Below, in pieces: positions 1 to 64,000 of a stretch of 64,000 nucleotides of DNA. Source of the stretch: Moraxella macacae 0408225 (GTDB lineage Bacteria; Pseudomonadota; Gammaproteobacteria; Pseudomonadales; Moraxellaceae); NCBI RefSeq assembly GCF_000320365.1, contig NZ_ANIN01000001.1, positions 248,001 to 312,000 on the forward strand. The letters run 5' to 3'. Positions within the stretch are counted from its first letter, which is position 1. Each line of letters opens with the position of its first letter. The notes under the pieces were generated by a model that was not told where the DNA came from, ran no database searches, and saw only the letters and a list, made by a program, of their open reading frames with translations. Position numbers and translations under genes: made by a program.

Positions 1-2146
1 CTTTAATTTTGAAAAATTCCCCAAAGCCGACCCCGTTTTGACCACACAAATGAAATCGGTGGGCGAGGTGATGGCAATTGGACGCAATTTTCAAGAAAGT
101 TTGCAAAAGGCACTCCGTGGGCTTGAAACTGGGGCAACGGGCTTTGATGAAATTTTTACCGAACGCACGCCAAATGACAAAATTTTAAGCGAAATTAAAG
201 CACGCCTTACCACGCCCACGCCAGAGCGGATTTTTTACATTGCCGAAGCGTTGCGATTTGGCATGACGGTGGAAGAAATTTTTGCTCTGACCCATATTGA
301 TTTGTGGTTTTTGGTGCAAATTAAAGACATTATTGACAGTGAAAATTGGGTGAAAACTTTGGGGCTGTCCGATTTAACCGCCGAAATGTTTACGCAATTA
401 AAACGCAAAGGCTTAGCGGATTTACGCCTTGCCAATTTGATGGGCATTAGCGAAAAACAGCTGCGTAAAAAACGCTGGTCGCTTGGCGTGTATCCTGTTT
501 ACAAACGCGTGGACACTTGTGCGGGCGAATTTGCCAGTGATACCGCCTATATGTATTCCACTTATGATGAAGAATGCGAGTCTAATCCGAGCGAGCGGGA
601 TAAAATCATGGTGATTGGCGGCGGGCCAAATCGCATCGGGCAGGGCATTGAGTTTGATTATTGCTGCGTACACGCCGCCCTTGCCATGCGTGATGACGGC
701 TTTGAAACCATTATGGTTAATTGTAACCCCGAAACCGTTTCAACCGATTATGACACGTCCGACCGCTTGTATTTTGAATCGGTAACTTTGGAAGATGTGC
801 TAGAAATTGTCCGCATTGAACAGCCAAAAGGCGTGATTGTGCAATACGGCGGGCAAACGCCGCTAAAATTGGCGCGTAGCCTAGAAGATGCAGGCGTGCC
901 GATTATTGGCACAAGCCCAGATGCCATTGACCGTGCCGAAGACCGTGAGCGGTTTGCTGCCATGATTGCCAAATTGGGGCTGCGTCAGCCGAGCAATGCC
1001 TTGATTAAATCGGCCAGCGAAGGGGCAGCGGCGGCCGCTAAAGTGGGCTATCCGTTGGTGGTGCGGCCGTCGTATGTTTTGGGCGGACGCGCGATGGAAA
1101 TTGTCTATAATGAAGACGAATTAAACCGCTATTTGCGTGAAGCGGTGCAAGCGTCGGATAAATCGCCCGTATTGCTTGACCACTTTTTGGACGATGCCAC
1201 CGAAGTGGACGTAGATTGCGTGAGTGATGGCAACACCGTGGTGATTGGCGGGATTATGCAGCACATTGAGCAAGCAGGCGTGCATTCTGGCGATTCGGCG
1301 TGTTCCATTCCGCCGTATTCATTAAGCAGTAAAGTGCAAGATGAAATGCGCCGCCAAACCATTGCGATGGCAAAAGAGCTTGGCGTTGTCGGTTTAATGA
1401 ACGTGCAATTTGCCGTCAAAGACGATGTCATTTATGTGCTTGAAGTGAACCCCAGAGCCAGCCGTACTGTGCCGTTTGTGTCAAAATGTATTGGCGTATC
1501 ACTGGCAAAAGTGGCAGCCCGTGCGATGGCAGGCAAAAGTTTAACCGAGCAAGGCTTTACCGAAGAAATCATACCAAAGCATTTTTCGGTAAAAGAAGCG
1601 GTGTTTCCGTTTGCCAAATTCCCCAAAGTTGACCCAGTGCTAGGCCCTGAAATGAAATCCACAGGCGAGGTGATGGGCGTGGGTGAGACCTTTGCTGAAG
1701 CATATTATAAAGCCATTATTGCATCAGGCGATCGCTTGACAGGTTTACCAACCGATGGCGAGCTCAAAACCGTGTTTATTTCGGTGCGTGATAGTGATAA
1801 AGCAGGGGTGGTAGAGGTTGCCAAACAAATGGCTCAATATGGCTTTAACATCGTAGCGACCAGTGGCACACACAAAGTTTTAAGCGAAAACGGCATTGTA
1901 TGCCAAAAAGTCAATAAAGTAACCGAAGGACGCCCACACGTTGTAGATATGATTAAAAATGGTGAAGTTCACTTAATCATCAACACCACCGAGGGCAAAC
2001 AAGCCCAAGAGGATTCATTTGCAATTCGGCGCAATGCCTTGCAACAAAAAGTGTTTACCGCAAGCACACTCAATTCTGGTAAAGCAATTTGTCAATCGTA
2101 CAAAATCACTTTGCCGTTTGATGTGTATAAACTGCAAGATTGTTGA
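1..2146 (+). CDS. carB: Carbamoyl-phosphate synthase large subunit, 3' part
   Basis: Makes carbamoyl phosphate from bicarbonate, ammonia (from CarA) and two ATP, for pyrimidine and arginine synthesis. The frame is open from base 2, so the gene begins before the window; 714 residues are visible, matching roughly the last two thirds of the about 1073-residue enzyme. Visible are the end of the first ATP-grasp half ([12 protein letters not shown]), the oligomerisation region, the second ATP-grasp half ([15 protein letters not shown], then [12 protein letters not shown] and [10 protein letters not shown]) and the C-terminal MGS-like regulatory domain ([10 protein letters not shown]). carB upstream of greA is a common gammaproteobacterial order. 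GC is uneven: 70/120 in bases 961-1080 against 54/120 in 1981-2100. Confidence 0.97.
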
Positions 2147-2228
2147 TTATTCAAGATTGGATTGTTCATGTTGGTTTGTGATGATTGGTGATTGGCATGA
2201 AAATTTTATGTGCTTAACATAAAAAAAC

Positions 2229-2256
2229 TTGCAATTTATTAAAAATCACTTACAAT
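2229..2256 (+). promoter_or_regulatory. Predicted sigma-70 promoter for greA
   Basis: TTGCAA at 2229-2234 and TACAAT at 2251-2256 are separated by 16 bases, a good sigma-70 match. The start point would be near 2263, upstream of the hairpin at 2280-2318, so transcripts from here must pass a terminator before reaching greA. Predicted by eye only. Confidence 0.55.
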
Positions 2257-2279
2257 ATTAGCAAATCTTATCAAACATG

Positions 2280-2318
2280 CCACGCTAGGTAACAACTGTT
2301 ATCTGGCTTGGTTTTTTT
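2280..2318 (+). terminator. Strong intrinsic terminator in the greA leader
   Basis: A hairpin with arms 2280-2293 and 2298-2311, an AACT loop and a single C-T mismatch in 14 pairs is followed by seven T. It lies after carB but between the predicted greA promoter and the greA start at 2353. It could end carAB transcription, act as an attenuator for greA, or both. Escherichia coli greA is known to have a terminator in its leader that releases short GraL RNAs. Confidence 0.8.
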
Positions 2319-2352
2319 ATGTAAAAGAAATATTTGCAAAAATGGAGTAAAT

Positions 2353-2829
2353 ATGCAACGTTATCCCATGACCCCACAAGGACATCAAGCCCTAGAAGAA
2401 GAGCTAAAACACCTAAAAACCGTAGAACGCCCACGCATTACCGCCGCCATCGCCGAAGCACGCGAACACGGCGATCTCAAAGAAAACGCCGAATACCACG
2501 CCGCTCGTGAACAGCAAGGTTTATCCGAAGCTCGGATTCGCGACATTGAAGCAAAACTTGGTGGCGCAGAAATCATCGACATCAGCAAACTGCCACAAGA
2601 TGGACGCGTGGTTTTTGGTGTTACCGTTGTCATTGAAAATTTGGACACTGAAGAACAAAAACGCTACACGATTGTCGGTGAAGACGAAGCGGATTTTAAA
2701 GCCAATAAAATTTCAATCAATTCACCAATTGCACGTGGTTTGATTGGCAAAACCAAAGGCGATGATGCAAAAATCCAAACACCAAGCGGTGAAGTAGAAT
2801 ACGAAATCGTTGATGTGATTTACGCTTAA
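2353..2829 (+). CDS. greA: Transcription elongation factor GreA
   Basis: 158 residues, the normal length. It binds the RNA polymerase secondary channel and stimulates cleavage of backtracked transcripts. The N-terminal coiled coil carries the acidic tip motif ([15 protein letters not shown]) and the C-terminal domain has the FKBP-like fold (ending [11 protein letters not shown]). The frame is open further upstream, but the ATG at 2353 is preferred: GGAG lies at 2344-2347 with 5-base spacing, and the protein then starts [10 protein letters not shown] as is usual for GreA. Expression probably depends on read-through of the strong terminator at 2280-2318. Confidence 0.96.
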
Positions 2830-2850
2830 CCCATCGATGCCAAAGTTTTA

Positions 2851-2884
2851 AACCCAATACGCTAATTTTATTGGGTTTTTATTT
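2851..2884. terminator. Terminator between convergent greA and Nudix gene
   Basis: Inverted repeat AACCCAAT / ATTGGGTT (2851-2858 and 2870-2877) followed by a T-rich tract. It lies 21 bases after the greA stop and could also serve the convergent Nudix gene. A T-rich duplication follows (about 2890-2920). Confidence 0.6.
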
Positions 2885-2902
2885 TACTGGGTTTTTATTG
2901 TT

Positions 2903-3481
2903 TTAACGTTTTATTGTTTTAACGCTTTGCAATAATAAATTTTTGTCAATGGTCTGACGGTGCAAGGGAAAATTGCCCCATGTTGAGCCATTTTTTTTAT
3001 CTGCAAAATAATGGTGCAAGGTTTGAGTTACCGTATCAAACGCCAATTCATCGTAAGGAATTTCATGCTCTAAAAACAATTGACATTCCAAACTTTCCTC
3101 GCCCACACCAAATTTTCCTTGTTGCAAATCACCGATAAAAAACGCATGAATATCACCCAATGCAGGAATGTCATACAAGCAATACAATTGCAAATTTTCA
3201 CCAATCGCACAAGCCTCCTCCCAACACTCACGATTTGCACCATCTTGCATGGTTTCACCAAGCTCCATGAAGCCTGCAGGCAAAGTCCAAAAACCGTAGC
3301 GCGGTTCAATCGCACGGCGACATAACAGTACTTTTTCATCGTAAATTAGCAAACAACCATTGATCACTTTTGGATTTTGGTAATGAATATAACCGCAACT
3401 TGGACAAACAATCCGTTCACGACTGTCGCCCTGCGGTATCGCATACTCCGCTTTTGTGCCACATTGCAAACAAAAAGGCAT
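2903..3481 (-). CDS. Nudix hydrolase with N-terminal zinc ribbon
   Basis: 192 residues. The N-terminus has two CxxC pairs (FCLQCG and CPSCGY) forming a zinc ribbon, followed by a Nudix domain with the box GFMELGET...RECWEEA: G, E, then RE and EE in the expected spacing, with Cys where a Gly-like small residue is common. Proteins of this build hydrolyse nucleoside diphosphate derivatives such as ADP-ribose, NADH or FAD; the substrate cannot be read from sequence. Start ATG at 3481 has AGGATC just upstream. It is divergent from a second Nudix gene at 3576 with under 100 bases between. Confidence 0.85.
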   Translation of the reverse strand: MPFCLQCGTKAEYAIPQGDSRERIVCPSCGYIHYQNPKVINGCLLIYDEKVLLCRRAIEPRYGFWTLPAGFMELGETMQDGANRECWEEACAIGENLQLYCLYDIPALGDIHAFFIGDLQQGKFGVGEESLECQLFLEHEIPYDELAFDTVTQTLHHYFADKKNGSTWGNFPLHRQTIDKNLLLQSVKTIKR

Positions 3482-3575
3482 GACTGATCCTACTAAATTT
3501 GGTTAAAATGATGTGTCATGGTATCATACTTTTGACAAAGTTAAAGCAAAAATCTAAAAAACAAAAATCTAAAAA

Positions 3576-4169
3576 ATGATCCAAACCACATTTAAAAGCC
3601 CCCTATTAAAACAGCTGGCCTTGCGCTTAGCAAACCGCCCTATCTCGCCAACCTGGCACCAATATGCCGTGCTTGTTGCCATTACCAATGAAACCTATCC
3701 AAAAATTCTTTATACCTTGCGTTCTGGTCAACTTAATCATCATTCAGGTGAAGTGTCATTTGCAGGAGGCAGGCGCGAGGCAACTGATGTGGATAATCAC
3801 GCAACCGCCCTTAGAGAAACGTGGGAAGAAACAGGAATTTTGCCAAGTGATGTAACGATTTTAGGTGAGTTGGCATTGCACCATACTCAACAAGGCATAC
3901 CAGTCTTACCTGTGGTAGGCATAATACCGCCTGATTTGGTGTTAACGCCTCATGTAGGTGAAGTCGAGCGGTTATTTTGGGCGGATTTGCGTGGGTTGTT
4001 GGTGCAAGATTTGGTAAGTTTTAGCAAACAATATCATCAATTTAACGTAACAACTTCAGCATTTATCATTGACAACGAAACAGTATGGGGACTTACGGCT
4101 AGAATCACCGCAAGTTTACTGGAAGTTGGCTTTGATAGAAAAATTGTGATTGATTTTAGCGTGGTTTGA
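3576..4169 (+). CDS. Putative CoA pyrophosphatase (Nudix, NudL-like)
   Basis: 197 residues. The sequence TLRSGQLNHHSGEVSFAGGR followed by TALRETWEETGI matches the CoA-type Nudix signature (LRS...H.G...F.GG...D...ALRE..EE.G). These enzymes split coenzyme A or its oxidised forms into phosphopantetheine and 3',5'-ADP. The usual FPGG is FAGG here. It is divergent from the zinc-ribbon Nudix gene; the two share the 3482-3575 gap, which contains a small duplication (aaaaatctaaa). No ribosome site stands out. Confidence 0.8.
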   Translation: MIQTTFKSPLLKQLALRLANRPISPTWHQYAVLVAITNETYPKILYTLRSGQLNHHSGEVSFAGGRREATDVDNHATALRETWEETGILPSDVTILGELALHHTQQGIPVLPVVGIIPPDLVLTPHVGEVERLFWADLRGLLVQDLVSFSKQYHQFNVTTSAFIIDNETVWGLTARITASLLEVGFDRKIVIDFSVV

Positions 4170-4252
4170 CAATTTACCTTTTATATTGGTTGCTTTTTTT
4201 TGGATTTTGATAACCGCTTCGTCTAAACTTGATGGCTTATAAACTTACAGAC

Positions 4253-5395
4253 TTAGTCTGAATTTAATAAGGCTTCTACTTTTGCAACCGTTTCATTAAG
4301 TTTGTCTGTATCGGTTGGCATGATGGTAATGTGTGCAATTTTTCGCCCTGCGTTTTCTTGTTTGTCATAACCGTGATAATGCACGCCGTCAAGGGCAAGT
4401 ATTTGCGTTAGATTTGGATACTTGCCAATCACATTTAACATCACAGACGGTTTGACAATACGCGTATCGCCCAAAGGCAAGCCTGCCACTGCTCGCATAT
4501 GGTTTTCAAACTGGCTGCACACTGCCCCCTCAATGCTCCAATGCCCAGAATTATGCACGCGTGGTGCAATTTCATTGGCAATTAAACCATCGCTAGTAAC
4601 AAACAATTCAAGCGTTAACACACCAACATAATTCAGATGTTCCAATAGTTTTTTGATGTTGTCTTGTGCTTGATCGGCTAACTGCTCTACATTGGACGCA
4701 GGAGCGGTGGTTTTTGCCAAAATACCGTTGCGATGCTCATTTTCAACAAGCGGATAATAGCGAATTTCGCCAAATTGTGAACGCACCGCAATGATCGATA
4801 CTTCGCGATCAAAATTGACAAATTGTTCTGCAATTAATGGAGCGGTTGTGGTTGCATCGCCTAACTGCGTCCAAGCTGTGTCAATATCTTGCACCGTTTT
4901 AATCACAAACTGACCTTTGCCATCATAACCGCCGCGCGTGGTTTTTAGCACCAAGGGCAAGCCTAACGTATCGCACGCATTTTTTACATCGTGTTTGGTG
5001 CTAACGGCGACAAACGGCACGGTTTTGATATTAAGTGTCTTAAATAAATGTTTTTCTTTTAAGCGATCTTGAGTGATAAATAGTGCTTGTGAAGGTGGGA
5101 ATAAGCCTGTTTTTTCTTCCAAAAATTTAGCAGAACTTAAGGGTGTATTTTCAAATTCTAAACTAAAAACATCGCACGCATCTGCAAAATCATCTAGTTG
5201 CTCTGTGCTGTATACTTTACCAAGCAAACGTGCAGGGCAATTTGGCACATCTTCTAAAAACACACAACGAATGCCAAGTGGCAACGCAGACTGTGCAAGC
5301 ATAAGCCCTAATTGCCCACCGCCCAAAATACCGATGGTTTTAACAGAATGCTTAGCGTGATTAACGGTGTAAAAATTGGCAGTTGAGATTGGCAT
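4253..5395 (-). CDS. purK: N5-carboxyaminoimidazole ribonucleotide synthase PurK
   Basis: 380 residues, an ATP-grasp enzyme that uses ATP and bicarbonate to convert AIR to N5-CAIR in purine synthesis. Visible are the N-terminal GILGGGQLGLML, the ATP-grasp segment LKTTRGGYDGKGQ and the C-terminal NEIAPRVHNSGHW. A leading segment of about 18 residues precedes the usual start region, so a later start is possible, but ATG at 5395 has AGAG upstream. PurE, its usual partner, is not adjacent; the other purine gene here, purC, is 32 kb away. Confidence 0.95.
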   Translation of the reverse strand: MPISTANFYTVNHAKHSVKTIGILGGGQLGLMLAQSALPLGIRCVFLEDVPNCPARLLGKVYSTEQLDDFADACDVFSLEFENTPLSSAKFLEEKTGLFPPSQALFITQDRLKEKHLFKTLNIKTVPFVAVSTKHDVKNACDTLGLPLVLKTTRGGYDGKGQFVIKTVQDIDTAWTQLGDATTTAPLIAEQFVNFDREVSIIAVRSQFGEIRYYPLVENEHRNGILAKTTAPASNVEQLADQAQDNIKKLLEHLNYVGVLTLELFVTSDGLIANEIAPRVHNSGHWSIEGAVCSQFENHMRAVAGLPLGDTRIVKPSVMLNVIGKYPNLTQILALDGVHYHGYDKQENAGRKIAHITIMPTDTDKLNETVAKVEALLNSD

Positions 5396-5434
5396 TGTGA
5401 ACTCTTTTGTGTTTTAGGTTTACGGTGTTAAATT

Positions 5435-5478
5435 TATGGTGTTAATATGGTGTTAATATGCTGTTAATATGGTGTTAA
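5435..5478. repeat. Four tandem copies of an 11-base unit upstream of purK
   Basis: TATGGTGTTAA occurs at 5435-5445, 5446-5456, 5457-5467 (one G to C change) and 5468-5478. It lies 40 bases upstream of the purK start, so it falls in the purK leader or promoter. Confidence 0.9.
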
Positions 5479-5609
5479 ATAGCCGATGGCTGGATTTTTG
5501 ACAAAAACAAAAACGCTTGAACGTTAATCGTTTCAATCGTTTTCAATCGCTCGTTTTCAATCACTGTTAAATTTATTTAACAAACAAGCCTAACGTTGCT
5601 CGTTCATTG

Positions 5610-5909
5610 TCAACTGAATCGCTCAGGCTCTTCGTCATAAACATGAGCGTGGTATTGAGCAATTTGTTTTTGCATAAAACTTTGCATCGCCGCTTGTATC
5701 ATACTTTGTCCGATAAACTGGATATCACCGCCCAACATGTCTTGAATTTCTTGGGAAAATTCAATGCTTAACAAGGGTTCAATATTGTCATTGGCGTGCA
5801 TGGGACGTAATACCATTTTACCGCTTGTTTCTTGCACAAATTCCAACAAAGTTTCTTGCGGTGCGTGCGGTGTGTCATCAAGGTTTGATTCATGGCTTGA
5901 ATGTTGCAT
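5610..5909 (-). CDS. Small conserved hypothetical protein
   Basis: 99 residues, acidic, no membrane segment or signal peptide. The C-terminal half (SIEFSQEIQDMLGGDIQFIG, then QAAMQSFMQKQIAQYHAH) looks helical and regular, which argues for a real protein. ATG at 5909 has AGAGAA about 9 bases upstream. It stands alone on the minus strand between purK and the MarC-family gene. I do not recognise a function. Confidence 0.7.
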   Translation of the reverse strand: MQHSSHESNLDDTPHAPQETLLEFVQETSGKMVLRPMHANDNIEPLLSIEFSQEIQDMLGGDIQFIGQSMIQAAMQSFMQKQIAQYHAHVYDEEPERFS

Positions 5910-6006
5910 AATCAGTTCTCTATAGTATGTGTCATCTTAGTGTGTAAAAAACATTATACCACTCGTTTTACCATAATAAGGCTTTTTTTGCAAAAATCAA
6001 GCACGA

Positions 6007-6654
6007 TTAAGCCAACTGTGGAAACAACGAACGCAAGCCTGCCACAATAATCTCTACCGCCACAGCAGCCAACAACATACCCATAACACGGTTTAACACG
6101 TTTAGACCCGTATCACCCAAAAAGCGACTGACGCGCCCTGCAGCCATAAACGTTCCATACAAAATTAAACTAATAATAAAACCTGCAACCAACAGTGCAA
6201 TTTTATTGCCCCAACCATTGCCACTGGCTGCATAAATAATCACCGTTGAAATGCCACCAGGACCAATAATCATCGGAATGGAAAGTGGCACAACCGCCAT
6301 TTTAGTCCCTTGAAACGCCGATCCTTGCACCTCTTCTGCGTTATCCACATTTGGTTTGGCAATATTACCCGCCCCATTCATCATACCGATGGCAATTAAC
6401 AGTACCAACAATCCGCCCGCCACACGAAATGAACCAAGCGAAATACCCAGCCCTTGTAAAATTGCCTGCCCTGCTATGGCAAAAATCGCAATAGAAATAA
6501 ATACCGTTACCGCTGCAATGAGTGCCACTTTACGCACCTGTTCGCGTGTGCCACCTTTGGTGATATCCAAAAACAATGCCAACGAGGCCGACGGATTAAC
6601 CAACACCACTAAGGCCAAAAATATCTTAAAAATCGGAATTTGTTCTAATAACAT
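6007..6654 (-). CDS. MarC-family (UPF0056) inner membrane protein
   Basis: 215 residues with six predicted membrane helices. The N-terminal LVVLVNPSASLALFLDIT and the mid-protein PLSIPMIIGPGGISTVI are the family's conserved repeats. Function of the family is not firmly known; the old link to multiple antibiotic resistance was not upheld. The gene stands alone; the 285-base gap to the next gene holds AT-rich duplications (attaagtatttattaa). Confidence 0.88.
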   Translation of the reverse strand: MLLEQIPIFKIFLALVVLVNPSASLALFLDITKGGTREQVRKVALIAAVTVFISIAIFAIAGQAILQGLGISLGSFRVAGGLLVLLIAIGMMNGAGNIAKPNVDNAEEVQGSAFQGTKMAVVPLSIPMIIGPGGISTVIIYAASGNGWGNKIALLVAGFIISLILYGTFMAAGRVSRFLGDTGLNVLNRVMGMLLAAVAVEIIVAGLRSLFPQLA

Positions 6655-6939
6655 AAGATCACTGTTTTTATTTGTTAAGCTGAATTTGTTAAGCCAATTG
6701 CTATTTTAACATATTTTAACCGCAGTTTAAATGATAACTTTTATTAATAATAAATCTATTTTTTTATGAAAAAAAGTTATAAATAGCGTTTTTTTGCTGT
6801 GCTTTTATCCAGATTTGTTTATACTAGGTTTGTTATACAAAAAACATTGAACATTTATTAAATTAAGTATTTATTAAATTAAGTATTTATTAAGTTTTAC
6901 AAGATCAAACATTTTACAAAATCAAACAAGGATATCTGT

Positions 6940-8763
6940 ATGGCCTTAACTTATAAAGCTCCGCTGCGCGACATTCGTTTTTTAATCAACGAAGTGTTTA
7001 ATTACCCAGAGCATTACAAAACCCTAAAATCAGGTGAAAATGCCGATCCTGAAACTGTGGATATGATTTTAGAAAACGTGGCTGATTTTTCCACAAATGT
7101 GCTGTTGCCTTTGTATCAATCAGGTGATGCCGAGGGCTGTCATTTTGATAACGGTGAAGTTACCACACCAAAAGGCTTTAAAGAAGCCTATAACATGTTT
7201 ATTGAAACAGGTTATCAAGGCATGGGTTATCCTGAAAAATTTGGCGGATCGCACATGCCTGCATCGCTAAATTTGATTAAATCTGAAATCATTTCAACCG
7301 CCAACTGGTCATTTCAGATGTATCCTGGTTTATCGCTTGGTTGTATGAACACCATCATGCAATACGGTTCGCAAGAACAAAAAGACAAATATATGCCAAA
7401 ATTGGTAGAGGGTGCTTGGTCGGGCACGATGTGTTTGACTGAAGCACAATGTGGCACGGATTTGGGACAAGTCAAAACCAAAGCCATTCCAAATGATGAC
7501 GGCAGTTATGCACTGACAGGCACAAAAATCTTTATCTCGGCAGGCGAGCATGATTTGACCGAAAATATCATTCACATTGTACTGGCAAAATTACCCAACG
7601 CCCCTGAAGGCACAAAGGGCATCTCACTGTTTATCGTACCAAAATTTTTGGTAAATGATGACGGTTCGATCGGCGAACGCAATGCGGTAACGTGCGGTTC
7701 GATCGAACACAAAATGGGGATTAAGGCTTCAGCGACTGCTGTGTTAAATTTTGACAACGCGAAAGGTTATTTGATTGGAGAACCACACAAAGGCTTAAAA
7801 GCCATGTTCACTTTTATGAATACCGCTCGTGTTGGCACTGGCATTCAAGGTCTGGCTCATATGGAATTAGCCTTTCAAAACAGTCTACCTTATGCCAAAG
7901 AACGTCGCTCTATGCGTGCATTATCAGGCAAAAAAGAACCAAACCAAGCCGGTGATGCAATTATTTATCATGCCGATGTTGCCAGAATGCTATTAACTCA
8001 AAAAGCTTTTAGCGAGGGAGCACGCTCGATGATTTGTCATGCTGGGCGTTATGCAGATAAAATGACCGAGGCCAGTTTTGCAGGCGATCACGAAAACTTT
8101 GAAAAATGGGACGAAAAATTAGGCTTTTACACGCCCGTGCTAAAAGGATTTTTAACAGAATTAAGCATTGAAAGCACCAAACATGCCATGCAAATTTTTG
8201 GTGGACATGGCTATATCAATGAATGGGGCATGGAGCAAATTGCCCGTGATGCACGTATTTCTACCCTTTATGAGGGCACAACAGGCGTGCAAGCCTTGGA
8301 TTTGTTAGGGCGTAAAGTGCTGCTCCAATCCAAAGGCAAGGTGGTATTGGATTATACCGCCAACATCATGCGTTGGTGCAGTGAGTACGCACTTGATAAA
8401 GAAATGCGTAAATACGCTTGGGCGTTAACCAAATATTGTGCCGAATGGAATACCCTAACCGCACGCATCATGCTCACTGCACGCAAAGATCGCGACATCG
8501 TCTCAGCCGCCTCAGATGACTATCTTATGTATTCAGGCTATGTCATGATGGCATATCACTGGGCAAGAATGGCCGCCGTTGCTCACGATAAACTCAAAAA
8601 AGGCAATGGCAAAGAAACCAAAGCATTTTATCAAGCCAAAATCAAAACCGCCGAGTTTTATTTTGAAAAACTGCTACCCAGAGCATCAGGATTGTCCGAA
8701 AGCATGTTAACTTCAAGCGAAACCATGTCGCTTGATTTGGACAGCTATAGCTTTTTGGATTAA
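6940..8763 (+). CDS. Acyl-CoA dehydrogenase (FadE/DmdC type)
   Basis: 607 residues, the long form with an extra C-terminal domain found in fatty-acid and methylmercaptopropionyl-CoA (DmdC-like) dehydrogenases. It oxidises acyl-CoA to trans-2-enoyl-CoA using FAD and passes electrons to ETF. Visible are the FAD/substrate loop CLTEAQCGTDLGQVKT, GTKIFISAGEHD, and TLYEGTTGVQALDLLGRK near residue 445, which carries the catalytic Glu. ATG at 6940 has AAGGAT upstream. Single gene with its own terminator at 8866-8914. The chain-length preference cannot be read; DmdC activity itself is not implied. Confidence 0.9.
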   Translation: MALTYKAPLRDIRFLINEVFNYPEHYKTLKSGENADPETVDMILENVADFSTNVLLPLYQSGDAEGCHFDNGEVTTPKGFKEAYNMFIETGYQGMGYPEKFGGSHMPASLNLIKSEIISTANWSFQMYPGLSLGCMNTIMQYGSQEQKDKYMPKLVEGAWSGTMCLTEAQCGTDLGQVKTKAIPNDDGSYALTGTKIFISAGEHDLTENIIHIVLAKLPNAPEGTKGISLFIVPKFLVNDDGSIGERNAVTCGSIEHKMGIKASATAVLNFDNAKGYLIGEPHKGLKAMFTFMNTARVGTGIQGLAHMELAFQNSLPYAKERRSMRALSGKKEPNQAGDAIIYHADVARMLLTQKAFSEGARSMICHAGRYADKMTEASFAGDHENFEKWDEKLGFYTPVLKGFLTELSIESTKHAMQIFGGHGYINEWGMEQIARDARISTLYEGTTGVQALDLLGRKVLLQSKGKVVLDYTANIMRWCSEYALDKEMRKYAWALTKYCAEWNTLTARIMLTARKDRDIVSAASDDYLMYSGYVMMAYHWARMAAVAHDKLKKGNGKETKAFYQAKIKTAEFYFEKLLPRASGLSESMLTSSETMSLDLDSYSFLD

Positions 8764-8865
8764 AGCTCACCATAAAAAATAAAATTTGGTAAAAATTTGG
8801 TAAAATTGCTTGTGATGAATTGGTTTTTTTTCACAAAATCGGTTACACTTCATTTTACCAAAACG

Positions 8866-8914
8866 CACAAACTGCTCTTTTGCAAACTGCTCTTTTGGGC
8901 GGTTTGTGTTTTTT
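8866..8914 (+). terminator. Terminator after acyl-CoA dehydrogenase, with duplicated loop
   Basis: CACAAAC (8866-8872) pairs with GTTTGTG (8902-8908), extended by GC pairs, followed by six T. The loop region contains two exact copies of caaactgctcttttg (8868-8882 and 8883-8897), so the 5' arm itself has been duplicated. Confidence 0.6.
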
Positions 8915-8973
8915 GACAATCAATCGTTTTTGACAACCCATAAATCACCCACAAACTTAAACCATCTGTAACG

Positions 8974-9942
8974 ATGACTTACATCATGAACTCAACCACT
9001 TTTAGCACCTTTTCTAAAGCCATTATTCAGCAACACGAAGCCGATATCATAACCTTTATCCGCGACAAAAACTTGCCAGAACCGCTCAACAATGCCTGTC
9101 TATACGCCATGACTGGAGGCGGTAAGCGTGTGCGACCATTGCTTGTTGCCAGTACTTATTACAGTCTGATACCGTATCAGCCAAGCGATTTTCAAGCAAG
9201 CAGCTCTCAAGCAAACAATTTTCAAGCAAAAACAACCCAACCGCCCAAATACACTCATATGCGTTTGGCTATGCTTGCTGTTGAGTTGCTACACGGTTAT
9301 TCATTGGTGCATGATGACTTACCGTGCATGGATAACGATGATTTACGCCGTGGCAAGCCCACCACGCACGTTAAATTTGGTGAAGCCTGTGCTTTGTTGA
9401 CCGGTGATGTGCTACAAACTTTGGCATTTGAAACGCTTTGCGATCCAGTGATTAGCCAAAATCACAAACTTGGCGGTGCGTTACTTGCCAGTTTTGCCCC
9501 AAGAGCCAGAAGAATGGTGATGGGGCAAATGTTGGATTTAAATGGTGAAAACAAACAATTAAGCCAAACTGAACTTAAGGCCATTCATCAAGACAAAACA
9601 GGGGCATTGATTGAAGCGGCGGTATTGATGGGCGGTATCTGTGCCAATGCCAATCATGCACAATTGCACGCTTTAGAAGTTTTTGCCAAAAACATCGGAC
9701 TTGCTTTTCAAGTGCAAGATGATATTTTAGATGTAACCGCCAACACCGCCCAACTTGGCAAACCCGCTCACAGTGATGAAAAATTGGATAAATCAACATA
9801 CGTCAAACTTTTAGGTGTAACCGATGCCAAAAATTACGCCCAGTGTCTATTTGACAATGCCAAAAATACCTTGATTGATGAGTTTGGCAACAATCATTAT
9901 TTAATAGATTTGGTAAATTGGTTGTGGCAACGCAACCATTAA
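8974..9942 (+). CDS. ispA: Polyprenyl (farnesyl) diphosphate synthase
   Basis: 322 residues (318 from the second Met). Condenses isopentenyl diphosphate with allylic diphosphates, giving farnesyl diphosphate for quinone and undecaprenyl synthesis. Visible are GGGKRVRPLL, the first aspartate-rich motif in VHDDLPCMDNDDLRRGKP, and the second, QVQDDILDVT. Between the RPLL segment and MRLAMLAVELLHGYS lies an extra stretch of about 20 residues containing repeated QA-rich words (SDFQASSSQANNFQAKTT) that the family does not normally have; the DNA shows repeated tcaagcaa words, so it is probably a slippage-born insertion. It ends shortly before polA. Confidence 0.93.
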   Translation: MTYIMNSTTFSTFSKAIIQQHEADIITFIRDKNLPEPLNNACLYAMTGGGKRVRPLLVASTYYSLIPYQPSDFQASSSQANNFQAKTTQPPKYTHMRLAMLAVELLHGYSLVHDDLPCMDNDDLRRGKPTTHVKFGEACALLTGDVLQTLAFETLCDPVISQNHKLGGALLASFAPRARRMVMGQMLDLNGENKQLSQTELKAIHQDKTGALIEAAVLMGGICANANHAQLHALEVFAKNIGLAFQVQDDILDVTANTAQLGKPAHSDEKLDKSTYVKLLGVTDAKNYAQCLFDNAKNTLIDEFGNNHYLIDLVNWLWQRNH

Positions 9943-10028
9943 CCTTAGATCGTTAAGCTTAGATCGTTCATTTTACCAATATCGTTTTACTAATATTATT
10001 TTTTAATTTTTTTTAAAAGCAACCAATC

Positions 10029-12851
10029 ATGACTCAACAACCAACCGCCTTATTAGACACCTCACATGTAAATTTTGAACAACCGCCGTTTGTTTTGATC
10101 GACGGTTCTTATTATTTATTTCGCACGTTTCATGCATTGCCAATTGACATGAAAAACAGCCAAGGCCTACACACCAATGCCATTCGTGGCACACTCAATG
10201 CGATAAACAAACTCATAAACCGCTATCAACCTACGCACATGGCCATTGCGTTTGACACAAAATCACCAACCTTTCGACATAAATTATCGGCTATTTATAA
10301 AGGCGATCGCCCAAAAATGCCCGAAGAACTTGCCGAACAAATTCCATACATTCACCGTATGATACAAACGTTAGGCATTAAACTGTTATGTCAAGAAGGG
10401 GTTGAAGCTGATGACATCATAGGCACGCTTGCCCATAAAGCCTGTAAGCAAGGACATCATGTCATCATTTCCACAGGCGACAAAGACATGTGCCAACTGG
10501 TAAACAATGCCATTTTGGTGGAAAACAGTTTTGATGACAAGCGTTACAATGTACAAGGCGTACAAGAAAAATTTGGAGTTGCCCCTTACCAAATCGTTGA
10601 TTATTTAACCTTAATGGGCGATGCATCCGACGGCATTCAAGGCGTAGCAGGCATAGGCGAGGTAACCGCCAAAAAACTGTTAACAGAATATCACACAATT
10701 GACAACATTTTAGCCAATATTGACAAACTCAAAGGCAAACAAAAACAAACCTTAATTGACAGCACAGACAGCATTCGTTTGGATAAAAAGCTGGCAACCA
10801 TTATCACCGATTTGGATCTGGTTACCGATTGGAATGAATTCAAATTACCCACCGATCCGAGTTTTAATTTTGCCCAAAAAACCGCAATTTTTACCGAATT
10901 GGAATTTAAAGCCGAACTTAAATCACTTGAGAAATTGGCAAACCAAGCCGATCAACCGTTAAGCAACAAGCCAACCCTAAACCAAAAAGCCAACAAGCAA
11001 CCGACCACAAAAACAAACCACACAACCATTGACAACGAGGAGGATTTTTTAAACCTTGTTAGACAGTTAGAACGCACAACCTGTTTTGTCATAGCCACCA
11101 CAACCACCAATCTTAATTGGCAAACTGCACACTTGACAGGCCTGGCGTTTGCATTCAATCCCCATCATGCTTATTATATACCAATCAATCATGTCAATGA
11201 TGTAGGTGAACGACTTAAATCACAATTAAGTGCAGATTTTGTGTTGTCAAAGTTAAAAAACTTATTAGAAAATCCAAATATTGCCAAAATCGGACACCAC
11301 TTAAAATACGACAGTCATATTTTGGCAAATTACGGCATTAACTTAGCCAAAGACTTAGCCAACTGGCAAACGGATATCATGCTTGCAAGCTATGTGCTTA
11401 ACACAGTTGCCACGCGTCATGATTTAGACGATTTGGCGCGTCATTATTTGCATAAAACCATCACCAATTTTACCGATTTGGTGGGCAAAGGAGCAAAACA
11501 AATGAGTTTTGCCAAAGTGGATTTGGCAGTTGCCAGTCAATATGCGTGCGAAAATACGATCATTACCTGGCAATTGTTTGAACTTTTTAACAAGCAGTTA
11601 ACCGCTAATGACAAACAATTGTTGCACAAAATAGAAATGCCAATTGCTCAAATTTTATGCCATATGGAAGATGCAGGCATTTTGCTTGACAAATCTTTTT
11701 TAACCAAACTTTCTGTTGAATTTGACCGTCAAATCCAACAATTAGAAAGCACCGCCCACGCTCAAGCAGGTGAAACGTTTAATTTGGCAAGTCCAAAACA
11801 GTTGGGTGAAATTTTATTTGATAAACTCAAATTACCAGGCGGTAAAAAAACCAAAACAGGGCAATATTCTACAAGCGAACAAATGTTGATAAAAATCGAT
11901 CACGAACTGGTCGATACGATATTGGCGTATCGCGGTTTGGCAAAACTAAAAAGCACCTATACCGATACCCTGGCAAAGGCGTCTGATAGCCAAAACCGCG
12001 TACACACAAGTTATCATCAAGCCTTAACCAGTACAGGGCGCTTGTCCTCTACCAATCCAAATTTGCAAAACATTCCCATTCGCAGCCACACAGGACGACT
12101 TATCCGCCAAGCCTTTATTGCACCAACGGGACGAAAAATTGTATCGGCGGACTACTCACAAATTGAACTGCGTCTGATGGCACATTTTGCCAACGATCCT
12201 GCATTAATTTTGGCGTTTAATGAAGGGCATGACATTCACCGTGCAACTGCCAGTGAAATTTTAAACAAGCCTTTTGATGCCATTACCAATGAAGAGCGCC
12301 GCCAAGCCAAAGCGGTAAATTTTGGACTACTATACGGTATGAGTGAGTTTGGTTTAGCAAAACAATTAAGACTTAACAAACAACAAGCCCAAGATTATAT
12401 CAGGCGCTATTTTAGTCGTTATCCGGCTGTTAAATCCTATATGCAAGCTACGAGACGGCTTGCCTATGAGCAAGGTTTTGTTACCACGATTTTAGGCAGA
12501 AAAATTCACATTCCAAACCTAGAAAACAGCAACGCCCTAATACGCCAAGCAGCAGAACGTGGCGCAATTAACGCACCGCTACAAGGTTCAGCCTCAGACA
12601 TCATCAAACTTGCTATGTTGGCGGTGGACGATATATTGCCAAAAGACAAGACCAAAATGTTGCTGCAAGTGCACGATGAATTAATCTTTGAGGCAGATGA
12701 ACACAAAGCTTATGAAATTGGTGAATTAATCAAAAACACCATGCAAAACGTGTTTTGTGATACCGCCAAAAAGTTGGGTTGGCAGGTGGATTTTGCCGTA
12801 CCACTGTTGGTAGAAGTTGGCGTGGGTGATAATTGGGATTCTGCTCACTAA
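10029..12851 (+). CDS. polA: DNA polymerase I with decayed proofreading domain
   Basis: 940 residues, full length. The N-terminal 5' nuclease is intact (LIDGSYYLFR, EGVEADDIIGTLA, STGDKDMCQLV, MGDASDGIQGVAGIG). The polymerase is intact: motif A SADYSQIELRLMAH, motif B RRQAKAVNFGLLYGMS, motif C LQVHDELIFE. The 3'-5' exonuclease region keeps LKYD (Asp428, E. coli D424). However, the site equivalent to FDTET reads VIATTTT (Ala356 and Thr358 replace D355 and E357), and YAAED reads YACEN (Asn509 replaces D501). Proofreading is therefore predicted lost, while Okazaki-fragment processing and repair synthesis should remain. Single gene; repeats follow its stop. Confidence 0.97.
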   Translation: MTQQPTALLDTSHVNFEQPPFVLIDGSYYLFRTFHALPIDMKNSQGLHTNAIRGTLNAINKLINRYQPTHMAIAFDTKSPTFRHKLSAIYKGDRPKMPEELAEQIPYIHRMIQTLGIKLLCQEGVEADDIIGTLAHKACKQGHHVIISTGDKDMCQLVNNAILVENSFDDKRYNVQGVQEKFGVAPYQIVDYLTLMGDASDGIQGVAGIGEVTAKKLLTEYHTIDNILANIDKLKGKQKQTLIDSTDSIRLDKKLATIITDLDLVTDWNEFKLPTDPSFNFAQKTAIFTELEFKAELKSLEKLANQADQPLSNKPTLNQKANKQPTTKTNHTTIDNEEDFLNLVRQLERTTCFVIATTTTNLNWQTAHLTGLAFAFNPHHAYYIPINHVNDVGERLKSQLSADFVLSKLKNLLENPNIAKIGHHLKYDSHILANYGINLAKDLANWQTDIMLASYVLNTVATRHDLDDLARHYLHKTITNFTDLVGKGAKQMSFAKVDLAVASQYACENTIITWQLFELFNKQLTANDKQLLHKIEMPIAQILCHMEDAGILLDKSFLTKLSVEFDRQIQQLESTAHAQAGETFNLASPKQLGEILFDKLKLPGGKKTKTGQYSTSEQMLIKIDHELVDTILAYRGLAKLKSTYTDTLAKASDSQNRVHTSYHQALTSTGRLSSTNPNLQNIPIRSHTGRLIRQAFIAPTGRKIVSADYSQIELRLMAHFANDPALILAFNEGHDIHRATASEILNKPFDAITNEERRQAKAVNFGLLYGMSEFGLAKQLRLNKQQAQDYIRRYFSRYPAVKSYMQATRRLAYEQGFVTTILGRKIHIPNLENSNALIRQAAERGAINAPLQGSASDIIKLAMLAVDDILPKDKTKMLLQVHDELIFEADEHKAYEIGELIKNTMQNVFCDTAKKLGWQVDFAVPLLVEVGVGDNWDSAH

Positions 12852-12857
12852 TCAACT

Positions 12858-12907
12858 TAACTTAGCGTTAAAAATCTTAGCATTAAAAATCTTAGCGTTA
12901 AATTTTT
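12858..12907. repeat. Short tandem duplication after polA
   Basis: Three near copies of cttagcgttaaaaat lie between the polA stop and the convergent FKBP gene; the middle copy has gcatt for gcgtt. No clear hairpin terminator is seen here. Confidence 0.7.
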
Positions 12908-12941
12908 CTACACAGACAATGTAAATAAACAAGTTATCAAG

Positions 12942-13481
12942 CTAGCCCAATTGCACCGCTTGGCTGTCTTTTGGTGTTACCTTGATAATTTTTACTTTAA
13001 ACAGCACATTTTTTCCTGCTAAAGGGTGATTAAAGTCTACTTTAACAATTTCATCGCCAACTTCACACACCACGCCAACAAGCGTGCTTTTGCTTTTATC
13101 TTCAAATTCAATCATCATGCCAATTTCTGGTTCACCACTTAACGCAAAATCGCTTTTGGCAAAGCAGCGTACATTGTCAGGATTGCCCTCACCGAAAGCC
13201 TCGGCGGGTGATAAATGGGCACTGCGCGTATCGCCTGCAGTCAGATTTAACAGCACCTTTTCAAAACCCTCCAACAAACTGCCATCACCCATCACAAATG
13301 TTACAGGATCAGGACGTCCAAAAGTACTGTCAATCAACGTACCATCTTCAAGGCTTACCTCAAAATGCAAGGTTACTCGGCTGCCGTGAGTAATGCGCGT
13401 TTGTTCGTTTGGCGTTACGATATCGCCAAGTGGCTGATTTTGCAATTGGTTTTGCAATTGGTTTTGCGAATGATTTGTCAT
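12942..13481 (-). CDS. fkpB: FKBP-type peptidyl-prolyl isomerase (SlpA/FkpB-like)
   Basis: 179 residues from the ATG at 13481; the frame is open further upstream, but that start would add a segment unlike the family. It has the FKBP core (GSRVTLHFEVSLEDGTLIDS, then VMGDGSLLEGFEKVLLNL) and the long flap insert typical of SlyD/SlpA proteins (SPAEAFGEGNPD to DFNHPLAGK). It lacks the His-rich tail of SlyD, which favours the SlpA/FkpB type. The N-terminal lead NQLQNQLQNQ is encoded by a 12-base repeat at 13439-13465. Its classical neighbour ispH is absent. Confidence 0.88.
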   Translation of the reverse strand: MTNHSQNQLQNQLQNQPLGDIVTPNEQTRITHGSRVTLHFEVSLEDGTLIDSTFGRPDPVTFVMGDGSLLEGFEKVLLNLTAGDTRSAHLSPAEAFGEGNPDNVRCFAKSDFALSGEPEIGMMIEFEDKSKSTLVGVVCEVGDEIVKVDFNHPLAGKNVLFKVKIIKVTPKDSQAVQLG

Positions 13482-13603
13482 TATACTAAATACTCTTTTT
13501 AAATATGTTAAATTTTTAAATATGTTAAAACAGGTTATGGTTAAATGCAATGCTTTTGTTGCAATGCTTTATGTTACGGTGTTTTATGTTGCAATGGTTT
13601 TGC

Positions 13604-14092
13604 TTAAACCGTGTATTTAACCAAAACCGCGACCAACACCGGCCATAACATCACACTTAACAGCATTGCAAACAATAATTGTGGAGCAAAAATCCCTTGA
13701 GTGAAAAAATGCAAAAAAATCAACGCCGATTGATACAGCAACAAACACGCCACCGCCAACAACCACACCAATCCTGATGACAACTGCTTAAGATAGCCAC
13801 TGATAAACTTGACAAAAAACGCAACCAACACCGCACATAACGCTTGTTGTCCAAGCCGACTGTCCGTCAATAAATCCGCCAGTAACCCAACAAAAAATGC
13901 CAAACCCACACCAATCAATGTTGGCTGAAAAACCAACCAAAAAATAAGCACCATAACAAGCCACATCGGACGAAACACCGCGATGCTGGCATTGAGCGGA
14001 TAAACACTAAAAATAGATGCCACCACAAAACTAAACGTCATTACGCTATATAAATGTACGGACGATTTTTTATGGGCGTGGGAATTTTGCAT
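13604..14092 (-). CDS. mreD: Rod shape-determining protein MreD
   Basis: 162 residues, four or five predicted membrane helices, of normal length. The segment LADLLTDSRLGQQAL is the recognisable family core. An inner membrane part of the elongasome that links MreC to the cell-wall machinery. Third gene of the minus-strand mreBCD block, 73 bases after mreC; that gap holds a duplicated ggctttttaagcc-like word. Weak ribosome site. Confidence 0.9.
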   Translation of the reverse strand: MQNSHAHKKSSVHLYSVMTFSFVVASIFSVYPLNASIAVFRPMWLVMVLIFWLVFQPTLIGVGLAFFVGLLADLLTDSRLGQQALCAVLVAFFVKFISGYLKQLSSGLVWLLAVACLLLYQSALIFLHFFTQGIFAPQLLFAMLLSVMLWPVLVAVLVKYTV

Positions 14093-14165
14093 AGCGAACT
14101 CGTATTTGCTTATTCTTGGTGCTTGGTTTTTTAAGCCCTTGGCTTTTTAAGCCTGGTTTTGACGC

Positions 14166-14996
14166 TTAGTTTTTTGGCAAAAGCAACAACACATAGGCGG
14201 TATTGACAAAATTTGCCGTTGGCGTAACGGTGATTTTGGCATAACCCCCTGCTTGTTCATCTTCAATTTTTGCCACACGCCCAACCAAAAAACCCGCAGG
14301 AAAACGCCCTCCAAGCCCTGATGAAACCAATTCATCACCAACTTGTACATCGGTTGCTTTAAAAATATAATCAAGCGACAAATATTGTGGACTGCCCTTG
14401 CCTGTTACAATGGCATTTTGCCCGGTGCGCTTGATACTTACCGCCACTGATTGTTGTTCATCACTTAACAACAACACGCGACTTGTATGCTCATATACAT
14501 TTAGCACCTGCCCCAAAATTCCCTTTTCGTCAATCACAACTTGGCCGATTGCCACGCCGTCTTTTGTGCCTTTATTAATCACAATCATTTGGCGCAGTGG
14601 GTTGCTATCTGTGCCAATGGTTTTTGATGCAAGCATTAGGTGAAATTGGTTAGGACTTGTGGTGGATAAAATGCCTTGTAAGCGAGCATTTTCGGCGATC
14701 AAATAATCTTGTTTTTGTAGTTGCCCTTTAATGTGTAATAATTCTGCCTTTAATTGGATATTTTCACGGCGCAATGTTTCTTTATCGGTCATTTTACTAC
14801 CAAGCCACGCCACAAAAAAATCCGGATAAGCCGACATCTGATAAATCGGTTGCATAGATGCGTGTGCCACGTTACGAATTGGCTGAAACAGTTGAGAATT
14901 TTTGCTGTCTAACAACATTAACACAATGGCAAAAAATACCACAATCGCAGTTTTGCGCAAAGTTAACGGTTGATGACTAAAAAGAGTTAACGACAT
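14166..14996 (-). CDS. mreC: Rod shape-determining protein MreC
   Basis: 276 residues from the ATG at 14996 (an upstream TTG would add two residues). One N-terminal membrane helix (about 15-32), a periplasmic coiled coil (ETLRRENIQLKAELLHIKGQ) and the beta domain (NKGTKDGVAIGQVVIDEKGI, then SSGLGGRFPAGFLVGRV). MreC forms the periplasmic scaffold that activates PBP2/RodA. It lies 153 bases after mreB. Confidence 0.95.
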   Translation of the reverse strand: MSLTLFSHQPLTLRKTAIVVFFAIVLMLLDSKNSQLFQPIRNVAHASMQPIYQMSAYPDFFVAWLGSKMTDKETLRRENIQLKAELLHIKGQLQKQDYLIAENARLQGILSTTSPNQFHLMLASKTIGTDSNPLRQMIVINKGTKDGVAIGQVVIDEKGILGQVLNVYEHTSRVLLLSDEQQSVAVSIKRTGQNAIVTGKGSPQYLSLDYIFKATDVQVGDELVSSGLGGRFPAGFLVGRVAKIEDEQAGGYAKITVTPTANFVNTAYVLLLLPKN

Positions 14997-15149
14997 AATC
15001 AATCACATGGTTTTTTAAAGACTACTTTAACCAAAACTTAATACCCTAACACCCAAATCCTAACAAAGAAACCGCCAAATATAGCGGTATCTTTTTAGCA
15101 CTGGTTTTTACACAACGGAGGTTTTTACACAACGGATTTCACACGGTTT

Positions 15150-16525
<1,376 letters not shown>

Positions 16526-16828
16526 ATGACTCAAACAGTTACCGCCAAAGAAATTACCGACATTGCAAAACTTTCGCGTTTGGGAATCGATGCCGATCAA
16601 TGCCAAAGTTACGCCGACAGTCTAAGTAAAATCTTATCCATGATGGATATTTTGTCAGAAGTCAATACCGATGACATCGCCCCTTTAACCAACGTGCATG
16701 ACATGACTCAAAGACTGCGTGATGATGTGGTGGACGCCTATGATTTATCCGTCAATCGCAAGCTTAATCAATCCATCGCCCCGAACACTCAAGACGGTTT
16801 ATACCTTGTGCCACAAGTGATTGAATAA
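16526..16828 (+). CDS. gatC: Asp-tRNA(Asn)/Glu-tRNA(Gln) amidotransferase subunit C
   Basis: 100 residues. GatC stabilises the GatA-GatB complex that turns misacylated Glu-tRNA(Gln) or Asp-tRNA(Asn) into the correct amidated form. The helical start (IAKLSRLGI, then SKILSMMDILSEVNTDDIAP) and the phrase LRDDVV are typical. ATG at 16526 with AAAGGA upstream. First gene of the gat operon. Confidence 0.94.
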   Translation: MTQTVTAKEITDIAKLSRLGIDADQCQSYADSLSKILSMMDILSEVNTDDIAPLTNVHDMTQRLRDDVVDAYDLSVNRKLNQSIAPNTQDGLYLVPQVIE

Positions 16829-16887
16829 AAAAGTTTAATCTAATTTTAAAAAAATCTATTTAGCAAAACTTCACAAAAGAGAACATC

Positions 16888-18399
16888 ATGACTCAATTAC
16901 ACACTTTATCCGTCAAAGAACTTGCAGACGGTTTGGCAAACAAAGACTTTAGCAGCACCGAGCTTACCCAATATTTTTTACAGCGGATTGACAAGCACGA
17001 TAAACAGCTTAACAGCTTTATCACAGTGACCCCAGAGCTTGCCTTAGCACAGGCCAAACAAGCCGATGAACGCTTAAAATCAGGCAACGCCCACCCATTA
17101 ACCGGCATACCCATTGCCCATAAAGACATTTTTAATACCCAAGGCATACTGACAACTTGTGGCTCAAAAATGCTGGCAAATTACGTCGCACCCTATGATG
17201 CCACTATCGTAACAAAATGTAACAACGCAGGATTGGTTACCCTTGGCAAAACCTCAATGGACGAATTTGCCATGGGTTCGGACAACGAAAGCTCGTATTT
17301 TGGAGCGGTGCACAACCCTTGGGCGTTAGATTATGTGCCAGGCGGCTCATCAGGGGGCAGTGCAGCGGCGGTGGCAGGCGGACTTGCCCCACTTGCCACA
17401 GGTTCCGATACGGGCGGTTCGATTCGTCAGCCCGCCAGTTTTTGTGGCTTAACGGGGATTAAACCCACTTACGGACGAGTGTCTCGCTTTGGCATGATTG
17501 CCTATGCGTCAAGTTTTGACCAAGCGGGCAGTTTTGGTAAATCCGCTCAAGATTGTGCGTATTTGCTGGAAATTATGAGCGGATTTGATGCAAAAGACTC
17601 AACTTGTGTCAATAAATCCGTGCCAACTTGGACGGCGGATTTAGCAAACAAAAGTTTAGCAAGCAAGGATTTAACAAGCAAAGGTTTAGAAAATAAGCCA
17701 CTACAAGGCTTAAGAATCGGCGTGCCAAGCGAGTATTTTGGAGCAGGCTTACAAGATGACGTTAAAACTGTTATTAACCAATCTTTACAGCAATACGAAC
17801 AGCTTGGGGCAACTTTGGTAGATGTGCATTTAACCAATCCTGAAATTACCTTGGCGGCTTATTATTTGCTTGCCCCTGCTGAAGCATCAAGCAATTTGTC
17901 TCGTTATGACGGCGTGCGTTTTGGCTATCGCTGTGAAAATCCAACCGATTTAACCGATTTGTACACACGCAGTCGTTCAGAAGGTTTTGGTGCAGAAGTA
18001 CAGCGGCGGATTTTGATGGGGACTTATGCCCTATCGGCAGGCTATTGCGATGCGTATTATGTCAAGGCACAAAAGGTTCGTCGCTTGATTTTAAATGATT
18101 TTAATCACGCCTTTGACGCTTGTGATGTCATCGCAACCCCCACTGCCCCAACGCCTGCCTACAAAATCGGAGCAAGTCTCACTCCAAGCGAGATTTATAT
18201 GGGTGATGTGTATACCATTGGGGTGAATTTAGCAGGATTGCCCGCCTTGTCGCACCCTGTGGGATTTGTGAATGGATTGCCCGTAGGTCTACAATTGATT
18301 GGCAAACACTGGACAGAAAGTGAGCTTTTTCACCTTGCCGATGCCTATCAACAAGCGACCGATTTTCACACACAATTGTCAACAATTGCTAAAGAATGA
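16888..18399 (+). CDS. gatA: Glutamyl-tRNA(Gln) amidotransferase subunit A
   Basis: 503 residues. The amidase-signature subunit that releases ammonia from glutamine. The Ser-cisSer-Lys triad region is present: Lys in PIAHKDIF and the serines in [15 protein letters not shown] and [13 protein letters not shown]. Between [10 protein letters not shown] and [13 protein letters not shown] there is an insert of about 16 residues ([17 protein letters not shown]) made of repeated SK/NK-L words; the DNA shows three near copies of a 15-base unit (about 17648-17695). The insert sits where the family has a short loop, so activity is probably retained. Confidence 0.95.
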
Positions 18400-18446
18400 T
18401 TTAAAAACAATGCAAAACAAGCAATTCAAAAACAAGGAAAAATGCG

Positions 18447-19034
18447 ATGAATGCCATTTTAAAACCTGAAATGATTGACGTATCCGAGCAAGAATATCTG
18501 CAAGTTTATGCCAATCACAGTCAGAAAAAATACGAGCTGATTGACAATCGTGTGTATGCCACGGTTAATACAAGCCGTGTGCATAATTTATTGGCAGGCA
18601 CGCTTTATGCCTTGCTGGATAAGCATTTAACCGACAAATGTTTGCCATTTATTGGCGATTTAAAGGTAAAAACAGGCAAAAATTATTATTATCCCGATAT
18701 TGTTGTGGATTGCAATGATGATGGCAATGACAATAACCATGCCAACGAGTTTTTTGCCAATCAGCCCAAATTGATTATTGAAGTGCTATCAGAATCCACT
18801 CGCAAAGTTGACAATACGCAAAAACTTGCCGATTACGCCAAAATTGACACGCTAGAAGAGTACGCCTTGATTGAACAAAACTTTATGCAAGTGCTGATTT
18901 ATCGCAAAAGTGATGGTTGGAAAAAAGCCGAGCATTACGGACAAGGCGATACAGTAAAATTTTTGAGTGTCGGACTTGATGTGCCAATTAAAATCTTGTA
19001 CAAGCGTGTTGTTTTTGACACCGAGTGTTTTTGA
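18447..19034 (+). CDS. Uma2-family (DUF820) putative endonuclease
   Basis: 195 residues. The core YYYPDIVVDC ... PKLIIEVLSEST ... DNTQKLADYAKI matches the PD-(D/E)XK-like Uma2 family (Asp in PDIVV, Glu in IEVLS, Lys in KLADY). Members are abundant in cyanobacteria and scattered elsewhere; their function is not established. It stands between gatA and gatB on the same strand, 47 bases after gatA and 142 before gatB, so it probably rides on the gat transcript. Its stop codon spans the boundary between the first two units of a 16-base tandem repeat. ATG at 18447 with AAGGA upstream. Confidence 0.85.
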   Translation: MNAILKPEMIDVSEQEYLQVYANHSQKKYELIDNRVYATVNTSRVHNLLAGTLYALLDKHLTDKCLPFIGDLKVKTGKNYYYPDIVVDCNDDGNDNNHANEFFANQPKLIIEVLSESTRKVDNTQKLADYAKIDTLEEYALIEQNFMQVLIYRKSDGWKKAEHYGQGDTVKFLSVGLDVPIKILYKRVVFDTECF

Positions 19035-19120
19035 TACCAAGTGTTTTTGATACCAAGTGTTTTTGATACCAAGTGTTTTTGATACCAAGTGTTTTTGATA
19101 CCGAGTGTTTTGATACCAAG
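19017..19120. repeat. 16-base tandem repeat between Uma2 gene and gatB
   Basis: The unit gataccaagtgttttt occurs exactly at 19033-19048, 19049-19064, 19065-19080 and 19081-19096, flanked by variants at 19017-19032 (two changes), 19097-19111 (one base short) and a partial at 19112-19120. The Uma2 stop codon (19032-19034) spans the boundary of the first two units. Because 16 is not a multiple of three, copy-number change would not keep a frame, so the array is non-coding. Confidence 0.95.
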
Positions 19121-19176
19121 CAAACATAGCACTCAATCACACAATATTTATAAATTTAATTAAAAGAGAAATTTCC

Positions 19177-20670
19177 ATGAATCAACCCACTCCAAAACAG
19201 CTTTTAGTAGACGGCTATGAGATTGTTATCGGTCTTGAAATTCATTGCCAATTAAACACCAATAGCAAAATTTTCTCCCCTGCTGCCACCAAATTTGGAC
19301 AAGAGCCAAACACTCAAGCCAACATCATTGATTTGGCATTACCCGGCGTTTTGCCAGTGCTTAATAAAGAAGTGGTGGCAAAGGCAATCATGTTTGGACT
19401 TGGTGTCAACGCCAAAATTGGTATGCTAAACGCTTTTGATCGCAAAAACTACTTTTACCCAGATTTGCCAAAAGGCTACCAAATCAGCCAAATGGCTCAC
19501 CCCATTGTGGGCGAAGGTTACATTGACATCGTCGTCAACGAAGGCGAAAAAAACGAATACACCAAACGCATTGGCATCACCCGTGCCCATTTAGAAGAAG
19601 ACGCAGGCAAATCCGTCCATGATGCGGTGCCACACATGACGGGCATTGATTTAAACCGAGCTGGCACGCCGCTGATTGAGATTGTCTCTGAACCTGACAT
19701 GCGTTCTGCGGCCGAAGCGGTCGCTTACGTCAAGGCGATTCACCAACTGGTAACCTGGCTTGGCATTTCTGATGCCATCATGGCGGAAGGTTCGTTTCGC
19801 GCCGATTGTAACGTCTCGGTGCGTAAACCCAATGAACCCCTTGGCACACGCAATGAATTAAAAAATCTAAACTCGTTTCGCTTTATTGAAATGGCAATCA
19901 ACGCAGAAATTGAACGCCAAATTGATGTCATTGAAGACGGCGGTAAAGTTATCCAAGCCACTCGCCTATATGACCCTGCCACCAACACCACAAAAGCGAT
20001 GCGCAGCAAAGAAGAAGCCCACGATTACCGCTACTTTCCAGATCCTGATTTGTTGCCTGTGCAGATTGAAGAGGCTGATTTTCACGCAATTAACGCCAGC
20101 ATGCCAGAGCTTCCCGTCGCGCGTCGCAAGCGGTTTATGAGTGAATTTGGTTTATCTGAATACGACAGCCGCATTTTGACTGCAAGCCGTGAATTGGCAG
20201 ACTTTTTTGAACAAGTGGTGCAAAAAGTTGGCAAAGCCCACGCCAAAATCTGTGCCAACTGGGTGATGGGTGATTTGTTAGGTGCGTTAAACAAAGATGA
20301 AAAAACCATTACAGAATCCCCAATCAGCGTTGCCCAATTTGCTCAATTGATTGAACGCATCACCGACAACACTTTATCCGGCAAACTTGCCAAACAAGCC
20401 TTTGTTGCCCTATTTGCAGGTGAAGGCGGCGATACTGACAATGCAGTGGATAACATCATTCGTGATAAAGGCTTAAAACAAGAAACCGATACCGGGGCGA
20501 TTCAAGCGATGGTTGAAGAAGTGTTAAAAAACAACCAAGCGATGGTTGATGAATACAAAGGCGGTAAAGAAAAAGCCTTTAATGGGCTTGTCGGTCAAGT
20601 GATGAAAGCATCAAAAGGCAAGGCAAATCCCGCTCAAGTCAATGAATTGTTAAAAAAATTGCTTGGCTAG
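19177..20670 (+). CDS. gatB: Aspartyl/glutamyl-tRNA amidotransferase subunit B
   Basis: 497 residues. GatB binds the misacylated tRNA and performs the kinase-like activation. Visible are [38 protein letters not shown], the HLEEDAGKS motif, the ALLDYNRAG-type region ([19 protein letters not shown]), RADCNVSVR and the C-terminal YqeY-like tail ([20 protein letters not shown]). Last gene of the gat block, followed by the hairpin at 20682-20757. Confidence 0.96.
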
Positions 20671-20681
20671 GTTTTGCTAAT

Positions 20682-20757
20682 AAGTGTATTTTTGCCCGAA
20701 CATGCTTTAATGTAACAAATTATTGCATTGTTTGGGCAAAAATTTATTGATACACTT
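20682..20757. terminator. Large bidirectional hairpin between gatB and tehA-like gene
   Basis: AAGTGTAT (20682-20689) pairs with ATACACTT (20750-20757), and inside it TTTTTGCCC.AA pairs with TT.GGGCAAAAA (20689-20700 and 20731-20742), continuing to ATGC/GCAT. It separates convergent genes and has T-runs on both strands. Confidence 0.65.
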
Positions 20758-20759
20758 GA

Positions 20760-21758
20760 TCATACCGATTTTTCAACTGGCGCGATTTTGAAAAACTTAC
20801 CTTGCCAAACGTGCAACAGCGCATAGCCCATTAAAATCAGCATCGCAAGGTTGGCAAATACAAATACCGCCATGCCAAATTCTTTAAACGCAGGGCTTTT
20901 GTAAAACAGCATCGCGCCGTTTGCCATAGAAGCCAGACCAAATGAAAAGCTCCAAAAGCTGGCGTCAATGCCTTTGTGGGCAATCCACGGCAACAGGCGC
21001 AGCAAAAACAGCAGTTGCAAAAAGCCATAACCCCAGAGCATTTTGACGAAAAAGTCCACTTCGCCAGTGATGGATAAATACGATGCCGCGCCAACAAAGG
21101 CAGGGGCTAAAATGACGCCCAAACTGGCGCGCAATTTTTCGTTAATTTCGGTGGTGCGCAAGTGTTGCAATAACACGGGTTCAAAAATCAGCCACGCAAA
21201 TAGCCCCGCGCCAAAAAACAGTTGTCCGATGTCTTTGTAACCAATAAGTGCCAACGCGCTCGCGCTGGTGAAATTGGCGGCGACGGCTGGCAGGTAAAAC
21301 GGTGGCAAAGTTGAGGTTTGGGTGAAGGTGTCGCCGCGCCACAGCGTGCCGATGCGCCATGTGCCGTATGCCAATTGGCTAATCACGCCGATTAAAATAA
21401 ACGCCGTGCCAAGCCCATGCATGTAGTCAATGCCGCTTTTGCCCCATAACACCATCAGTTCGCCCATCACCATGATGGTAATGGGAATGAGCGACAATAG
21501 GGCAAATCGCACAGGGCAGCGCAATTCGTCCAAAAAATGCGCAGGGCAATGTATGGCTTTGTAAACGTAAATGGCTAAAAACAGCGTCCAAGTGGCAAAG
21601 GAAAGCCCGCCCAGCGTGAAACTGGCGGCGTGGCTTAACTCAAATACGCTTTCGGCGCGATACCAAGCAATGGCTAGCGCGCCCAAACCCAGCGGCACGG
21701 CAAAATAGGAGGCAGGTAACACGGTGCAGCGTTCTAAAAATAGGCGTTTGTCGGTCAT
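20760..21758 (-). CDS. TDT/SLAC1-family transporter (TehA-like)
   Basis: 332 residues from the Met at 21758 (a start at 21803 would add 15). About ten predicted membrane helices; the opening ERCTVLPASYFAVPLGLGAL and GLGTAFILIGVISQLAYGTW fit the tellurite-resistance/dicarboxylate transporter family, whose members include TehA and plant SLAC1 anion channels. Composition is unlike its neighbours: 69 of 120 bases are G or C in 21301-21420, with many GCG and CGC codons, which suggests recent acquisition. No TehB partner is adjacent. The substrate is unknown. Confidence 0.85.
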   Translation of the reverse strand: MTDKRLFLERCTVLPASYFAVPLGLGALAIAWYRAESVFELSHAASFTLGGLSFATWTLFLAIYVYKAIHCPAHFLDELRCPVRFALLSLIPITIMVMGELMVLWGKSGIDYMHGLGTAFILIGVISQLAYGTWRIGTLWRGDTFTQTSTLPPFYLPAVAANFTSASALALIGYKDIGQLFFGAGLFAWLIFEPVLLQHLRTTEINEKLRASLGVILAPAFVGAASYLSITGEVDFFVKMLWGYGFLQLLFLLRLLPWIAHKGIDASFWSFSFGLASMANGAMLFYKSPAFKEFGMAVFVFANLAMLILMGYALLHVWQGKFFKIAPVEKSV

Positions 21759-21872
21759 GGCGGTATCTTTACGGTAGTTTTTGGGGAAAACTTCAGAGGG
21801 CATAGGTTTACAATGTACAAAACTTTATGCACATTGCAAAACAATATTAAGATTAACTAACATTACAATAAA

Positions 21873-22412
21873 TCAATCATCGGTGTGGAATAACAAAAAC
21901 AACTCCACCACATTTTTTTCAATAGCAGATGCCATCTGTGCCATCGTAGCCGGATTGTCCATCAGTTGTTTCATGTCAGCTTCTTCTTCATCAATGCCAC
22001 TAAACAGCACCATTGGCAAGGTCAACATAGCCACATCTTCTTCGGTATGACTATCAGCAAACCAGTCATCAGCCTCATCATCACTGGCATACATCGCATC
22101 TACAAAACCCACCGCCCACTCACCAATATCCGAATCAACAATATCATTATAATCGGTATCATCAATATCAAAGGGCAACTCAATGGTTTGTTCATCTTGA
22201 AGAGTGGCTTGTAATTCTTCGCGCCATTGTGTGATTGCGTGCAAAATCGCAGGTTTTACTTGTTTTTCGTTGCCCTCAAACAACAACGATTGCCAATTAT
22301 TTAACGATTTTGCGACAACCGATGCGGTCAAAAAACCATGCGTAGCAAGGCTTGACAACCCAAATTCATTGTCATCACTGTCTAAAAAATCAATCAAATC
22401 ATCAAAATTCAT
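21873..22412 (-). CDS. UPF0149 / YgfB-like protein
   Basis: 179 residues, acidic. The pattern DIGEWAVGFVDAMYA with a long C-terminal helical part (MKQLMDNPATMAQMASAIE) fits the YecA/YgfB group (UPF0149). YgfB-type proteins are small cytosolic proteins; in Pseudomonas YgfB affects ampDh3 expression, but that role should not be assumed here. The ATG at 22412 is preferred because AGGA then lies 6 bases upstream; an ATG two codons earlier abuts it. Confidence 0.7.
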   Translation of the reverse strand: MNFDDLIDFLDSDDNEFGLSSLATHGFLTASVVAKSLNNWQSLLFEGNEKQVKPAILHAITQWREELQATLQDEQTIELPFDIDDTDYNDIVDSDIGEWAVGFVDAMYASDDEADDWFADSHTEEDVAMLTLPMVLFSGIDEEEADMKQLMDNPATMAQMASAIEKNVVELFLLFHTDD

Positions 22413-22445
22413 CACCATTCCTAACAGTTTTCATTCTTAAAGGTT

Positions 22446-22673
22446 TTAAAACTCATCATCTAAATCGTCTAAGTCGTCCAAATCATCTAAATCATCGTCA
22501 AAGCTATCACGCAAAGAACGCTCCAGACGTTTTTCTGCCAAAAAGTTGTCAATCAAGCGCCGTTTTTCCAAACTACTGCCACGGCGCGATGTGTCATCAT
22601 CTGCCAAACGTGCATCTTCATCGTCATCAAAACTGTCATCTTCAAAACTGTCATCAATATCCGGATCAGCCAT
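22446..22673 (-). CDS. Small acidic PA3496-like protein
   Basis: 75 residues from the ATG at 22673, which has a strong AAAGGAG 5 bases upstream; an earlier Met in the frame has no such site. It is very acidic, with one basic helix (RRLIDNFLAEKRLERSL) that resembles the conserved core of PA3496-family proteins. The tail is a run of DDL repeats (DDLDDLDDLDDLDDEF) encoded by 9-base DNA repeats (about 22447-22500). It lies 33 bases upstream of the YgfB-like gene on the same strand, probably co-transcribed. Confidence 0.7.
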   Translation of the reverse strand: MADPDIDDSFEDDSFDDDEDARLADDDTSRRGSSLEKRRLIDNFLAEKRLERSLRDSFDDDLDDLDDLDDLDDEF

Positions 22674-22773
22674 ATAAGCTCCTTTTGCACATATTGAAAA
22701 ATTCAAAAAAATAATGCGGTTTATAAATTATTTTTTAAAAAATGTCAATCTTTATATTGATAAAGTCAAAAAA

Positions 22774-24279
22774 TTATTCCTGATTGTTAATCTGGTAACG
22801 CTCCGCTTGATAACGTTCGGCACTGGTTAAAATATCGTCGCGTTTTTGAATCAGCTCTTTCATAAAGCTCTGTGAAAGTCCGCTATACCAACGCATTTCA
22901 CGCTCTTTAACAGTGCGTGGGTGAATTTGTTGTTTCATTTGGATTTGTTGCTCCAAAGTTTTTAGCATAAATTGTGGGTATAAAATCAGCAAACTGTCAT
23001 CTTTGCCATGATTGTTCATCAGCCGATGTACATCGTCAAATTGTTGTGCCATACCCACGCCTGCCAACATTGGCAAAGCAAAACGCGATAATTCACGGTG
23101 CTTTTCATACACCACTTGGTTTAAAATCAACACAAGTTTAGACAATAAAACCGCGGTTAATGCCACTTTGTCAGCTTGTCCTGTCAAATGCAGCACCGCT
23201 CCATGTTTGTCAAAATGAGGCAATTCTTTTAACTCTACGCCTTTGCTGTATTGATTTAGCATTGACGAATTTGGACTTAATAGGCTATCACACGCACGCA
23301 ACAACAACTGTTCGCACAAATGCAAATACGGCTTGGCAGTATCAGGCGTTAGCCGTTCTAATAACTGAAATTCATCAAAAAACCGAATTTGAATGGCGAG
23401 GGTTTGCTGTTGATTGCTATTTGGCGTGTCATAGGTTTTGGGCGTGTCATTGGGTGCTTGCACGGTGGCATTGTCTTTATTTATATTGTCTTTATTTATA
23501 TTGTCTTTATTTATATTGTCATTATGCACATTGTTATTATGCACATTGTCATCATTTGGCATAGACTGATCTTGTTCTACTGGCATTGATGACACTGACG
23601 GATTTGCTTGACGATTTTTTTGCAAATATTGTTGAATGGTGGTTTTTGGATTTTCGTTCAGTTTCGTGTCTACTTTTTGTTCGCTATTTTGTTGTTGTGC
23701 TAAAGTCTCATTTGTAACGTTTTGTCTAAAATTACCGCCTTGACGTGCCATTGCCAAACGCTGTTGTACTTTTTCACCAAGTTCGTCCATTTGATCTTGA
23801 GTTGGACGTGCCACATAACCATAAATTAACCACAAAAACAAATGCAATACCGCCGAACCCAGCATAAACAGCCATTGCTGCCCCAAAATCTCCCCATTAG
23901 ACAGAGCTTTCATTGTTACGCTTACATGTCCAATTTGTTGGTTGTCTTGAATAACCAGTTTGTCAATCACTTGTCCAACATCATTTTGCGACTGCCCCGT
24001 TTGCACCAAGGTTTGTTGGTTGTTATCGGTAATTATCAATTTGGCAATATCACTGTCCACTTGGTAGCGGTTTGCCAACACACTTAAACTGATGCGATCT
24101 TGATTGCCAATAGCAACAAGGGCTTCTTTGCTCAATTGCTCTACGATTTTTTCGCCTTTGTCAGTTTGATAATCATAACGCTGTTTTTCCACACTTAGCA
24201 TAATAACCAACAAATGTAGACAAAAACTTACCAATAACACAATGGCAAAAATGCCCTGACGGGGTGCAAGATGACTCAT
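22774..24279 (-). CDS. Smp/AhpA-like membrane protein divergent from serB
   Basis: 501 residues. One membrane helix at about 9-29, a periplasmic part, a second helix (FMLGSAVLHLFLWLIYGYV, near 138-157), then a long low-complexity cytoplasmic linker and a folded C-terminal region. A divergent position next to serB and the two-helix start match the Smp (YtjB) proteins coded beside serB in enterobacteria, though the C-terminal domain here is larger. The linker has tandem NINKD repeats from a 15-base DNA unit (23470-23544). Function unknown. Confidence 0.6.
   Translation of the reverse strand: MSHLAPRQGIFAIVLLVSFCLHLLVIMLSVEKQRYDYQTDKGEKIVEQLSKEALVAIGNQDRISLSVLANRYQVDSDIAKLIITDNNQQTLVQTGQSQNDVGQVIDKLVIQDNQQIGHVSVTMKALSNGEILGQQWLFMLGSAVLHLFLWLIYGYVARPTQDQMDELGEKVQQRLAMARQGGNFRQNVTNETLAQQQNSEQKVDTKLNENPKTTIQQYLQKNRQANPSVSSMPVEQDQSMPNDDNVHNNNVHNDNINKDNINKDNINKDNATVQAPNDTPKTYDTPNSNQQQTLAIQIRFFDEFQLLERLTPDTAKPYLHLCEQLLLRACDSLLSPNSSMLNQYSKGVELKELPHFDKHGAVLHLTGQADKVALTAVLLSKLVLILNQVVYEKHRELSRFALPMLAGVGMAQQFDDVHRLMNNHGKDDSLLILYPQFMLKTLEQQIQMKQQIHPRTVKEREMRWYSGLSQSFMKELIQKRDDILTSAERYQAERYQINNQE
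23470..23544. repeat. 15-base coding tandem repeat in the Smp-like gene
   Basis: attgtctttatttat is exact at 23470-23484, 23485-23499 and 23500-23514, then two degenerate copies follow to 23544. The unit is a multiple of three and encodes NINKD-type repeats, so copy number can vary without breaking the frame. Confidence 0.9.
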
Positions 24280-24352
24280 AAATTTAAAACTTTCTTTTGT
24301 GAAAAATAAATGCTACATTATGATGTTATTTGCTTTATCAAACAAGAGAAAA

Positions 24353-25366
24353 ATGGACATGAATACAAATTTTTTTGCAAAAATGGCTAAAATTGAGCCA
24401 AATTGTTGGGTTTTAACTCTGTCTGCTGCCAAATTTGAATTTGGCGTGTTATACCAAATTCAACAAATCCTTGCTAAAAACTATCCAACTTTACGCCTAA
24501 TCAGCCAACATACATTGACAACTGTACTCGATTGGCAACAAAACTTAACCGATAACCAAACAAAACCACAAGCAGAACAAATCAGCCCTGTTACCACTTT
24601 GCAATGGTATGTTAGCGTTGCCAAACAAGATTTGGCTAATTTTCAAAAAAACCTCAAACAATTGTTTAACACCGCATCGTTTAACCAAATAGACATTCAT
24701 GCCATGCCCTTAAACCAACAACAAAAAACACACAAACTTGTGTTGTTTGACATGGATTCAACCTTGATTGAACAAGAGGTGATTGTAGAACTTGCCAAAA
24801 AAGCAGGGGTTGGCGAACAAGTAGACCTCATTACAAATGAGGCTATGCGTGGTGAAATTGATTTTGATGCAAGTTTTGTTAAACGCGTGGCTTTGTTAAA
24901 AGGTTTAGACATCAGGGTACTGGACGAAATTATTGCCCAAAATTTAAGTTTTAGCCTTGGAGCAAAATATTTAATTGATCGGTTAAAACAAGCCAATTAT
25001 CATGTGGTATTGGTATCAGGTGGGTTTACTTATTTTGCAAACTATGTTAAGGATTATTTAGGCATTGATGAGGTTTTTGCCAATGAGTTAGATATCCAAA
25101 ATGGTAAATTGACAGGCAAGATCACCACGCCCATTGTCAATGGGGCAAAAAAAGCCGAAATTTTGCAACAAGTCGCCAAACGCTTGGGTATTGATTTGGC
25201 GGAAACGGTGGCAATTGGTGATGGGGCAAATGACATACCCATGTTACAACTTGCAGATATTGGCATTGCCTATCGTGCCAAACCAATTGTACAAGAGCAG
25301 GCGGATTTTGCGATCAATATAACAGGCTTAGATGGCGTGTTGGCAGTGCTTGGATTGGCAGGCTAA
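24353..25366 (+). CDS. serB: Phosphoserine phosphatase SerB
   Basis: 337 residues from ATG 24353 (AAGAGA upstream); the frame is open 18 codons further back. HAD phosphatase for the last step of serine synthesis. Motif I is LFDMDSTLIEQE (nucleophile Asp in DMDST), motif II VLVSGGFTYFA, motif III/IV GDGANDIPMLQLADIGIAY. The N-terminal 115 residues form the less conserved ACT-like domain. Single gene, divergent from the Smp-like gene, with a terminator directly after the stop. Confidence 0.95.
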   Translation: MDMNTNFFAKMAKIEPNCWVLTLSAAKFEFGVLYQIQQILAKNYPTLRLISQHTLTTVLDWQQNLTDNQTKPQAEQISPVTTLQWYVSVAKQDLANFQKNLKQLFNTASFNQIDIHAMPLNQQQKTHKLVLFDMDSTLIEQEVIVELAKKAGVGEQVDLITNEAMRGEIDFDASFVKRVALLKGLDIRVLDEIIAQNLSFSLGAKYLIDRLKQANYHVVLVSGGFTYFANYVKDYLGIDEVFANELDIQNGKLTGKITTPIVNGAKKAEILQQVAKRLGIDLAETVAIGDGANDIPMLQLADIGIAYRAKPIVQEQADFAINITGLDGVLAVLGLAG

Positions 25367-25390
25367 ATAAGGGGTTAGCTCCCTTATTTT
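25366..25390 (+). terminator. Terminator after serB
   Basis: AATAAGGG and CCCTTATT (25366-25373 and 25381-25388) form an 8-pair hairpin followed by TT. It begins at the serB stop and is symmetrical enough to serve convergent proS. A duplicated tttttacagtccgat word follows. Confidence 0.7.
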
Positions 25391-25419
25391 AACAGCCAAT
25401 TTTTTACAGTCCGATTTTT

Positions 25420-27171
25420 TTACAGCCCGATTTTTGCCAAAACTTCATTGCGTGTTAACATCTGCTTTTCACCATCGGCACGATACACATATTCATAAGT
25501 AACAGCACCCGTTTCATCGATATTTTTTTCAGAAATGACAATGCGATGCGGAATGCCTATCAGCTCCAAATCAGCAAATTTTACCCCCACACGTTCATCA
25601 CGATCATCTAAAATCACATCAACGCCTTGATTTTTTAGATCATGATACAGATCCTGTGCCAATTGCAGGGCTTTATCACCTTTTTGTTCAAGAGCGTCTT
25701 TGATTTTGCCTTTCACCATAGGCACAATTGCCACATCAAATGGAGCAAGGCTTTCGCCTGTTGAACTGATCTTCCAAATAATGCCTTTATCATCATGGTT
25801 TTGTTCAATGGCGGCCGCCACAATACGCGTTACGCCAATGCCATAACAGCCCATCATGGCAATCGCAGGCTTGCCATCTTCACCCATAACTGCACAATTC
25901 ATCGCTTTGGCGTATTTATCACCCAACTGAAAAATATGTCCAACTTCAATACCACGTCGAATCTGCAATTTGCCTTGCCCATCTGGACTTAAATCACCCT
26001 CCACCACATTGCGAATATCAGCAACAGCGCTAATTTTGGCATCACGCTCCCAGTTTACTCCAGTTGTGTGAAAACCCGGTCTGTTTGCACCACTGACAAA
26101 ATCCGCCAAAACCGAAGCACTTCGATCCACAATAACAGGCATGTTTAAATCAAATACACCAATATAACCTTTGTGCAAGCCGGCGTTTTTCATAGCTTCT
26201 TCGCTTGCCATGGTTAAAGGAGTTTTAACTTGTGGCAATTTTTCTGCTTTAATTTCGTTTAAGGTATGATCGCCACGCAAAACAAGGGCAACAAGGGTTG
26301 AATTTCCCTTATCATCAACCCCTTCCACAATTAACGTTTTCACCGTTTTTGACAAAGGCAAATTTAAATGTTCTGCTACTTGTTCACAAGTTGGCATGTT
26401 TGGTGTGGCAACATCGGTTTTATCGGCCGTTGGCATTGGACGCGTGTCATAACAAATCGCCTCGGCAAGTTCAATGTTTGCTGCATAATCCGATGTATCA
26501 GAAAACACAATGTCATCTTCGCCACTATTGGCAAGCACCTGAAACTCATGCGAGGCAAAACCGCCAATTGAGCCAGTATCCGCCTGCACCGCACGAAAAT
26601 CCAAGCCTAAGCGCGTAAAAATATTGCTATACGCACGGTACATATCGTCATAGGTTTTTTGGAGCGACGCCTGATTAATGTGAAACGAGTACGCATCTTT
26701 CATAATAAATTCACGCGAACGCATAACACCAAAACGTGGCCGAATTTCATCACGAAATTTGGTCTGAATTTGATAGTAACATTGTGGCAATTGCTTATAG
26801 CTTTTTAATAAATTGCGCGCTATGTCAGTGATAACCTCCTCGTGCGTTGACCCCAGCACAAAATCACGATCATGACGATCTTTAAAACGCAACAATTCTG
26901 GCCCATAATCCTCCCACCGCCCGGACTCTTGCCACAGTTCTGCTGACTGCACCACAGGCATAAGCAATTCTTGGCTGTTAATCGCGTTCATCTCTTCGCG
27001 GATAATTTTTTCCACTTTTTGCAAAACTTTTAAACCCATTGGCAACCAGCTATACAGCCCTGAGGCAGATTTTTTAATCAAACCTGCACGGAGCATAAGC
27101 TTAGCAGATGCCACATCAGCATCGCTTGGCGTTTGTTTTAATGTAGCAAAGGTAAGTTGACTGGCTTTCAT
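25420..27171 (-). CDS. proS: Prolyl-tRNA synthetase
   Basis: 583 residues, bacterial type with the inserted YbaK-like editing domain (about residues 225-405). Class II motifs are present: motif 2 region [22 protein letters not shown] and motif 3 in [12 protein letters not shown], plus the C-terminal anticodon domain ([18 protein letters not shown]). ATG at 27171 with AAGGTG upstream. Its leader carries a strong intrinsic terminator at 27202-27230 that could control its expression. Confidence 0.97.
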
Positions 27172-27201
27172 ATCGCACCTTAATGTAACAATCGTTAAAA
27201 T

Positions 27202-27230
27202 AAAAAGCCAAACCGAAGTTTGACTTTTTT
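27202..27230 (-). terminator. Intrinsic terminator in the proS leader
   Basis: On the minus strand GTCAAAC-TTCG-GTTTGGC forms a 7-pair stem closed by a canonical C(UUCG)G tetraloop, followed by TTTTTATTTT. It lies downstream of the predicted proS promoter and 30 bases before the proS ATG, so it would truncate proS transcripts unless read through. On the plus strand nothing needs terminating here. Confidence 0.75.
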
Positions 27231-27326
27231 AAATTAGAGAATTTAAAGAATACTTGTAATTAAACTTGTAATGAAAAATTAAACTTGTAATTAAATCTTA
27301 TTGAATTTTATACTATATCCATAAAC

Positions 27327-27355
27327 ATTATAACAAAAATTATCGCATTTGACAA
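27327..27355 (-). promoter_or_regulatory. Predicted sigma-70 promoter for proS
   Basis: On the minus strand TTGTCA (complement of 27350-27355) and a perfect TATAAT (complement of 27327-27332) are separated by 17 bases. Predicted start near 27320, giving a leader of about 150 bases. Confidence 0.6.
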
Positions 27356-27551
27356 ATTTTTATACGCCAATTTTAAACAAAAAAACCCATAAAATTTTTA
27401 CATTTTAAATCAATTAGTTAAAATAAACGTTACAAAAAACCTCATTGAAAATCAAAAATTTAAAACCATAACATACTTATATTCTTATATTTTATCCTTT
27501 TTATCATCAAACAATTTATCATCAAACAAACATCACACAAAAGGGTTTTCA

Positions 27552-28211
27552 ATGACAAACAAGCAACCTATAATTAAAACCAACGCCGAAAAACGTCTAT
27601 TTTGGGTATCGGTGATTTTATTTGCATTGTTATCAGCACTGATGGTCGGTTTTTACACTTACCAAAAAAATACCGAAGCCAAAATTGATGTATTAACCAC
27701 CGATGGCGTCATCAGCAAAATCCAAAGCCTAAACCGGCTGCAAACCGTTGTATATAACGTCGATACCGTCATCACCGCCCAAAAACAAGGCAACTGGTAT
27801 ACCCTTTGGCAAGACGAGCAAAAGGGGCTTTTTGTTGCACATGGACGCGTACAAGCCGGCATAGACTTAAACCAGTTAACCGCCGAAAACATCGCAATTA
27901 CACCACTGGATAAAAACAACCCCACACAATCGGTAACAATTACCCTACCGCCCGCCCAAGTGTTTGAAACCTATCTTGACAACATTGAAGTGTACGACAT
28001 TCAAACAGGCGTGTTTGGCATGATAGACATTGATCCGCAGATTTTCTCCCAAGCTCAAGCCCAAGGCAAAGCACAAGTATTAAAAACCGCTTGCAAATCC
28101 GACATGCTAAAACTTGCCACCGACAACGCCCAAAAACAAGTGGCAGCCTTGTTTGCACTTGCCAATGTAAACGTTACCGTCAGCGTCAACCCACCAAAAA
28201 GTTGTGGCTAA
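27552..28211 (+). CDS. DUF4230-family membrane-anchored protein
   Basis: 219 residues: one N-terminal membrane helix (about 14-36) and an extracytoplasmic domain with the DUF4230 pattern (KIQSLNRLQTVVYNVDTVI, then LFVAHGRVQAGIDLNQL, ITLPPAQVF and VYDIQTGVF). The family is widespread and uncharacterised. ATG 27552 has AAAGGG upstream. It stands alone, followed by an AT-rich hairpin at 28275-28318. Confidence 0.8.
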   Translation: MTNKQPIIKTNAEKRLFWVSVILFALLSALMVGFYTYQKNTEAKIDVLTTDGVISKIQSLNRLQTVVYNVDTVITAQKQGNWYTLWQDEQKGLFVAHGRVQAGIDLNQLTAENIAITPLDKNNPTQSVTITLPPAQVFETYLDNIEVYDIQTGVFGMIDIDPQIFSQAQAQGKAQVLKTACKSDMLKLATDNAQKQVAALFALANVNVTVSVNPPKSCG

Positions 28212-28274
28212 ATTTTATAGTTGTTAACCAGATACTTATTAAAAAAATTTAACAATTTGACTGATTATTGATCA

Positions 28275-28318
28275 GATTATTAATCAAAATTAACATTCAA
28301 ATTAATAATCAGTTGTTT
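28275..28318 (+). terminator. AT-rich hairpin after the DUF4230 gene
   Basis: GATTATTAAT (28275-28284) pairs exactly with ATTAATAATC (28301-28310), followed by a T-rich stretch. All stem pairs but two are A-T, so strength is doubtful. Confidence 0.4.
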
Positions 28319-28500
28319 TTTGGTTAAGCCTTACGCATTTTTGTAACATTTTTTTATTTTTTTGGTATGAAAGGTTATTTTTATAGGCTTTGTAGTCTAC
28401 CTTATTGATAAAAATCTTGTTAAAATTTATGTCATAAATTTCGGTAGTACTTTTGCAACATTTATCTTGACATGAATCAAATTACAGATAAAAGGAATGT

Positions 28501-29721
28501 ATGTCCATGAGCCATAGTAATGACAATATCAAAAAAGTTTTACGCATTGCTTTAGTCGGTGTTAGACCTGCCGACCAAGTGATTTTAAAGGGTTATTTAC
28601 GTCTGTTAATGCGCTTAGAAGCTGACCTTGAATGGGTATCTGCCAATCACGAAGCGGTTGATTTATTTATGATTAATGCTGAATTTCAACACGCCGATAG
28701 TGTACAACGCCTAATATCCGCAAAACCGCACGCGGCTGCTTTGTATATCACACACATCGAAAATAGCGATGGTTATTTAACAGGCAACATTTTGACTCTA
28801 CCGCTTAAAGATTTAAACCCACTCAATCAGTGGCTATACACCAATTTACAGTTTTTATCAGGACATACCTCGCCACGCACCACTTCAAACCAACCGCCAC
28901 AAAACACCACAAAACCACAAAACCGCACAACCCTTGATGATTTAATTGCCAGTCGCCAACAAAATACCGCCACAAACCCACAAGCCACCACACCAAAAAC
29001 CCCCGATAACAGTAACAGTAACAATCACAATAACAGTAATAACCACGCCCTTGTATTGGCAATTGCCAAAATTTTAGGCCGTTTACACAAAAAAGAAGAC
29101 CAATTATTAAGTTTAAACAACGCACAAGGAGCAACGCTTGCCTATATCCACCCAAAACAACAGCGGATTTGGTTGCAACAGGCAAGTTTAGAACTGGGTG
29201 CGTGGACGTTAAATGTTGCCAACCCACAAGCCCTAGACCCAAAAAACGCCCAAGATTTGGTACAGTTTTTTTGGCAATTTGGTTTAAAAAATGCCAAAGC
29301 TCTGCAAGCATTAGTCAATACAACCGATCGCTACCACATTGGCAGTTGGATAAAACCCGATAACAACAACCAACGCCACAACGCCCTAAAACTACAATGC
29401 GTCCTAGAAGCTCGCGATGCCACCTTAAGCGAAATTATCAGCGTAAGCGGCGTAGATGCCAATGTTGCCAAAGCCATGTTGATTGCACTTGTCATGTCAG
29501 GCGTGTTGCAAAAAACAACCTATGACAATCTAAGCCAAACCGTCAGCCAATTGACAAACACAGACTCAAAAGCCATCGACAACACAGCTCAAGCCCCCAT
29601 CATGCCAACCAATCAAACCAACAACTTGCAACAAACCAAAGCAGAACCACCCACTCAAACCGAGCAACAAGACGGTATGAAAGGGTTTTTATCACGCTTG
29701 CGTCGCAAATTAGGCATTTAG
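28501..29721 (+). CDS. Hypothetical protein upstream of the GTPase/roadblock genes
   Basis: 406 residues. The N-terminal 110 residues (VLRIALVGVRPADQVILKGY onward) resemble a degenerate receiver-type alpha/beta domain without clear phospho-acceptor residues. A Gln/Asn/Thr/Pro-rich linker follows (about 120-180, including SNSNNHNNSNNH), then a helical domain (185-345), a second disordered stretch, and an amphipathic basic tail (MKGFLSRLRRKLG) suited to membrane contact. ATG at 28501 with AAAGGA upstream. Co-directional with the MglA-like GTPase. I infer a regulatory adaptor; there is no direct evidence for its partner. Confidence 0.6.
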   Translation: MSMSHSNDNIKKVLRIALVGVRPADQVILKGYLRLLMRLEADLEWVSANHEAVDLFMINAEFQHADSVQRLISAKPHAAALYITHIENSDGYLTGNILTLPLKDLNPLNQWLYTNLQFLSGHTSPRTTSNQPPQNTTKPQNRTTLDDLIASRQQNTATNPQATTPKTPDNSNSNNHNNSNNHALVLAIAKILGRLHKKEDQLLSLNNAQGATLAYIHPKQQRIWLQQASLELGAWTLNVANPQALDPKNAQDLVQFFWQFGLKNAKALQALVNTTDRYHIGSWIKPDNNNQRHNALKLQCVLEARDATLSEIISVSGVDANVAKAMLIALVMSGVLQKTTYDNLSQTVSQLTNTDSKAIDNTAQAPIMPTNQTNNLQQTKAEPPTQTEQQDGMKGFLSRLRRKLGI

Positions 29722-29936
29722 TGGCATCGCATTGCTACTTGACAAATGTTTTACCAATAATGTTTTACCAATATTGTTAAGCGAATTGTTGTTAAGCGAA
29801 TTGTTAAGCGAATTTACCATCAAAATACATAAAATTACTGGTATAAACCTGTATTTTAGTGTATAATGAAAAAAACAAATCTTATTTATTAATATATATT
29901 AAAATATCGATAAAAACTATTTAGTAAGGCTTTATT

Positions 29937-30464
29937 ATGCAACGTTTAAAAATCGTCTTTAGTGGTCCAATGGGGGCGGGTAAAACCCAAGCCATCTCTA
30001 GTTTGTCTGACATTCCTGTTGTCTCTACCGAAGTTAAAAACACTGATCTTAGTGCCAACACCAAACTGTTAACCACTGTCGGTATGGATTACGGCGAGCT
30101 AACGCTAGAAGGTGGCATGAGCATTGGATTGTACGGTACGCCAGGGCAAGAACGCTTTAATTTTATTTGGCCCATCTTATCACAAGGTGCGTTGGGCGTG
30201 GTTATCCTAATTGACCATTCAGCACAAAATCCGATTGGCGATCTTGCCAATTATCTAGAAACCTTTGCCAAAATCTATGACGGCCGTATCGTGATTGGTG
30301 TTAGCCAAGTGGATAAAAAACCTGAACTGGATTTTGGAATTTATCGTGATTGGCTGGAAAAACAAAACAAAAATCTACCCATTTTCCCCGTGGATATGCG
30401 CAAACGCGAAGATGTGTTGTTGTTGGTTGATACGATTATTTCATCACTAGAACTTAGTAACTAA
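29937..30464 (+). CDS. MglA-like small GTPase
   Basis: 175 residues, a single Ras-like G domain. P-loop GPMGAGKT (residues 10-17), switch II YGTPGQERF (Gly where many GTPases have Asp), and SQVD in place of NKxD. The gene is followed by a roadblock/LC7 protein, the classical partner type of MglA (the MglA-MglB pair of Myxococcus controls polarity and motility). A nucleotide-driven switch for surface structures or pili is a reasonable inference. A -10 box TATAAT at 29862-29867 lies about 70 bases upstream; AAGG precedes the ATG. Confidence 0.82.
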   Translation: MQRLKIVFSGPMGAGKTQAISSLSDIPVVSTEVKNTDLSANTKLLTTVGMDYGELTLEGGMSIGLYGTPGQERFNFIWPILSQGALGVVILIDHSAQNPIGDLANYLETFAKIYDGRIVIGVSQVDKKPELDFGIYRDWLEKQNKNLPIFPVDMRKREDVLLLVDTIISSLELSN

Positions 30465-30480
30465 CAGCCCTATCCAACAA

Positions 30481-30509
30481 AATCATGCAATAAACGCATG
30501 ATTTATTTT
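30481..30509 (+). terminator. Terminator between GTPase and roadblock genes
   Basis: AATCATGC (30481-30488) pairs exactly with GCATGATT (30496-30503), followed by TATTTT. It would partly uncouple the roadblock gene from the GTPase gene. Confidence 0.6.
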
Positions 30510-30576
30510 AATGCAATAACCAATTTAATTTGACAGCAAACTTTCTAAATCAACCCAAACTTTTTTGGATAGCAAT

Positions 30577-31011
30577 ATGAACAATAAATTATTTCAAATG
30601 GAAAGTCGCGTGAAACCAAGCGACAAATTCGTAACTTTATCCAGCGAAATTTTGCACGAATTGGTGCATACAACCAGTGGTGTAGATGGTGTATTATTGG
30701 CATCAACAGATGGTTTTGAGGTCAATTCAATCTTCCAAAAAAACTATGACGGTGGTAAACTTTCCGCCGTTGGCAGCTCGATTTTGGCTCTGGTACAAGC
30801 CTTGACTGCCGAAGCCCAGTTAACAGGCTGTCGCTCGGTGATTTTGGATGCCGAAAACGGTAAAATTATGATAAGCTCTGTGCCAAATGAACACCAACCC
30901 ATGATTGTGATTGTCGTTACCAAACAACAAGTTCTACTCGGTCAAATTATGCACGGTATGAATAAAGCAATTAATGCACTCGTTGAGTTGGATAAAAATT
31001 GCCACGTTTAG
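30577..31011 (+). CDS. Roadblock/LC7-domain protein
   Basis: 144 residues from ATG 30577 (GGAT upstream). The core GVDGVLLASTDGFEVNS ... LSAVGSSILALVQALTAEAQ ... GCRSVILDAENGKIMISSVP is the roadblock/LC7 fold found in MglB and other GTPase-activating or scaffolding partners of small GTPases. Its position 112 bases after the MglA-like gene supports a functional pair. Its own terminator follows at 31070-31102. Confidence 0.82.
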   Translation: MNNKLFQMESRVKPSDKFVTLSSEILHELVHTTSGVDGVLLASTDGFEVNSIFQKNYDGGKLSAVGSSILALVQALTAEAQLTGCRSVILDAENGKIMISSVPNEHQPMIVIVVTKQQVLLGQIMHGMNKAINALVELDKNCHV

Positions 31012-31069
31012 TTTTGATCTAAATTTGCAATTTACCAGTTTCATGTTTGGCAAAATCTAAAAAATAACA

Positions 31070-31102
31070 AAAACTATTAACACTTTGTTGGTAGTTTTTT
31101 TT
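31070..31102 (+). terminator. Terminator after the roadblock gene
   Basis: AAAACTATTAAC (31070-31081) pairs with GTTGGTAGTTTT (31087-31098) with two G-T wobbles and an ACTTT loop; the T-run continues to 31102. It separates the GTPase group from the cold-shock/Cys-rich gene. Confidence 0.7.
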
Positions 31103-31189
31103 ATGAAGTTTGTTATGAAGTTTTTCAAACAGGCACGCAATGCATAAAATGCATAAAAATAATTGATCACGTTAAATTTTAGGGCTTTT

Positions 31190-33652
31190 ATGAAAGAAAC
31201 AAAATATATCGGTTGGGTGGATTGGTTTATGACTGCAGATTATAAACCTTTTGGCTTTATTAAATATCACGATAACAAAAAAGAACAATCGGTATTCTTT
31301 CATCAAAATCAAATCATGTGCCAAAGTTTGGTTAAGGTTGGTAAATTTACAGAAAATCAGGTCGTTGTGTTTTGCATTCGTAAATCAGCCAAACAAAAAG
31401 ACAAATTCGAGGCATACGATGTCTTATTATTAGAAGATGAAAAAAACACGCTGTGGCTTGTGTCGCAATTTATTCATCTGTTGACAAATAACATTCATAG
31501 CCCACCTTTCACCCAACTGACAAATTTTTTTAGCAACAAATTAACTCAAACGCCCGCGATCAAACATGTGGTTGTTGATAAATTGCTTTTGATATTTAGC
31601 GGTGATTATAGCAACGCGGTTTTAACAAACATTCTGCAAACCTTTCCAACAATCATAAATCAAGATCAAAAATTACGCGATGCCTTAATTAATAATCTAC
31701 TAAATCAATTACAACAACATAAAACCTCGCTAAAATCCATTGTTGCTGATTTAAAAAACCATTCTGTTGACACAGTGTATAAAAATTTTATCCAAAGTGT
31801 TATGCAACTGGTTAAAACAAGCCAATTGCAGTTTAAACAAATGCAAGATATTGCATCTTTTATAGCAGCTTTAACCGATTTGTCCTTAGACGAAGCAGAT
31901 GAAGCCATAAACAGTTGTTTTGACAATACAGATTTTGACACTTTAACCAAATTATTACAACAAGACAATTTGTCTGCGAAACTAAGCCCAGAAAATTACC
32001 AATATATTTTAAACAATATTGTTAAACATACTAATTTTAATCAGTTTATTAATGATAAAACCCAAGTAGTTAGCTTTTTTAGATCGGCAACACAAAAAAA
32101 GCTACAGTCTCAATTGCCAAACATTGTGCCAATGCTTGATGATAGCACAAAACTGCACTTATGGCTCCATGATATGCTTGATGATTTAAACGTTAATTTT
32201 ACGTTGGATTTGGATACTTATGTGCCTTTGGTTAATCAATTAAACTTAAAATCCAAACAATTGTTTATAAAGAAAATCTTTTATGACATATATTGCAAGC
32301 GTTTGCAGATTGATTTAGACGCCATCTTACAGATCAATATTGACGATTATTCAACCATGGTTTTGTTTAAACTACTTAAGACAATTTCCACCGAGCAAAA
32401 ACTCAATAAACACACGCTAAAATACGATTTATTGCAGGCAATTTCACAAACAGATTTAGCCAACCATGCAAGTGATAAGTTGCATCTGAACGGCTATTTT
32501 AATCTTTGTACTGGTAGAGTGATTGAAGTACATAGAGATTCCAACACAACCTATTATAAAAGCGATCAGTTTGTCAAAGAGGGCAAGTTAATTGAAAATA
32601 CACAGTATTTTTATATCAAAGTCAGTCATAAAAAGCCCGATGACGAGCGTATTATTTGTGAGGGGCAATTATCCGTTAAAGATGGCAAGGCAAATCTTTC
32701 TACTGGAAAAAGTAACTTTTGGTGGTGCAGAAACAAACAATGCTTTCAACATGCCAGAACCTATTGCAACAACACGCACAACTGGCAAAATTACACCTTG
32801 TTAGATTTTTTAGGGATTTTAAATATTAACTTTAATGATGATGAAATTGGTTTGTTATATAGCGTTGTCAATTATGTTAATAAATTTTTAAAACACTTAA
32901 ACTGTCGCAGCTGCGGTAAACTGCTAAAGGCTAATGGCAATTCAAATTACACCTATTACAGAGTGAGCAGTTTTTCGTGCACCAATGACAACTGTCTAAA
33001 TCCTGATAAAGATGTGTATTTATCGCATTGCTCCAACGGTTCTCGTTGTGATGGGGTGATAGACAGTCGTAAAAGTGTAAAATGCAACAATGGCTTTATC
33101 ATTTGCACCCAATGCTTTGCGTGTTGTGATACCAAAAGATTAACTGACAGAAATCAGTACAGATCAATAAACCAATTAAACAAAGTACCATGGAAAGAGC
33201 CACACAGAGGCATGAGCATCTTATGCCCAAAATGTGGCAATCATTTCAAATACTGTGATATTCTTGACAAACAAGCCAAACACAAAAAAATCGTGCAACT
33301 TTTAAAAAACCTATATCATGACGGTACGCCCCCAGCTCAAAATTTGGTTGGCAATATGGGCGTTTATCAAAATAGCCAACTGCATTGGTTTGTGGTTTAT
33401 CAACGCCATTTGTCGCGCAATGAGTTTTTAAATACCTTGACAGAATGGCAATCGGTTGGTTTTGAAATTACCGATTTTCCCGAAGATTTAACCCGATCTT
33501 ATTATAGAGTGATAGAGCCACGTGAATTCCAGTTGACCCAGGTAACGTTTTTTAGTTGCACAAAATGCAATGCCACTTATGATTACACACAAGATCACAT
33601 GAAATATACAGCCATTGGATATTGGCATTTTTCAAAATTTAATCATATTTAA
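31190..33652 (+). CDS. Large cold-shock-domain protein with multiple Cys clusters
   Basis: 820 residues from ATG 31190 (AGGG at 31181-31184); an upstream TTG would add nine. Residues about 6-82 look like a divergent cold-shock domain: GWVDWF at 8-13, the RNP1-like KPFGFIKY at 19-26 and RNP2-like SVFFH at 34-38. A long helical, Gln/Asn/Leu-rich middle (90-480) shows no known catalytic motif. The last third carries Cys pairs that look like zinc ribbons: WWCRNKQC (near 510), CRSC (571), CTNDNC (597), CSNGSRC (615), a CxxC cluster (631-645), CPKC (678) and CTKC (790). Only 29 of 120 bases in 31981-32100 are G or C, far below its neighbours, so it is probably acquired. I do not recognise the full architecture; RNA binding is inferred from the first domain. 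Confidence 0.85.
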   Translation: MKETKYIGWVDWFMTADYKPFGFIKYHDNKKEQSVFFHQNQIMCQSLVKVGKFTENQVVVFCIRKSAKQKDKFEAYDVLLLEDEKNTLWLVSQFIHLLTNNIHSPPFTQLTNFFSNKLTQTPAIKHVVVDKLLLIFSGDYSNAVLTNILQTFPTIINQDQKLRDALINNLLNQLQQHKTSLKSIVADLKNHSVDTVYKNFIQSVMQLVKTSQLQFKQMQDIASFIAALTDLSLDEADEAINSCFDNTDFDTLTKLLQQDNLSAKLSPENYQYILNNIVKHTNFNQFINDKTQVVSFFRSATQKKLQSQLPNIVPMLDDSTKLHLWLHDMLDDLNVNFTLDLDTYVPLVNQLNLKSKQLFIKKIFYDIYCKRLQIDLDAILQINIDDYSTMVLFKLLKTISTEQKLNKHTLKYDLLQAISQTDLANHASDKLHLNGYFNLCTGRVIEVHRDSNTTYYKSDQFVKEGKLIENTQYFYIKVSHKKPDDERIICEGQLSVKDGKANLSTGKSNFWWCRNKQCFQHARTYCNNTHNWQNYTLLDFLGILNINFNDDEIGLLYSVVNYVNKFLKHLNCRSCGKLLKANGNSNYTYYRVSSFSCTNDNCLNPDKDVYLSHCSNGSRCDGVIDSRKSVKCNNGFIICTQCFACCDTKRLTDRNQYRSINQLNKVPWKEPHRGMSILCPKCGNHFKYCDILDKQAKHKKIVQLLKNLYHDGTPPAQNLVGNMGVYQNSQLHWFVVYQRHLSRNEFLNTLTEWQSVGFEITDFPEDLTRSYYRVIEPREFQLTQVTFFSCTKCNATYDYTQDHMKYTAIGYWHFSKFNHI

Positions 33653-33688
33653 TCAATTTACATTTTAATTAATCTAAAAAGTAAGTTT

Positions 33689-34267
33689 CTAAAAAGCAAA
33701 CTGTTGGTTTGCCTGATTTTGGCAAGTTGTCATCACAACACGGTTGTTTTGGTTAACGGTTAAACATTTGCCCGTTAATTGGTTACGCAATTGCTTGCCA
33801 TCAGCATACCATTTTTGGTTTAATTTGCCATGACACTGGTGCAAAATCACAGACGCACCATCATCTTTACTCTCGCCTGCAACATCAAGACATTTGTCCT
33901 GTTGTTGAATGGTTTGATCGGCTTTGACACCAAACAACTGATTTGCTTTGCCATGACAGTGGTGTGCAATCAAGGTTTTATTGTCATCACCATGCACATC
34001 AAGGCATTGGTTGTTATGATTTAGCCGAATTAAACCAACAGCATTTGACCCAAAATTTGACATAGATAAATTTGACATAGATTTTGTCGATGCATTTGGC
34101 AACAAAATCAGCATAGGTTCTGCTTTTTCAATAACAATTTCTTCACGAGCGGTTGATGGTGGGTTTATAACAACAGCCTTGTTGCTTATTTTTGCCTCTG
34201 TTGACAAATTGGCACAACCTGTTAGGATAATTGTAGCAAATACACCACAAAATGCGAAACGTTGCAT
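33689..34267 (-). CDS. Ricin-type beta-trefoil lectin lipoprotein
   Basis: 192 residues from ATG 34267 (AGAGGTG upstream); the frame is open 16 codons further back. Signal peptide with lipobox ILTGC, Cys18. A short linker follows, then a ricin B-type trefoil: three repeats with CLDVHG, CLDVAGE and CLTVN, and QxW-type words (NQLFG, NQKWY, NQQFA). Such domains bind sugars or cap other enzymes; here the lectin is the whole mature protein. It could bind surface or host glycans. Transcribed toward the convergent cold-shock gene, whose stop lies 36 bases away. Confidence 0.82.
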   Translation of the reverse strand: MQRFAFCGVFATIILTGCANLSTEAKISNKAVVINPPSTAREEIVIEKAEPMLILLPNASTKSMSNLSMSNFGSNAVGLIRLNHNNQCLDVHGDDNKTLIAHHCHGKANQLFGVKADQTIQQQDKCLDVAGESKDDGASVILHQCHGKLNQKWYADGKQLRNQLTGKCLTVNQNNRVVMTTCQNQANQQFAF

Positions 34268-34422
34268 AAAACACCTCTGGCAAACTAATAAAAAACAGCA
34301 ATAAAAAAACGGCAATAAAAAAATAGCATTTTACACTTAATTTGTTACCGTTTTATAAGTTTTTTGTTGTTGATATTGAAGTTTATGTTAATAAAACACA
34401 TATGAATGCAGTGCATATTGAT

Positions 34423-34451
34423 AAAAAAAGCCAAACATCAGCTTGGCTTTT
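34423..34451 (-). terminator. Terminator after the CitMHS transporter
   Basis: On the minus strand AAAAGCCAA and TTGGCTTTT (34443-34451 and 34426-34434) form a 9-pair stem, followed by seven T. It lies 26 bases after the transporter stop. Confidence 0.75.
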
Positions 34452-34476
34452 GAAAGCAAAATTTTAACAAAAATGA

Positions 34477-35835
34477 CTAAAAAGGCACACCGCTAATGCC
34501 AAACATTCCCAATAAGAAAAACACAAAAATGCCAATTGCCCATTTTGCCGATTGAATTTGCCATTTTCCCATATCCACACCCGTTAGGTTTAACAGCAGA
34601 TAAATAAAACCAACAAGCGGACTAAGCAGATGAAATGCTTGCCCTGCGGTACTGGCAATTGCTATATCCATCGCACTAAAACCATGCTGTATCCCCACTT
34701 CATTTAACACAGGCAACACACCCAAGTAAAACGCATCATTACTCAAAAAGAACGTCCCAGGCACAGAAACAAGGGCAACAATAAACGGCCAATGACTGCC
34801 AAAACGTTCAGGAATCCATGTAGATAAGGCCTCGCCCATTGCACTACTCATGCCTGTACCTGCCAATATCCCCATAAACACACCCGCCGCCAGCACCATA
34901 AAAATCACCTGCACTGCAGACGATCCGTACAATTCAATAATTTGACGTTGATCTTTTTGGCTGGGATAATTCACAATAAAAGCAATCGCAATGCCAATTG
35001 CAAAGATCAAGGCCGAACTTACCTTTGGAATGCCCCACGTACCCCCAAAAATTAACAACACCATCAAAACCGCGGTTAACAAAAAATTAAACCACACCAT
35101 TTTTGGCCGTGCAAGGCTTGTATCCCCTTGCGCATCGCTAATAATTGCATTTAATTCATCTTGTCCAATTGCATGAATGCCTAACCGCTTACGTTCAGCA
35201 AGCCCTCGCCAAATCGCCACAGCAACCACCCAAATACTTGCCATAATCATACCGGGTATAATCGCCCTCATTAAAGCCCCTTCATCAACCCTAAGAGCAG
35301 CAATAATCCTAGCGGTTGGCCCACCCCAAGGCAATAAGTTCATGATTTGATTGGCTAAAATAATAATAACCGCCAAATCCATCATTTTCATATTCAGCCG
35401 TTTATAGATGGGAATCATTGCCGAACAAACCACAAGTGTCGTAGTCGATCCATCACCATCTACCGATACACCCAATGCCAAAATTGCCGTACCAACGAGT
35501 ATTTTTAGCGGATCGCCTTTAACCATTTTGACAATCACAGAAGTCAAAGGGTTAAACAATCCTGCACTTAGCATTAAGCCAAAGTACAAAATAGCAAATA
35601 ACAGCATGATCGCTGTACCCGCCACACCTTTAATATTTAAATCAGGGTTACTGGTTATCCCTGCAATTGCAAATTTACTGATATCATTTGCACCAAAATC
35701 ACCATAACCCATTATGGCTGCAAACAAGCCCACAATCAGTGGCACAAGCACAAGTGCCGTAAAGGGCGATGCTTTCCGTGTCATAATAAGGGTCATAAAA
35801 CCTATGACAATTAATAATCCCAATCCTGCCAACAT
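34477..35835 (-). CDS. CitMHS-family citrate/carboxylate transporter
   Basis: 452 residues, about twelve predicted membrane helices. The sequence GVSVDGDGSTTTLVVCSAMI and the N-terminal FTALVLVPLIVGL fit the CitMHS family (divalent-metal-citrate or citrate:proton symporters). It would import citrate or a related acid; substrate and metal are not readable. No two-component citrate sensor is adjacent. Single gene with its own terminator and a separate upstream gap of 161 bases. Confidence 0.82.
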   Translation of the reverse strand: MLAGLGLLIVIGFMTLIMTRKASPFTALVLVPLIVGLFAAIMGYGDFGANDISKFAIAGITSNPDLNIKGVAGTAIMLLFAILYFGLMLSAGLFNPLTSVIVKMVKGDPLKILVGTAILALGVSVDGDGSTTTLVVCSAMIPIYKRLNMKMMDLAVIIILANQIMNLLPWGGPTARIIAALRVDEGALMRAIIPGMIMASIWVVAVAIWRGLAERKRLGIHAIGQDELNAIISDAQGDTSLARPKMVWFNFLLTAVLMVLLIFGGTWGIPKVSSALIFAIGIAIAFIVNYPSQKDQRQIIELYGSSAVQVIFMVLAAGVFMGILAGTGMSSAMGEALSTWIPERFGSHWPFIVALVSVPGTFFLSNDAFYLGVLPVLNEVGIQHGFSAMDIAIASTAGQAFHLLSPLVGFIYLLLNLTGVDMGKWQIQSAKWAIGIFVFFLLGMFGISGVPF

Positions 35836-35878
35836 ATTCCTAATCCTTGCTAAAATAATACTTTATATAAACTGATAT

Positions 35879-35919
35879 AAAAAACGCTTAAATTGCCCAT
35901 AAATCGGACAGTTTAAGCG
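35879..35919 (-). terminator. Terminator after glyA
   Basis: CGCTTAAA (35885-35892) and TTTAAGCG (35912-35919) form a stem; on the minus strand it is followed by six T. It lies 78 bases past the glyA stop. Confidence 0.6.
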
Positions 35920-35996
35920 AATTTGCTATAACATAGTGATCAATTATAACAGTTGTTTTGTATGCTTACTTATTTTATATGTTTTAAGCGTAACGT

Positions 35997-37394
35997 TTAT
36001 TTGGTGATGATTTTATTCACTTTTTCATAAAGTTCGGTCGCTTTTTGTTTGGCAACTGCAACGATTTCGTGCTCGTCCGCTTTGTCATCGATAAATTGGT
36101 TGACTTTGTCAAACAACTCGGCGGCCTTTGCCTCAAAACCCATATTAGACTCATAAACAGGGAATTTTTTACAGATGACAGAAACTTTTTCACGAACTTC
36201 GTTTAATACCTTTTCATCGCCACGCGAATCTAAAACATCACAAATCCAACCAGCAAGCTCACGCACTTGTTCTTCTTTAAAGCCACGCGTGGTTACCGCA
36301 GGTGTACCAATACGAATGCCTGATGTTACAAACGGTGATTTTGGATCGTTGGGTACGGCATTTTTATTCACCGTAATGTGCGCATCACCAAGCCACTTAT
36401 CCGCTTCTTTGCCAGTAATTTGTTGCTTGATTAGGCTGATTAACATCAAGTGATTTTCAGTACCCCCTGATACCACATCATAGCCACGATCCATGATAAC
36501 CTCGGCCATCGCTTTGGCATTGCTGACAACTTGAGTTTGATAATCTTTGTATTCAGGAGTCATTGCCTCTTTAAAACACACCGCTTTTGCAGCAATTGCG
36601 TGCATCAGAGGGCCACCTTGACTGCCCGGAAAAACCGCTGAATTTAATTTTTTCTCAATCTCTTCATTTTTCTTTGCAAGAATCAGACCAGAACGTGGGC
36701 CACGCAATGTTTTGTGCGTCGTTGATGTGGTAACATCTGCAATTTGCACAGGGCTAGGATACACGCCTGCTGCCACAAGACCTGCAATGTGTGCCATATC
36801 CACCATCAGATACGCCCCTACACTGTCAGCAATGTTACGAAATTTTTGCCAATCCATGACTTGTGAGTACGCTGAAAACCCTGCAATAATCATTTTTGGT
36901 TTATGCTGTTTTGCCAAGCGCTCCACTTCGTCATAATCAACCAAGCCATTGTCATCAATGCCATAATGCACCGCATTGTAGGTTTTGCCCGAAAATGACA
37001 CGCTTGCACCATGCGTTAAATGCCCACCATGAGCCAAACTCATACCAAGCACGGTATCTCCCGCCTCAAGCAAGGCCAAAAACACAGCAGCATTGGCATT
37101 TGAACCTGAATGTGGCTGTACATTGGCATAGTCCGCTCCAAACAATTCTTTGGCACGGTCAATCGCAAGTTGCTCCACCACATCAACATACTCACAACCA
37201 CCGTAGTAGCGTTTATTTGGATAACCCTCGGCGTATTTATTGGTTAAATCAGAACCTTGGGCTTCCATAACCGCAGGAGAGCAGTAGTTTTCTGATGCAA
37301 TCAGTTCAATGTGGCTTTCTTGACGCACGGTTTCAGCTTCCATTGCTTTGGCAAGTTCTGGATCGTAAGCAGCCAATGAGATATTTTTATACAT
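35997..37394 (-). CDS. glyA: Serine hydroxymethyltransferase with C-terminal extension
   Basis: 465 residues against about 417 in E. coli. Interconverts serine and glycine, charging tetrahydrofolate. The PLP lysine lies in [17 protein letters not shown], and the N-terminal ELIASENY is typical. The family normally ends near CKKFPVY; here about 45 further residues follow (from [14 protein letters not shown] to KVNKIITK), predicted as charged helices with a repeated ELF/YDKVN word (ELFDKVN, ELYEKVN). The extension is in frame and is not an added known domain. Confidence 0.95.
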
Positions 37395-37498
37395 AAGTGT
37401 ATCCTTATTTGGTTGATAAAATTATTTGATTGATAAAATTAATAAAATAAACGTTTGAAACAACTTGATTAAAAGCCTGATTTATTGCGCCGTTTTAA

Positions 37499-38212
37499 TC
37501 AATCCAAGGGCACGCCCAAACGCTTTGCCACTTCTTCATAACCCTCTACCACATCACCAAGCCCCTGACGAAAGCGATCTTTATCCAACTTTTTCTTGGT
37601 TTGTTTATCCCACACACGACAACCATCTGGTGAAAATTCATCACCGAGCACAATTTGATCTTTAAACATGCCAAATTCCAATTTAAAATCCACCAAAATC
37701 AGCCCTGCATCGTCAAACATTTTTGATAAAACCGTATTGACTTCATAAGTGAGTCGCTTCATTTCATCAAGTTGGGCTTGGGTGGCAAATCCGAGTGAAA
37801 TTGACAAACTTTCATTGACCAGTGGATCGCCCAGCCCATCATCTTTATAAAACAACTCAAAAGTTGGTGGGTTTAAAGCCTGTCCTTCGGTTAAGCCTAA
37901 ACGACGCACGATACTGCCTGCTGCATAATTACGCACCACGCATTCTACAGGTATCATTTTTAGGCGTTTTACCAACACTTCATCTTCGCTTAGTTGCTTC
38001 TCAAAATGAGTGGTAATGCCTGCTTGTGTCAATTTTTGCATGATAAACGCATTAAAACGGTTGTTCACTTTACCTTTACGATCAAGCTGCTCAATGCGTT
38101 CGCCGTTAAATGCAGACGTATCATCACGAAAATACATAATCAAAAAGTCAGGATTTTGGGTTTCGTAGACTGATTTGGCTTTACCTGTGTAAAGCAGTTG
38201 TTGTTTTTGCAT
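37499..38212 (-). CDS. purC: SAICAR synthetase
   Basis: 237 residues, normal length. Joins CAIR and aspartate in purine synthesis. Visible are [49 protein letters not shown] and the C-terminal [12 protein letters not shown]. It sits downstream of dapA and the short BamC-like gene, the same order as the E. coli dapA-bamC-purC run. An inverted repeat GATTAAAA/TTTTAATC overlaps its stop but lacks a T-run. Confidence 0.96.
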
Positions 38213-38298
38213 GATTTTCCCTTTTAACGTGGTTTTGTTATTAACATGGTTTTGTTTTTAAGATATTTTAATACTGTTTTAAATACTGTTTTACAACA

Positions 38299-38589
38299 TT
38301 ATTTTACCGTTGTGATAGGCTCTGGAAGTTCAAAACGTTTGCCTTTTTCATTTTCAAGCGTCAAGGTATTTTGTCCCAATGCAGGAAGTTGATACAAAGG
38401 GGTAAAAGCGTGGGTTTTGCTGTTTTCTGGCAATTCAACCGGAATTAATAATTTTGCATTTTGGTAATCCAATGAATTATCCGCCACGTTATTTTTAAAG
38501 GTAGAACAACCTGTTACAATAAAACTTAGCACACTAAAACTTAATACACTGATAAGTGCTGATAAAGAGGGTTTTTTTATTAATTTCAT
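38299..38589 (-). CDS. bamC: Short BamC-like lipoprotein (N-terminal region only)
   Basis: 96 residues from ATG 38589 (a few upstream starts are possible). Signal peptide with lipobox IVTGC, Cys28, leaving a 69-residue mature protein. E. coli BamC is 344 residues: an unstructured N-terminal segment that binds BamD, then two helix-grip domains. The mature protein here resembles only that segment (LDYQNAKLL.PVELP ... ALGQ...LPEP) and stops before any folded domain. Position between dapA and purC matches bamC exactly, and no remnant of the missing domains lies in the 86 bases to purC. The assignment rests mainly on position plus weak similarity. Confidence 0.65.
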   Translation of the reverse strand: MKLIKKPSLSALISVLSFSVLSFIVTGCSTFKNNVADNSLDYQNAKLLIPVELPENSKTHAFTPLYQLPALGQNTLTLENEKGKRFELPEPITTVK

Positions 38590-38629
38590 AACCATCACTT
38601 TTTATTAAACGTTAATTTGTAAATTTTTA

Positions 38630-39523
38630 TTAGATCAAACTGGCTTTTGCCAACGATTCGTCAATCAAAGATTGGTTTTTGCTGGATAACCATGTCAAAG
38701 GCAAGCGAATGCCTTGTTCAATGCGTCCCATTTTATGCAACGCATATTTCACAGGAATGGGACTGCTTTCAACAAACAGATCGTTATGCAAATGGGCAAT
38801 TTGCTGATTTAGCGTATCTGCTTGCTCAAATTCACCTTTTAATGCACTGGCAAAAATCTGACTCATGATTTTTGGTGCAACATTGGCACTGACCGAGATA
38901 TTGCCTTTTGCCCCCAAACGCACCAATTCAACCGCTGTGGCATCATCACCTGACAACACTGTCATACGCCCTTGCACCGCCTTGATTAGTTTTTCGCCAC
39001 GCTGTAAATCGCCTGTGGCATCTTTAATCGCTACGATATTGTCAATATCCGCCAAACGTTCTACCGTGCTTTGTTGAATATCCACTACGGTACGTCCAGG
39101 TACGTTATACAAAATTTGGGGAATATCCACAGTTTCGGCAATTTTTTTGTAATGTTGATACAAGCCCTCTTGGGTTGGCTTATTATAGTACGGTGCAACC
39201 AAAAGCACAGCATCCGCTCCGATTTGTTTGGCCTCTTGGGTAAGTTCAATGGCTTCGGCGGTATTATTTGCCCCTGTTCCTGCAATCACGGGAATACGCC
39301 CATTGACTTGTTTTACCGAAAACGCCATGACATCGGCGTGTTCTTGCATCGATAAAGTGGCAGACTCGCCTGTTGTGCCAACGGTAACCAAAACATCAGT
39401 GCCTTGTTCAATTTGCCAATCAATCAAATTTGCCAATGATTGCCAATCCACTTCACCATAACTGTGCATAGGCGTTACGATCGCCGTCATAGAACCTTGT
39501 AGTCTGTCTTGTATCGTTGTCAT
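38630..39523 (-). CDS. dapA: 4-hydroxy-tetrahydrodipicolinate synthase
   Basis: 297 residues from ATG 39523 (AAGGTA upstream); the frame is open 19 codons further. First enzyme of the lysine/diaminopimelate branch, condensing pyruvate with aspartate semialdehyde. The TIM-barrel markers are present: GTTGESATL, YYNKPTQEGLYQHY (catalytic Tyr), LYNVPGRT and the Schiff-base lysine in VAIKDATGDL. Co-directional with the bamC-like gene 40 bases downstream. Confidence 0.96.
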   Translation of the reverse strand: MTTIQDRLQGSMTAIVTPMHSYGEVDWQSLANLIDWQIEQGTDVLVTVGTTGESATLSMQEHADVMAFSVKQVNGRIPVIAGTGANNTAEAIELTQEAKQIGADAVLLVAPYYNKPTQEGLYQHYKKIAETVDIPQILYNVPGRTVVDIQQSTVERLADIDNIVAIKDATGDLQRGEKLIKAVQGRMTVLSGDDATAVELVRLGAKGNISVSANVAPKIMSQIFASALKGEFEQADTLNQQIAHLHNDLFVESSPIPVKYALHKMGRIEQGIRLPLTWLSSKNQSLIDESLAKASLI

Positions 39524-39622
39524 GGTACTACCTTTTGTTTTTAAAATAATGGCTAGTGTAACACAAAATCTTAACAGCAAACACTACCGCTTTGATGATT
39601 TTTGCAAATTATTTAAAAAATT

Positions 39623-40708
39623 TTATCGCAACAGTAACACATCGATCTGTGGCGGACAATTTAAGCGAAAGGGCAAGCCTGTCATGCCAACACCGGTATT
39701 AATCCAAATATGATAGTTAAGTTTTGGTAAAGCAGAGGTTTTGGTAAAACGATCGATGGAACAATTTCTTGGATAATAGCCTGATAAATAACCACTTCCT
39801 GTCATTGCTTGTAAAATTTTTTTGGTAATAACTGGTAAATTCACTTGTCCGCCGTGGCTTTGCCCTGCAATCACCAAACTTTTGTTGGTTAGTTTATTGG
39901 TAAATTGTTGATTGGCTTGGCAAGTTTTGATGTCGTGAGCAATGATGACATTTGGTGTATTGGGATTTTTGTCAAGCCATTGATAAATCGCGGTTTTATT
40001 GTTATTTTTTGGATAATCATCAGGGCTTAAACCAATAATCGTTACACCATTTATCATGGTGATTTGATTGTTTAAAGTTTGAATATTTAATATATCTAAT
40101 ACATCTGTTAAATTAACATTAGGAATAATATCAGAAAATTTGCCTTGTTGTTCACTATCGGCTTGGCTTAAGGTTGTGTAGCACGGCTTATTAATCGCAC
40201 GAAACAACATCATCGTTCCAACCAAATCCGCCCCTGCATGATACAGCCAATCACCCGTAAACAGCACCGCATCTACATCTAAGCGGTTTAGAGTTTTTAC
40301 CCAACGTTCTTGTTGTTGTTTTTGGTGAAAAATACCAATATGCACATCGCCTATGACTGCAAGTTTTAGCAAAGGCGGTTTTGGTTGTTTATTTAGATTG
40401 CCTGTATTTGTTAAATCAATGCTTTGGTGCAAAATACGCAACCGATTAGGCTCAACCCACGTCATATACATATACAACAAACACAAGCCTAAAATCAACC
40501 AATACAACGCATGATTGTTCATCAATAATTGCAAATTCGCCCAAACAAACAACCACAACACCCAAAAACGCAAATAATACACCAACAATTGTAGCCATAC
40601 GACAAATCGACTGGTGGTGGGATCAGCTTGCATGGTTTTTAAAAATGAAAAAATTGCCACAGACACAGCAATCACATACCCAAGCACGCCAAATCCATAC
40701 ATTAACAT
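39623..40708 (-). CDS. Membrane-anchored metallophosphoesterase
   Basis: 361 residues. Three or four N-terminal membrane helices (to about residue 90), then a calcineurin-like phosphoesterase domain: AVIGDVHIGI (Asp, His), LFTGDWLYHAG (GD), IAHDI (His) and GQSHGGQVNLP (the GHxHGGQ-type motif). This build is common in YaeI/UDP-diacylglucosamine-hydrolase-like proteins of unknown substrate. ATG 40708 has a strong AGGAGAGG. Co-directional with dapA but separated by 99 bases. Confidence 0.85.
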   Translation of the reverse strand: MLMYGFGVLGYVIAVSVAIFSFLKTMQADPTTSRFVVWLQLLVYYLRFWVLWLFVWANLQLLMNNHALYWLILGLCLLYMYMTWVEPNRLRILHQSIDLTNTGNLNKQPKPPLLKLAVIGDVHIGIFHQKQQQERWVKTLNRLDVDAVLFTGDWLYHAGADLVGTMMLFRAINKPCYTTLSQADSEQQGKFSDIIPNVNLTDVLDILNIQTLNNQITMINGVTIIGLSPDDYPKNNNKTAIYQWLDKNPNTPNVIIAHDIKTCQANQQFTNKLTNKSLVIAGQSHGGQVNLPVITKKILQAMTGSGYLSGYYPRNCSIDRFTKTSALPKLNYHIWINTGVGMTGLPFRLNCPPQIDVLLLR

Positions 40709-40874
40709 AACCTCTCCTATTTGTTAACGTTCACAAATTTGTTAACATTTACAAGCAATTTACCATAATTACTAACAAACAATGGTTGTTAACAACCAAC
40801 CGTTGTTAAATTTTTGTTCAATTGCCACAACTGTCTTAGACACAACTGTCTTAGCCAAAAAATTTTCGCCAAAA

Positions 40875-42305
40875 TCATTCAATTCTTAAACCAATAATCA
40901 TCGGTATGCCTTGGCGGATAATTTGTAAAGTTACCACGCCTTTTTTGGGTAAATTTTGCACCACGTTTCTAAAATCTGCCACGGTTTCGATGCGTTTGTT
41001 GTGAAATTGAATCACCACATCGCCTGCTTGTACGTCTGCACCAGATGCCAATCCAAATGGCTCAACTGCGGTGATTAACACACCTTTGACGCGTAAAAAC
41101 CGTTGCTCCCCCACATTTAGTTCGCGCAAACGCAAACCCAAACGCAACGGATTGTCATCGCTGTCTTTGTGCAGCGCATCTGCATTGGTATCACCAGGCG
41201 CAAAGGTAAGTTTGCCTTGCAAATTGATGATTTTGTTGTCGCGTTGTACTTTTAGCACAAAATTGTTACTAGGTTTTGCACGGCTTACCAAATTGTTAAA
41301 ATCATCTGCACTTAACACTTCGCGTCCATTAAATGCCAATATCACATCGCCTGCTTTTAATCCTGCTTTTTGAGCCGGTGAATTGGGTAATACACGCGTA
41401 ATTAACGCCCCTATCAATCGGTTAAGACCATACGCATCGGCCAAATTGCGATCAATATCTTGCAAATACACACCCAAATACGCACGCGAAACCTTGCCTG
41501 TGGTGCGAATTTGTTGATAAATATCCATAGCCACGTCCATCGGAATGGAAAACGACAAGCCCATATAACCGCCCGTTCCTGTAAAAATGCGTGAATTCAC
41601 GCCAACCACTTCACCTTTTTGGTTAAATAACGGCCCGCCAGAATTGCCAGGATTTAATGCCACATCGGTTTGGATAAAAGACACGCTGGTATCTTTGGCA
41701 AAATTACGCGATTTTGCACTCACAATCCCAGCAGATGCTGAATAATCAAAACCAAATGGCGAACCAATTGCCAACACAGGTTCACCAACTTTTAACCGAT
41801 CAGAATTGCCAATCGGTAACGCAGGAAAACCTACGCCTTCTACTTTTAACACCGCGACATCGGTGCGTTCATCACTGCCAATCACTTTGGCATCAAGCTC
41901 ACGGCGATCGTTTAGGGTAACGGTTATTTTATCCGCCCCTGCCACAACATGATGGTTGGTTAACATATAGCCGTCATTGCTCACAAAAAAAGCCGTACCA
42001 AAACTGCTTTCAATTGCAGGTGGCAAACTGTCCGGTATGCTCGCTCCAAAATAACGACGCAACAACAATTCCATTTGGTTTTTGGCAATTTCTTCAGGCG
42101 ATATTTTGGTGGTAACATTCACACGCACAATCGAGGGAACCACTTGCTCTACAAGGCCTGAAAAGTCAGTTGCCACAGTTGTAGCGTGCGTTGTTGTGGC
42201 GTGCGTTGTAGCCCAAGTAGTTGATACACCAACACTCGGTAAACCGATCAACAATGCCAAATTTAACACACTGACAGCCAACGGATTATTACGAAAATTT
42301 AACAT
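40875..42305 (-). CDS. Periplasmic DegP/MucD-type serine protease
   Basis: 476 residues from ATG 42305 (AAGGAA upstream). Signal peptide of about 30 residues, then a short stretch of THATT-type repeats (residues about 34-46). Trypsin-like domain with His in TNHHVV, Asp in RTDVAVLKV and Ser in LNPGNSGGPLF, followed by two PDZ domains (AYLGVYLQDI to VLKVQRD, and the C-terminal LGLRLRELN to LRIE). A protease/chaperone for misfolded envelope proteins. Which Deg paralogue it is cannot be settled from the sequence alone. The 166 bases downstream hold a duplicated cacaactgtcttag and a long inverted repeat without T-run. Confidence 0.92.
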   Translation of the reverse strand: MLNFRNNPLAVSVLNLALLIGLPSVGVSTTWATTHATTTHATTVATDFSGLVEQVVPSIVRVNVTTKISPEEIAKNQMELLLRRYFGASIPDSLPPAIESSFGTAFFVSNDGYMLTNHHVVAGADKITVTLNDRRELDAKVIGSDERTDVAVLKVEGVGFPALPIGNSDRLKVGEPVLAIGSPFGFDYSASAGIVSAKSRNFAKDTSVSFIQTDVALNPGNSGGPLFNQKGEVVGVNSRIFTGTGGYMGLSFSIPMDVAMDIYQQIRTTGKVSRAYLGVYLQDIDRNLADAYGLNRLIGALITRVLPNSPAQKAGLKAGDVILAFNGREVLSADDFNNLVSRAKPSNNFVLKVQRDNKIINLQGKLTFAPGDTNADALHKDSDDNPLRLGLRLRELNVGEQRFLRVKGVLITAVEPFGLASGADVQAGDVVIQFHNKRIETVADFRNVVQNLPKKGVVTLQIIRQGIPMIIGLRIE

Positions 42306-42388
42306 GATTGTTCCTTTTTTCTTTATAAAAACAGGTTTAAAAATGTATTTTAACATTGATAAATTTTAACATTGATAAATTTTAACAT

Positions 42389-43009
42389 TTACAAATTAAG
42401 CACAGCCAAAACACGGTTTAACACCGTTATTTCATCACAAGCTGCATCAATACGCTTAAAACGTTCAGGCTGATTTTGTGCCAAATAAACAAACCCTTGG
42501 TAAATCCGCTCAAAAAACGCCTTATTTTCTTGTTCAAAACGATCCAACGCCCCACGATTTTTGGCACGTTGCATGCCATCTAATACCGGAAAATCCAGCC
42601 AAATCGTCGTGTCTGGCATTTTTGCCACAAAATTGTCAATCAAAAACTGCACTTTTGCCAACATTTGAAAGTTGCCATGCCCACGCCCAAAACCTTGATA
42701 AGCAAACGTTGAATCGGTAAAACGATCACAAAGCACCCATTTTCCGCTATTTAATGCTGGTAAAATCGTCTGTTCAATGTGATCGGCTCTGGCTGCAAAC
42801 ATCAACAAAAGTTCGCTATCGTTAGCCATTGTGATCTTAGGATTGATTAAAATTTTGCGCAATTCCTCAGCAAACAGACTGCCCCCAGGTTCGCGCGTGC
42901 GAATAAAGTCAATCTTACGCTCGGTTAAGACTTGTGCCAAATTGTCAATCAACGTGGTTTTGCCAACGCCTTCTGTACCCTCAAATGTGATAAATCGTGA
43001 GGTTGTCAT
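42389..43009 (-). CDS. tmk: Thymidylate kinase
   Basis: 206 residues. Phosphorylates dTMP to dTDP. P-loop FEGTEGVGKTTL, the DR(F/Y) motif in CDRFTDSTFAYQG and the TREPGGS segment are all in place. It usually follows mltG directly in gammaproteobacteria (pabC-mltG-tmk-holB); here eptA lies between, and holB is not next to it. Confidence 0.96.
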   Translation of the reverse strand: MTTSRFITFEGTEGVGKTTLIDNLAQVLTERKIDFIRTREPGGSLFAEELRKILINPKITMANDSELLLMFAARADHIEQTILPALNSGKWVLCDRFTDSTFAYQGFGRGHGNFQMLAKVQFLIDNFVAKMPDTTIWLDFPVLDGMQRAKNRGALDRFEQENKAFFERIYQGFVYLAQNQPERFKRIDAACDEITVLNRVLAVLNL

Positions 43010-43036
43010 CTGTTTTCCATTATTTTAAAAATTTTG

Positions 43037-44692
43037 TTATTGGGTTTTTTTACAGGCGTGCAAAATATCCAAATCCGCTTGGTAAGTGTCTTGTTTTTTT
43101 AAATCCATCATCGCATAAATGGTACTATATAAGTTGTCATGCGAATAATTTTGGCTTTTGGCGTTGTTTTGCAAACATGTATAATCGAGGCTTTTGTCAT
43201 TGCGCCAAGTTTCATTAAACCACATGATCATCGGTACATGAGTTTGGTATTTCGGTGCAATGTCATATGGGGTACTGTGTAGGTAAATGCCATTTTCGCC
43301 CAAACTTTCACCGTGGTCGGATACATAAATCACCGAACTTTTCCAGTCTTTATGACTTTCTAAGCGTTCAATGACTTGATTGATGAATTTATCGGTATAT
43401 AAAATCGTATTGTCATATGTGTTCACCAACTGTTCGTTACTGCATTGATTGATTTTGTTGGTATCACAAGTTGGGGTAAATTTACGATAAGCATCGGTAT
43501 AACGTTCATAATAAGTTGGACCATGACTGCCAATGGTATGCAGCACAATAAACGCATCTTTATTTAGCTCATCTGGCTTTTGCAAGGCTTTGTCAAGCTC
43601 TGGCAACAAAACATCATCTAGACATTCACCGTCTGTACAAAGTTTTGGATCTGCTATTTTAGTAACATTGGTGTACGGCGTATTTTTGCACACACCTTTA
43701 CAATCACTGTTATTATTAAACCAATCAATATAAACCCCGGCTCGCTGTAAAATATCCAACAAATTGTCTTGTTTTTCGGCACGATCGGCATTAAATTTAC
43801 CACGCCCTAAATGCGAAAACATGCAAGGCACCGAACCTGCTGTAAACGTATTACAACTAATCACATTGTTAAAATTCACCACTTCATTACCGCGGCCGGC
43901 CAAAAGTGGCGTTGTTTGACGTGCATAACCGTTTAACCCCCAATTGTTGGCGCGGGCGGTTTCACCAATAATCATGACGGTAACCTTGCGCCGATTGTCG
44001 GCTTTATCCAGTACAGCATTAGGCTCAATCACCTGATAAGGCATCTGTTCTCGTTTAAAATGACGGTATTTGCTTGAACTTGCTACGATAAAATTTGTCG
44101 GTATAATCAGATGTTTAATGGACAAATTATTGCGTCCAAACGAAGCATAATCTTGATAAAAAGCCGCTGCAATTGCTAAAATTCCAAGCACAGCAAGCAC
44201 AAAAAAACCAAGCCGATACAAAATTTCTTGATACCATTTTCTATAATTAATCTTGATTTTGGCATACAAAATTGCAGGAATAATACCAAATCCAATAATC
44301 CACGCAATAAAAGGCAAGGTCATTAAGCGTCGACTTTCTGATGGGGTGGTTTGTAACACATTGGTTAACATATCGCGGTTAAAATACACATCAAAAAAAA
44401 TCGAATTATACGCAATTGCTGAACTCACAATTAATAAAAACGGTACAATCACCTTATGCACAAAGGGCAATGTCAACACGGAAAAAATCAAATAACACAC
44501 ACAAAAAATAAACACTGGTATGCTAAAAATAAAATAATCTGTGCTCGCCCCTGTAAAAGGGTGTAAATGCAACACTTTGGCATACAATGCATAATTTAAT
44601 ACAGTGGCAAAATACAGCGACAGCCAAAAATTAACTTTTGTTTGGGTATACCGATAGGTAGGTTTGTTAAAAAATCGAGAAAATGCATTCAT
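43037..44692 (-). CDS. eptA: Lipid A phosphoethanolamine transferase
   Basis: 551 residues: five N-terminal membrane helices (to about residue 180), then a periplasmic sulfatase-like domain. Catalytic markers: IGETARANNWGLNGY, SCNTFTAGSVPCMFSHLGRG carrying the nucleophilic Thr, HTIGSHGPTYYERY and SDHGESLGENG. It adds phosphoethanolamine to lipid A or lipooligosaccharide and lowers binding of cationic peptides such as polymyxins. It lies between mltG and tmk, 27 bases before tmk. Intact by sequence. Confidence 0.93.
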   Translation of the reverse strand: MNAFSRFFNKPTYRYTQTKVNFWLSLYFATVLNYALYAKVLHLHPFTGASTDYFIFSIPVFIFCVCYLIFSVLTLPFVHKVIVPFLLIVSSAIAYNSIFFDVYFNRDMLTNVLQTTPSESRRLMTLPFIAWIIGFGIIPAILYAKIKINYRKWYQEILYRLGFFVLAVLGILAIAAAFYQDYASFGRNNLSIKHLIIPTNFIVASSSKYRHFKREQMPYQVIEPNAVLDKADNRRKVTVMIIGETARANNWGLNGYARQTTPLLAGRGNEVVNFNNVISCNTFTAGSVPCMFSHLGRGKFNADRAEKQDNLLDILQRAGVYIDWFNNNSDCKGVCKNTPYTNVTKIADPKLCTDGECLDDVLLPELDKALQKPDELNKDAFIVLHTIGSHGPTYYERYTDAYRKFTPTCDTNKINQCSNEQLVNTYDNTILYTDKFINQVIERLESHKDWKSSVIYVSDHGESLGENGIYLHSTPYDIAPKYQTHVPMIMWFNETWRNDKSLDYTCLQNNAKSQNYSHDNLYSTIYAMMDLKKQDTYQADLDILHACKKTQ

Positions 44693-44858
44693 GTCAAAGT
44701 TACCAAAAAATAAAAGCGGTTAAAGTATGCGTATTTTACAAAATTTGCTTGACAAATTCAGTAGTATTACAAAATATATTTTGCCAAAAAAATCAAGCAA
44801 AACACGGGTAAACTTTGGGCAAAATTTCCCCATGCTTGATATGAGTAAGATTGGTTGT

Positions 44859-46001
44859 CTATTGGGCTAATTGGCTTGGTTGGTTGTGATGGTCTTGTTT
44901 GCTACGCATAACCTTTAAATACGCCTGCACCGCTTTATTATGATCCGCCAAATTGGTGCTAAATTTGTGTCCGCCATACCCTGTTGCCACAAAATACAGT
45001 GCATCGGTTTTATCTGGATTAAGTGCAGCCTCAATAGATGCCAGGCTCGGTAGTGCAATCGGTGTTGGCGGTAAGCCGTCAATTTGATAAGTGTTATAAG
45101 CGGTTTTTTGTTGTAAATCTGATTTTTTAATGTTGCCATCATAGCGATCGCCCATACCATAAATTACCGTCGGATCGGTTTGTAGGCGCATTTTTTGGCG
45201 CAACCGATTGACAAACACGCCTGCAATTTGGCTGCGTTCGCTTGCTAAACTGGTTTCTTTTTCAATAATAGATGCCATAATCAAGGCTTCATACGGCGTT
45301 GCATAAGGCAAATTAGATTGGCGTTTTTCCCACGCTTTTATCAGCATGGTATACTGGCGATTAAACAAACTGGCCAACACTTGTTTATCACTGCTGCCCT
45401 CGGCAAAATAATACGTATCAGGTGCAAACCAGCCCTCCATATTGCCATTTGGGGCGTATTTTTTTGGCAAATTCACCCTCAACTCTTGTGGTGTTAACGC
45501 ATTCCCTGACAAAATTTCGTTTTTTATGCCCTCATGGCCGCGAAGCATATTGTACAAATCAGCAGCGGTTTTGCCCTCGATAATCTGTATTTTCACCAAG
45601 GCCGCCTTTGATCCTTGTTGTAGTATGCTTAACATTTGAGCAAAACTTGGATTGTCAGGCAATTGATACATGCCTGCATGGAGCGGTTTTTTGGCGTGGA
45701 TTTTGACGTATAATTTTGCCAAGGGCTTAATAAACATGCCTTGATTTTTGTCTTGCCATTTATCAATCAAACCATTGTAAGTTTCGCCTTGTTCTATTGT
45801 TATCATTTGTTTTTTTTGTGAAATTGGACGAAAAGCCGTCTGATAAATTGCCCAAAAAAACAGCCAAACCACTATCAAAACCAGCAAAACAACCCACCCT
45901 TTTGCTGATTTTTTTGGTTTTGCAACCAAAATTGACTGGGCTTGTTGATGGGGTTGGTTGTTTTCTGGTTGGTGGTCTTTTGGTTGGTTATTTTCGTTCA
46001 T
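44859..46001 (-). CDS. mltG: Endolytic murein transglycosylase MltG
   Basis: 380 residues from ATG 46001; the frame is open 20 codons upstream. A Gln/Asn/Pro-rich cytoplasmic start (about 25 residues) precedes one membrane helix (about 38-56) and the YceG domain with the catalytic Glu in MASIIEKETSL and the LQTDPTVIYG motif. It cuts nascent glycan strands and sets their length. It follows pabC by 60 bases, the usual neighbour. Confidence 0.93.
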   Translation of the reverse strand: MNENNQPKDHQPENNQPHQQAQSILVAKPKKSAKGWVVLLVLIVVWLFFWAIYQTAFRPISQKKQMITIEQGETYNGLIDKWQDKNQGMFIKPLAKLYVKIHAKKPLHAGMYQLPDNPSFAQMLSILQQGSKAALVKIQIIEGKTAADLYNMLRGHEGIKNEILSGNALTPQELRVNLPKKYAPNGNMEGWFAPDTYYFAEGSSDKQVLASLFNRQYTMLIKAWEKRQSNLPYATPYEALIMASIIEKETSLASERSQIAGVFVNRLRQKMRLQTDPTVIYGMGDRYDGNIKKSDLQQKTAYNTYQIDGLPPTPIALPSLASIEAALNPDKTDALYFVATGYGGHKFSTNLADHNKAVQAYLKVMRSKQDHHNQPSQLAQ

Positions 46002-46061
46002 AAAATACCCGACAATCGTAAAAATTAACCAAATAATGACACGCGAACTCAAAAATAGCAA

Positions 46062-47006
46062 TTAAATTTTGGTTAAATTTGGCTTTATTGGCTTTTTGGT
46101 TGGTATGGCTTTTTGGTTAAAAGTTGGCAAACGAGGCTGCAAAACCAACGCATCGCCTAAACTTTCACCCATCAGATCATGCTTAAAATACAAACGCTCA
46201 ATCGGTATCACGCCACGCACTGCATTGCAAAAAAACAGTGCTGACAAATCCTTAAAATCCACATCTTGCAAAAAACGTTCTTGTACCGCTTGCTGATTTT
46301 GGCAGCATTTATCCATTAAAACCTGGCGCATAACCCCATTAACCCCAGATCGATTGACAGGTGGCGTAAACCATTGATTGTCATCGTTTAATTGATAAAA
46401 TACATTACAAAATGTACCCTCAATCCAATTTCCGAATGCATCTTTTACCAAACCGTCAATCAAATTTGGCTGATGCTGCTGATACGTCATAAGCTCTGCA
46501 CAAGCAAGCACTTGGGCTTGAGTATTTAGCAGTTTTAACCCTGCCAAATTTGGTGGCAATACAGGAATTTGTTGCAACAAACAACAGCCGAAAGCAGGCG
46601 GTTGTATGGTCAAAACCTGATCATTTTTGCCAATGGGTGTATCGCTTGGCATAACCTTAAGCCATACATGAACATGACTGTTGCTAAAACCATATCCATG
46701 CACGGATTGATTTTGTCGACAAACGATAAGTTTTAGCACGCCTTGCTGTATTTGATTGGCAACATCACACAACCGATTGACAACAGCGGTTAAATTTAGC
46801 GTTAATTTTAAATGACTGGCACTGATTTCACAGCGTTTTTGGTGATAATTTAACCAATTAATCTTACCATTCACCACTGCCATGGTGCTAAAAAAACCAT
46901 CACCATAAGCAATCACGCGCTCATTGATATCAATAGCGGTTAACGGTTTTTCAATGGCTAAATCTTCGGTTAAATCATACCAAATACAGGTATTTTGTTG
47001 CATCAT
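46062..47006 (-). CDS. pabC: Aminodeoxychorismate lyase
   Basis: 314 residues, a fold-type IV PLP enzyme that makes p-aminobenzoate for folate. Visible are YGDGFFSTMAV, the PLP lysine in LAGLKLLNTQAQVLA, and GTFCNVFY with SGVNGVMRQ. It is longer than the usual 270-290 residues because of inserts and a C-terminal lysine/proline tail (PTKKPIKPN). Starts with two Met codons; first gene of the pabC-mltG run. Confidence 0.9.
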   Translation of the reverse strand: MMQQNTCIWYDLTEDLAIEKPLTAIDINERVIAYGDGFFSTMAVVNGKINWLNYHQKRCEISASHLKLTLNLTAVVNRLCDVANQIQQGVLKLIVCRQNQSVHGYGFSNSHVHVWLKVMPSDTPIGKNDQVLTIQPPAFGCCLLQQIPVLPPNLAGLKLLNTQAQVLACAELMTYQQHQPNLIDGLVKDAFGNWIEGTFCNVFYQLNDDNQWFTPPVNRSGVNGVMRQVLMDKCCQNQQAVQERFLQDVDFKDLSALFFCNAVRGVIPIERLYFKHDLMGESLGDALVLQPRLPTFNQKAIPTKKPIKPNLTKI

Positions 47007-47082
47007 AATTTTAACAAGGCTTTTTAAATCGCGATAAATACGGTATTATAACAAAGATTCATTCAATATTTTAGAGCCTGAT

Positions 47083-47958
47083 ATGCCTAATATACAAAAT
47101 ACCTTAAAACTTGACGCACTTACCAAGCACGATTGGCAATTTAATCTGCCAAACAAAAATTTGCCAAACAACAAACATTTTATCGTAATTGGCAACCCCA
47201 TCTCTCACAGCAAATCGCCAGAAATTCAGCAAAAATTTGCCAAAAAAACCGGGTTAACCATAGATTATCGTCGCCAATTTTGCCCGGACAATTGGGAGAG
47301 TTTTCTTGCTGTGGTGGCGGCTTTTTTTCATGGTGGTGGGTGTGGTGCAAATGTTACCATACCGTTTAAAGTCATGGCGTTTGAACTTTGTCAACACGTG
47401 GGAATTTTATCCGATTTTGCCAAAGCAGCAGGAGCGGTCAATACGCTTGCTATTAAAGAGGGCAAACTGTTTGGTGATAATACAGATGGGCAAGGGTTGG
47501 TGGCGGATTTAATGTTACAAGGCATTGACTTAACCAACAAAAATATCTTAATCATCGGTGCAGGTGGTGCAACACGTGGGGTTATTTTACCACTACTCAA
47601 TGCCAACATTGGCAAACTCCACATTGCCAATCGCACGAGTGCAAAAGCCCATAACCTTGCCAAATTATTTAACAACCCTAAAATCAGTGTGCTAAATTTA
47701 ACGGATATTTCAGGGCATTTTGATGTGATAATTAACGCCACCTCTGCAGGATTAAACGGTGAAACCTTGTCATTTGACAATGATGTCAGTGCTGATTTTG
47801 TCTATGATATGATGTATGGCAAGCCGTCTGCTTTTTTACAATTTTTTAACCAAAAAAATGTGGCTGTATCCGACGGTTTTGGCATGCTTATACATCAAGG
47901 AGCATTGGCTTTTGAAATTTGGACGCAACAAAAAGTGGATTTGGCAAAACTTACCTAA
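47083..47958 (+). CDS. aroE: Shikimate dehydrogenase
   Basis: 291 residues. NADPH-dependent reduction of 3-dehydroshikimate. Substrate motif VIGNPISHSKSP, catalytic Lys in ANVTIPFKVMAF, Asp in DNTDGQGLV, the Rossmann loop IIGAGGATRGVI and the C-terminal DGFGMLIHQGALAF are all present. The first 24 residues before the fold are extra and contain repeated LPN words (NLPNKNLPNNK). Divergent from pabC; a tandem repeat follows its stop. Confidence 0.95.
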   Translation: MPNIQNTLKLDALTKHDWQFNLPNKNLPNNKHFIVIGNPISHSKSPEIQQKFAKKTGLTIDYRRQFCPDNWESFLAVVAAFFHGGGCGANVTIPFKVMAFELCQHVGILSDFAKAAGAVNTLAIKEGKLFGDNTDGQGLVADLMLQGIDLTNKNILIIGAGGATRGVILPLLNANIGKLHIANRTSAKAHNLAKLFNNPKISVLNLTDISGHFDVIINATSAGLNGETLSFDNDVSADFVYDMMYGKPSAFLQFFNQKNVAVSDGFGMLIHQGALAFEIWTQQKVDLAKLT

Positions 47959-48008
47959 GATTAACCACCAAGCAAAAAACCAAACAAAAGCACAACGCCA
48001 ATGTTTTT

Positions 48009-48110
48009 AATGTTTGTTTTTAATGTTTGTTTTTAATGTTTGTTTTTAATGTTTGTTTTTAATGTTTGTTTTTAATGTTTGTTTTTTAATGTTTGTTTTT
48101 TAATGTTTGT
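48009..48110. repeat. 13-14-base tandem repeat between aroE and bamE
   Basis: aatgtttgttttt is exact at 48009-48021, 48022-48034, 48035-48047, 48048-48060 and 48061-48073; two copies with one extra T follow (48074-48087, 48088-48101) and a partial ends at 48110. It separates convergent aroE and bamE. The T-runs on the plus strand could help end aroE transcripts. Confidence 0.95.
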
Positions 48111-48125
48111 AGCAAAATCAATACA

Positions 48126-48506
48126 TTACGGTTGGTTCGGGCGTTCAATTTTGCTTACCTTGCCTGCTTCATCAAAATAAATTTTGACATAGTAACTGGC
48201 ATTGTGAATGCTTGGTTTTTGCTCACGTTTTGCCACTGTGCCTGCGGTAAAGTCATACAAATAATCCCAACGGTTTGGATTTAGCGTGTCTTGTAGTGCA
48301 GGACTGCCAAGCAAATACAACACTTGATTGGCAGTCATACCAACTTGAACACTGGCAAGTTTGGCATCGCTAATTGGTGTGCCTTGTGGAATGTCAATTT
48401 TATACACACTAAACCACGAGCAAGCAGGCAACACACTCACGCTTGCCAATGCAATCAACAAGGGCAATTGGCGACATTTTTTGGTAATTTTATTCAAAGT
48501 TTGCAT
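48126..48506 (-). CDS. bamE: Outer membrane assembly lipoprotein BamE
   Basis: 126 residues. Signal peptide with lipobox VLPAC, Cys29. The conserved IPQGTPISDAKLASVQVGMT, VLYLLGSP and WDYLYDF segments match BamE (SmpA/OmlA). Part of the BAM complex that folds outer membrane barrels. Divergent from fur, an arrangement conserved in Pseudomonas and Acinetobacter. AGGA precedes the ATG at 48506. Confidence 0.95.
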   Translation of the reverse strand: MQTLNKITKKCRQLPLLIALASVSVLPACSWFSVYKIDIPQGTPISDAKLASVQVGMTANQVLYLLGSPALQDTLNPNRWDYLYDFTAGTVAKREQKPSIHNASYYVKIYFDEAGKVSKIERPNQP

Positions 48507-48625
48507 TAAGATTTTTCCTATTTTGCCGTTACATGGCGGTTAAACATAAGTAAACACGAAAACACCCCACTATCATACGACATTTATACCAAAACGCCTA
48601 TATTTATCGTGGATTTTATGCTATT

Positions 48626-48643
48626 TTACCATTTTTATGGTAA
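48626..48643. promoter_or_regulatory. Palindrome upstream of fur
   Basis: TTACCAT and ATGGTAA with a TTTT spacer, 33 bases before the fur ATG in the bamE-fur gap. The position suits an operator or the early fur transcript. It does not match the Fur consensus well, and the binding protein is unknown. Confidence 0.35.
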
Positions 48644-48675
48644 GATAAGCAAAACCACAACAAAAAGGAACAACA

Positions 48676-49128
48676 ATGACATTTACCAATCAAGATTTAC
48701 GCCGTGCCGGCCTTAAAGTTACCCTGCCTCGTTTAAAAATTTTACAATTATTGGAAAATGCAACGCATCATCATATGAGTGCTGAAGATGTGTACAAAGC
48801 CTTGATTGAACAAGGCGAAGATGTTGGACTTGCAACTGTATACCGCGTGTTAACCCAATTTGAACAAGCAGGCATCGTAGAACGCCATAATTTTGAGAAC
48901 AATTTATCGGTTTTTGAGATCGCCCAAGCGGAACATCATGATCATTTGGTCTGTGATAATTGTGGTAAAATTGTTGAGTTTCATAAAGATGAAATTGAAC
49001 AGCTGCAAAATAAAGTTGCAAAAGAAAATGGTTTTAAATTATCAGGACACTCGTTGGTATTGTATGGAATTTGTGATGCGCCTGAATGCCAAACTGCGAC
49101 CAAAAATAATTTAAAGCCAAAAAATTAA
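48676..49128 (+). CDS. fur: Ferric uptake regulator Fur
   Basis: 150 residues. Winged-helix DNA-binding half (LKVTLPRLKILQLL, then GLATVYRVLTQFEQAGIV) and a C-terminal dimer/metal half with HHDHLVCDNCGKIVEF. The CxxC zinc site is present, and a second pair in CDAPECQ is also seen. With Fe(II) it represses iron-uptake genes; the adjacent lipoprotein/receptor/Slam operon has a Fur box over its promoter, so the regulator sits beside a likely target. RBS AAAGGAA before ATG 48676. Confidence 0.97.
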   Translation: MTFTNQDLRRAGLKVTLPRLKILQLLENATHHHMSAEDVYKALIEQGEDVGLATVYRVLTQFEQAGIVERHNFENNLSVFEIAQAEHHDHLVCDNCGKIVEFHKDEIEQLQNKVAKENGFKLSGHSLVLYGICDAPECQTATKNNLKPKN

Positions 49129-49401
49129 CAGTTTATCTCCTTGTAACAACACACTCCCTAGCAACACACTAAAGTGCGTTTTATGCGTGGTTTAGTGTAG
49201 ATTGGCAATTATTTATTCAATACAAGTTATCGTCTCATAATAAGTTACCATCTCATAATAAGTTATCGTCTTACAAACTTAGCACCTCTATAAAATTTCG
49301 GTAAATGATAAATTTTGCCGTTTTAGCTTATCTAGCCAAAACTTATACCCAATTAAAACCTATATTTTAGCCATTGATTGAAATATCAAATCAACAAAAC
49401 C

Positions 49402-49430
49402 TTGCAATTGCGTAAAATAATTGTAATAAT
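49402..49430 (+). promoter_or_regulatory. Predicted promoter of the iron-acquisition operon
   Basis: TTGCAA (49402-49407) and AATAAT (49425-49430) with 17-base spacing. The -10 box lies inside the Fur box at 49422-49440, so bound Fur would block RNA polymerase. Confidence 0.55.
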
Positions 49431-49440
49431 AATCATTATT
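49422..49440 (+). promoter_or_regulatory. Fur box
   Basis: The 19-mer starting TGTAATA and containing the exact core ATAATCATTAT matches the classical Fur consensus at 15 of 19 positions. It ends 38 bases before the lipoprotein ATG and overlaps the predicted -10 box. Iron-repressed expression of the three genes downstream follows. Confidence 0.85.
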
Positions 49441-49478
49441 ATTTACCAAATCATTTTTACTTGCATAGAAGACCTACC

Positions 49479-52049
49479 ATGACCACATCTAAAACCCCCA
49501 AAATGTTTAAAAAATCACACCTTGCCCTTGCTGTTGCCAGCACCTTTGCCGCCCTTGCTTTGACCGGTTGTGGTGGCGACAGTATTAAATCCGCCGCCCC
49601 CAACATCACCACCTTGCCAAAAGGCACGGTACCGCCTGCAGTTGCCAATCCCAATAAACCGGATAACAATAACAACGGTGGAAGCGATAACAATAACGGC
49701 GGAAGCGGTGGTAACGATAACAACGGTAGCGGTAGTGATAATAACCAAGCACAAACCCCGCAAAACCCACAAACCCAGCCTGCCGCGGGCTTTTTTATGG
49801 TGGGTAAAATCCGCGACACCAGTAAAACCAATAATCCAGAACGCACCGATGCATCGCAATATCTTGGCACGGATAAAATATTACCCGATGGCACAACCGC
49901 AGGCACAAATTTGCGCCAAGCACTCACCGAAAACGACATTAAACCCATGAATTTTAACCAATTCCCCACTTGGCAACAATTGCACATTGACAGTCCAACG
50001 CATGCACTCAAAGGTGATTGGCTTAAACGCGCCAAAGTTTATGGTTATGGCAAACTTTCACCCTTAAACGACCAAAACAATACTCATATTAATCACTTAC
50101 AAGACGAAAATAAAAAAGCCAAAAAATCCGCCGATAATTATGAACACATTCGTTTTGGTTATTTAGACATCGCAGGTTTAGGCTTAAACCAAAAAGCAGG
50201 TGAAAAAAACCTCCACAATGGTAAAATGCCGATTTTATTTTATCATGGTGATAACGTTAGCACACAATTACCCAGTGCTGGCACGTTTGAATACAAAGGC
50301 AATTGGCTGTATTTAAGTGATGTCAAAAAACGCCCTGCCCTAACTGGCAAAGATGAAAAAGTTGGCACTTATTTTAACGCTTACAGCAAAACCAACGAAG
50401 CTGATGAAATTAGTGCCGCCCATATTTATCTAAACAACATGAAGTACAAACACACGCCGGCTACTTATAAAGTGGATTTTGATAAAAACACCTTAACAGG
50501 TAAATTATCGTATTATGACAATCCCAATAAACAAAACAGCAGTGGCAATTATATTGCCAGCCAATTTGACACCACCAAAAAAGTTAATGAAGTAGATGTT
50601 TATCAAATTGACGGTAAAATTCAAGGCAACCGCTTTACCGGTACAGCCAAATCATTAATTACCGAAAACAGCAAAACCGCGCCGTTTATTAAAGAATTGT
50701 TTTCTAAAAAAGCCAATCCCAATAATCCCGACCCAGATTCAAATGCCCTAGAAGGCGGCTTTTATGGTGAAACGGGCGATGAATTGGCGGGTAAATTTTT
50801 ATCCAATGATGGCTCGGCGTATGTGGTATTTGGCGGCAAACGCAATGATAAAAACAAAAAACCCGAAACAAAACCGTTTTATTTTAGTGCAGGCTTTGAA
50901 AAACCGATTATTAGCAATATTTCTAATGAAGATATTGGCAAAGTGATTGAAAAGAAAAAACTAAATGAAGAAATTGATGCAAAGATTGACGAGGGCGAAA
51001 TACCAATTAGCGATGACCAATATGAATCTTACCCTTGGGGCAAGCCACAAGCTGATTTCACCAAACAAACCAGTACCAGTAAACAAGTCATTCCTGCTTA
51101 TTTTGGACAACACGATAAGTTTTATTTTAATGGCAATTATTACAATTTAAAGGCAAACTCAAAAGATAATTTAGAAGTAAAAAATGCCAATAACACACAA
51201 ACTATTAAAAATAAATACCCTGATGTAAAAGTTGAGCAAAAAGACAATGTAACCAAAATCACCTTACAAGAAAAACAAGGCGATAAACCTTATACCGCGA
51301 TTAATGCCAAAACTTACAATCATATTAGCTTTGGCGAAGTATTGTATAACGATGACAAAAATAACCCAACGCGCAGTTATTTTGTGCAAGGCGGCGACCA
51401 AGAGCAAACCACCACTTTACCAAGTGCAGGTAAATTTACTTATAACGGCTTGTGGGCGGGATATTTGATTCAGAAAAAAGATAAAGGTTTTAGCAATAAT
51501 GAAGACATAATTAAGAAAAAAGGACATAAAGATTATATCTTAGCCCAAGATTTTACCCCAGAGTCAGAAGAAGATGAAGAAGAAAATGACGAAGAGAGCA
51601 CAGATACTGATAAAACCTATCTTAAAGGCGAGATTAAACCTGAATACCGTGATAAATATCTACCAATAAACGAAAAAACCCATCAAAAAACGTTTTCATT
51701 GGATGGTAAAAATAAAGCCAGTTTTGATGTGGATTTTGATACCAATACTTTAAAAGGTGCATTAACCGATGAAAATGGTCATAGCGTGTTTGATATTAAA
51801 GACGGTAAAATAAATGACACAGGGTTTACCGCCAAAGCCGATGTTAACAATTACCGCGAAGAAGTTGGCAATACCAATAGCGGCGGTTTTTTATATGACA
51901 TAAAAGACATTGATGTCAATGGGCAATTCTTTGGCACTGATGGCGAAGAATTGGCAGGACAATTGCATTATGATAAAGGCGACGGCGTAACCGAAGAAGT
52001 GAAAAAAGCGGGCGCGGTATTTGGTGCGGTTAAAGGCGATAAAAAATAA
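49479..52049 (+). CDS. TbpB/LbpB-type surface lipoprotein
   Basis: 856 residues from ATG 49479; an upstream TTG would add six. Lipobox ALTGC, Cys31. After a Gly/Asn-rich anchor (about residues 57-90, NNNNGG-type repeats) come two similar lobes. Each has a handle with LPSAGTFEYKGNW or LPSAGKFTYNGLW and ends in a barrel with GFYGETGDELAGKF...AYVVFGGK or GQFFGTDGEELAGQL...GAVFGAVK. This is the TbpB/LbpB plan, longer than typical TbpB. The second lobe has an acidic loop (SEEDEEENDEESTDTD, near 700), a feature known from lactoferrin-binding LbpB. It would capture a host iron or haem carrier; the ligand is not established. First gene of the operon. Confidence 0.9.
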   Translation: MTTSKTPKMFKKSHLALAVASTFAALALTGCGGDSIKSAAPNITTLPKGTVPPAVANPNKPDNNNNGGSDNNNGGSGGNDNNGSGSDNNQAQTPQNPQTQPAAGFFMVGKIRDTSKTNNPERTDASQYLGTDKILPDGTTAGTNLRQALTENDIKPMNFNQFPTWQQLHIDSPTHALKGDWLKRAKVYGYGKLSPLNDQNNTHINHLQDENKKAKKSADNYEHIRFGYLDIAGLGLNQKAGEKNLHNGKMPILFYHGDNVSTQLPSAGTFEYKGNWLYLSDVKKRPALTGKDEKVGTYFNAYSKTNEADEISAAHIYLNNMKYKHTPATYKVDFDKNTLTGKLSYYDNPNKQNSSGNYIASQFDTTKKVNEVDVYQIDGKIQGNRFTGTAKSLITENSKTAPFIKELFSKKANPNNPDPDSNALEGGFYGETGDELAGKFLSNDGSAYVVFGGKRNDKNKKPETKPFYFSAGFEKPIISNISNEDIGKVIEKKKLNEEIDAKIDEGEIPISDDQYESYPWGKPQADFTKQTSTSKQVIPAYFGQHDKFYFNGNYYNLKANSKDNLEVKNANNTQTIKNKYPDVKVEQKDNVTKITLQEKQGDKPYTAINAKTYNHISFGEVLYNDDKNNPTRSYFVQGGDQEQTTTLPSAGKFTYNGLWAGYLIQKKDKGFSNNEDIIKKKGHKDYILAQDFTPESEEDEEENDEESTDTDKTYLKGEIKPEYRDKYLPINEKTHQKTFSLDGKNKASFDVDFDTNTLKGALTDENGHSVFDIKDGKINDTGFTAKADVNNYREEVGNTNSGGFLYDIKDIDVNGQFFGTDGEELAGQLHYDKGDGVTEEVKKAGAVFGAVKGDKK

Positions 52050-52114
52050 CCGTTATTACTTTTTAAGTATTAAAATTAAATTGTAGGCTTAAATAAATTG
52101 TAGGATTGTATATT

Positions 52115-55100
52115 ATGTCAACTTTGCATAACTTTCACCGCGCCAGTTTAAATCTTGCCATTCGCGGTGTGTTATTTGGCACTTTAATGGGGGCTTTTGC
52201 GTTGCCTGTGGTAAGTTTTGCACAAACGGCGGAAGAAACAGAAACCGAAAGCGAAACCGTTACCACAACAACCAAAGCCGAAGCCGCTAAACCAAAAGCC
52301 GAAGCCGAAACGCCAACCGCGCATTTAGACGCACTCGTTTTTACCGCGCCCACCAATCAAGTTACGCGTTTTGACACCGATGTAACAGGGCTTGGCAAAA
52401 CCGTGAAAACCGCTGCAAACTTAGCAAAAGAACACGTGCAAGGCATTCGCGATTTGGTGCGTTATGAAACGGGCATTAGCGTGGTGGAGCAAGGGCGTGG
52501 CGGCAGCAGCGGCTTTGCCATTCACGGCGTGGACAAAAACCGCGTCGCCATTACCGTGGACGGCGTAGCGCAAATTCAATCCTACAAAGACGAATCCACC
52601 AAACGCGCCGCCGCCAATTCTGGCACAATGAACGAAATTGAAATTGAAAACATTACCGCCGTCGCCATCAATAAAGGCGGCAACGCGCTAGAAGCAGGCA
52701 GCGGCGCACTCGGCGGCTCGGTGGCGTTTTATACCAAAGACGTTAGCGATGTATTAAAATCGGGCAATAATATCGGCGCGCAAAGCAAAACCACTTACAA
52801 CAGCAAAAACGCCCATTTTAGCCAAACATTAGCCGCCGCAGGCAAAAGCGATTTATTTGAAGCCATGGTGCAATACACTCATCGCAAAAGCAAAGAAAAC
52901 AGCGCGCATAATGATTTAGCCAATATTAATCAAAGTTTTTATCGTTTGGGCGCGTATCAAGATAAATATGATTTACGCAAAACGGATACATTATATAAAA
53001 GTGCCAGTTATGTAACGCTTGATTGTTTAAATTCTGCCAATCCGCAAGATTGCGTGCAATATAATTACAAATACACCAATTATAAACCCGACAGCACAAA
53101 AGGGCGTGAATTTAAAGAGTTAAATGATGCCGAAAAAGCGCAATATTTGGCTTCTATTCATCCGCAAGAAGTGGTTTCGGCTAAAGATTATACGGGCATT
53201 TATCGTTTATTGCCCGACCCAATGGATTATAAATCCGATTCATATTTAGCGCGCTTAAATATTAATTTTAAGCCCAATTTAATTGGCAAAATTATTGTTG
53301 AAGACACCAAACAGCAATACAATGTGCGCGATATGCGTCATTGTAGTTATCACGGCGTTAAATTAGGCAAAGATGGCACGCCCGATAGCAAAGGCAGTAT
53401 TCCCTGCGATGATTATAAAGAAAATATTGACCCTGATAATTCTGCAGAAAAAGCCTTTCGCCCCGGCAAAAACGACGTTCCCATTCCCAAACTTGCCTAC
53501 GCCAAAAGCAGCGTATTTAATCAAGCCCATAAAAAAACCCGTTATGGGGCGGCATTGGAATTTAAACCCAATGTTAATTGGTTTAAAAACGCCAATTTAA
53601 ATGTTAATCAACAAACCATTCAAATTAACAATCACGACATTAAAAAATCGTGCAGCACTTACCCAAATGTGGATTTAAATTGCACCATTAGCCAAATTGG
53701 ACATTATGAATATCATAATTTAAGCCGCTATCAAGAAAAGCGCACCAGTTTGCTTGGTAAATTAGAATTTAATTTTGATGCGTTAGGTAATCATAATTTA
53801 GCCCTTTTGGCAGGGGCGGATAAAGTCAATAGCCAGTTTTTTGCCAATAATACACGCCAAAGTATTGTAGATGCCAACAATGAACTCAATGTTGGCAGAA
53901 CGATAGACAGAAATGATTTAACTCCAGAGCAACAACAAAAGTTTGACCAATCAGGGGCAAAATATATTGCCAAAAATCGCAATCCTAAATTAGAAAGCGA
54001 AAACACTTGTGGCAATGCCAATGAATGCGTACGCGCCCCCATTGATAGCAACAGTTATTACATTGGTTTTAATAATATTTATCGCCCTAATAAATATTTT
54101 GATTTTAACTTTGGTGCGCGTTTTGATAAACAAAACATTAACACCCAAGACCCCAATATTACCAATAAAACTTATAACAACAAAAGCTATAATTTTGGCG
54201 CGGCAATTAATATTAGCCCTGATTTAAGTTTATTATACAAAACCGCCAAAGGCTTTCGTGCACCGAGTTTTTATGAACTCTATAATTATAATAGCACCGC
54301 CGCCCAACATAAAAACGACAGCGATGTTTCTTTTCCCAAACGCGCCATTGATGTAAAACCCGAAACTTCTCATAGCAATGAATATGGCGTGCGTTATCAA
54401 AATTATTGGGGCGATATTGAAATCAGTGCGTTTAATAGCCGTTATAAAGATATGTTAGATAGAGCAATTCCGCATTTATCGGCAGCACAAAAAGAATATT
54501 GTAAAAAGAATTTATCTTCTAATCAATGTATTGGCAATCCGCCAACACCAAAACCCAGCGATGAATTATTTGCCAATTTGTACAATGCCAAAATTAAAGG
54601 CACAAGTTTAAAAGTTAATTTGGATTTGCACAGTTTAACGCCCAAATTGCCCGACGGTCTTGGCGCAACGCTTGGCTACAGCAAAAGCAAATTAGCCCAA
54701 TTTGACTACATCGCCCCCAAAGACAGCGACGGCTGGTATCAGGCAAGCCCCAATTTTTGGGACGCCATCACCCCTGCGCGCTATGTTGTGGGGCTAAATT
54801 TTGACCACCCAAGCCAAACGTGGGGCGCTAGCACAACGCTCACCCACAGCAAGCAAAAGGACGAAAACGAGCTCAATGCCCTACGCATTTGGCGAGGCAC
54901 ACGCCAAACCGCCACGCTAAGCCAGTTTGCGCCAAAAGCCTATACCCTGCTTGACGTCGCAGGCTACTACAGCCCAACAGGCAGCATTACCGCGCGCCTT
55001 GGCATCAATAACCTGCTTAACACGCGCTACACCACTTGGGAAGCGGCGCGCCAATTGCCAAGCGAGGCCGCCAGCACCCAAGCCACGCGTTACATTGCGC

Positions 55101-55141
55101 CGGGGCGTAGTTATTTTGCCAGTTTTGAGATGAAGTTTTAG
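52115..55141 (+). CDS. TonB-dependent receptor, TbpA/LbpA type
   Basis: 1008 residues from ATG 52115. Signal peptide ending SFA. The plug is strongly TbpA/LbpA-like: DTDVTGLGKTVKTAANLAKE, IRDLVRYETGISVVEQGRGG, GVDKNRVAITVDGVAQIQSY, INKGGNALEAGSGALGGSVAF. The barrel ends ARYVVGLNFDHPSQTWG ... RYIAPGRSYFASFEMKF with the terminal Phe. The loop regions are shorter and diverge from known TbpA and LbpA; SCSTYPNVDLNCT recalls LbpA. The GC content is mosaic: 71/120 at 52441-52560, 39/120 at 53221-53340 and 67/120 at 54661-54780. It imports iron with TonB energy; ligand not established. It follows the lipoprotein by 65 bases. Confidence 0.93.
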   Translation: MSTLHNFHRASLNLAIRGVLFGTLMGAFALPVVSFAQTAEETETESETVTTTTKAEAAKPKAEAETPTAHLDALVFTAPTNQVTRFDTDVTGLGKTVKTAANLAKEHVQGIRDLVRYETGISVVEQGRGGSSGFAIHGVDKNRVAITVDGVAQIQSYKDESTKRAAANSGTMNEIEIENITAVAINKGGNALEAGSGALGGSVAFYTKDVSDVLKSGNNIGAQSKTTYNSKNAHFSQTLAAAGKSDLFEAMVQYTHRKSKENSAHNDLANINQSFYRLGAYQDKYDLRKTDTLYKSASYVTLDCLNSANPQDCVQYNYKYTNYKPDSTKGREFKELNDAEKAQYLASIHPQEVVSAKDYTGIYRLLPDPMDYKSDSYLARLNINFKPNLIGKIIVEDTKQQYNVRDMRHCSYHGVKLGKDGTPDSKGSIPCDDYKENIDPDNSAEKAFRPGKNDVPIPKLAYAKSSVFNQAHKKTRYGAALEFKPNVNWFKNANLNVNQQTIQINNHDIKKSCSTYPNVDLNCTISQIGHYEYHNLSRYQEKRTSLLGKLEFNFDALGNHNLALLAGADKVNSQFFANNTRQSIVDANNELNVGRTIDRNDLTPEQQQKFDQSGAKYIAKNRNPKLESENTCGNANECVRAPIDSNSYYIGFNNIYRPNKYFDFNFGARFDKQNINTQDPNITNKTYNNKSYNFGAAINISPDLSLLYKTAKGFRAPSFYELYNYNSTAAQHKNDSDVSFPKRAIDVKPETSHSNEYGVRYQNYWGDIEISAFNSRYKDMLDRAIPHLSAAQKEYCKKNLSSNQCIGNPPTPKPSDELFANLYNAKIKGTSLKVNLDLHSLTPKLPDGLGATLGYSKSKLAQFDYIAPKDSDGWYQASPNFWDAITPARYVVGLNFDHPSQTWGASTTLTHSKQKDENELNALRIWRGTRQTATLSQFAPKAYTLLDVAGYYSPTGSITARLGINNLLNTRYTTWEAARQLPSEAASTQATRYIAPGRSYFASFEMKF

Positions 55142-55144
55142 CCG

Positions 55145-56686
55145 ATGAATGGTTTTTTTGCGATAAAAACAGCAACGCAATTGACAACAAAGCTAACAAC
55201 ATTGTGTTGCTGTTTGGCGTATTTTATGCCTGTTTTTGCCGATGATAAAGCGGTGCAGCCGCCCATTTTGCACCCAGAAGCGGGCATTGATAGTTTGCAA
55301 AATGAACCCATTGCGACTACTTTGCCAATTGACAATTCACCACAAACCGAGCAAATTGCACCCATTGCACCAACTGAAATAAACGAAACGCCAACCGTGG
55401 ATATTGATTTTTTAATTAACAATCCCAATGCATTTGCGCATGTTTTTTATCAAGCGGTAATAAATGATGATGCCGAAACGTTGCGTTTATTAGTGCCGTT
55501 TTATCATCAATTGCCAAGGGATTATCAAGATGAGATTTTATTGTTATTTGCGCAAAGTAAAATTGCTTTAAGCGATAATAATCATAAATTGGCTTTGCAA
55601 TTATTAACCGAATTAAGCCAAAAACAGCCCAATTTAACTGCGGTAAAAATGCAAATTGCTTCATTGTTATTAAAAAATAAGCATGACCAAAAGGCAACTA
55701 TCATTTTAAATGAATTAAAAACCTCTGTGCATTTTAACAATTTAACAACAACAGAAAAAAAATGGCTAATAAAACAAAGTGCAATTTTAACACGCAAATA
55801 TAAACCGAGCATTGATATTGGTATGAACTTGTTATATTTAGATAATATTAATTCAGCTTCTACCACCGAGCAAAAAAATATTAGCAAAGAAAAGCCAAAA
55901 AGCACGCACGGTTTGGCGTTGTCTTTGGATTTGGATAAATATACGCCGCTTAATCATGGATTGAGTTTATATACTGGTCTTGATATTGATGGCAAATTTT
56001 ACCGCGATAACAGTCATAATGAAGCGTCTATTTTTGCCAATATTGGCTTGAAAAAAAATAATACGCACGGATTTTTGTCTATTACGCCATTTATTGGGCG
56101 CAATTTTGCCACCGACAACAAACAAAACCTTGTACCAAGAAAAAACAGTATTGGGGCGGCGTTTAATTGGCAACATAAATTTAATAATGAATTAAATAAA
56201 ACGTGGCAAAATAATTTATTTATACGTGCCGAACATGGCAATTATCAAAAGTCGTATCAAGGTTATAATGGCAACCGTTATCATTTAAGCGATACTATTG
56301 TATTGCAAAATAACCCTAAGCGGCGTTATTCTTTGGGGATAAATTATCAATTGAGCGATTTAACAGATGCCGCCAAAAGTAGCCATACTGTGGGAGTAAA
56401 TTTAGGTATTTTGCAACAATTTAATAATGGCTTTTTTGTGCAAGGCAAATTAAGCGCCGAGCGTGAGCGTTATCATGGCAAATTATTGCGCCTTGTTAAT
56501 CCGAATAATGTTTATCGCACCGATAAAACCATAACGCTGCAAACGGCTGTTTGGCATAAAAATATTAATTGGCAGGGTATTACGCCGCGGCTTAGTTATC
56601 GTTATGTGAATAATAAAAGTAATTTGCCAGCGTTATATAGTTATAAGAAGCATAGTGTGTTTTTGGAGTTTGGGCGGTCGTTTTAG
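55145..56686 (+). CDS. Slam-type surface lipoprotein assembly modulator
   Basis: 513 residues. Signal peptide ending VFA|DD, a helical TPR-like domain (about 85-205), then the DUF560 beta-barrel (GMNLLYLDNINS, DLDKYTPLNHGLSLYTGLDI, TPFIGRNF, RLSYRYVNNKSNLPALYSY, ending FLEFGRSF). Slam proteins move lipoproteins such as TbpB, LbpB or HpuA to the cell surface. It starts 3 bases after the receptor stop, so translation is likely coupled, and its cargo is most likely the lipoprotein two genes upstream. The order lipoprotein-receptor-Slam matches lbpB-lbpA-orf3 of Moraxella catarrhalis. Confidence 0.92.
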   Translation: MNGFFAIKTATQLTTKLTTLCCCLAYFMPVFADDKAVQPPILHPEAGIDSLQNEPIATTLPIDNSPQTEQIAPIAPTEINETPTVDIDFLINNPNAFAHVFYQAVINDDAETLRLLVPFYHQLPRDYQDEILLLFAQSKIALSDNNHKLALQLLTELSQKQPNLTAVKMQIASLLLKNKHDQKATIILNELKTSVHFNNLTTTEKKWLIKQSAILTRKYKPSIDIGMNLLYLDNINSASTTEQKNISKEKPKSTHGLALSLDLDKYTPLNHGLSLYTGLDIDGKFYRDNSHNEASIFANIGLKKNNTHGFLSITPFIGRNFATDNKQNLVPRKNSIGAAFNWQHKFNNELNKTWQNNLFIRAEHGNYQKSYQGYNGNRYHLSDTIVLQNNPKRRYSLGINYQLSDLTDAAKSSHTVGVNLGILQQFNNGFFVQGKLSAERERYHGKLLRLVNPNNVYRTDKTITLQTAVWHKNINWQGITPRLSYRYVNNKSNLPALYSYKKHSVFLEFGRSF

Positions 56687-56860
56687 CCAACCCTTTTAAT
56701 CAAAACCACCAATGCCAAACTTAACAAAATAGCCAAACAATTGACAACCGAGCAACAAATCCTACTCAATGAACTTCACACCCAAAACAAAAACCGTCTC
56801 AAATTGGCAAGCCAAAAAAACCCAAACCGACACAACCCCGCTTTTCTAATCACCATTTAA
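56687..56860 (+). pseudogene. Open frame without start after the Slam gene
   Basis: The Slam frame stays open for 57 codons past its TAG and ends at the TAA at 56858-56860 (reading TTNAKLNKIAKQLTTEQQ and onward). There is no ATG or clear ribosome site. It looks like the tail of a lost gene rather than a read-through product, because Slam already ends with its normal terminal Phe. I do not recognise the family. Confidence 0.3.
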
Positions 56861-56867
56861 CCAAAAT

Positions 56868-58430
56868 TTATTGATATTTTAACACATTAATTTTAAAACC
56901 ACTTAACAATAATACCAAAGCATAAATTATCATTGCCACAATGCAAATTGCCAATAATACCAAAATTTCGCCCATTTGAGCCACTGGAAATAAATTTAAC
57001 AATCCTTGCAACGCAACACTCATTGCAACATTTGCCAGTAAAAAACGCAACACTAAGGCTTGCCAAGGCTTGGTAAAATAAAAAATTTGGCGTTTGGATA
57101 AACTATAGTACAAACCTGTTGCATTTACCCACGCCGATAAACTTGTCGCCAACGCCAAACTGATATGCAACGCAATATTCCAATAACGAAAAATCACAAG
57201 CAAGCCCAGTCCAAACAGTACGTTTGCCAATACCGAGTAAAACCCCCATTTGACAGGAATTTTGCTATTTTTTTGGGCAAAAAACACAGGGGCAAACACC
57301 TTGATAAACATAAACGGCAAAATTCCAACTGACATCGCTTGCAAGGCCATACCACTCATTTTTGCATCTTGCCAATCAAATTCACCCCTTGCAAACAATG
57401 CCAACATCAACGCTTGACTGATCTGTACCAATGCAACAGACGCAGGCAAACCTAACAGCATAACCCATTTACACGCCCAATCCAAAGTATGCTGTAACAA
57501 TTTTGGATCATCACGGCTATAACGGCTTAAAGTTGGTAAAATCACCGCTCCGATCGCCGTGCCAATCAAACCCAACGGCAATTCACTCATACGCTCAGCT
57601 GCGTACAACCACGATACCGAACCGGTTGGTAAAAACGTTGCAATAACCGTATTTAACAACAAATTGATCTGCAATACCGATACGCCAAAAATTGCAGGCA
57701 ATAAGGATTTTAACACTTGATGAACGCCTTGATGTTGCCAATCAAGCCTTGGTAAAATTAACAACTTTTGTTGATAAACAGGAATACATTGTAACAATAA
57801 TTGCAGCACGCCAGCCAACAACACCGCATAACCCAACGCCAAAATCGGCTGATACAAAGTCGGTGCAACATATAAGGCAAAAATAATTAAACACACATTT
57901 AAAACCATCGGTGTCATCGCAGGAATGATAAACCGATGATAGCTTTGCAAAATACTACCTGCAAACGCTGTAAGCGTAATTAACAACAAATAAGGAAACA
58001 TCAATTGAAACAAGTGCACAGTCAGGTAAAAATATTCACCATCATTGGCAAACCCAATCGCAAACAGCTTAACAACCCACGGTGCAAAAACAATCATTCC
58101 TGTGCTTATGAGTGATAAAAACAGCAACAATACCCCTGACATACAACCAATAAACCGCTGCAGCTCCATAAAAGTAGATTTTTGTTGATAATCAGTGAGT
58201 ACAGGTATAAAAGCTTGAGCAAATGCCCCTTCAGCAAACAACCTGCGCAAAAAATTAGGGATTTTAAATGCGACCAAAAATGCATCCATAAAGCCACTTG
58301 CCCCAAAAACCGCCATAAACACCATATCGCGCACCAAACCCAAAATCCGCGATATCAGGGTAAAAAAACTCACAACAGCGGTGGATTTGACTAAATTTTT
58401 AGGGTTTTTATTAGCCTTATAAGCAGTCAT
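56868..58430 (-). CDS. murJ: Lipid II flippase MurJ
   Basis: 520 residues with about fourteen predicted membrane helices. The opening FFTLISRILGLVRDMVFMAVFGASGFMDAF with RRLFAEGAFAQAFIPV is diagnostic of MurJ (MviN); the essential Arg-rich motifs are present. Moves lipid II to the outer face of the inner membrane. It follows ampD on the minus strand across a terminator-like hairpin. Confidence 0.96.
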   Translation of the reverse strand: MTAYKANKNPKNLVKSTAVVSFFTLISRILGLVRDMVFMAVFGASGFMDAFLVAFKIPNFLRRLFAEGAFAQAFIPVLTDYQQKSTFMELQRFIGCMSGVLLLFLSLISTGMIVFAPWVVKLFAIGFANDGEYFYLTVHLFQLMFPYLLLITLTAFAGSILQSYHRFIIPAMTPMVLNVCLIIFALYVAPTLYQPILALGYAVLLAGVLQLLLQCIPVYQQKLLILPRLDWQHQGVHQVLKSLLPAIFGVSVLQINLLLNTVIATFLPTGSVSWLYAAERMSELPLGLIGTAIGAVILPTLSRYSRDDPKLLQHTLDWACKWVMLLGLPASVALVQISQALMLALFARGEFDWQDAKMSGMALQAMSVGILPFMFIKVFAPVFFAQKNSKIPVKWGFYSVLANVLFGLGLLVIFRYWNIALHISLALATSLSAWVNATGLYYSLSKRQIFYFTKPWQALVLRFLLANVAMSVALQGLLNLFPVAQMGEILVLLAICIVAMIIYALVLLLSGFKINVLKYQ

Positions 58431-58460
58431 TGTGTTGGCAATTTAAAAAAGCATTGAAGA

Positions 58461-58488
58461 AAAAATTGACAAAAATTACATTTGTCAA
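58461..58488 (-). terminator. Hairpin between ampD and murJ
   Basis: TTGACAAA (58466-58473) and TTTGTCAA (58481-58488) form an 8-pair stem; on the minus strand it is followed by TTTTTTC. It overlaps the ampD stop, so murJ probably needs its own promoter or read-through. Confidence 0.55.
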
Positions 58489-59072
58489 TTTGTTTGGCAA
58501 ATGTTGTCTAGCAAATTCCTAAGTTTTTGCCAATCAAAATACGCACCCGGATCAGACTTTCGCCCACGTGCCACATCGCTATGCCCTGCCAACTGGCGTC
58601 TGGTTTTAGGATAGGCTTCATAAATTGCAAAAATCACCCAAGCAAGTTGTAGGTATTGGCGTTCGTCAAACTCGCTGTAATCATCACCTTCCAGTTCAAT
58701 ACCAATAGAAAAATCATTGCAATTTTCGCGTCCCAAATAACCAGACTTGCCTGCATGCCACGCTCTGTCATTAAAATTGACAAATTGAGTGATTTTGCCT
58801 GTGCGTTCTATCAATAAATGGGCGGAAACTTGTTGCTGATAAATGCTTTGAAAATACGGATGATCGTTTGGATTGAGTTGGTTTTGAAAAAAGGCTTTGA
58901 CAAAATGCTGTCCGTGTTGATCGGTTTTGCCAAATTCACTTGGCGGAAGGCTTATGTTATGAATAACAATCAGCGAAATTTCGCTATTTTCAGGGCGTTT
59001 GTTAAAATTTGGCGATGCGATAAATGTCGCATTGTTAAGTTTTCCGTCAATGATTTTGATGTTTTTTTTCAT
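58485..59072 (-). CDS. ampD: N-acetyl-anhydromuramyl-L-alanine amidase AmpD
   Basis: 195 residues, cytosolic amidase of peptidoglycan recycling. Zinc ligands and catalytic residues are in IVIHNISLPP (His), AGHSDVARGRKSDPG (His, Asp, with Lys) and the EGDDYSEF stretch. No signal peptide, as for AmpD rather than AmpDh2/h3. The RBS is weak; tandem catagtttttt words precede the ATG (59070-59096). No ampC-ampR or ampG is in the window. Confidence 0.93.
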   Translation of the reverse strand: MKKNIKIIDGKLNNATFIASPNFNKRPENSEISLIVIHNISLPPSEFGKTDQHGQHFVKAFFQNQLNPNDHPYFQSIYQQQVSAHLLIERTGKITQFVNFNDRAWHAGKSGYLGRENCNDFSIGIELEGDDYSEFDERQYLQLAWVIFAIYEAYPKTRRQLAGHSDVARGRKSDPGAYFDWQKLRNLLDNICQTN

Positions 59073-59205
59073 AGTTTTTTCATAGTTTTTTCATAAAAGT
59101 GGCTGTAAAGTGGCTGCGTTGTAACAAATTTTTAACATTTTAGCACAAAACAAGCAGGGCTTAAACCACAAAATATGCGTGATTTGTGTGCCATGATTTG
59201 GCATA

Positions 59206-59241
59206 AAAAACACCACACACCAGCTGGGTTGATGTGTGGTG
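59206..59241 (-). terminator. Terminator of the nar operon
   Basis: On the minus strand CACCACACA and TGTGTGGTG (59233-59241 and 59211-59219) form a 9-pair stem with a 13-base loop, followed by six T. It lies about 60 bases after narI. Confidence 0.8.
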
Positions 59242-59304
59242 AAAAACCGTAAAATCGGTTTTAAACGATCTTAAAAGCCATGTCAAAATGATTGTGCTTC
59301 AAAA

Positions 59305-60009
59305 TCACTGGGAGGTTTTTTGGCGCACGATTTGATAACGGCGACCCAAATACCAAATTGGTGCTGAAATAATGTGAATAAGGCGTGTAAATGGCACCAA
59401 CAAAATGAGCGTTGTACCCAAAAACATATGCATCTTATAAATAAGCCCTGCATTTTCAACCAATGAGGCGGCGTACACGGGGCGTAAAATTGCCAATGAC
59501 TGTGCCCACCCTGCCAAACTTAGCATTAATTGCCCATCTTTATGATGAGGGTATGACCAAATTGTACCAAGCCCCATTAAAAGCTGCACAAGGATAACAA
59601 CAAGCAGCATTTTATCAGCAAACGTCGATGTGTGGCTAATGCGCGGATTGGTAAAACGTCGCCAAATTAACATGATAAGCCCAATCAAGCACAAAATACC
59701 AGCAATACCGCCAACAATCACTGCAACCAATTGTTTTTGTGGGGCACTAATAAAACGCTCATACACAAAATGAGGTGTAAACATACCAAAAAAATGTCCA
59801 AGCAGCACCACAATAATACCAATGTGAAATAAATTACTTGCCGTGCGCATATAATTATCCGACAACATTTGGCTAGATCCTGCCCGCCATGTATATTGCG
59901 ACAAATCAAACCTTGCAACACAACCCAAAACACACACTGTCAAGGCAATATACGGATAAATTCCAAATAAAAAAACATGCCACCAGTTTTCTGCAATCAT
60001 TGTATTCAT
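59305..60009 (-). CDS. narI: Respiratory nitrate reductase gamma subunit
   Basis: 234 residues from ATG 60009 (GGAGC upstream); the frame is open 16 codons further. Five membrane helices with the b-haem ligand histidines (NLFHIGIIVVLLGHFFG and the C-terminal YKMHMFLG, LIHIISAP). It takes electrons from quinol and passes them to NarH. Last gene of narGHJI. Confidence 0.94.
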   Translation of the reverse strand: MNTMIAENWWHVFLFGIYPYIALTVCVLGCVARFDLSQYTWRAGSSQMLSDNYMRTASNLFHIGIIVVLLGHFFGMFTPHFVYERFISAPQKQLVAVIVGGIAGILCLIGLIMLIWRRFTNPRISHTSTFADKMLLVVILVQLLMGLGTIWSYPHHKDGQLMLSLAGWAQSLAILRPVYAASLVENAGLIYKMHMFLGTTLILLVPFTRLIHIISAPIWYLGRRYQIVRQKTSQ

Positions 60010-60022
60010 AAAGTTGCTCCTT

Positions 60023-60820
60023 TTAGTGTGCTGCTGCGTGTTTGGTATTTTTATCAAACCCCACCCAATGCACCGGTATGTCTGTTTGATTTTGAGCGGT
60101 TATGGCATTTTTTGCAATGTATTGTTGGTTTTCGTTAGATGTACAACGATTTTCTTGTTTGGCATTCATAAAATCTACCACCTCCTCTTCCCACGCTTTG
60201 TCTATTGCACCTTTGGTGTCATCTCTTAGCTCGCCTGTTAATTTGGCTATTTCATCATCAACCACGCTTAAGGGTTTTTTGGCAATTTGAAGCAGGGCAT
60301 AAAACAATGCCAAATACGGACTTCTCCGCTGTTTTAGCCTTGCTGCCAAAATGGTAACAATATGACTGATATCAGCAATGTCTATGCGAATTTCAATATC
60401 TTCTGTGGTTTTCGCCTTATACGCCAAAAATTCCAGATACATTGGCAAATAATCTGGCAATTCTTTAACACCAATTGTAAAACCTGCATGTTGATATTGC
60501 CCCATCAAATCCACCATCGCCTGCCCACGATCACGACTCTCACCATGCACATGTTCAAATAGCCAAAGTGATAACGAACGCCCACGTTCAAACAAACCAT
60601 CATAGATCGATTGAGCCTCAAGCTCGCCTAAGTTTTGCAAATGGTCAATTAAATCAATTATTTGCGTGCGAACATCAGGACTTATTAGCACAGATGCGTT
60701 GACAATCTTTTTACACGCATCAAGCGTATCATCAGCAAATAATTCACAACTTGGATAATCCAGCAACAGGCTAATTACTTTTAACAGTTTAAAATCCGTC
60801 GTGTTATCGTTCTTATGCAT
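60023..60820 (-). CDS. narJ: Nitrate reductase assembly chaperone NarJ
   Basis: 265 residues from ATG 60820 (GGGAGC upstream), a helical TorD-type chaperone that helps insert the molybdenum cofactor into NarG. Markers are LLDYPSCELF, LFEHVHGESRDRGQAMVDL and GVKELPDYLPMYLEFLA. It starts one base after the narH stop and ends 13 bases before narI. The C-terminal tail (ENRCTSNENQQYIAKN on) is low in conservation. Confidence 0.94.
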   Translation of the reverse strand: MHKNDNTTDFKLLKVISLLLDYPSCELFADDTLDACKKIVNASVLISPDVRTQIIDLIDHLQNLGELEAQSIYDGLFERGRSLSLWLFEHVHGESRDRGQAMVDLMGQYQHAGFTIGVKELPDYLPMYLEFLAYKAKTTEDIEIRIDIADISHIVTILAARLKQRRSPYLALFYALLQIAKKPLSVVDDEIAKLTGELRDDTKGAIDKAWEEEVVDFMNAKQENRCTSNENQQYIAKNAITAQNQTDIPVHWVGFDKNTKHAAAH

Positions 60821-60821
60821 G

Positions 60822-62360
60822 TTATTGCTCCCATGTTTGTACCGTATCAATCATCTCACGGCGATTGGTTTTGCGTTGTCCAAACATATGCACATCGTTA
60901 TTGCCAGTACAACCATTGCCAAACGTAAACCCACAACCGCTTTTTTCAGCAAAAGCATCACTCATGGCTTCTTCGCGGTGGCTGCTTGGAATGACAAAAC
61001 GATCTTCATAATTGGCAATTGCCAAATAACGGTACATATCTTCAACTTGCAATTTGGTTAAACCTACCGCATCAAGCACCGCTTTGGCATCTTGTTTTTC
61101 AACCAGTTGTAAGCGTTTATAAGAACGCATAGCAAGCAAGCGTTTTAAAGCAAGGCGTACAGGCTCTTCATCACCGGCAGTCAACATATTGGCAAGGTAA
61201 CGCAGTGGAATACGCAAACTGTCTACATCAGGAATTAAACCGTCCATAGCCACTTGGCCTGCGTTGGCGGCGTTTTGGATCGGTGATAGCGGTGGCACAT
61301 ACCATACCATTGGCAAGGTGCGATATTCAGGGTGTAGTGGCAAGGCAAGTTTCCAGTCTATTGCAAGTTTATACACAGGTGATTTTTGGGCGGATTCAAT
61401 CACACTCATGGCAATGCCATCTTTTAACGCTTGATCAATCACCATCGGATCGTGCGGATCTAAAAATATATCCAACTGGGCTTTATATAAATCTTTTTCA
61501 TTTGGCGTACTGGCAGCTTGCTTGATTTTGTCGGCATCATACAGCAACACGCCCAAATAACGGATACGTCCAACACAGGTTTCAGAACAAATCGTTGGTT
61601 GGCCGCTTTCAATACGCGGATAACAAAAAATACATTTTTCAGATTTGCCCGATTTCCAATTGTAATAGATTTTTTTATAAGGACAACCTGAAACACACAT
61701 ACGCCAGCCACGACATTTGTCTTGATCGATAAGCACAATGCCATCTTCTTCACGTTTATAAATTGCACCGCTTGGACAAGATGCCACGCACGTTGGATTT
61801 AAGCAATGCTCACACAAACGTGGCAAATACATCATAAAAGTGTTTTCGTATTGCCCATAAATATCCGCCTGAATGTTGTCAAAATTTTTATCAATACGGC
61901 GTTTGGCAAATTCAGAACCTAAAATCTCCTCCCAGTTTGGCCCCCATTGTATTTTTTGCATACGCTTGCCTGTGATAAGCGAACGCGGTCTTGCAATTGG
62001 TTGGTGCTCGCCAATTGGAGCGGTATGCAAATGCTGATAATCAAAATCAAACGGTTCATAATAATCGTCAATTGTTGGCAGATCGGGATTGGCAAAAATA
62101 TTGGCAAGCACGCGAAATTTACCGCCAATTTTGGGATTTATCGATCCGTCAGCATTACGAATCCAGCCACCGCGCCATTTGTCTTGATTTTCCCATTCTT
62201 TGGGAAAACCAATACCGGGCTTTGACTCTACGTTATTAAACCATGCGTATTCCATGCCCTCACGACTGGTCCAAACATTTTTACAAGTTACCGAACAAGT
62301 GTGGCAACCGATACATTTATCAAGATTAAGCACCATGCCTACTTGGGAACGAATTTTCAT
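60822..62360 (-). CDS. narH: Respiratory nitrate reductase beta subunit
   Basis: 512 residues from ATG 62360 (GGAG upstream). An iron-sulfur electron carrier with four clusters: LDKCIGCHTCSVTCKN, CEHCLNPTCVASCPSGA, CRGWRMCVSGCPYKK (Trp at the position that makes it a 3Fe-4S cluster) and CIFCYPRIESGQPTICSETC. Electrons flow NarI to NarH to NarG. It follows narG by 172 bases that contain duplicated gcttgttagcttaaaa words and no clear hairpin. Confidence 0.96.
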   Translation of the reverse strand: MKIRSQVGMVLNLDKCIGCHTCSVTCKNVWTSREGMEYAWFNNVESKPGIGFPKEWENQDKWRGGWIRNADGSINPKIGGKFRVLANIFANPDLPTIDDYYEPFDFDYQHLHTAPIGEHQPIARPRSLITGKRMQKIQWGPNWEEILGSEFAKRRIDKNFDNIQADIYGQYENTFMMYLPRLCEHCLNPTCVASCPSGAIYKREEDGIVLIDQDKCRGWRMCVSGCPYKKIYYNWKSGKSEKCIFCYPRIESGQPTICSETCVGRIRYLGVLLYDADKIKQAASTPNEKDLYKAQLDIFLDPHDPMVIDQALKDGIAMSVIESAQKSPVYKLAIDWKLALPLHPEYRTLPMVWYVPPLSPIQNAANAGQVAMDGLIPDVDSLRIPLRYLANMLTAGDEEPVRLALKRLLAMRSYKRLQLVEKQDAKAVLDAVGLTKLQVEDMYRYLAIANYEDRFVIPSSHREEAMSDAFAEKSGCGFTFGNGCTGNNDVHMFGQRKTNRREMIDTVQTWEQ

Positions 62361-62532
62361 GGGTGGATGCTCCGTTGTTAAAATTATTGTCAATTTAAAA
62401 TGCTTGTTAGCTTAAAACGCTTGTTAGCTTAAAATGCCTATTGGCTTAAAATGCTTATTTAAGGTTTAACCAATAATAACCCATTGATTAAACCCATACC
62501 ATTAGACATAAGTAGCTAAAATTGGCTTAAGT

Positions 62533-64000
62533 TTATTCTAAAGTAGTAGGCAATGGACGCGGTAAACTGTCATCAGGCTTGCCCTCAAGCCAGTCTATCT
62601 TTGCCATTTTACGCACCACAACAAATTCATCGCGGTTGCAACCAACTGTACCATAATAGTTAAAACCGTATGATTGGTGAGCATAACCGCCAATCATGTG
62701 CGTTGGTTTTAAAATCGCTCTGGTAACCGAGTTATGAATACCGCCACGCGTGCCTGAATTTTCAGATCCTGGGATATTTACCAGTTTTTCTTGGGCGTGA
62801 TACATCATGGTCATGCCCTCTTTGACACGTTGAGAAACAACAGCACGAGCGGTAATTGCCCCATTGTGATTAAACACCTCAATCCAGTCATTATCAACAA
62901 TTCCTGCTTTTTGGGCGTCAATCTCACTTATCCACACAATTGGGCCACCGCGTGATAGTGTCAACATCAGTAAGTTTTCCGAATAGGTTGAGTGAATGCC
63001 CCATTTTTGGTGTGGGGTTAAAAAGTTTAAAACCACTTCTTTGTTGCCATTAGATTTATAGCGTTTTAGAGCTTGTGTGGTGCGTGTGTCAATTGGCGGT
63101 CGATACTGCTGTAACTGTTCACCAAATGCCTGCATCCAAGGGTGATCTTGATAAAACTGCTGACGCCCTGTGATCGTACGCCATGGGATCAATTCATGCA
63201 CATTGGTATAGCCTGCGTTATAGCTTACTTTTTCAGATTCAAGGCCAGACCACGTTGGACTGGAGATAATTTTGCGTGGCTGGGCAACAATATCACGAAA
63301 GCGGATTTTTTCATGTTCAGATGATTTGGCAAGATGCGTGTGATCGCGCCCTGTGTTTTTTGACAAATCCGCCCATGCCTTGACTGCCACATGGCCGTTG
63401 GTTTCAGGAGCCAGCATTAAAATCGTCTCGGCTGCATCGATAGCGGTATCAATGCGCGGTCTACCGTAGGCAACATTATTTTCTGTTACCGTGTAGTTTA
63501 AATCCGCCAAATGATCTACTTCTTCTTTTGTATCCCATGTAATGCCTTTTGATCCGTTGCCAAGTTTATCCATCAATGGGCCTAAAGATGTGTATTTGGC
63601 ATAAGTGCTTGGATAATCACGCTCAACAACTTTAATGTGCGGACAATTAATCCCTGCAACAGGTTTTTCACCTGCTGTTTTCCAATCCATACCACCAAAA
63701 GGTTGAGCAAGCTCGGCGGGCGTATCGTGTTGCATAGGGAGCGTAACAATGTCGGTTTCTACCCCCAAATGCCCATCGGTTAGTTCTGAAAATTTTTTGG
63801 CAATGAGTTTATAAATTTCCCAATCGGTTTTTGATTCCCACGCAGGATCGGTTGCGGCAGTCAATGGGTGGATAAACGGATGCATATCCGAGGTGTTCAT
63901 GTCATCTTTTTCATACCAAGTTGCTGTTGGCAAAACAATATCCGAGTACAAACAAGTAGATGACATTCTAAAATCAAGCGTTGTTACAAGATCAAGTTTG
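62533..64000 (-). CDS. narG: Respiratory nitrate reductase alpha subunit, 3' part
   Basis: 488 residues visible; the frame continues past base 64000, so the 5' part (about 750 residues in E. coli NarG) is missing. The catalytic molybdenum subunit on the cytoplasmic face. Recognisable are DFRMSSTCLYSDIVLPTAT, WYEKDDMNTSDMHPFIHPL and SRGGPIVWISEIDAQKAGI. First gene in transcription order of the nar cluster. The cluster indicates anaerobic nitrate respiration; regulators (Fnr, NarL) are not in the window. Confidence 0.96.
   Translation of the reverse strand, partial: KLDLVTTLDFRMSSTCLYSDIVLPTATWYEKDDMNTSDMHPFIHPLTAATDPAWESKTDWEIYKLIAKKFSELTDGHLGVETDIVTLPMQHDTPAELAQPFGGMDWKTAGEKPVAGINCPHIKVVERDYPSTYAKYTSLGPLMDKLGNGSKGITWDTKEEVDHLADLNYTVTENNVAYGRPRIDTAIDAAETILMLAPETNGHVAVKAWADLSKNTGRDHTHLAKSSEHEKIRFRDIVAQPRKIISSPTWSGLESEKVSYNAGYTNVHELIPWRTITGRQQFYQDHPWMQAFGEQLQQYRPPIDTRTTQALKRYKSNGNKEVVLNFLTPHQKWGIHSTYSENLLMLTLSRGGPIVWISEIDAQKAGIVDNDWIEVFNHNGAITARAVVSQRVKEGMTMMYHAQEKLVNIPGSENSGTRGGIHNSVTRAILKPTHMIGGYAHQSYGFNYYGTVGCNRDEFVVVRKMAKIDWLEGKPDDSLPRPLPTTLE

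Follow-up and report, generated by a model that had tools for sequence, protein, structure and literature searches.

What does a large protein that joins a cold-shock domain (CSD) to a cysteine-rich tail do in a Moraxella genome, and why does its gene stand alone there? The gene in question lies in a 64,000-nucleotide stretch of Moraxella macacae 0408225 (contig NZ_ANIN01000001.1, positions 248,001 to 312,000), referred to here as the window, and a first-pass annotation made from the sequence alone had proposed that it is an acquired single-gene system, possibly an RNA-sensing or RNA-binding defence or stress factor. We could confirm the gene itself, which runs from an ATG at 31190 to a stop at 33652 (Table 1), with a TTG at 31163 upstream of that ATG as an alternative in-frame start. 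When the window ORFs that reach 150 amino acids and do not overlap are ranked by G+C content (n = 47), this gene comes lowest with 34.0 %, the other 46 having a mean of 41.8 (sd 2.9). The gene is thus AT-rich as claimed but not to the 24 % first given (29 of 120 bases), a figure that reflected sampling since the whole gene measures 34.0 %. A gap of 178 bp to the upstream gene, a terminator-like hairpin following that gene and a convergent neighbour only 36 bp downstream all bore out the description of the gene as monocistronic and isolated. A consensus scan returned promoter- and terminator-like sites in about the number expected by chance, which neither backs nor opposes isolation. Rfam models found nothing between 27000 and 38000, a tRNA scan of the whole window was likewise empty and a repeat scan around the gene revealed no convincing duplication.

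Table 1. Coordinates of the gene, the regions of its protein and the upstream hairpin, in window positions
Feature	Coordinates	Strand	Basis or remark
Whole coding sequence	31190..33652	+	820 aa; ORF list and translation, start ATG preferred
Cold-shock (OB-fold) domain, residues 8-78	31211..31423	+	Pfam PF00313
Middle region, residues 86-439	31445..32506	+	Without known domain; read as helical in the first-pass annotation; Pfam/NCBIfam matches sub-threshold only
Cysteine-rich domain core, residues 440-696	32507..33277	+	Invariant Cys; profile-profile matches
Insert of about 90 residues splitting the last putative zinc ribbon	33278..33556	+	Among aligned members, Moraxellaceae only
C790-x2-C793, completing the last putative zinc ribbon	33557..33568	+	Invariant in the 16-member alignment
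Terminator-like hairpin and T run, 3′ of the upstream gene	31064..31104	+	Fold -13.4 kcal/mol, z -3.26

The PF00313 match (E 1.9e-7) scored 31.3 bits against a curated cut-off of 27 and the motifs GWVDWF, FGFI and VFFH are all present in the sequence, in agreement with the diverged cold-shock domain that had been proposed. This region aligns with the N-termini of the Psychrobacter and Klebsiella relatives and with that of a Bacteroidota relative, L112, described below. The CSD was the sole Pfam domain above cut-off in the window protein, and NCBIfam returned only sub-threshold Csp and other models, with CspE at 19.7 bits against a cut-off of 133. No PADLOC model matched the window protein or its L022 and L024 relatives, and no PDB entry matched the whole window protein at E values up to 10, while the first 87 residues gave weak cold-shock/Y-box matches (best E 0.085). 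With no full-length match to a characterised family from Pfam, NCBIfam, PADLOC or PDB, the architecture is as unfamiliar as the first-pass annotation had found it. The protein contains 25 cysteines, of which 21 fall within the C-terminal 400 residues, and the claim of at least seven CxxC-like pairs agrees with our count of five CxxC and two CxxxxC. We recognised no catalytic motif or effector fold in it. Several weak matches were set aside, among them the Pfam models CbeA antitoxin (0.0034), Rpb5_C (0.033) and Pex19 (0.068) in the middle and tail, all below cut-off and each in one of the 16 aligned family members. Weak IBR, DZR and zinc-ribbon matches were seen in one or two of the 16 and no kinship was taken from them, and PDB matches to PCF11 and zinc-finger proteins (E 0.027 and worse) were not taken as relations.

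Judged from profile comparisons, the cysteine-rich domain of about 200 residues is new and spans Moraxellaceae, Enterobacteriaceae and Bacteroidota. The region common to distant relatives corresponds to about residues 489-696 of the window protein, with profile-profile matches to twelve Bacteroidota members at E 9.1e-30 and to the enterobacterial form at E 1e-12, and the enterobacterial and Bacteroidota profiles also match each other (1.3e-12). An alignment of 16 members showed as invariant, among others and in the numbering of the window protein, C440, C490, C513, C518, C572, C575, C597, C602, C614, C632, C639, C642, C645, C646, H672, C679, C682, C790 and C793 together with D625 and R627. The family motif IDxR...C(x6)CxxCxxCC and the conserved cysteine array are thus present in the window protein, and the array may bind zinc at four or five sites. 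Longer forms of 741-932 aa make up twelve of the 16 and are Bacteroidota by record title, with the exception of L025, which is recorded as a Roseburia MAG, yet its genome (G1100) was grouped in the family of the Prevotella genome G1098. Two others are Flavobacteria-type proteins of about 500 aa without the N-terminal half, and the Klebsiella form (620 aa) stops after the CxxCxxCC motif and so lacks the last ribbon.

Pfam detects the CSD in only two of the 16 aligned members, the window protein included, so this domain is not essential to the family. It is nonetheless joined to the cysteine-rich domain in three distant groups, namely Moraxellaceae, where the call rests on Pfam, Klebsiella/E. 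coli, where it rests on the RefSeq name and alignment, and L112, a 1187-aa protein whose CSD is called by alignment and a weak PDB cold-shock match (E 0.053) and whose genome belongs to the family of Prevotella G1098. An N-terminal CSD in three groups would make single-stranded nucleic acid a plausible trigger or target, and it is the CSD alone that points to RNA sensing or binding by the window protein. The family appears to be undescribed in the open-access literature searched.

The gene has a very uneven distribution. It was present in one of six genomes of the genus, the source genome included, and within the taxonomic family full-length relatives were found in three of 348 genomes, those being the source genome and two of the genus Psychrobacter (G335, the same as locus L016, from Psychrobacter urativorans, and G244), whose proteins of 804-806 aa share 37-41 % identity with it. 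Searching with the Cys-domain profile recovered the source genome and one doubtful match from a class sample of 369 genomes, and the source genome and one Klebsiella-type relative (G952, a copy 98 % identical to the Klebsiella/E. coli type) from a phylum sample of 398. In the family of Prevotella G1098, 8 of 349 genomes had matches, four of them already counted and one a fragment. A plain protein scan of genome and viral contigs with the window protein identified no relative, and the Klebsiella protein found none among viral contigs. Phage records gave no match. Three candidates were dropped: G132 (E 0.003, a short broken frame with three stops), G568 (58 of 209 positions, inside a 3798-aa frame) and G1168 (a 75-aa frame containing stops).

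At a coverage of at least 80 % the Klebsiella-type copy was found in 198 of 5426 complete E. coli genomes. Among 72,556 plasmid records 131 had it at that coverage; almost all of these are from Klebsiella, and since their copies are nearly identical they do not count as independent. Any match at all was present in 805 E. coli genomes, those 198 among them, and in a spread of 40 the weaker matches were either yecA matches of 50-56 bases or 3′ pieces of 210 bases. Some E. coli retain just these last 210 bases of the CSD gene, for example at NZ_AP023226.1:1982571-1982780, and such remnants suggest cassette replacement within the hsd locus.

The insertion site also varies between sister genomes. 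We take the immediate neighbours of the window gene to be roadblock-type and lectin-type genes, the convergent one (33689-34315, minus strand) presumably a ricin-type lectin judged from its repeats; in G002 only residues 92-208 of the latter match. There the same flanks enclose what appear to us to be TonB-receptor and PepSY-type genes in place of the window gene. In G001 and G005 about 150 and 470 bp separate glyA from the presumed roadblock-type gene, the upstream flank. G003 and G004 carry genes that we read as histidine-kinase-type and response-regulator-type at the site, and their match to the roadblock-type gene is limited to its first 41 residues. As its content differs between sister genomes the site is a variable one, which does not by itself make it a defence island. 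G002 further contains a 70-bp repeat (96 %) at L043:3697-3766 and 8612-8681, 4.9 kb apart, that includes the end of the roadblock-type gene and brackets the TonB-receptor/PepSY-type genes, resembling an insertion footprint. Absence from the five other genus genomes searched, a patchy presence in the family, low G+C content and a variable site all agree with the proposal of an acquired gene and differ from a conserved, genus-wide presence with normal composition, the finding named beforehand as speaking against it. The gene has apparently spread horizontally.

Both Psychrobacter-group copies lie at a site between an FtsX-type permease and an aminotransferase, a hotspot of variable content where known defence genes occur among the cargo. 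In G244 (L012:8355-10887) the CSD gene is the only evident cargo; in G335 only the left flank is seen, the contig ending just past the gene. Sixty genomes were searched with each flank, of which 51 had both on one contig and 9 on separate contigs, and the flanks were in the other order in 6 of the 51. Among the remaining 45, 8 sites were empty (117-138 bp) and 37 held 1.2-5 kb. For 76 cargo ORFs of at least 110 aa, taken from the 36 filled loci other than G244, the Pfam matches listed include GmrSD_N (4), 2-hydroxyacid dehydrogenase (3), reverse transcriptase (2), kinase (2) and AAA_21 (2), with one each of ThsA macro, a ScaI-type enzyme, RloB and thymidylate kinase. When the largest ORF per locus was compared with PADLOC in a small sample (n = 20; L058-L080 minus the duplicates L064, L068 and L076), 8 matched at E 1e-10 or better, including ThsA (Thoeris), AbiLi, PtuA/PDC-M01A, PD-T4-6 kinase, reverse transcriptase and HEC-05. 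One of 10 control ORFs did so (an RT-protease model), these being picked from 16 listed in the window and hence from another genus. The other 12 sampled hotspot ORFs lacked a PADLOC match and the cargo includes ordinary enzymes, the 2-hydroxyacid dehydrogenases and the thymidylate kinase, both of which count against a defence reading.

In many bacteria cold-shock domains act as RNA chaperones or regulators, and the lack of a recognised effector fold would also suit a protein that is not a defence effector at all but an RNA-binding regulator or a stress (cold, starvation) factor of mobile islands. We consider this rather unlikely given the recurrent link to restriction genes and a defence hotspot, and a distribution as patchy as that described above.

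To survey gene neighbourhoods we compared 22 loci (the window, G335/L016, G244, Klebsiella/E. coli, L007, L017-L030 and L112-L114), after folding L031 into L022, L016 into G335 and G952 into the Klebsiella/E. coli type. Eight were of restriction/PADLOC type, one had a partial Abi_2 gene, two were hotspot loci, three had of these only a WYL gene and eight had none of them. Type I restriction-modification (R-M) genes were found at five loci, Klebsiella/E. coli, L007, L022, L019 and L023. The order in the one Klebsiella and one E. coli record viewed is hsdM-hsdS-YecA-CSD-hsdR, and at the other four the gene for the cysteine-rich protein (Cys gene) lies immediately 3′ of the hsd genes. The R subunit of L019 was confirmed by a PDB match and that of L023 assigned by its near-identical start and length, HsdS of L023 being assigned by position; an extra 388-aa gene without a PDB match lies between the HsdS and R subunit genes of L023. 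At L018 the Cys gene is 2.6 kb downstream of HmaB/HmaC-like genes with small ORFs between. L027 combines a WYL gene, an AAA_15 ATPase with NsnB/AriA-like PADLOC matches and a 343-aa partner, and at L113 a methylase, 58 % identical to the PADLOC type II methylase of hotspot locus L074, and its partner ORF are one gene away from the Cys gene. L112 adjoins a partial Abi_2 gene (L112:8202-8585, plus strand) covering 82 of 184 model positions at 75 bits against a cut-off of 25.6, which came from one targeted search of that locus only after the motif was noticed. A full-length Abi_2 gene occurs elsewhere in the same genome.

Linkage to type I restriction raises two further explanations. The prrC gene is linked to type I R-M genes, and by analogy the family could consist of guard or back-up toxins ancestrally tied to type I restriction, silenced by the R-M complex and released when a phage blocks restriction, the stand-alone copies having lost their partner or interacting with it in trans. 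Two observations fit such a toxin: in the two enterobacterial records viewed the CSD gene sits inside the hsd operon, with hsdS on one side and hsdR on the other, and five of 22 loci have type I R-M operons. PrrC itself fits as well, being reported as a nuclease silenced by the linked type I R-M enzyme (PMC2610378). We nevertheless think it unlikely, as 17 of the 22 loci show no adjoining type I R-M, the window and G244 forms stand alone, and Pfam gives neither an ATPase nor an anticodon-nuclease match. The Cys gene is also co-directional with hsdMSR at the five loci, and zinc ribbons and OB folds often bind DNA, as would be expected of an accessory subunit that binds DNA and assists restriction enzymes in locating or dealing with foreign DNA, its CSD binding single strands at stalled or cut ends. 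With no restriction gene seen beside the window, G244 or L024/L025 copies, this last explanation seems improbable.

The WYL-only class comprises L024 and L025 (WYL, HATPase and receiver-like genes) and L114 (a convergent WYL gene), and a WYL gene also heads L007, L022, L019 and L023. In L022 and L007 the genes after it encode an AAA_15-type ATPase and a partner of 311-334 aa, with hsdMSR next. The order in L019 and L023 is an ORF (about 1010 aa) that matches both HsdM and the HATPase protein, a receiver-like ORF and then the hsd genes. The label receiver-like denotes a sequence motif alone, for which Pfam and PDB gave no confirmation. This arrangement, in which an ORF of about 1010 aa of the HsdM/histidine-kinase-type ATPase kind precedes a receiver-like gene and hsd genes, is recorded at L105:7156-10185 and L106:5453-8494 and may possibly represent a kinase-linked type I R-M system. 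Across L007, L019, L022, L023, L024, L025 and L027 the Cys protein is the sole constant part. It is not always encoded last, as close same-strand genes follow it in L022 and L007. The genes 3′ of it are ADP-ribosylglycohydrolase, NUDIX and exonuclease VII-like in L022 (10649-13858), and in L007 (10867-16996) are annotated C39 peptidase and Sir2.

No defence-type neighbour was recognised at 8 of the 22 loci (the window, L017, L020, L021, L026, L028, L029 and L030), a class in which the window's neighbours were judged by reading rather than by profile libraries, those of the other seven only by BLASTP against a set of 13 reference neighbour proteins, and the L017 and L028 contigs are just 6.3 and 3.5 kb long. 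The survey of homologues called for by the first-pass annotation therefore gave a divided answer, with defence-type context at the restriction/PADLOC-type loci and the hotspot and none recognised at these eight. The suggested defence role gains from the R-M, Hma-like and methylase loci of relatives and from the Psychrobacter-group hotspot but not from the window's own neighbours, and the term single-gene fits the window and two Psychrobacter-group copies but not several other relatives, which sit in operons.

Taken together, the patchy spread, the relatives in R-M operons, the hotspot cargo and the pairing of CSD and cysteine-rich domain in three distant groups speak for a defence reading, against which stand the eight loci, the window's among them, without a recognised defence neighbour. 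With that reservation, our leading though tentative explanation, whose probability we would put just short of even, is that the window gene was acquired horizontally and on its own encodes a candidate defence protein against phages or mobile elements, a member of an undescribed family that would act as a nucleic-acid effector. In this model the CSD and the putative zinc ribbons would bind nucleic acid that arises in the course of infection, RNA or single-stranded DNA being the likeliest, after which the protein would halt infection by acting on the bound nucleic acid or by arresting the cell. The domain architecture, the family with its patchy spread and the link to restriction systems and a defence hotspot are observed, while zinc binding, nucleic-acid binding, the role as effector and anti-phage activity are what we infer for the window protein. 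It is a candidate effector because the gene is alone in the window and G244 and because the genes preceding it in L024 and L025 (those for the WYL regulator, the histidine-kinase-type ATPase and the receiver-like protein) include no evident effector, and an effector acting on nucleic acid is favoured because the gene stands alone and a CSD occurs in three groups. Some operons hold other candidate effectors, namely the 343-aa partner in L027 and the products of the genes that follow the Cys gene on its strand in L022 and L007.

A broader version, possible but hardly probable, is a new modular immune family in which the cysteine-rich domain serves throughout as the effector. Where it is fused to a cold-shock RNA sensor, as in the window, the Psychrobacter group and L112, it would work by itself; in operons it would act downstream of a sensor half that can be exchanged, under a WYL regulator and with or without type I restriction. 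The sensor half would be either a histidine-kinase ATPase with a receiver-like protein or an AAA_15 ATPase with its partner. Overall, we rank the nucleic-acid effector first, followed by the restriction-guarded toxin, the regulator or stress factor and, lastly, the restriction accessory subunit.

If the favoured nucleic-acid effector reading is true, the protein that RefSeq names 'cold shock domain-containing protein' in those 198 E. coli genomes would be a so far unstudied part of bacterial immunity, and there would be type I restriction operons with a second layer directed at nucleic acid, as in prrC loci. With the E. coli copy the defence reading is open to direct test in laboratory strains.

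Among known systems, the CoCoNuT type IV restriction systems are described as having CSD-like OB folds and zinc ribbons and as predicted to target RNA (PMC11090510). The window protein likewise pairs a CSD with putative zinc ribbons, but by Pfam it lacks the McrB GTPase and McrC nuclease, and no sequence relation was seen. TOTE/TALON conflict systems are reported to contain TPR-CSD fusion proteins (PMC12458937) and so resemble the window protein in fusing a CSD to a further region. Pfam finds no TPR in the window protein, although a diverged helical repeat may escape its models, and no TATA-binding-protein or helicase gene was noticed on reading the neighbours of the window gene. PrrC and RloC (PMC2610378) are similar in that a single effector gene accompanies type I R-M genes at some loci, and RloC responds to zinc, but neither Pfam nor PADLOC matched the window protein to an ABC ATPase or an anticodon nuclease. 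CspA-type Csp proteins are small, single-domain proteins of about 70 aa, in contrast to the 820 aa of the window protein, which is far below the CspE cut-off. One P. aeruginosa element is reported to carry a type I R-M system together with a protein named 'cold shock domain-containing protein', neither described further there (PMC8287167). The protein of Klebsiella plasmids and E. coli (WP_227542987.1, WP_021536936.1), known by its RefSeq name only in records that assign no function, has the same N-terminal CSD, middle region and C-terminal cysteine-rich domain as the window protein, and differs from it in its length of 620 aa, in having neither the Moraxellaceae insert nor the last putative zinc ribbon, and in lying between hsdS and hsdR in the records viewed.
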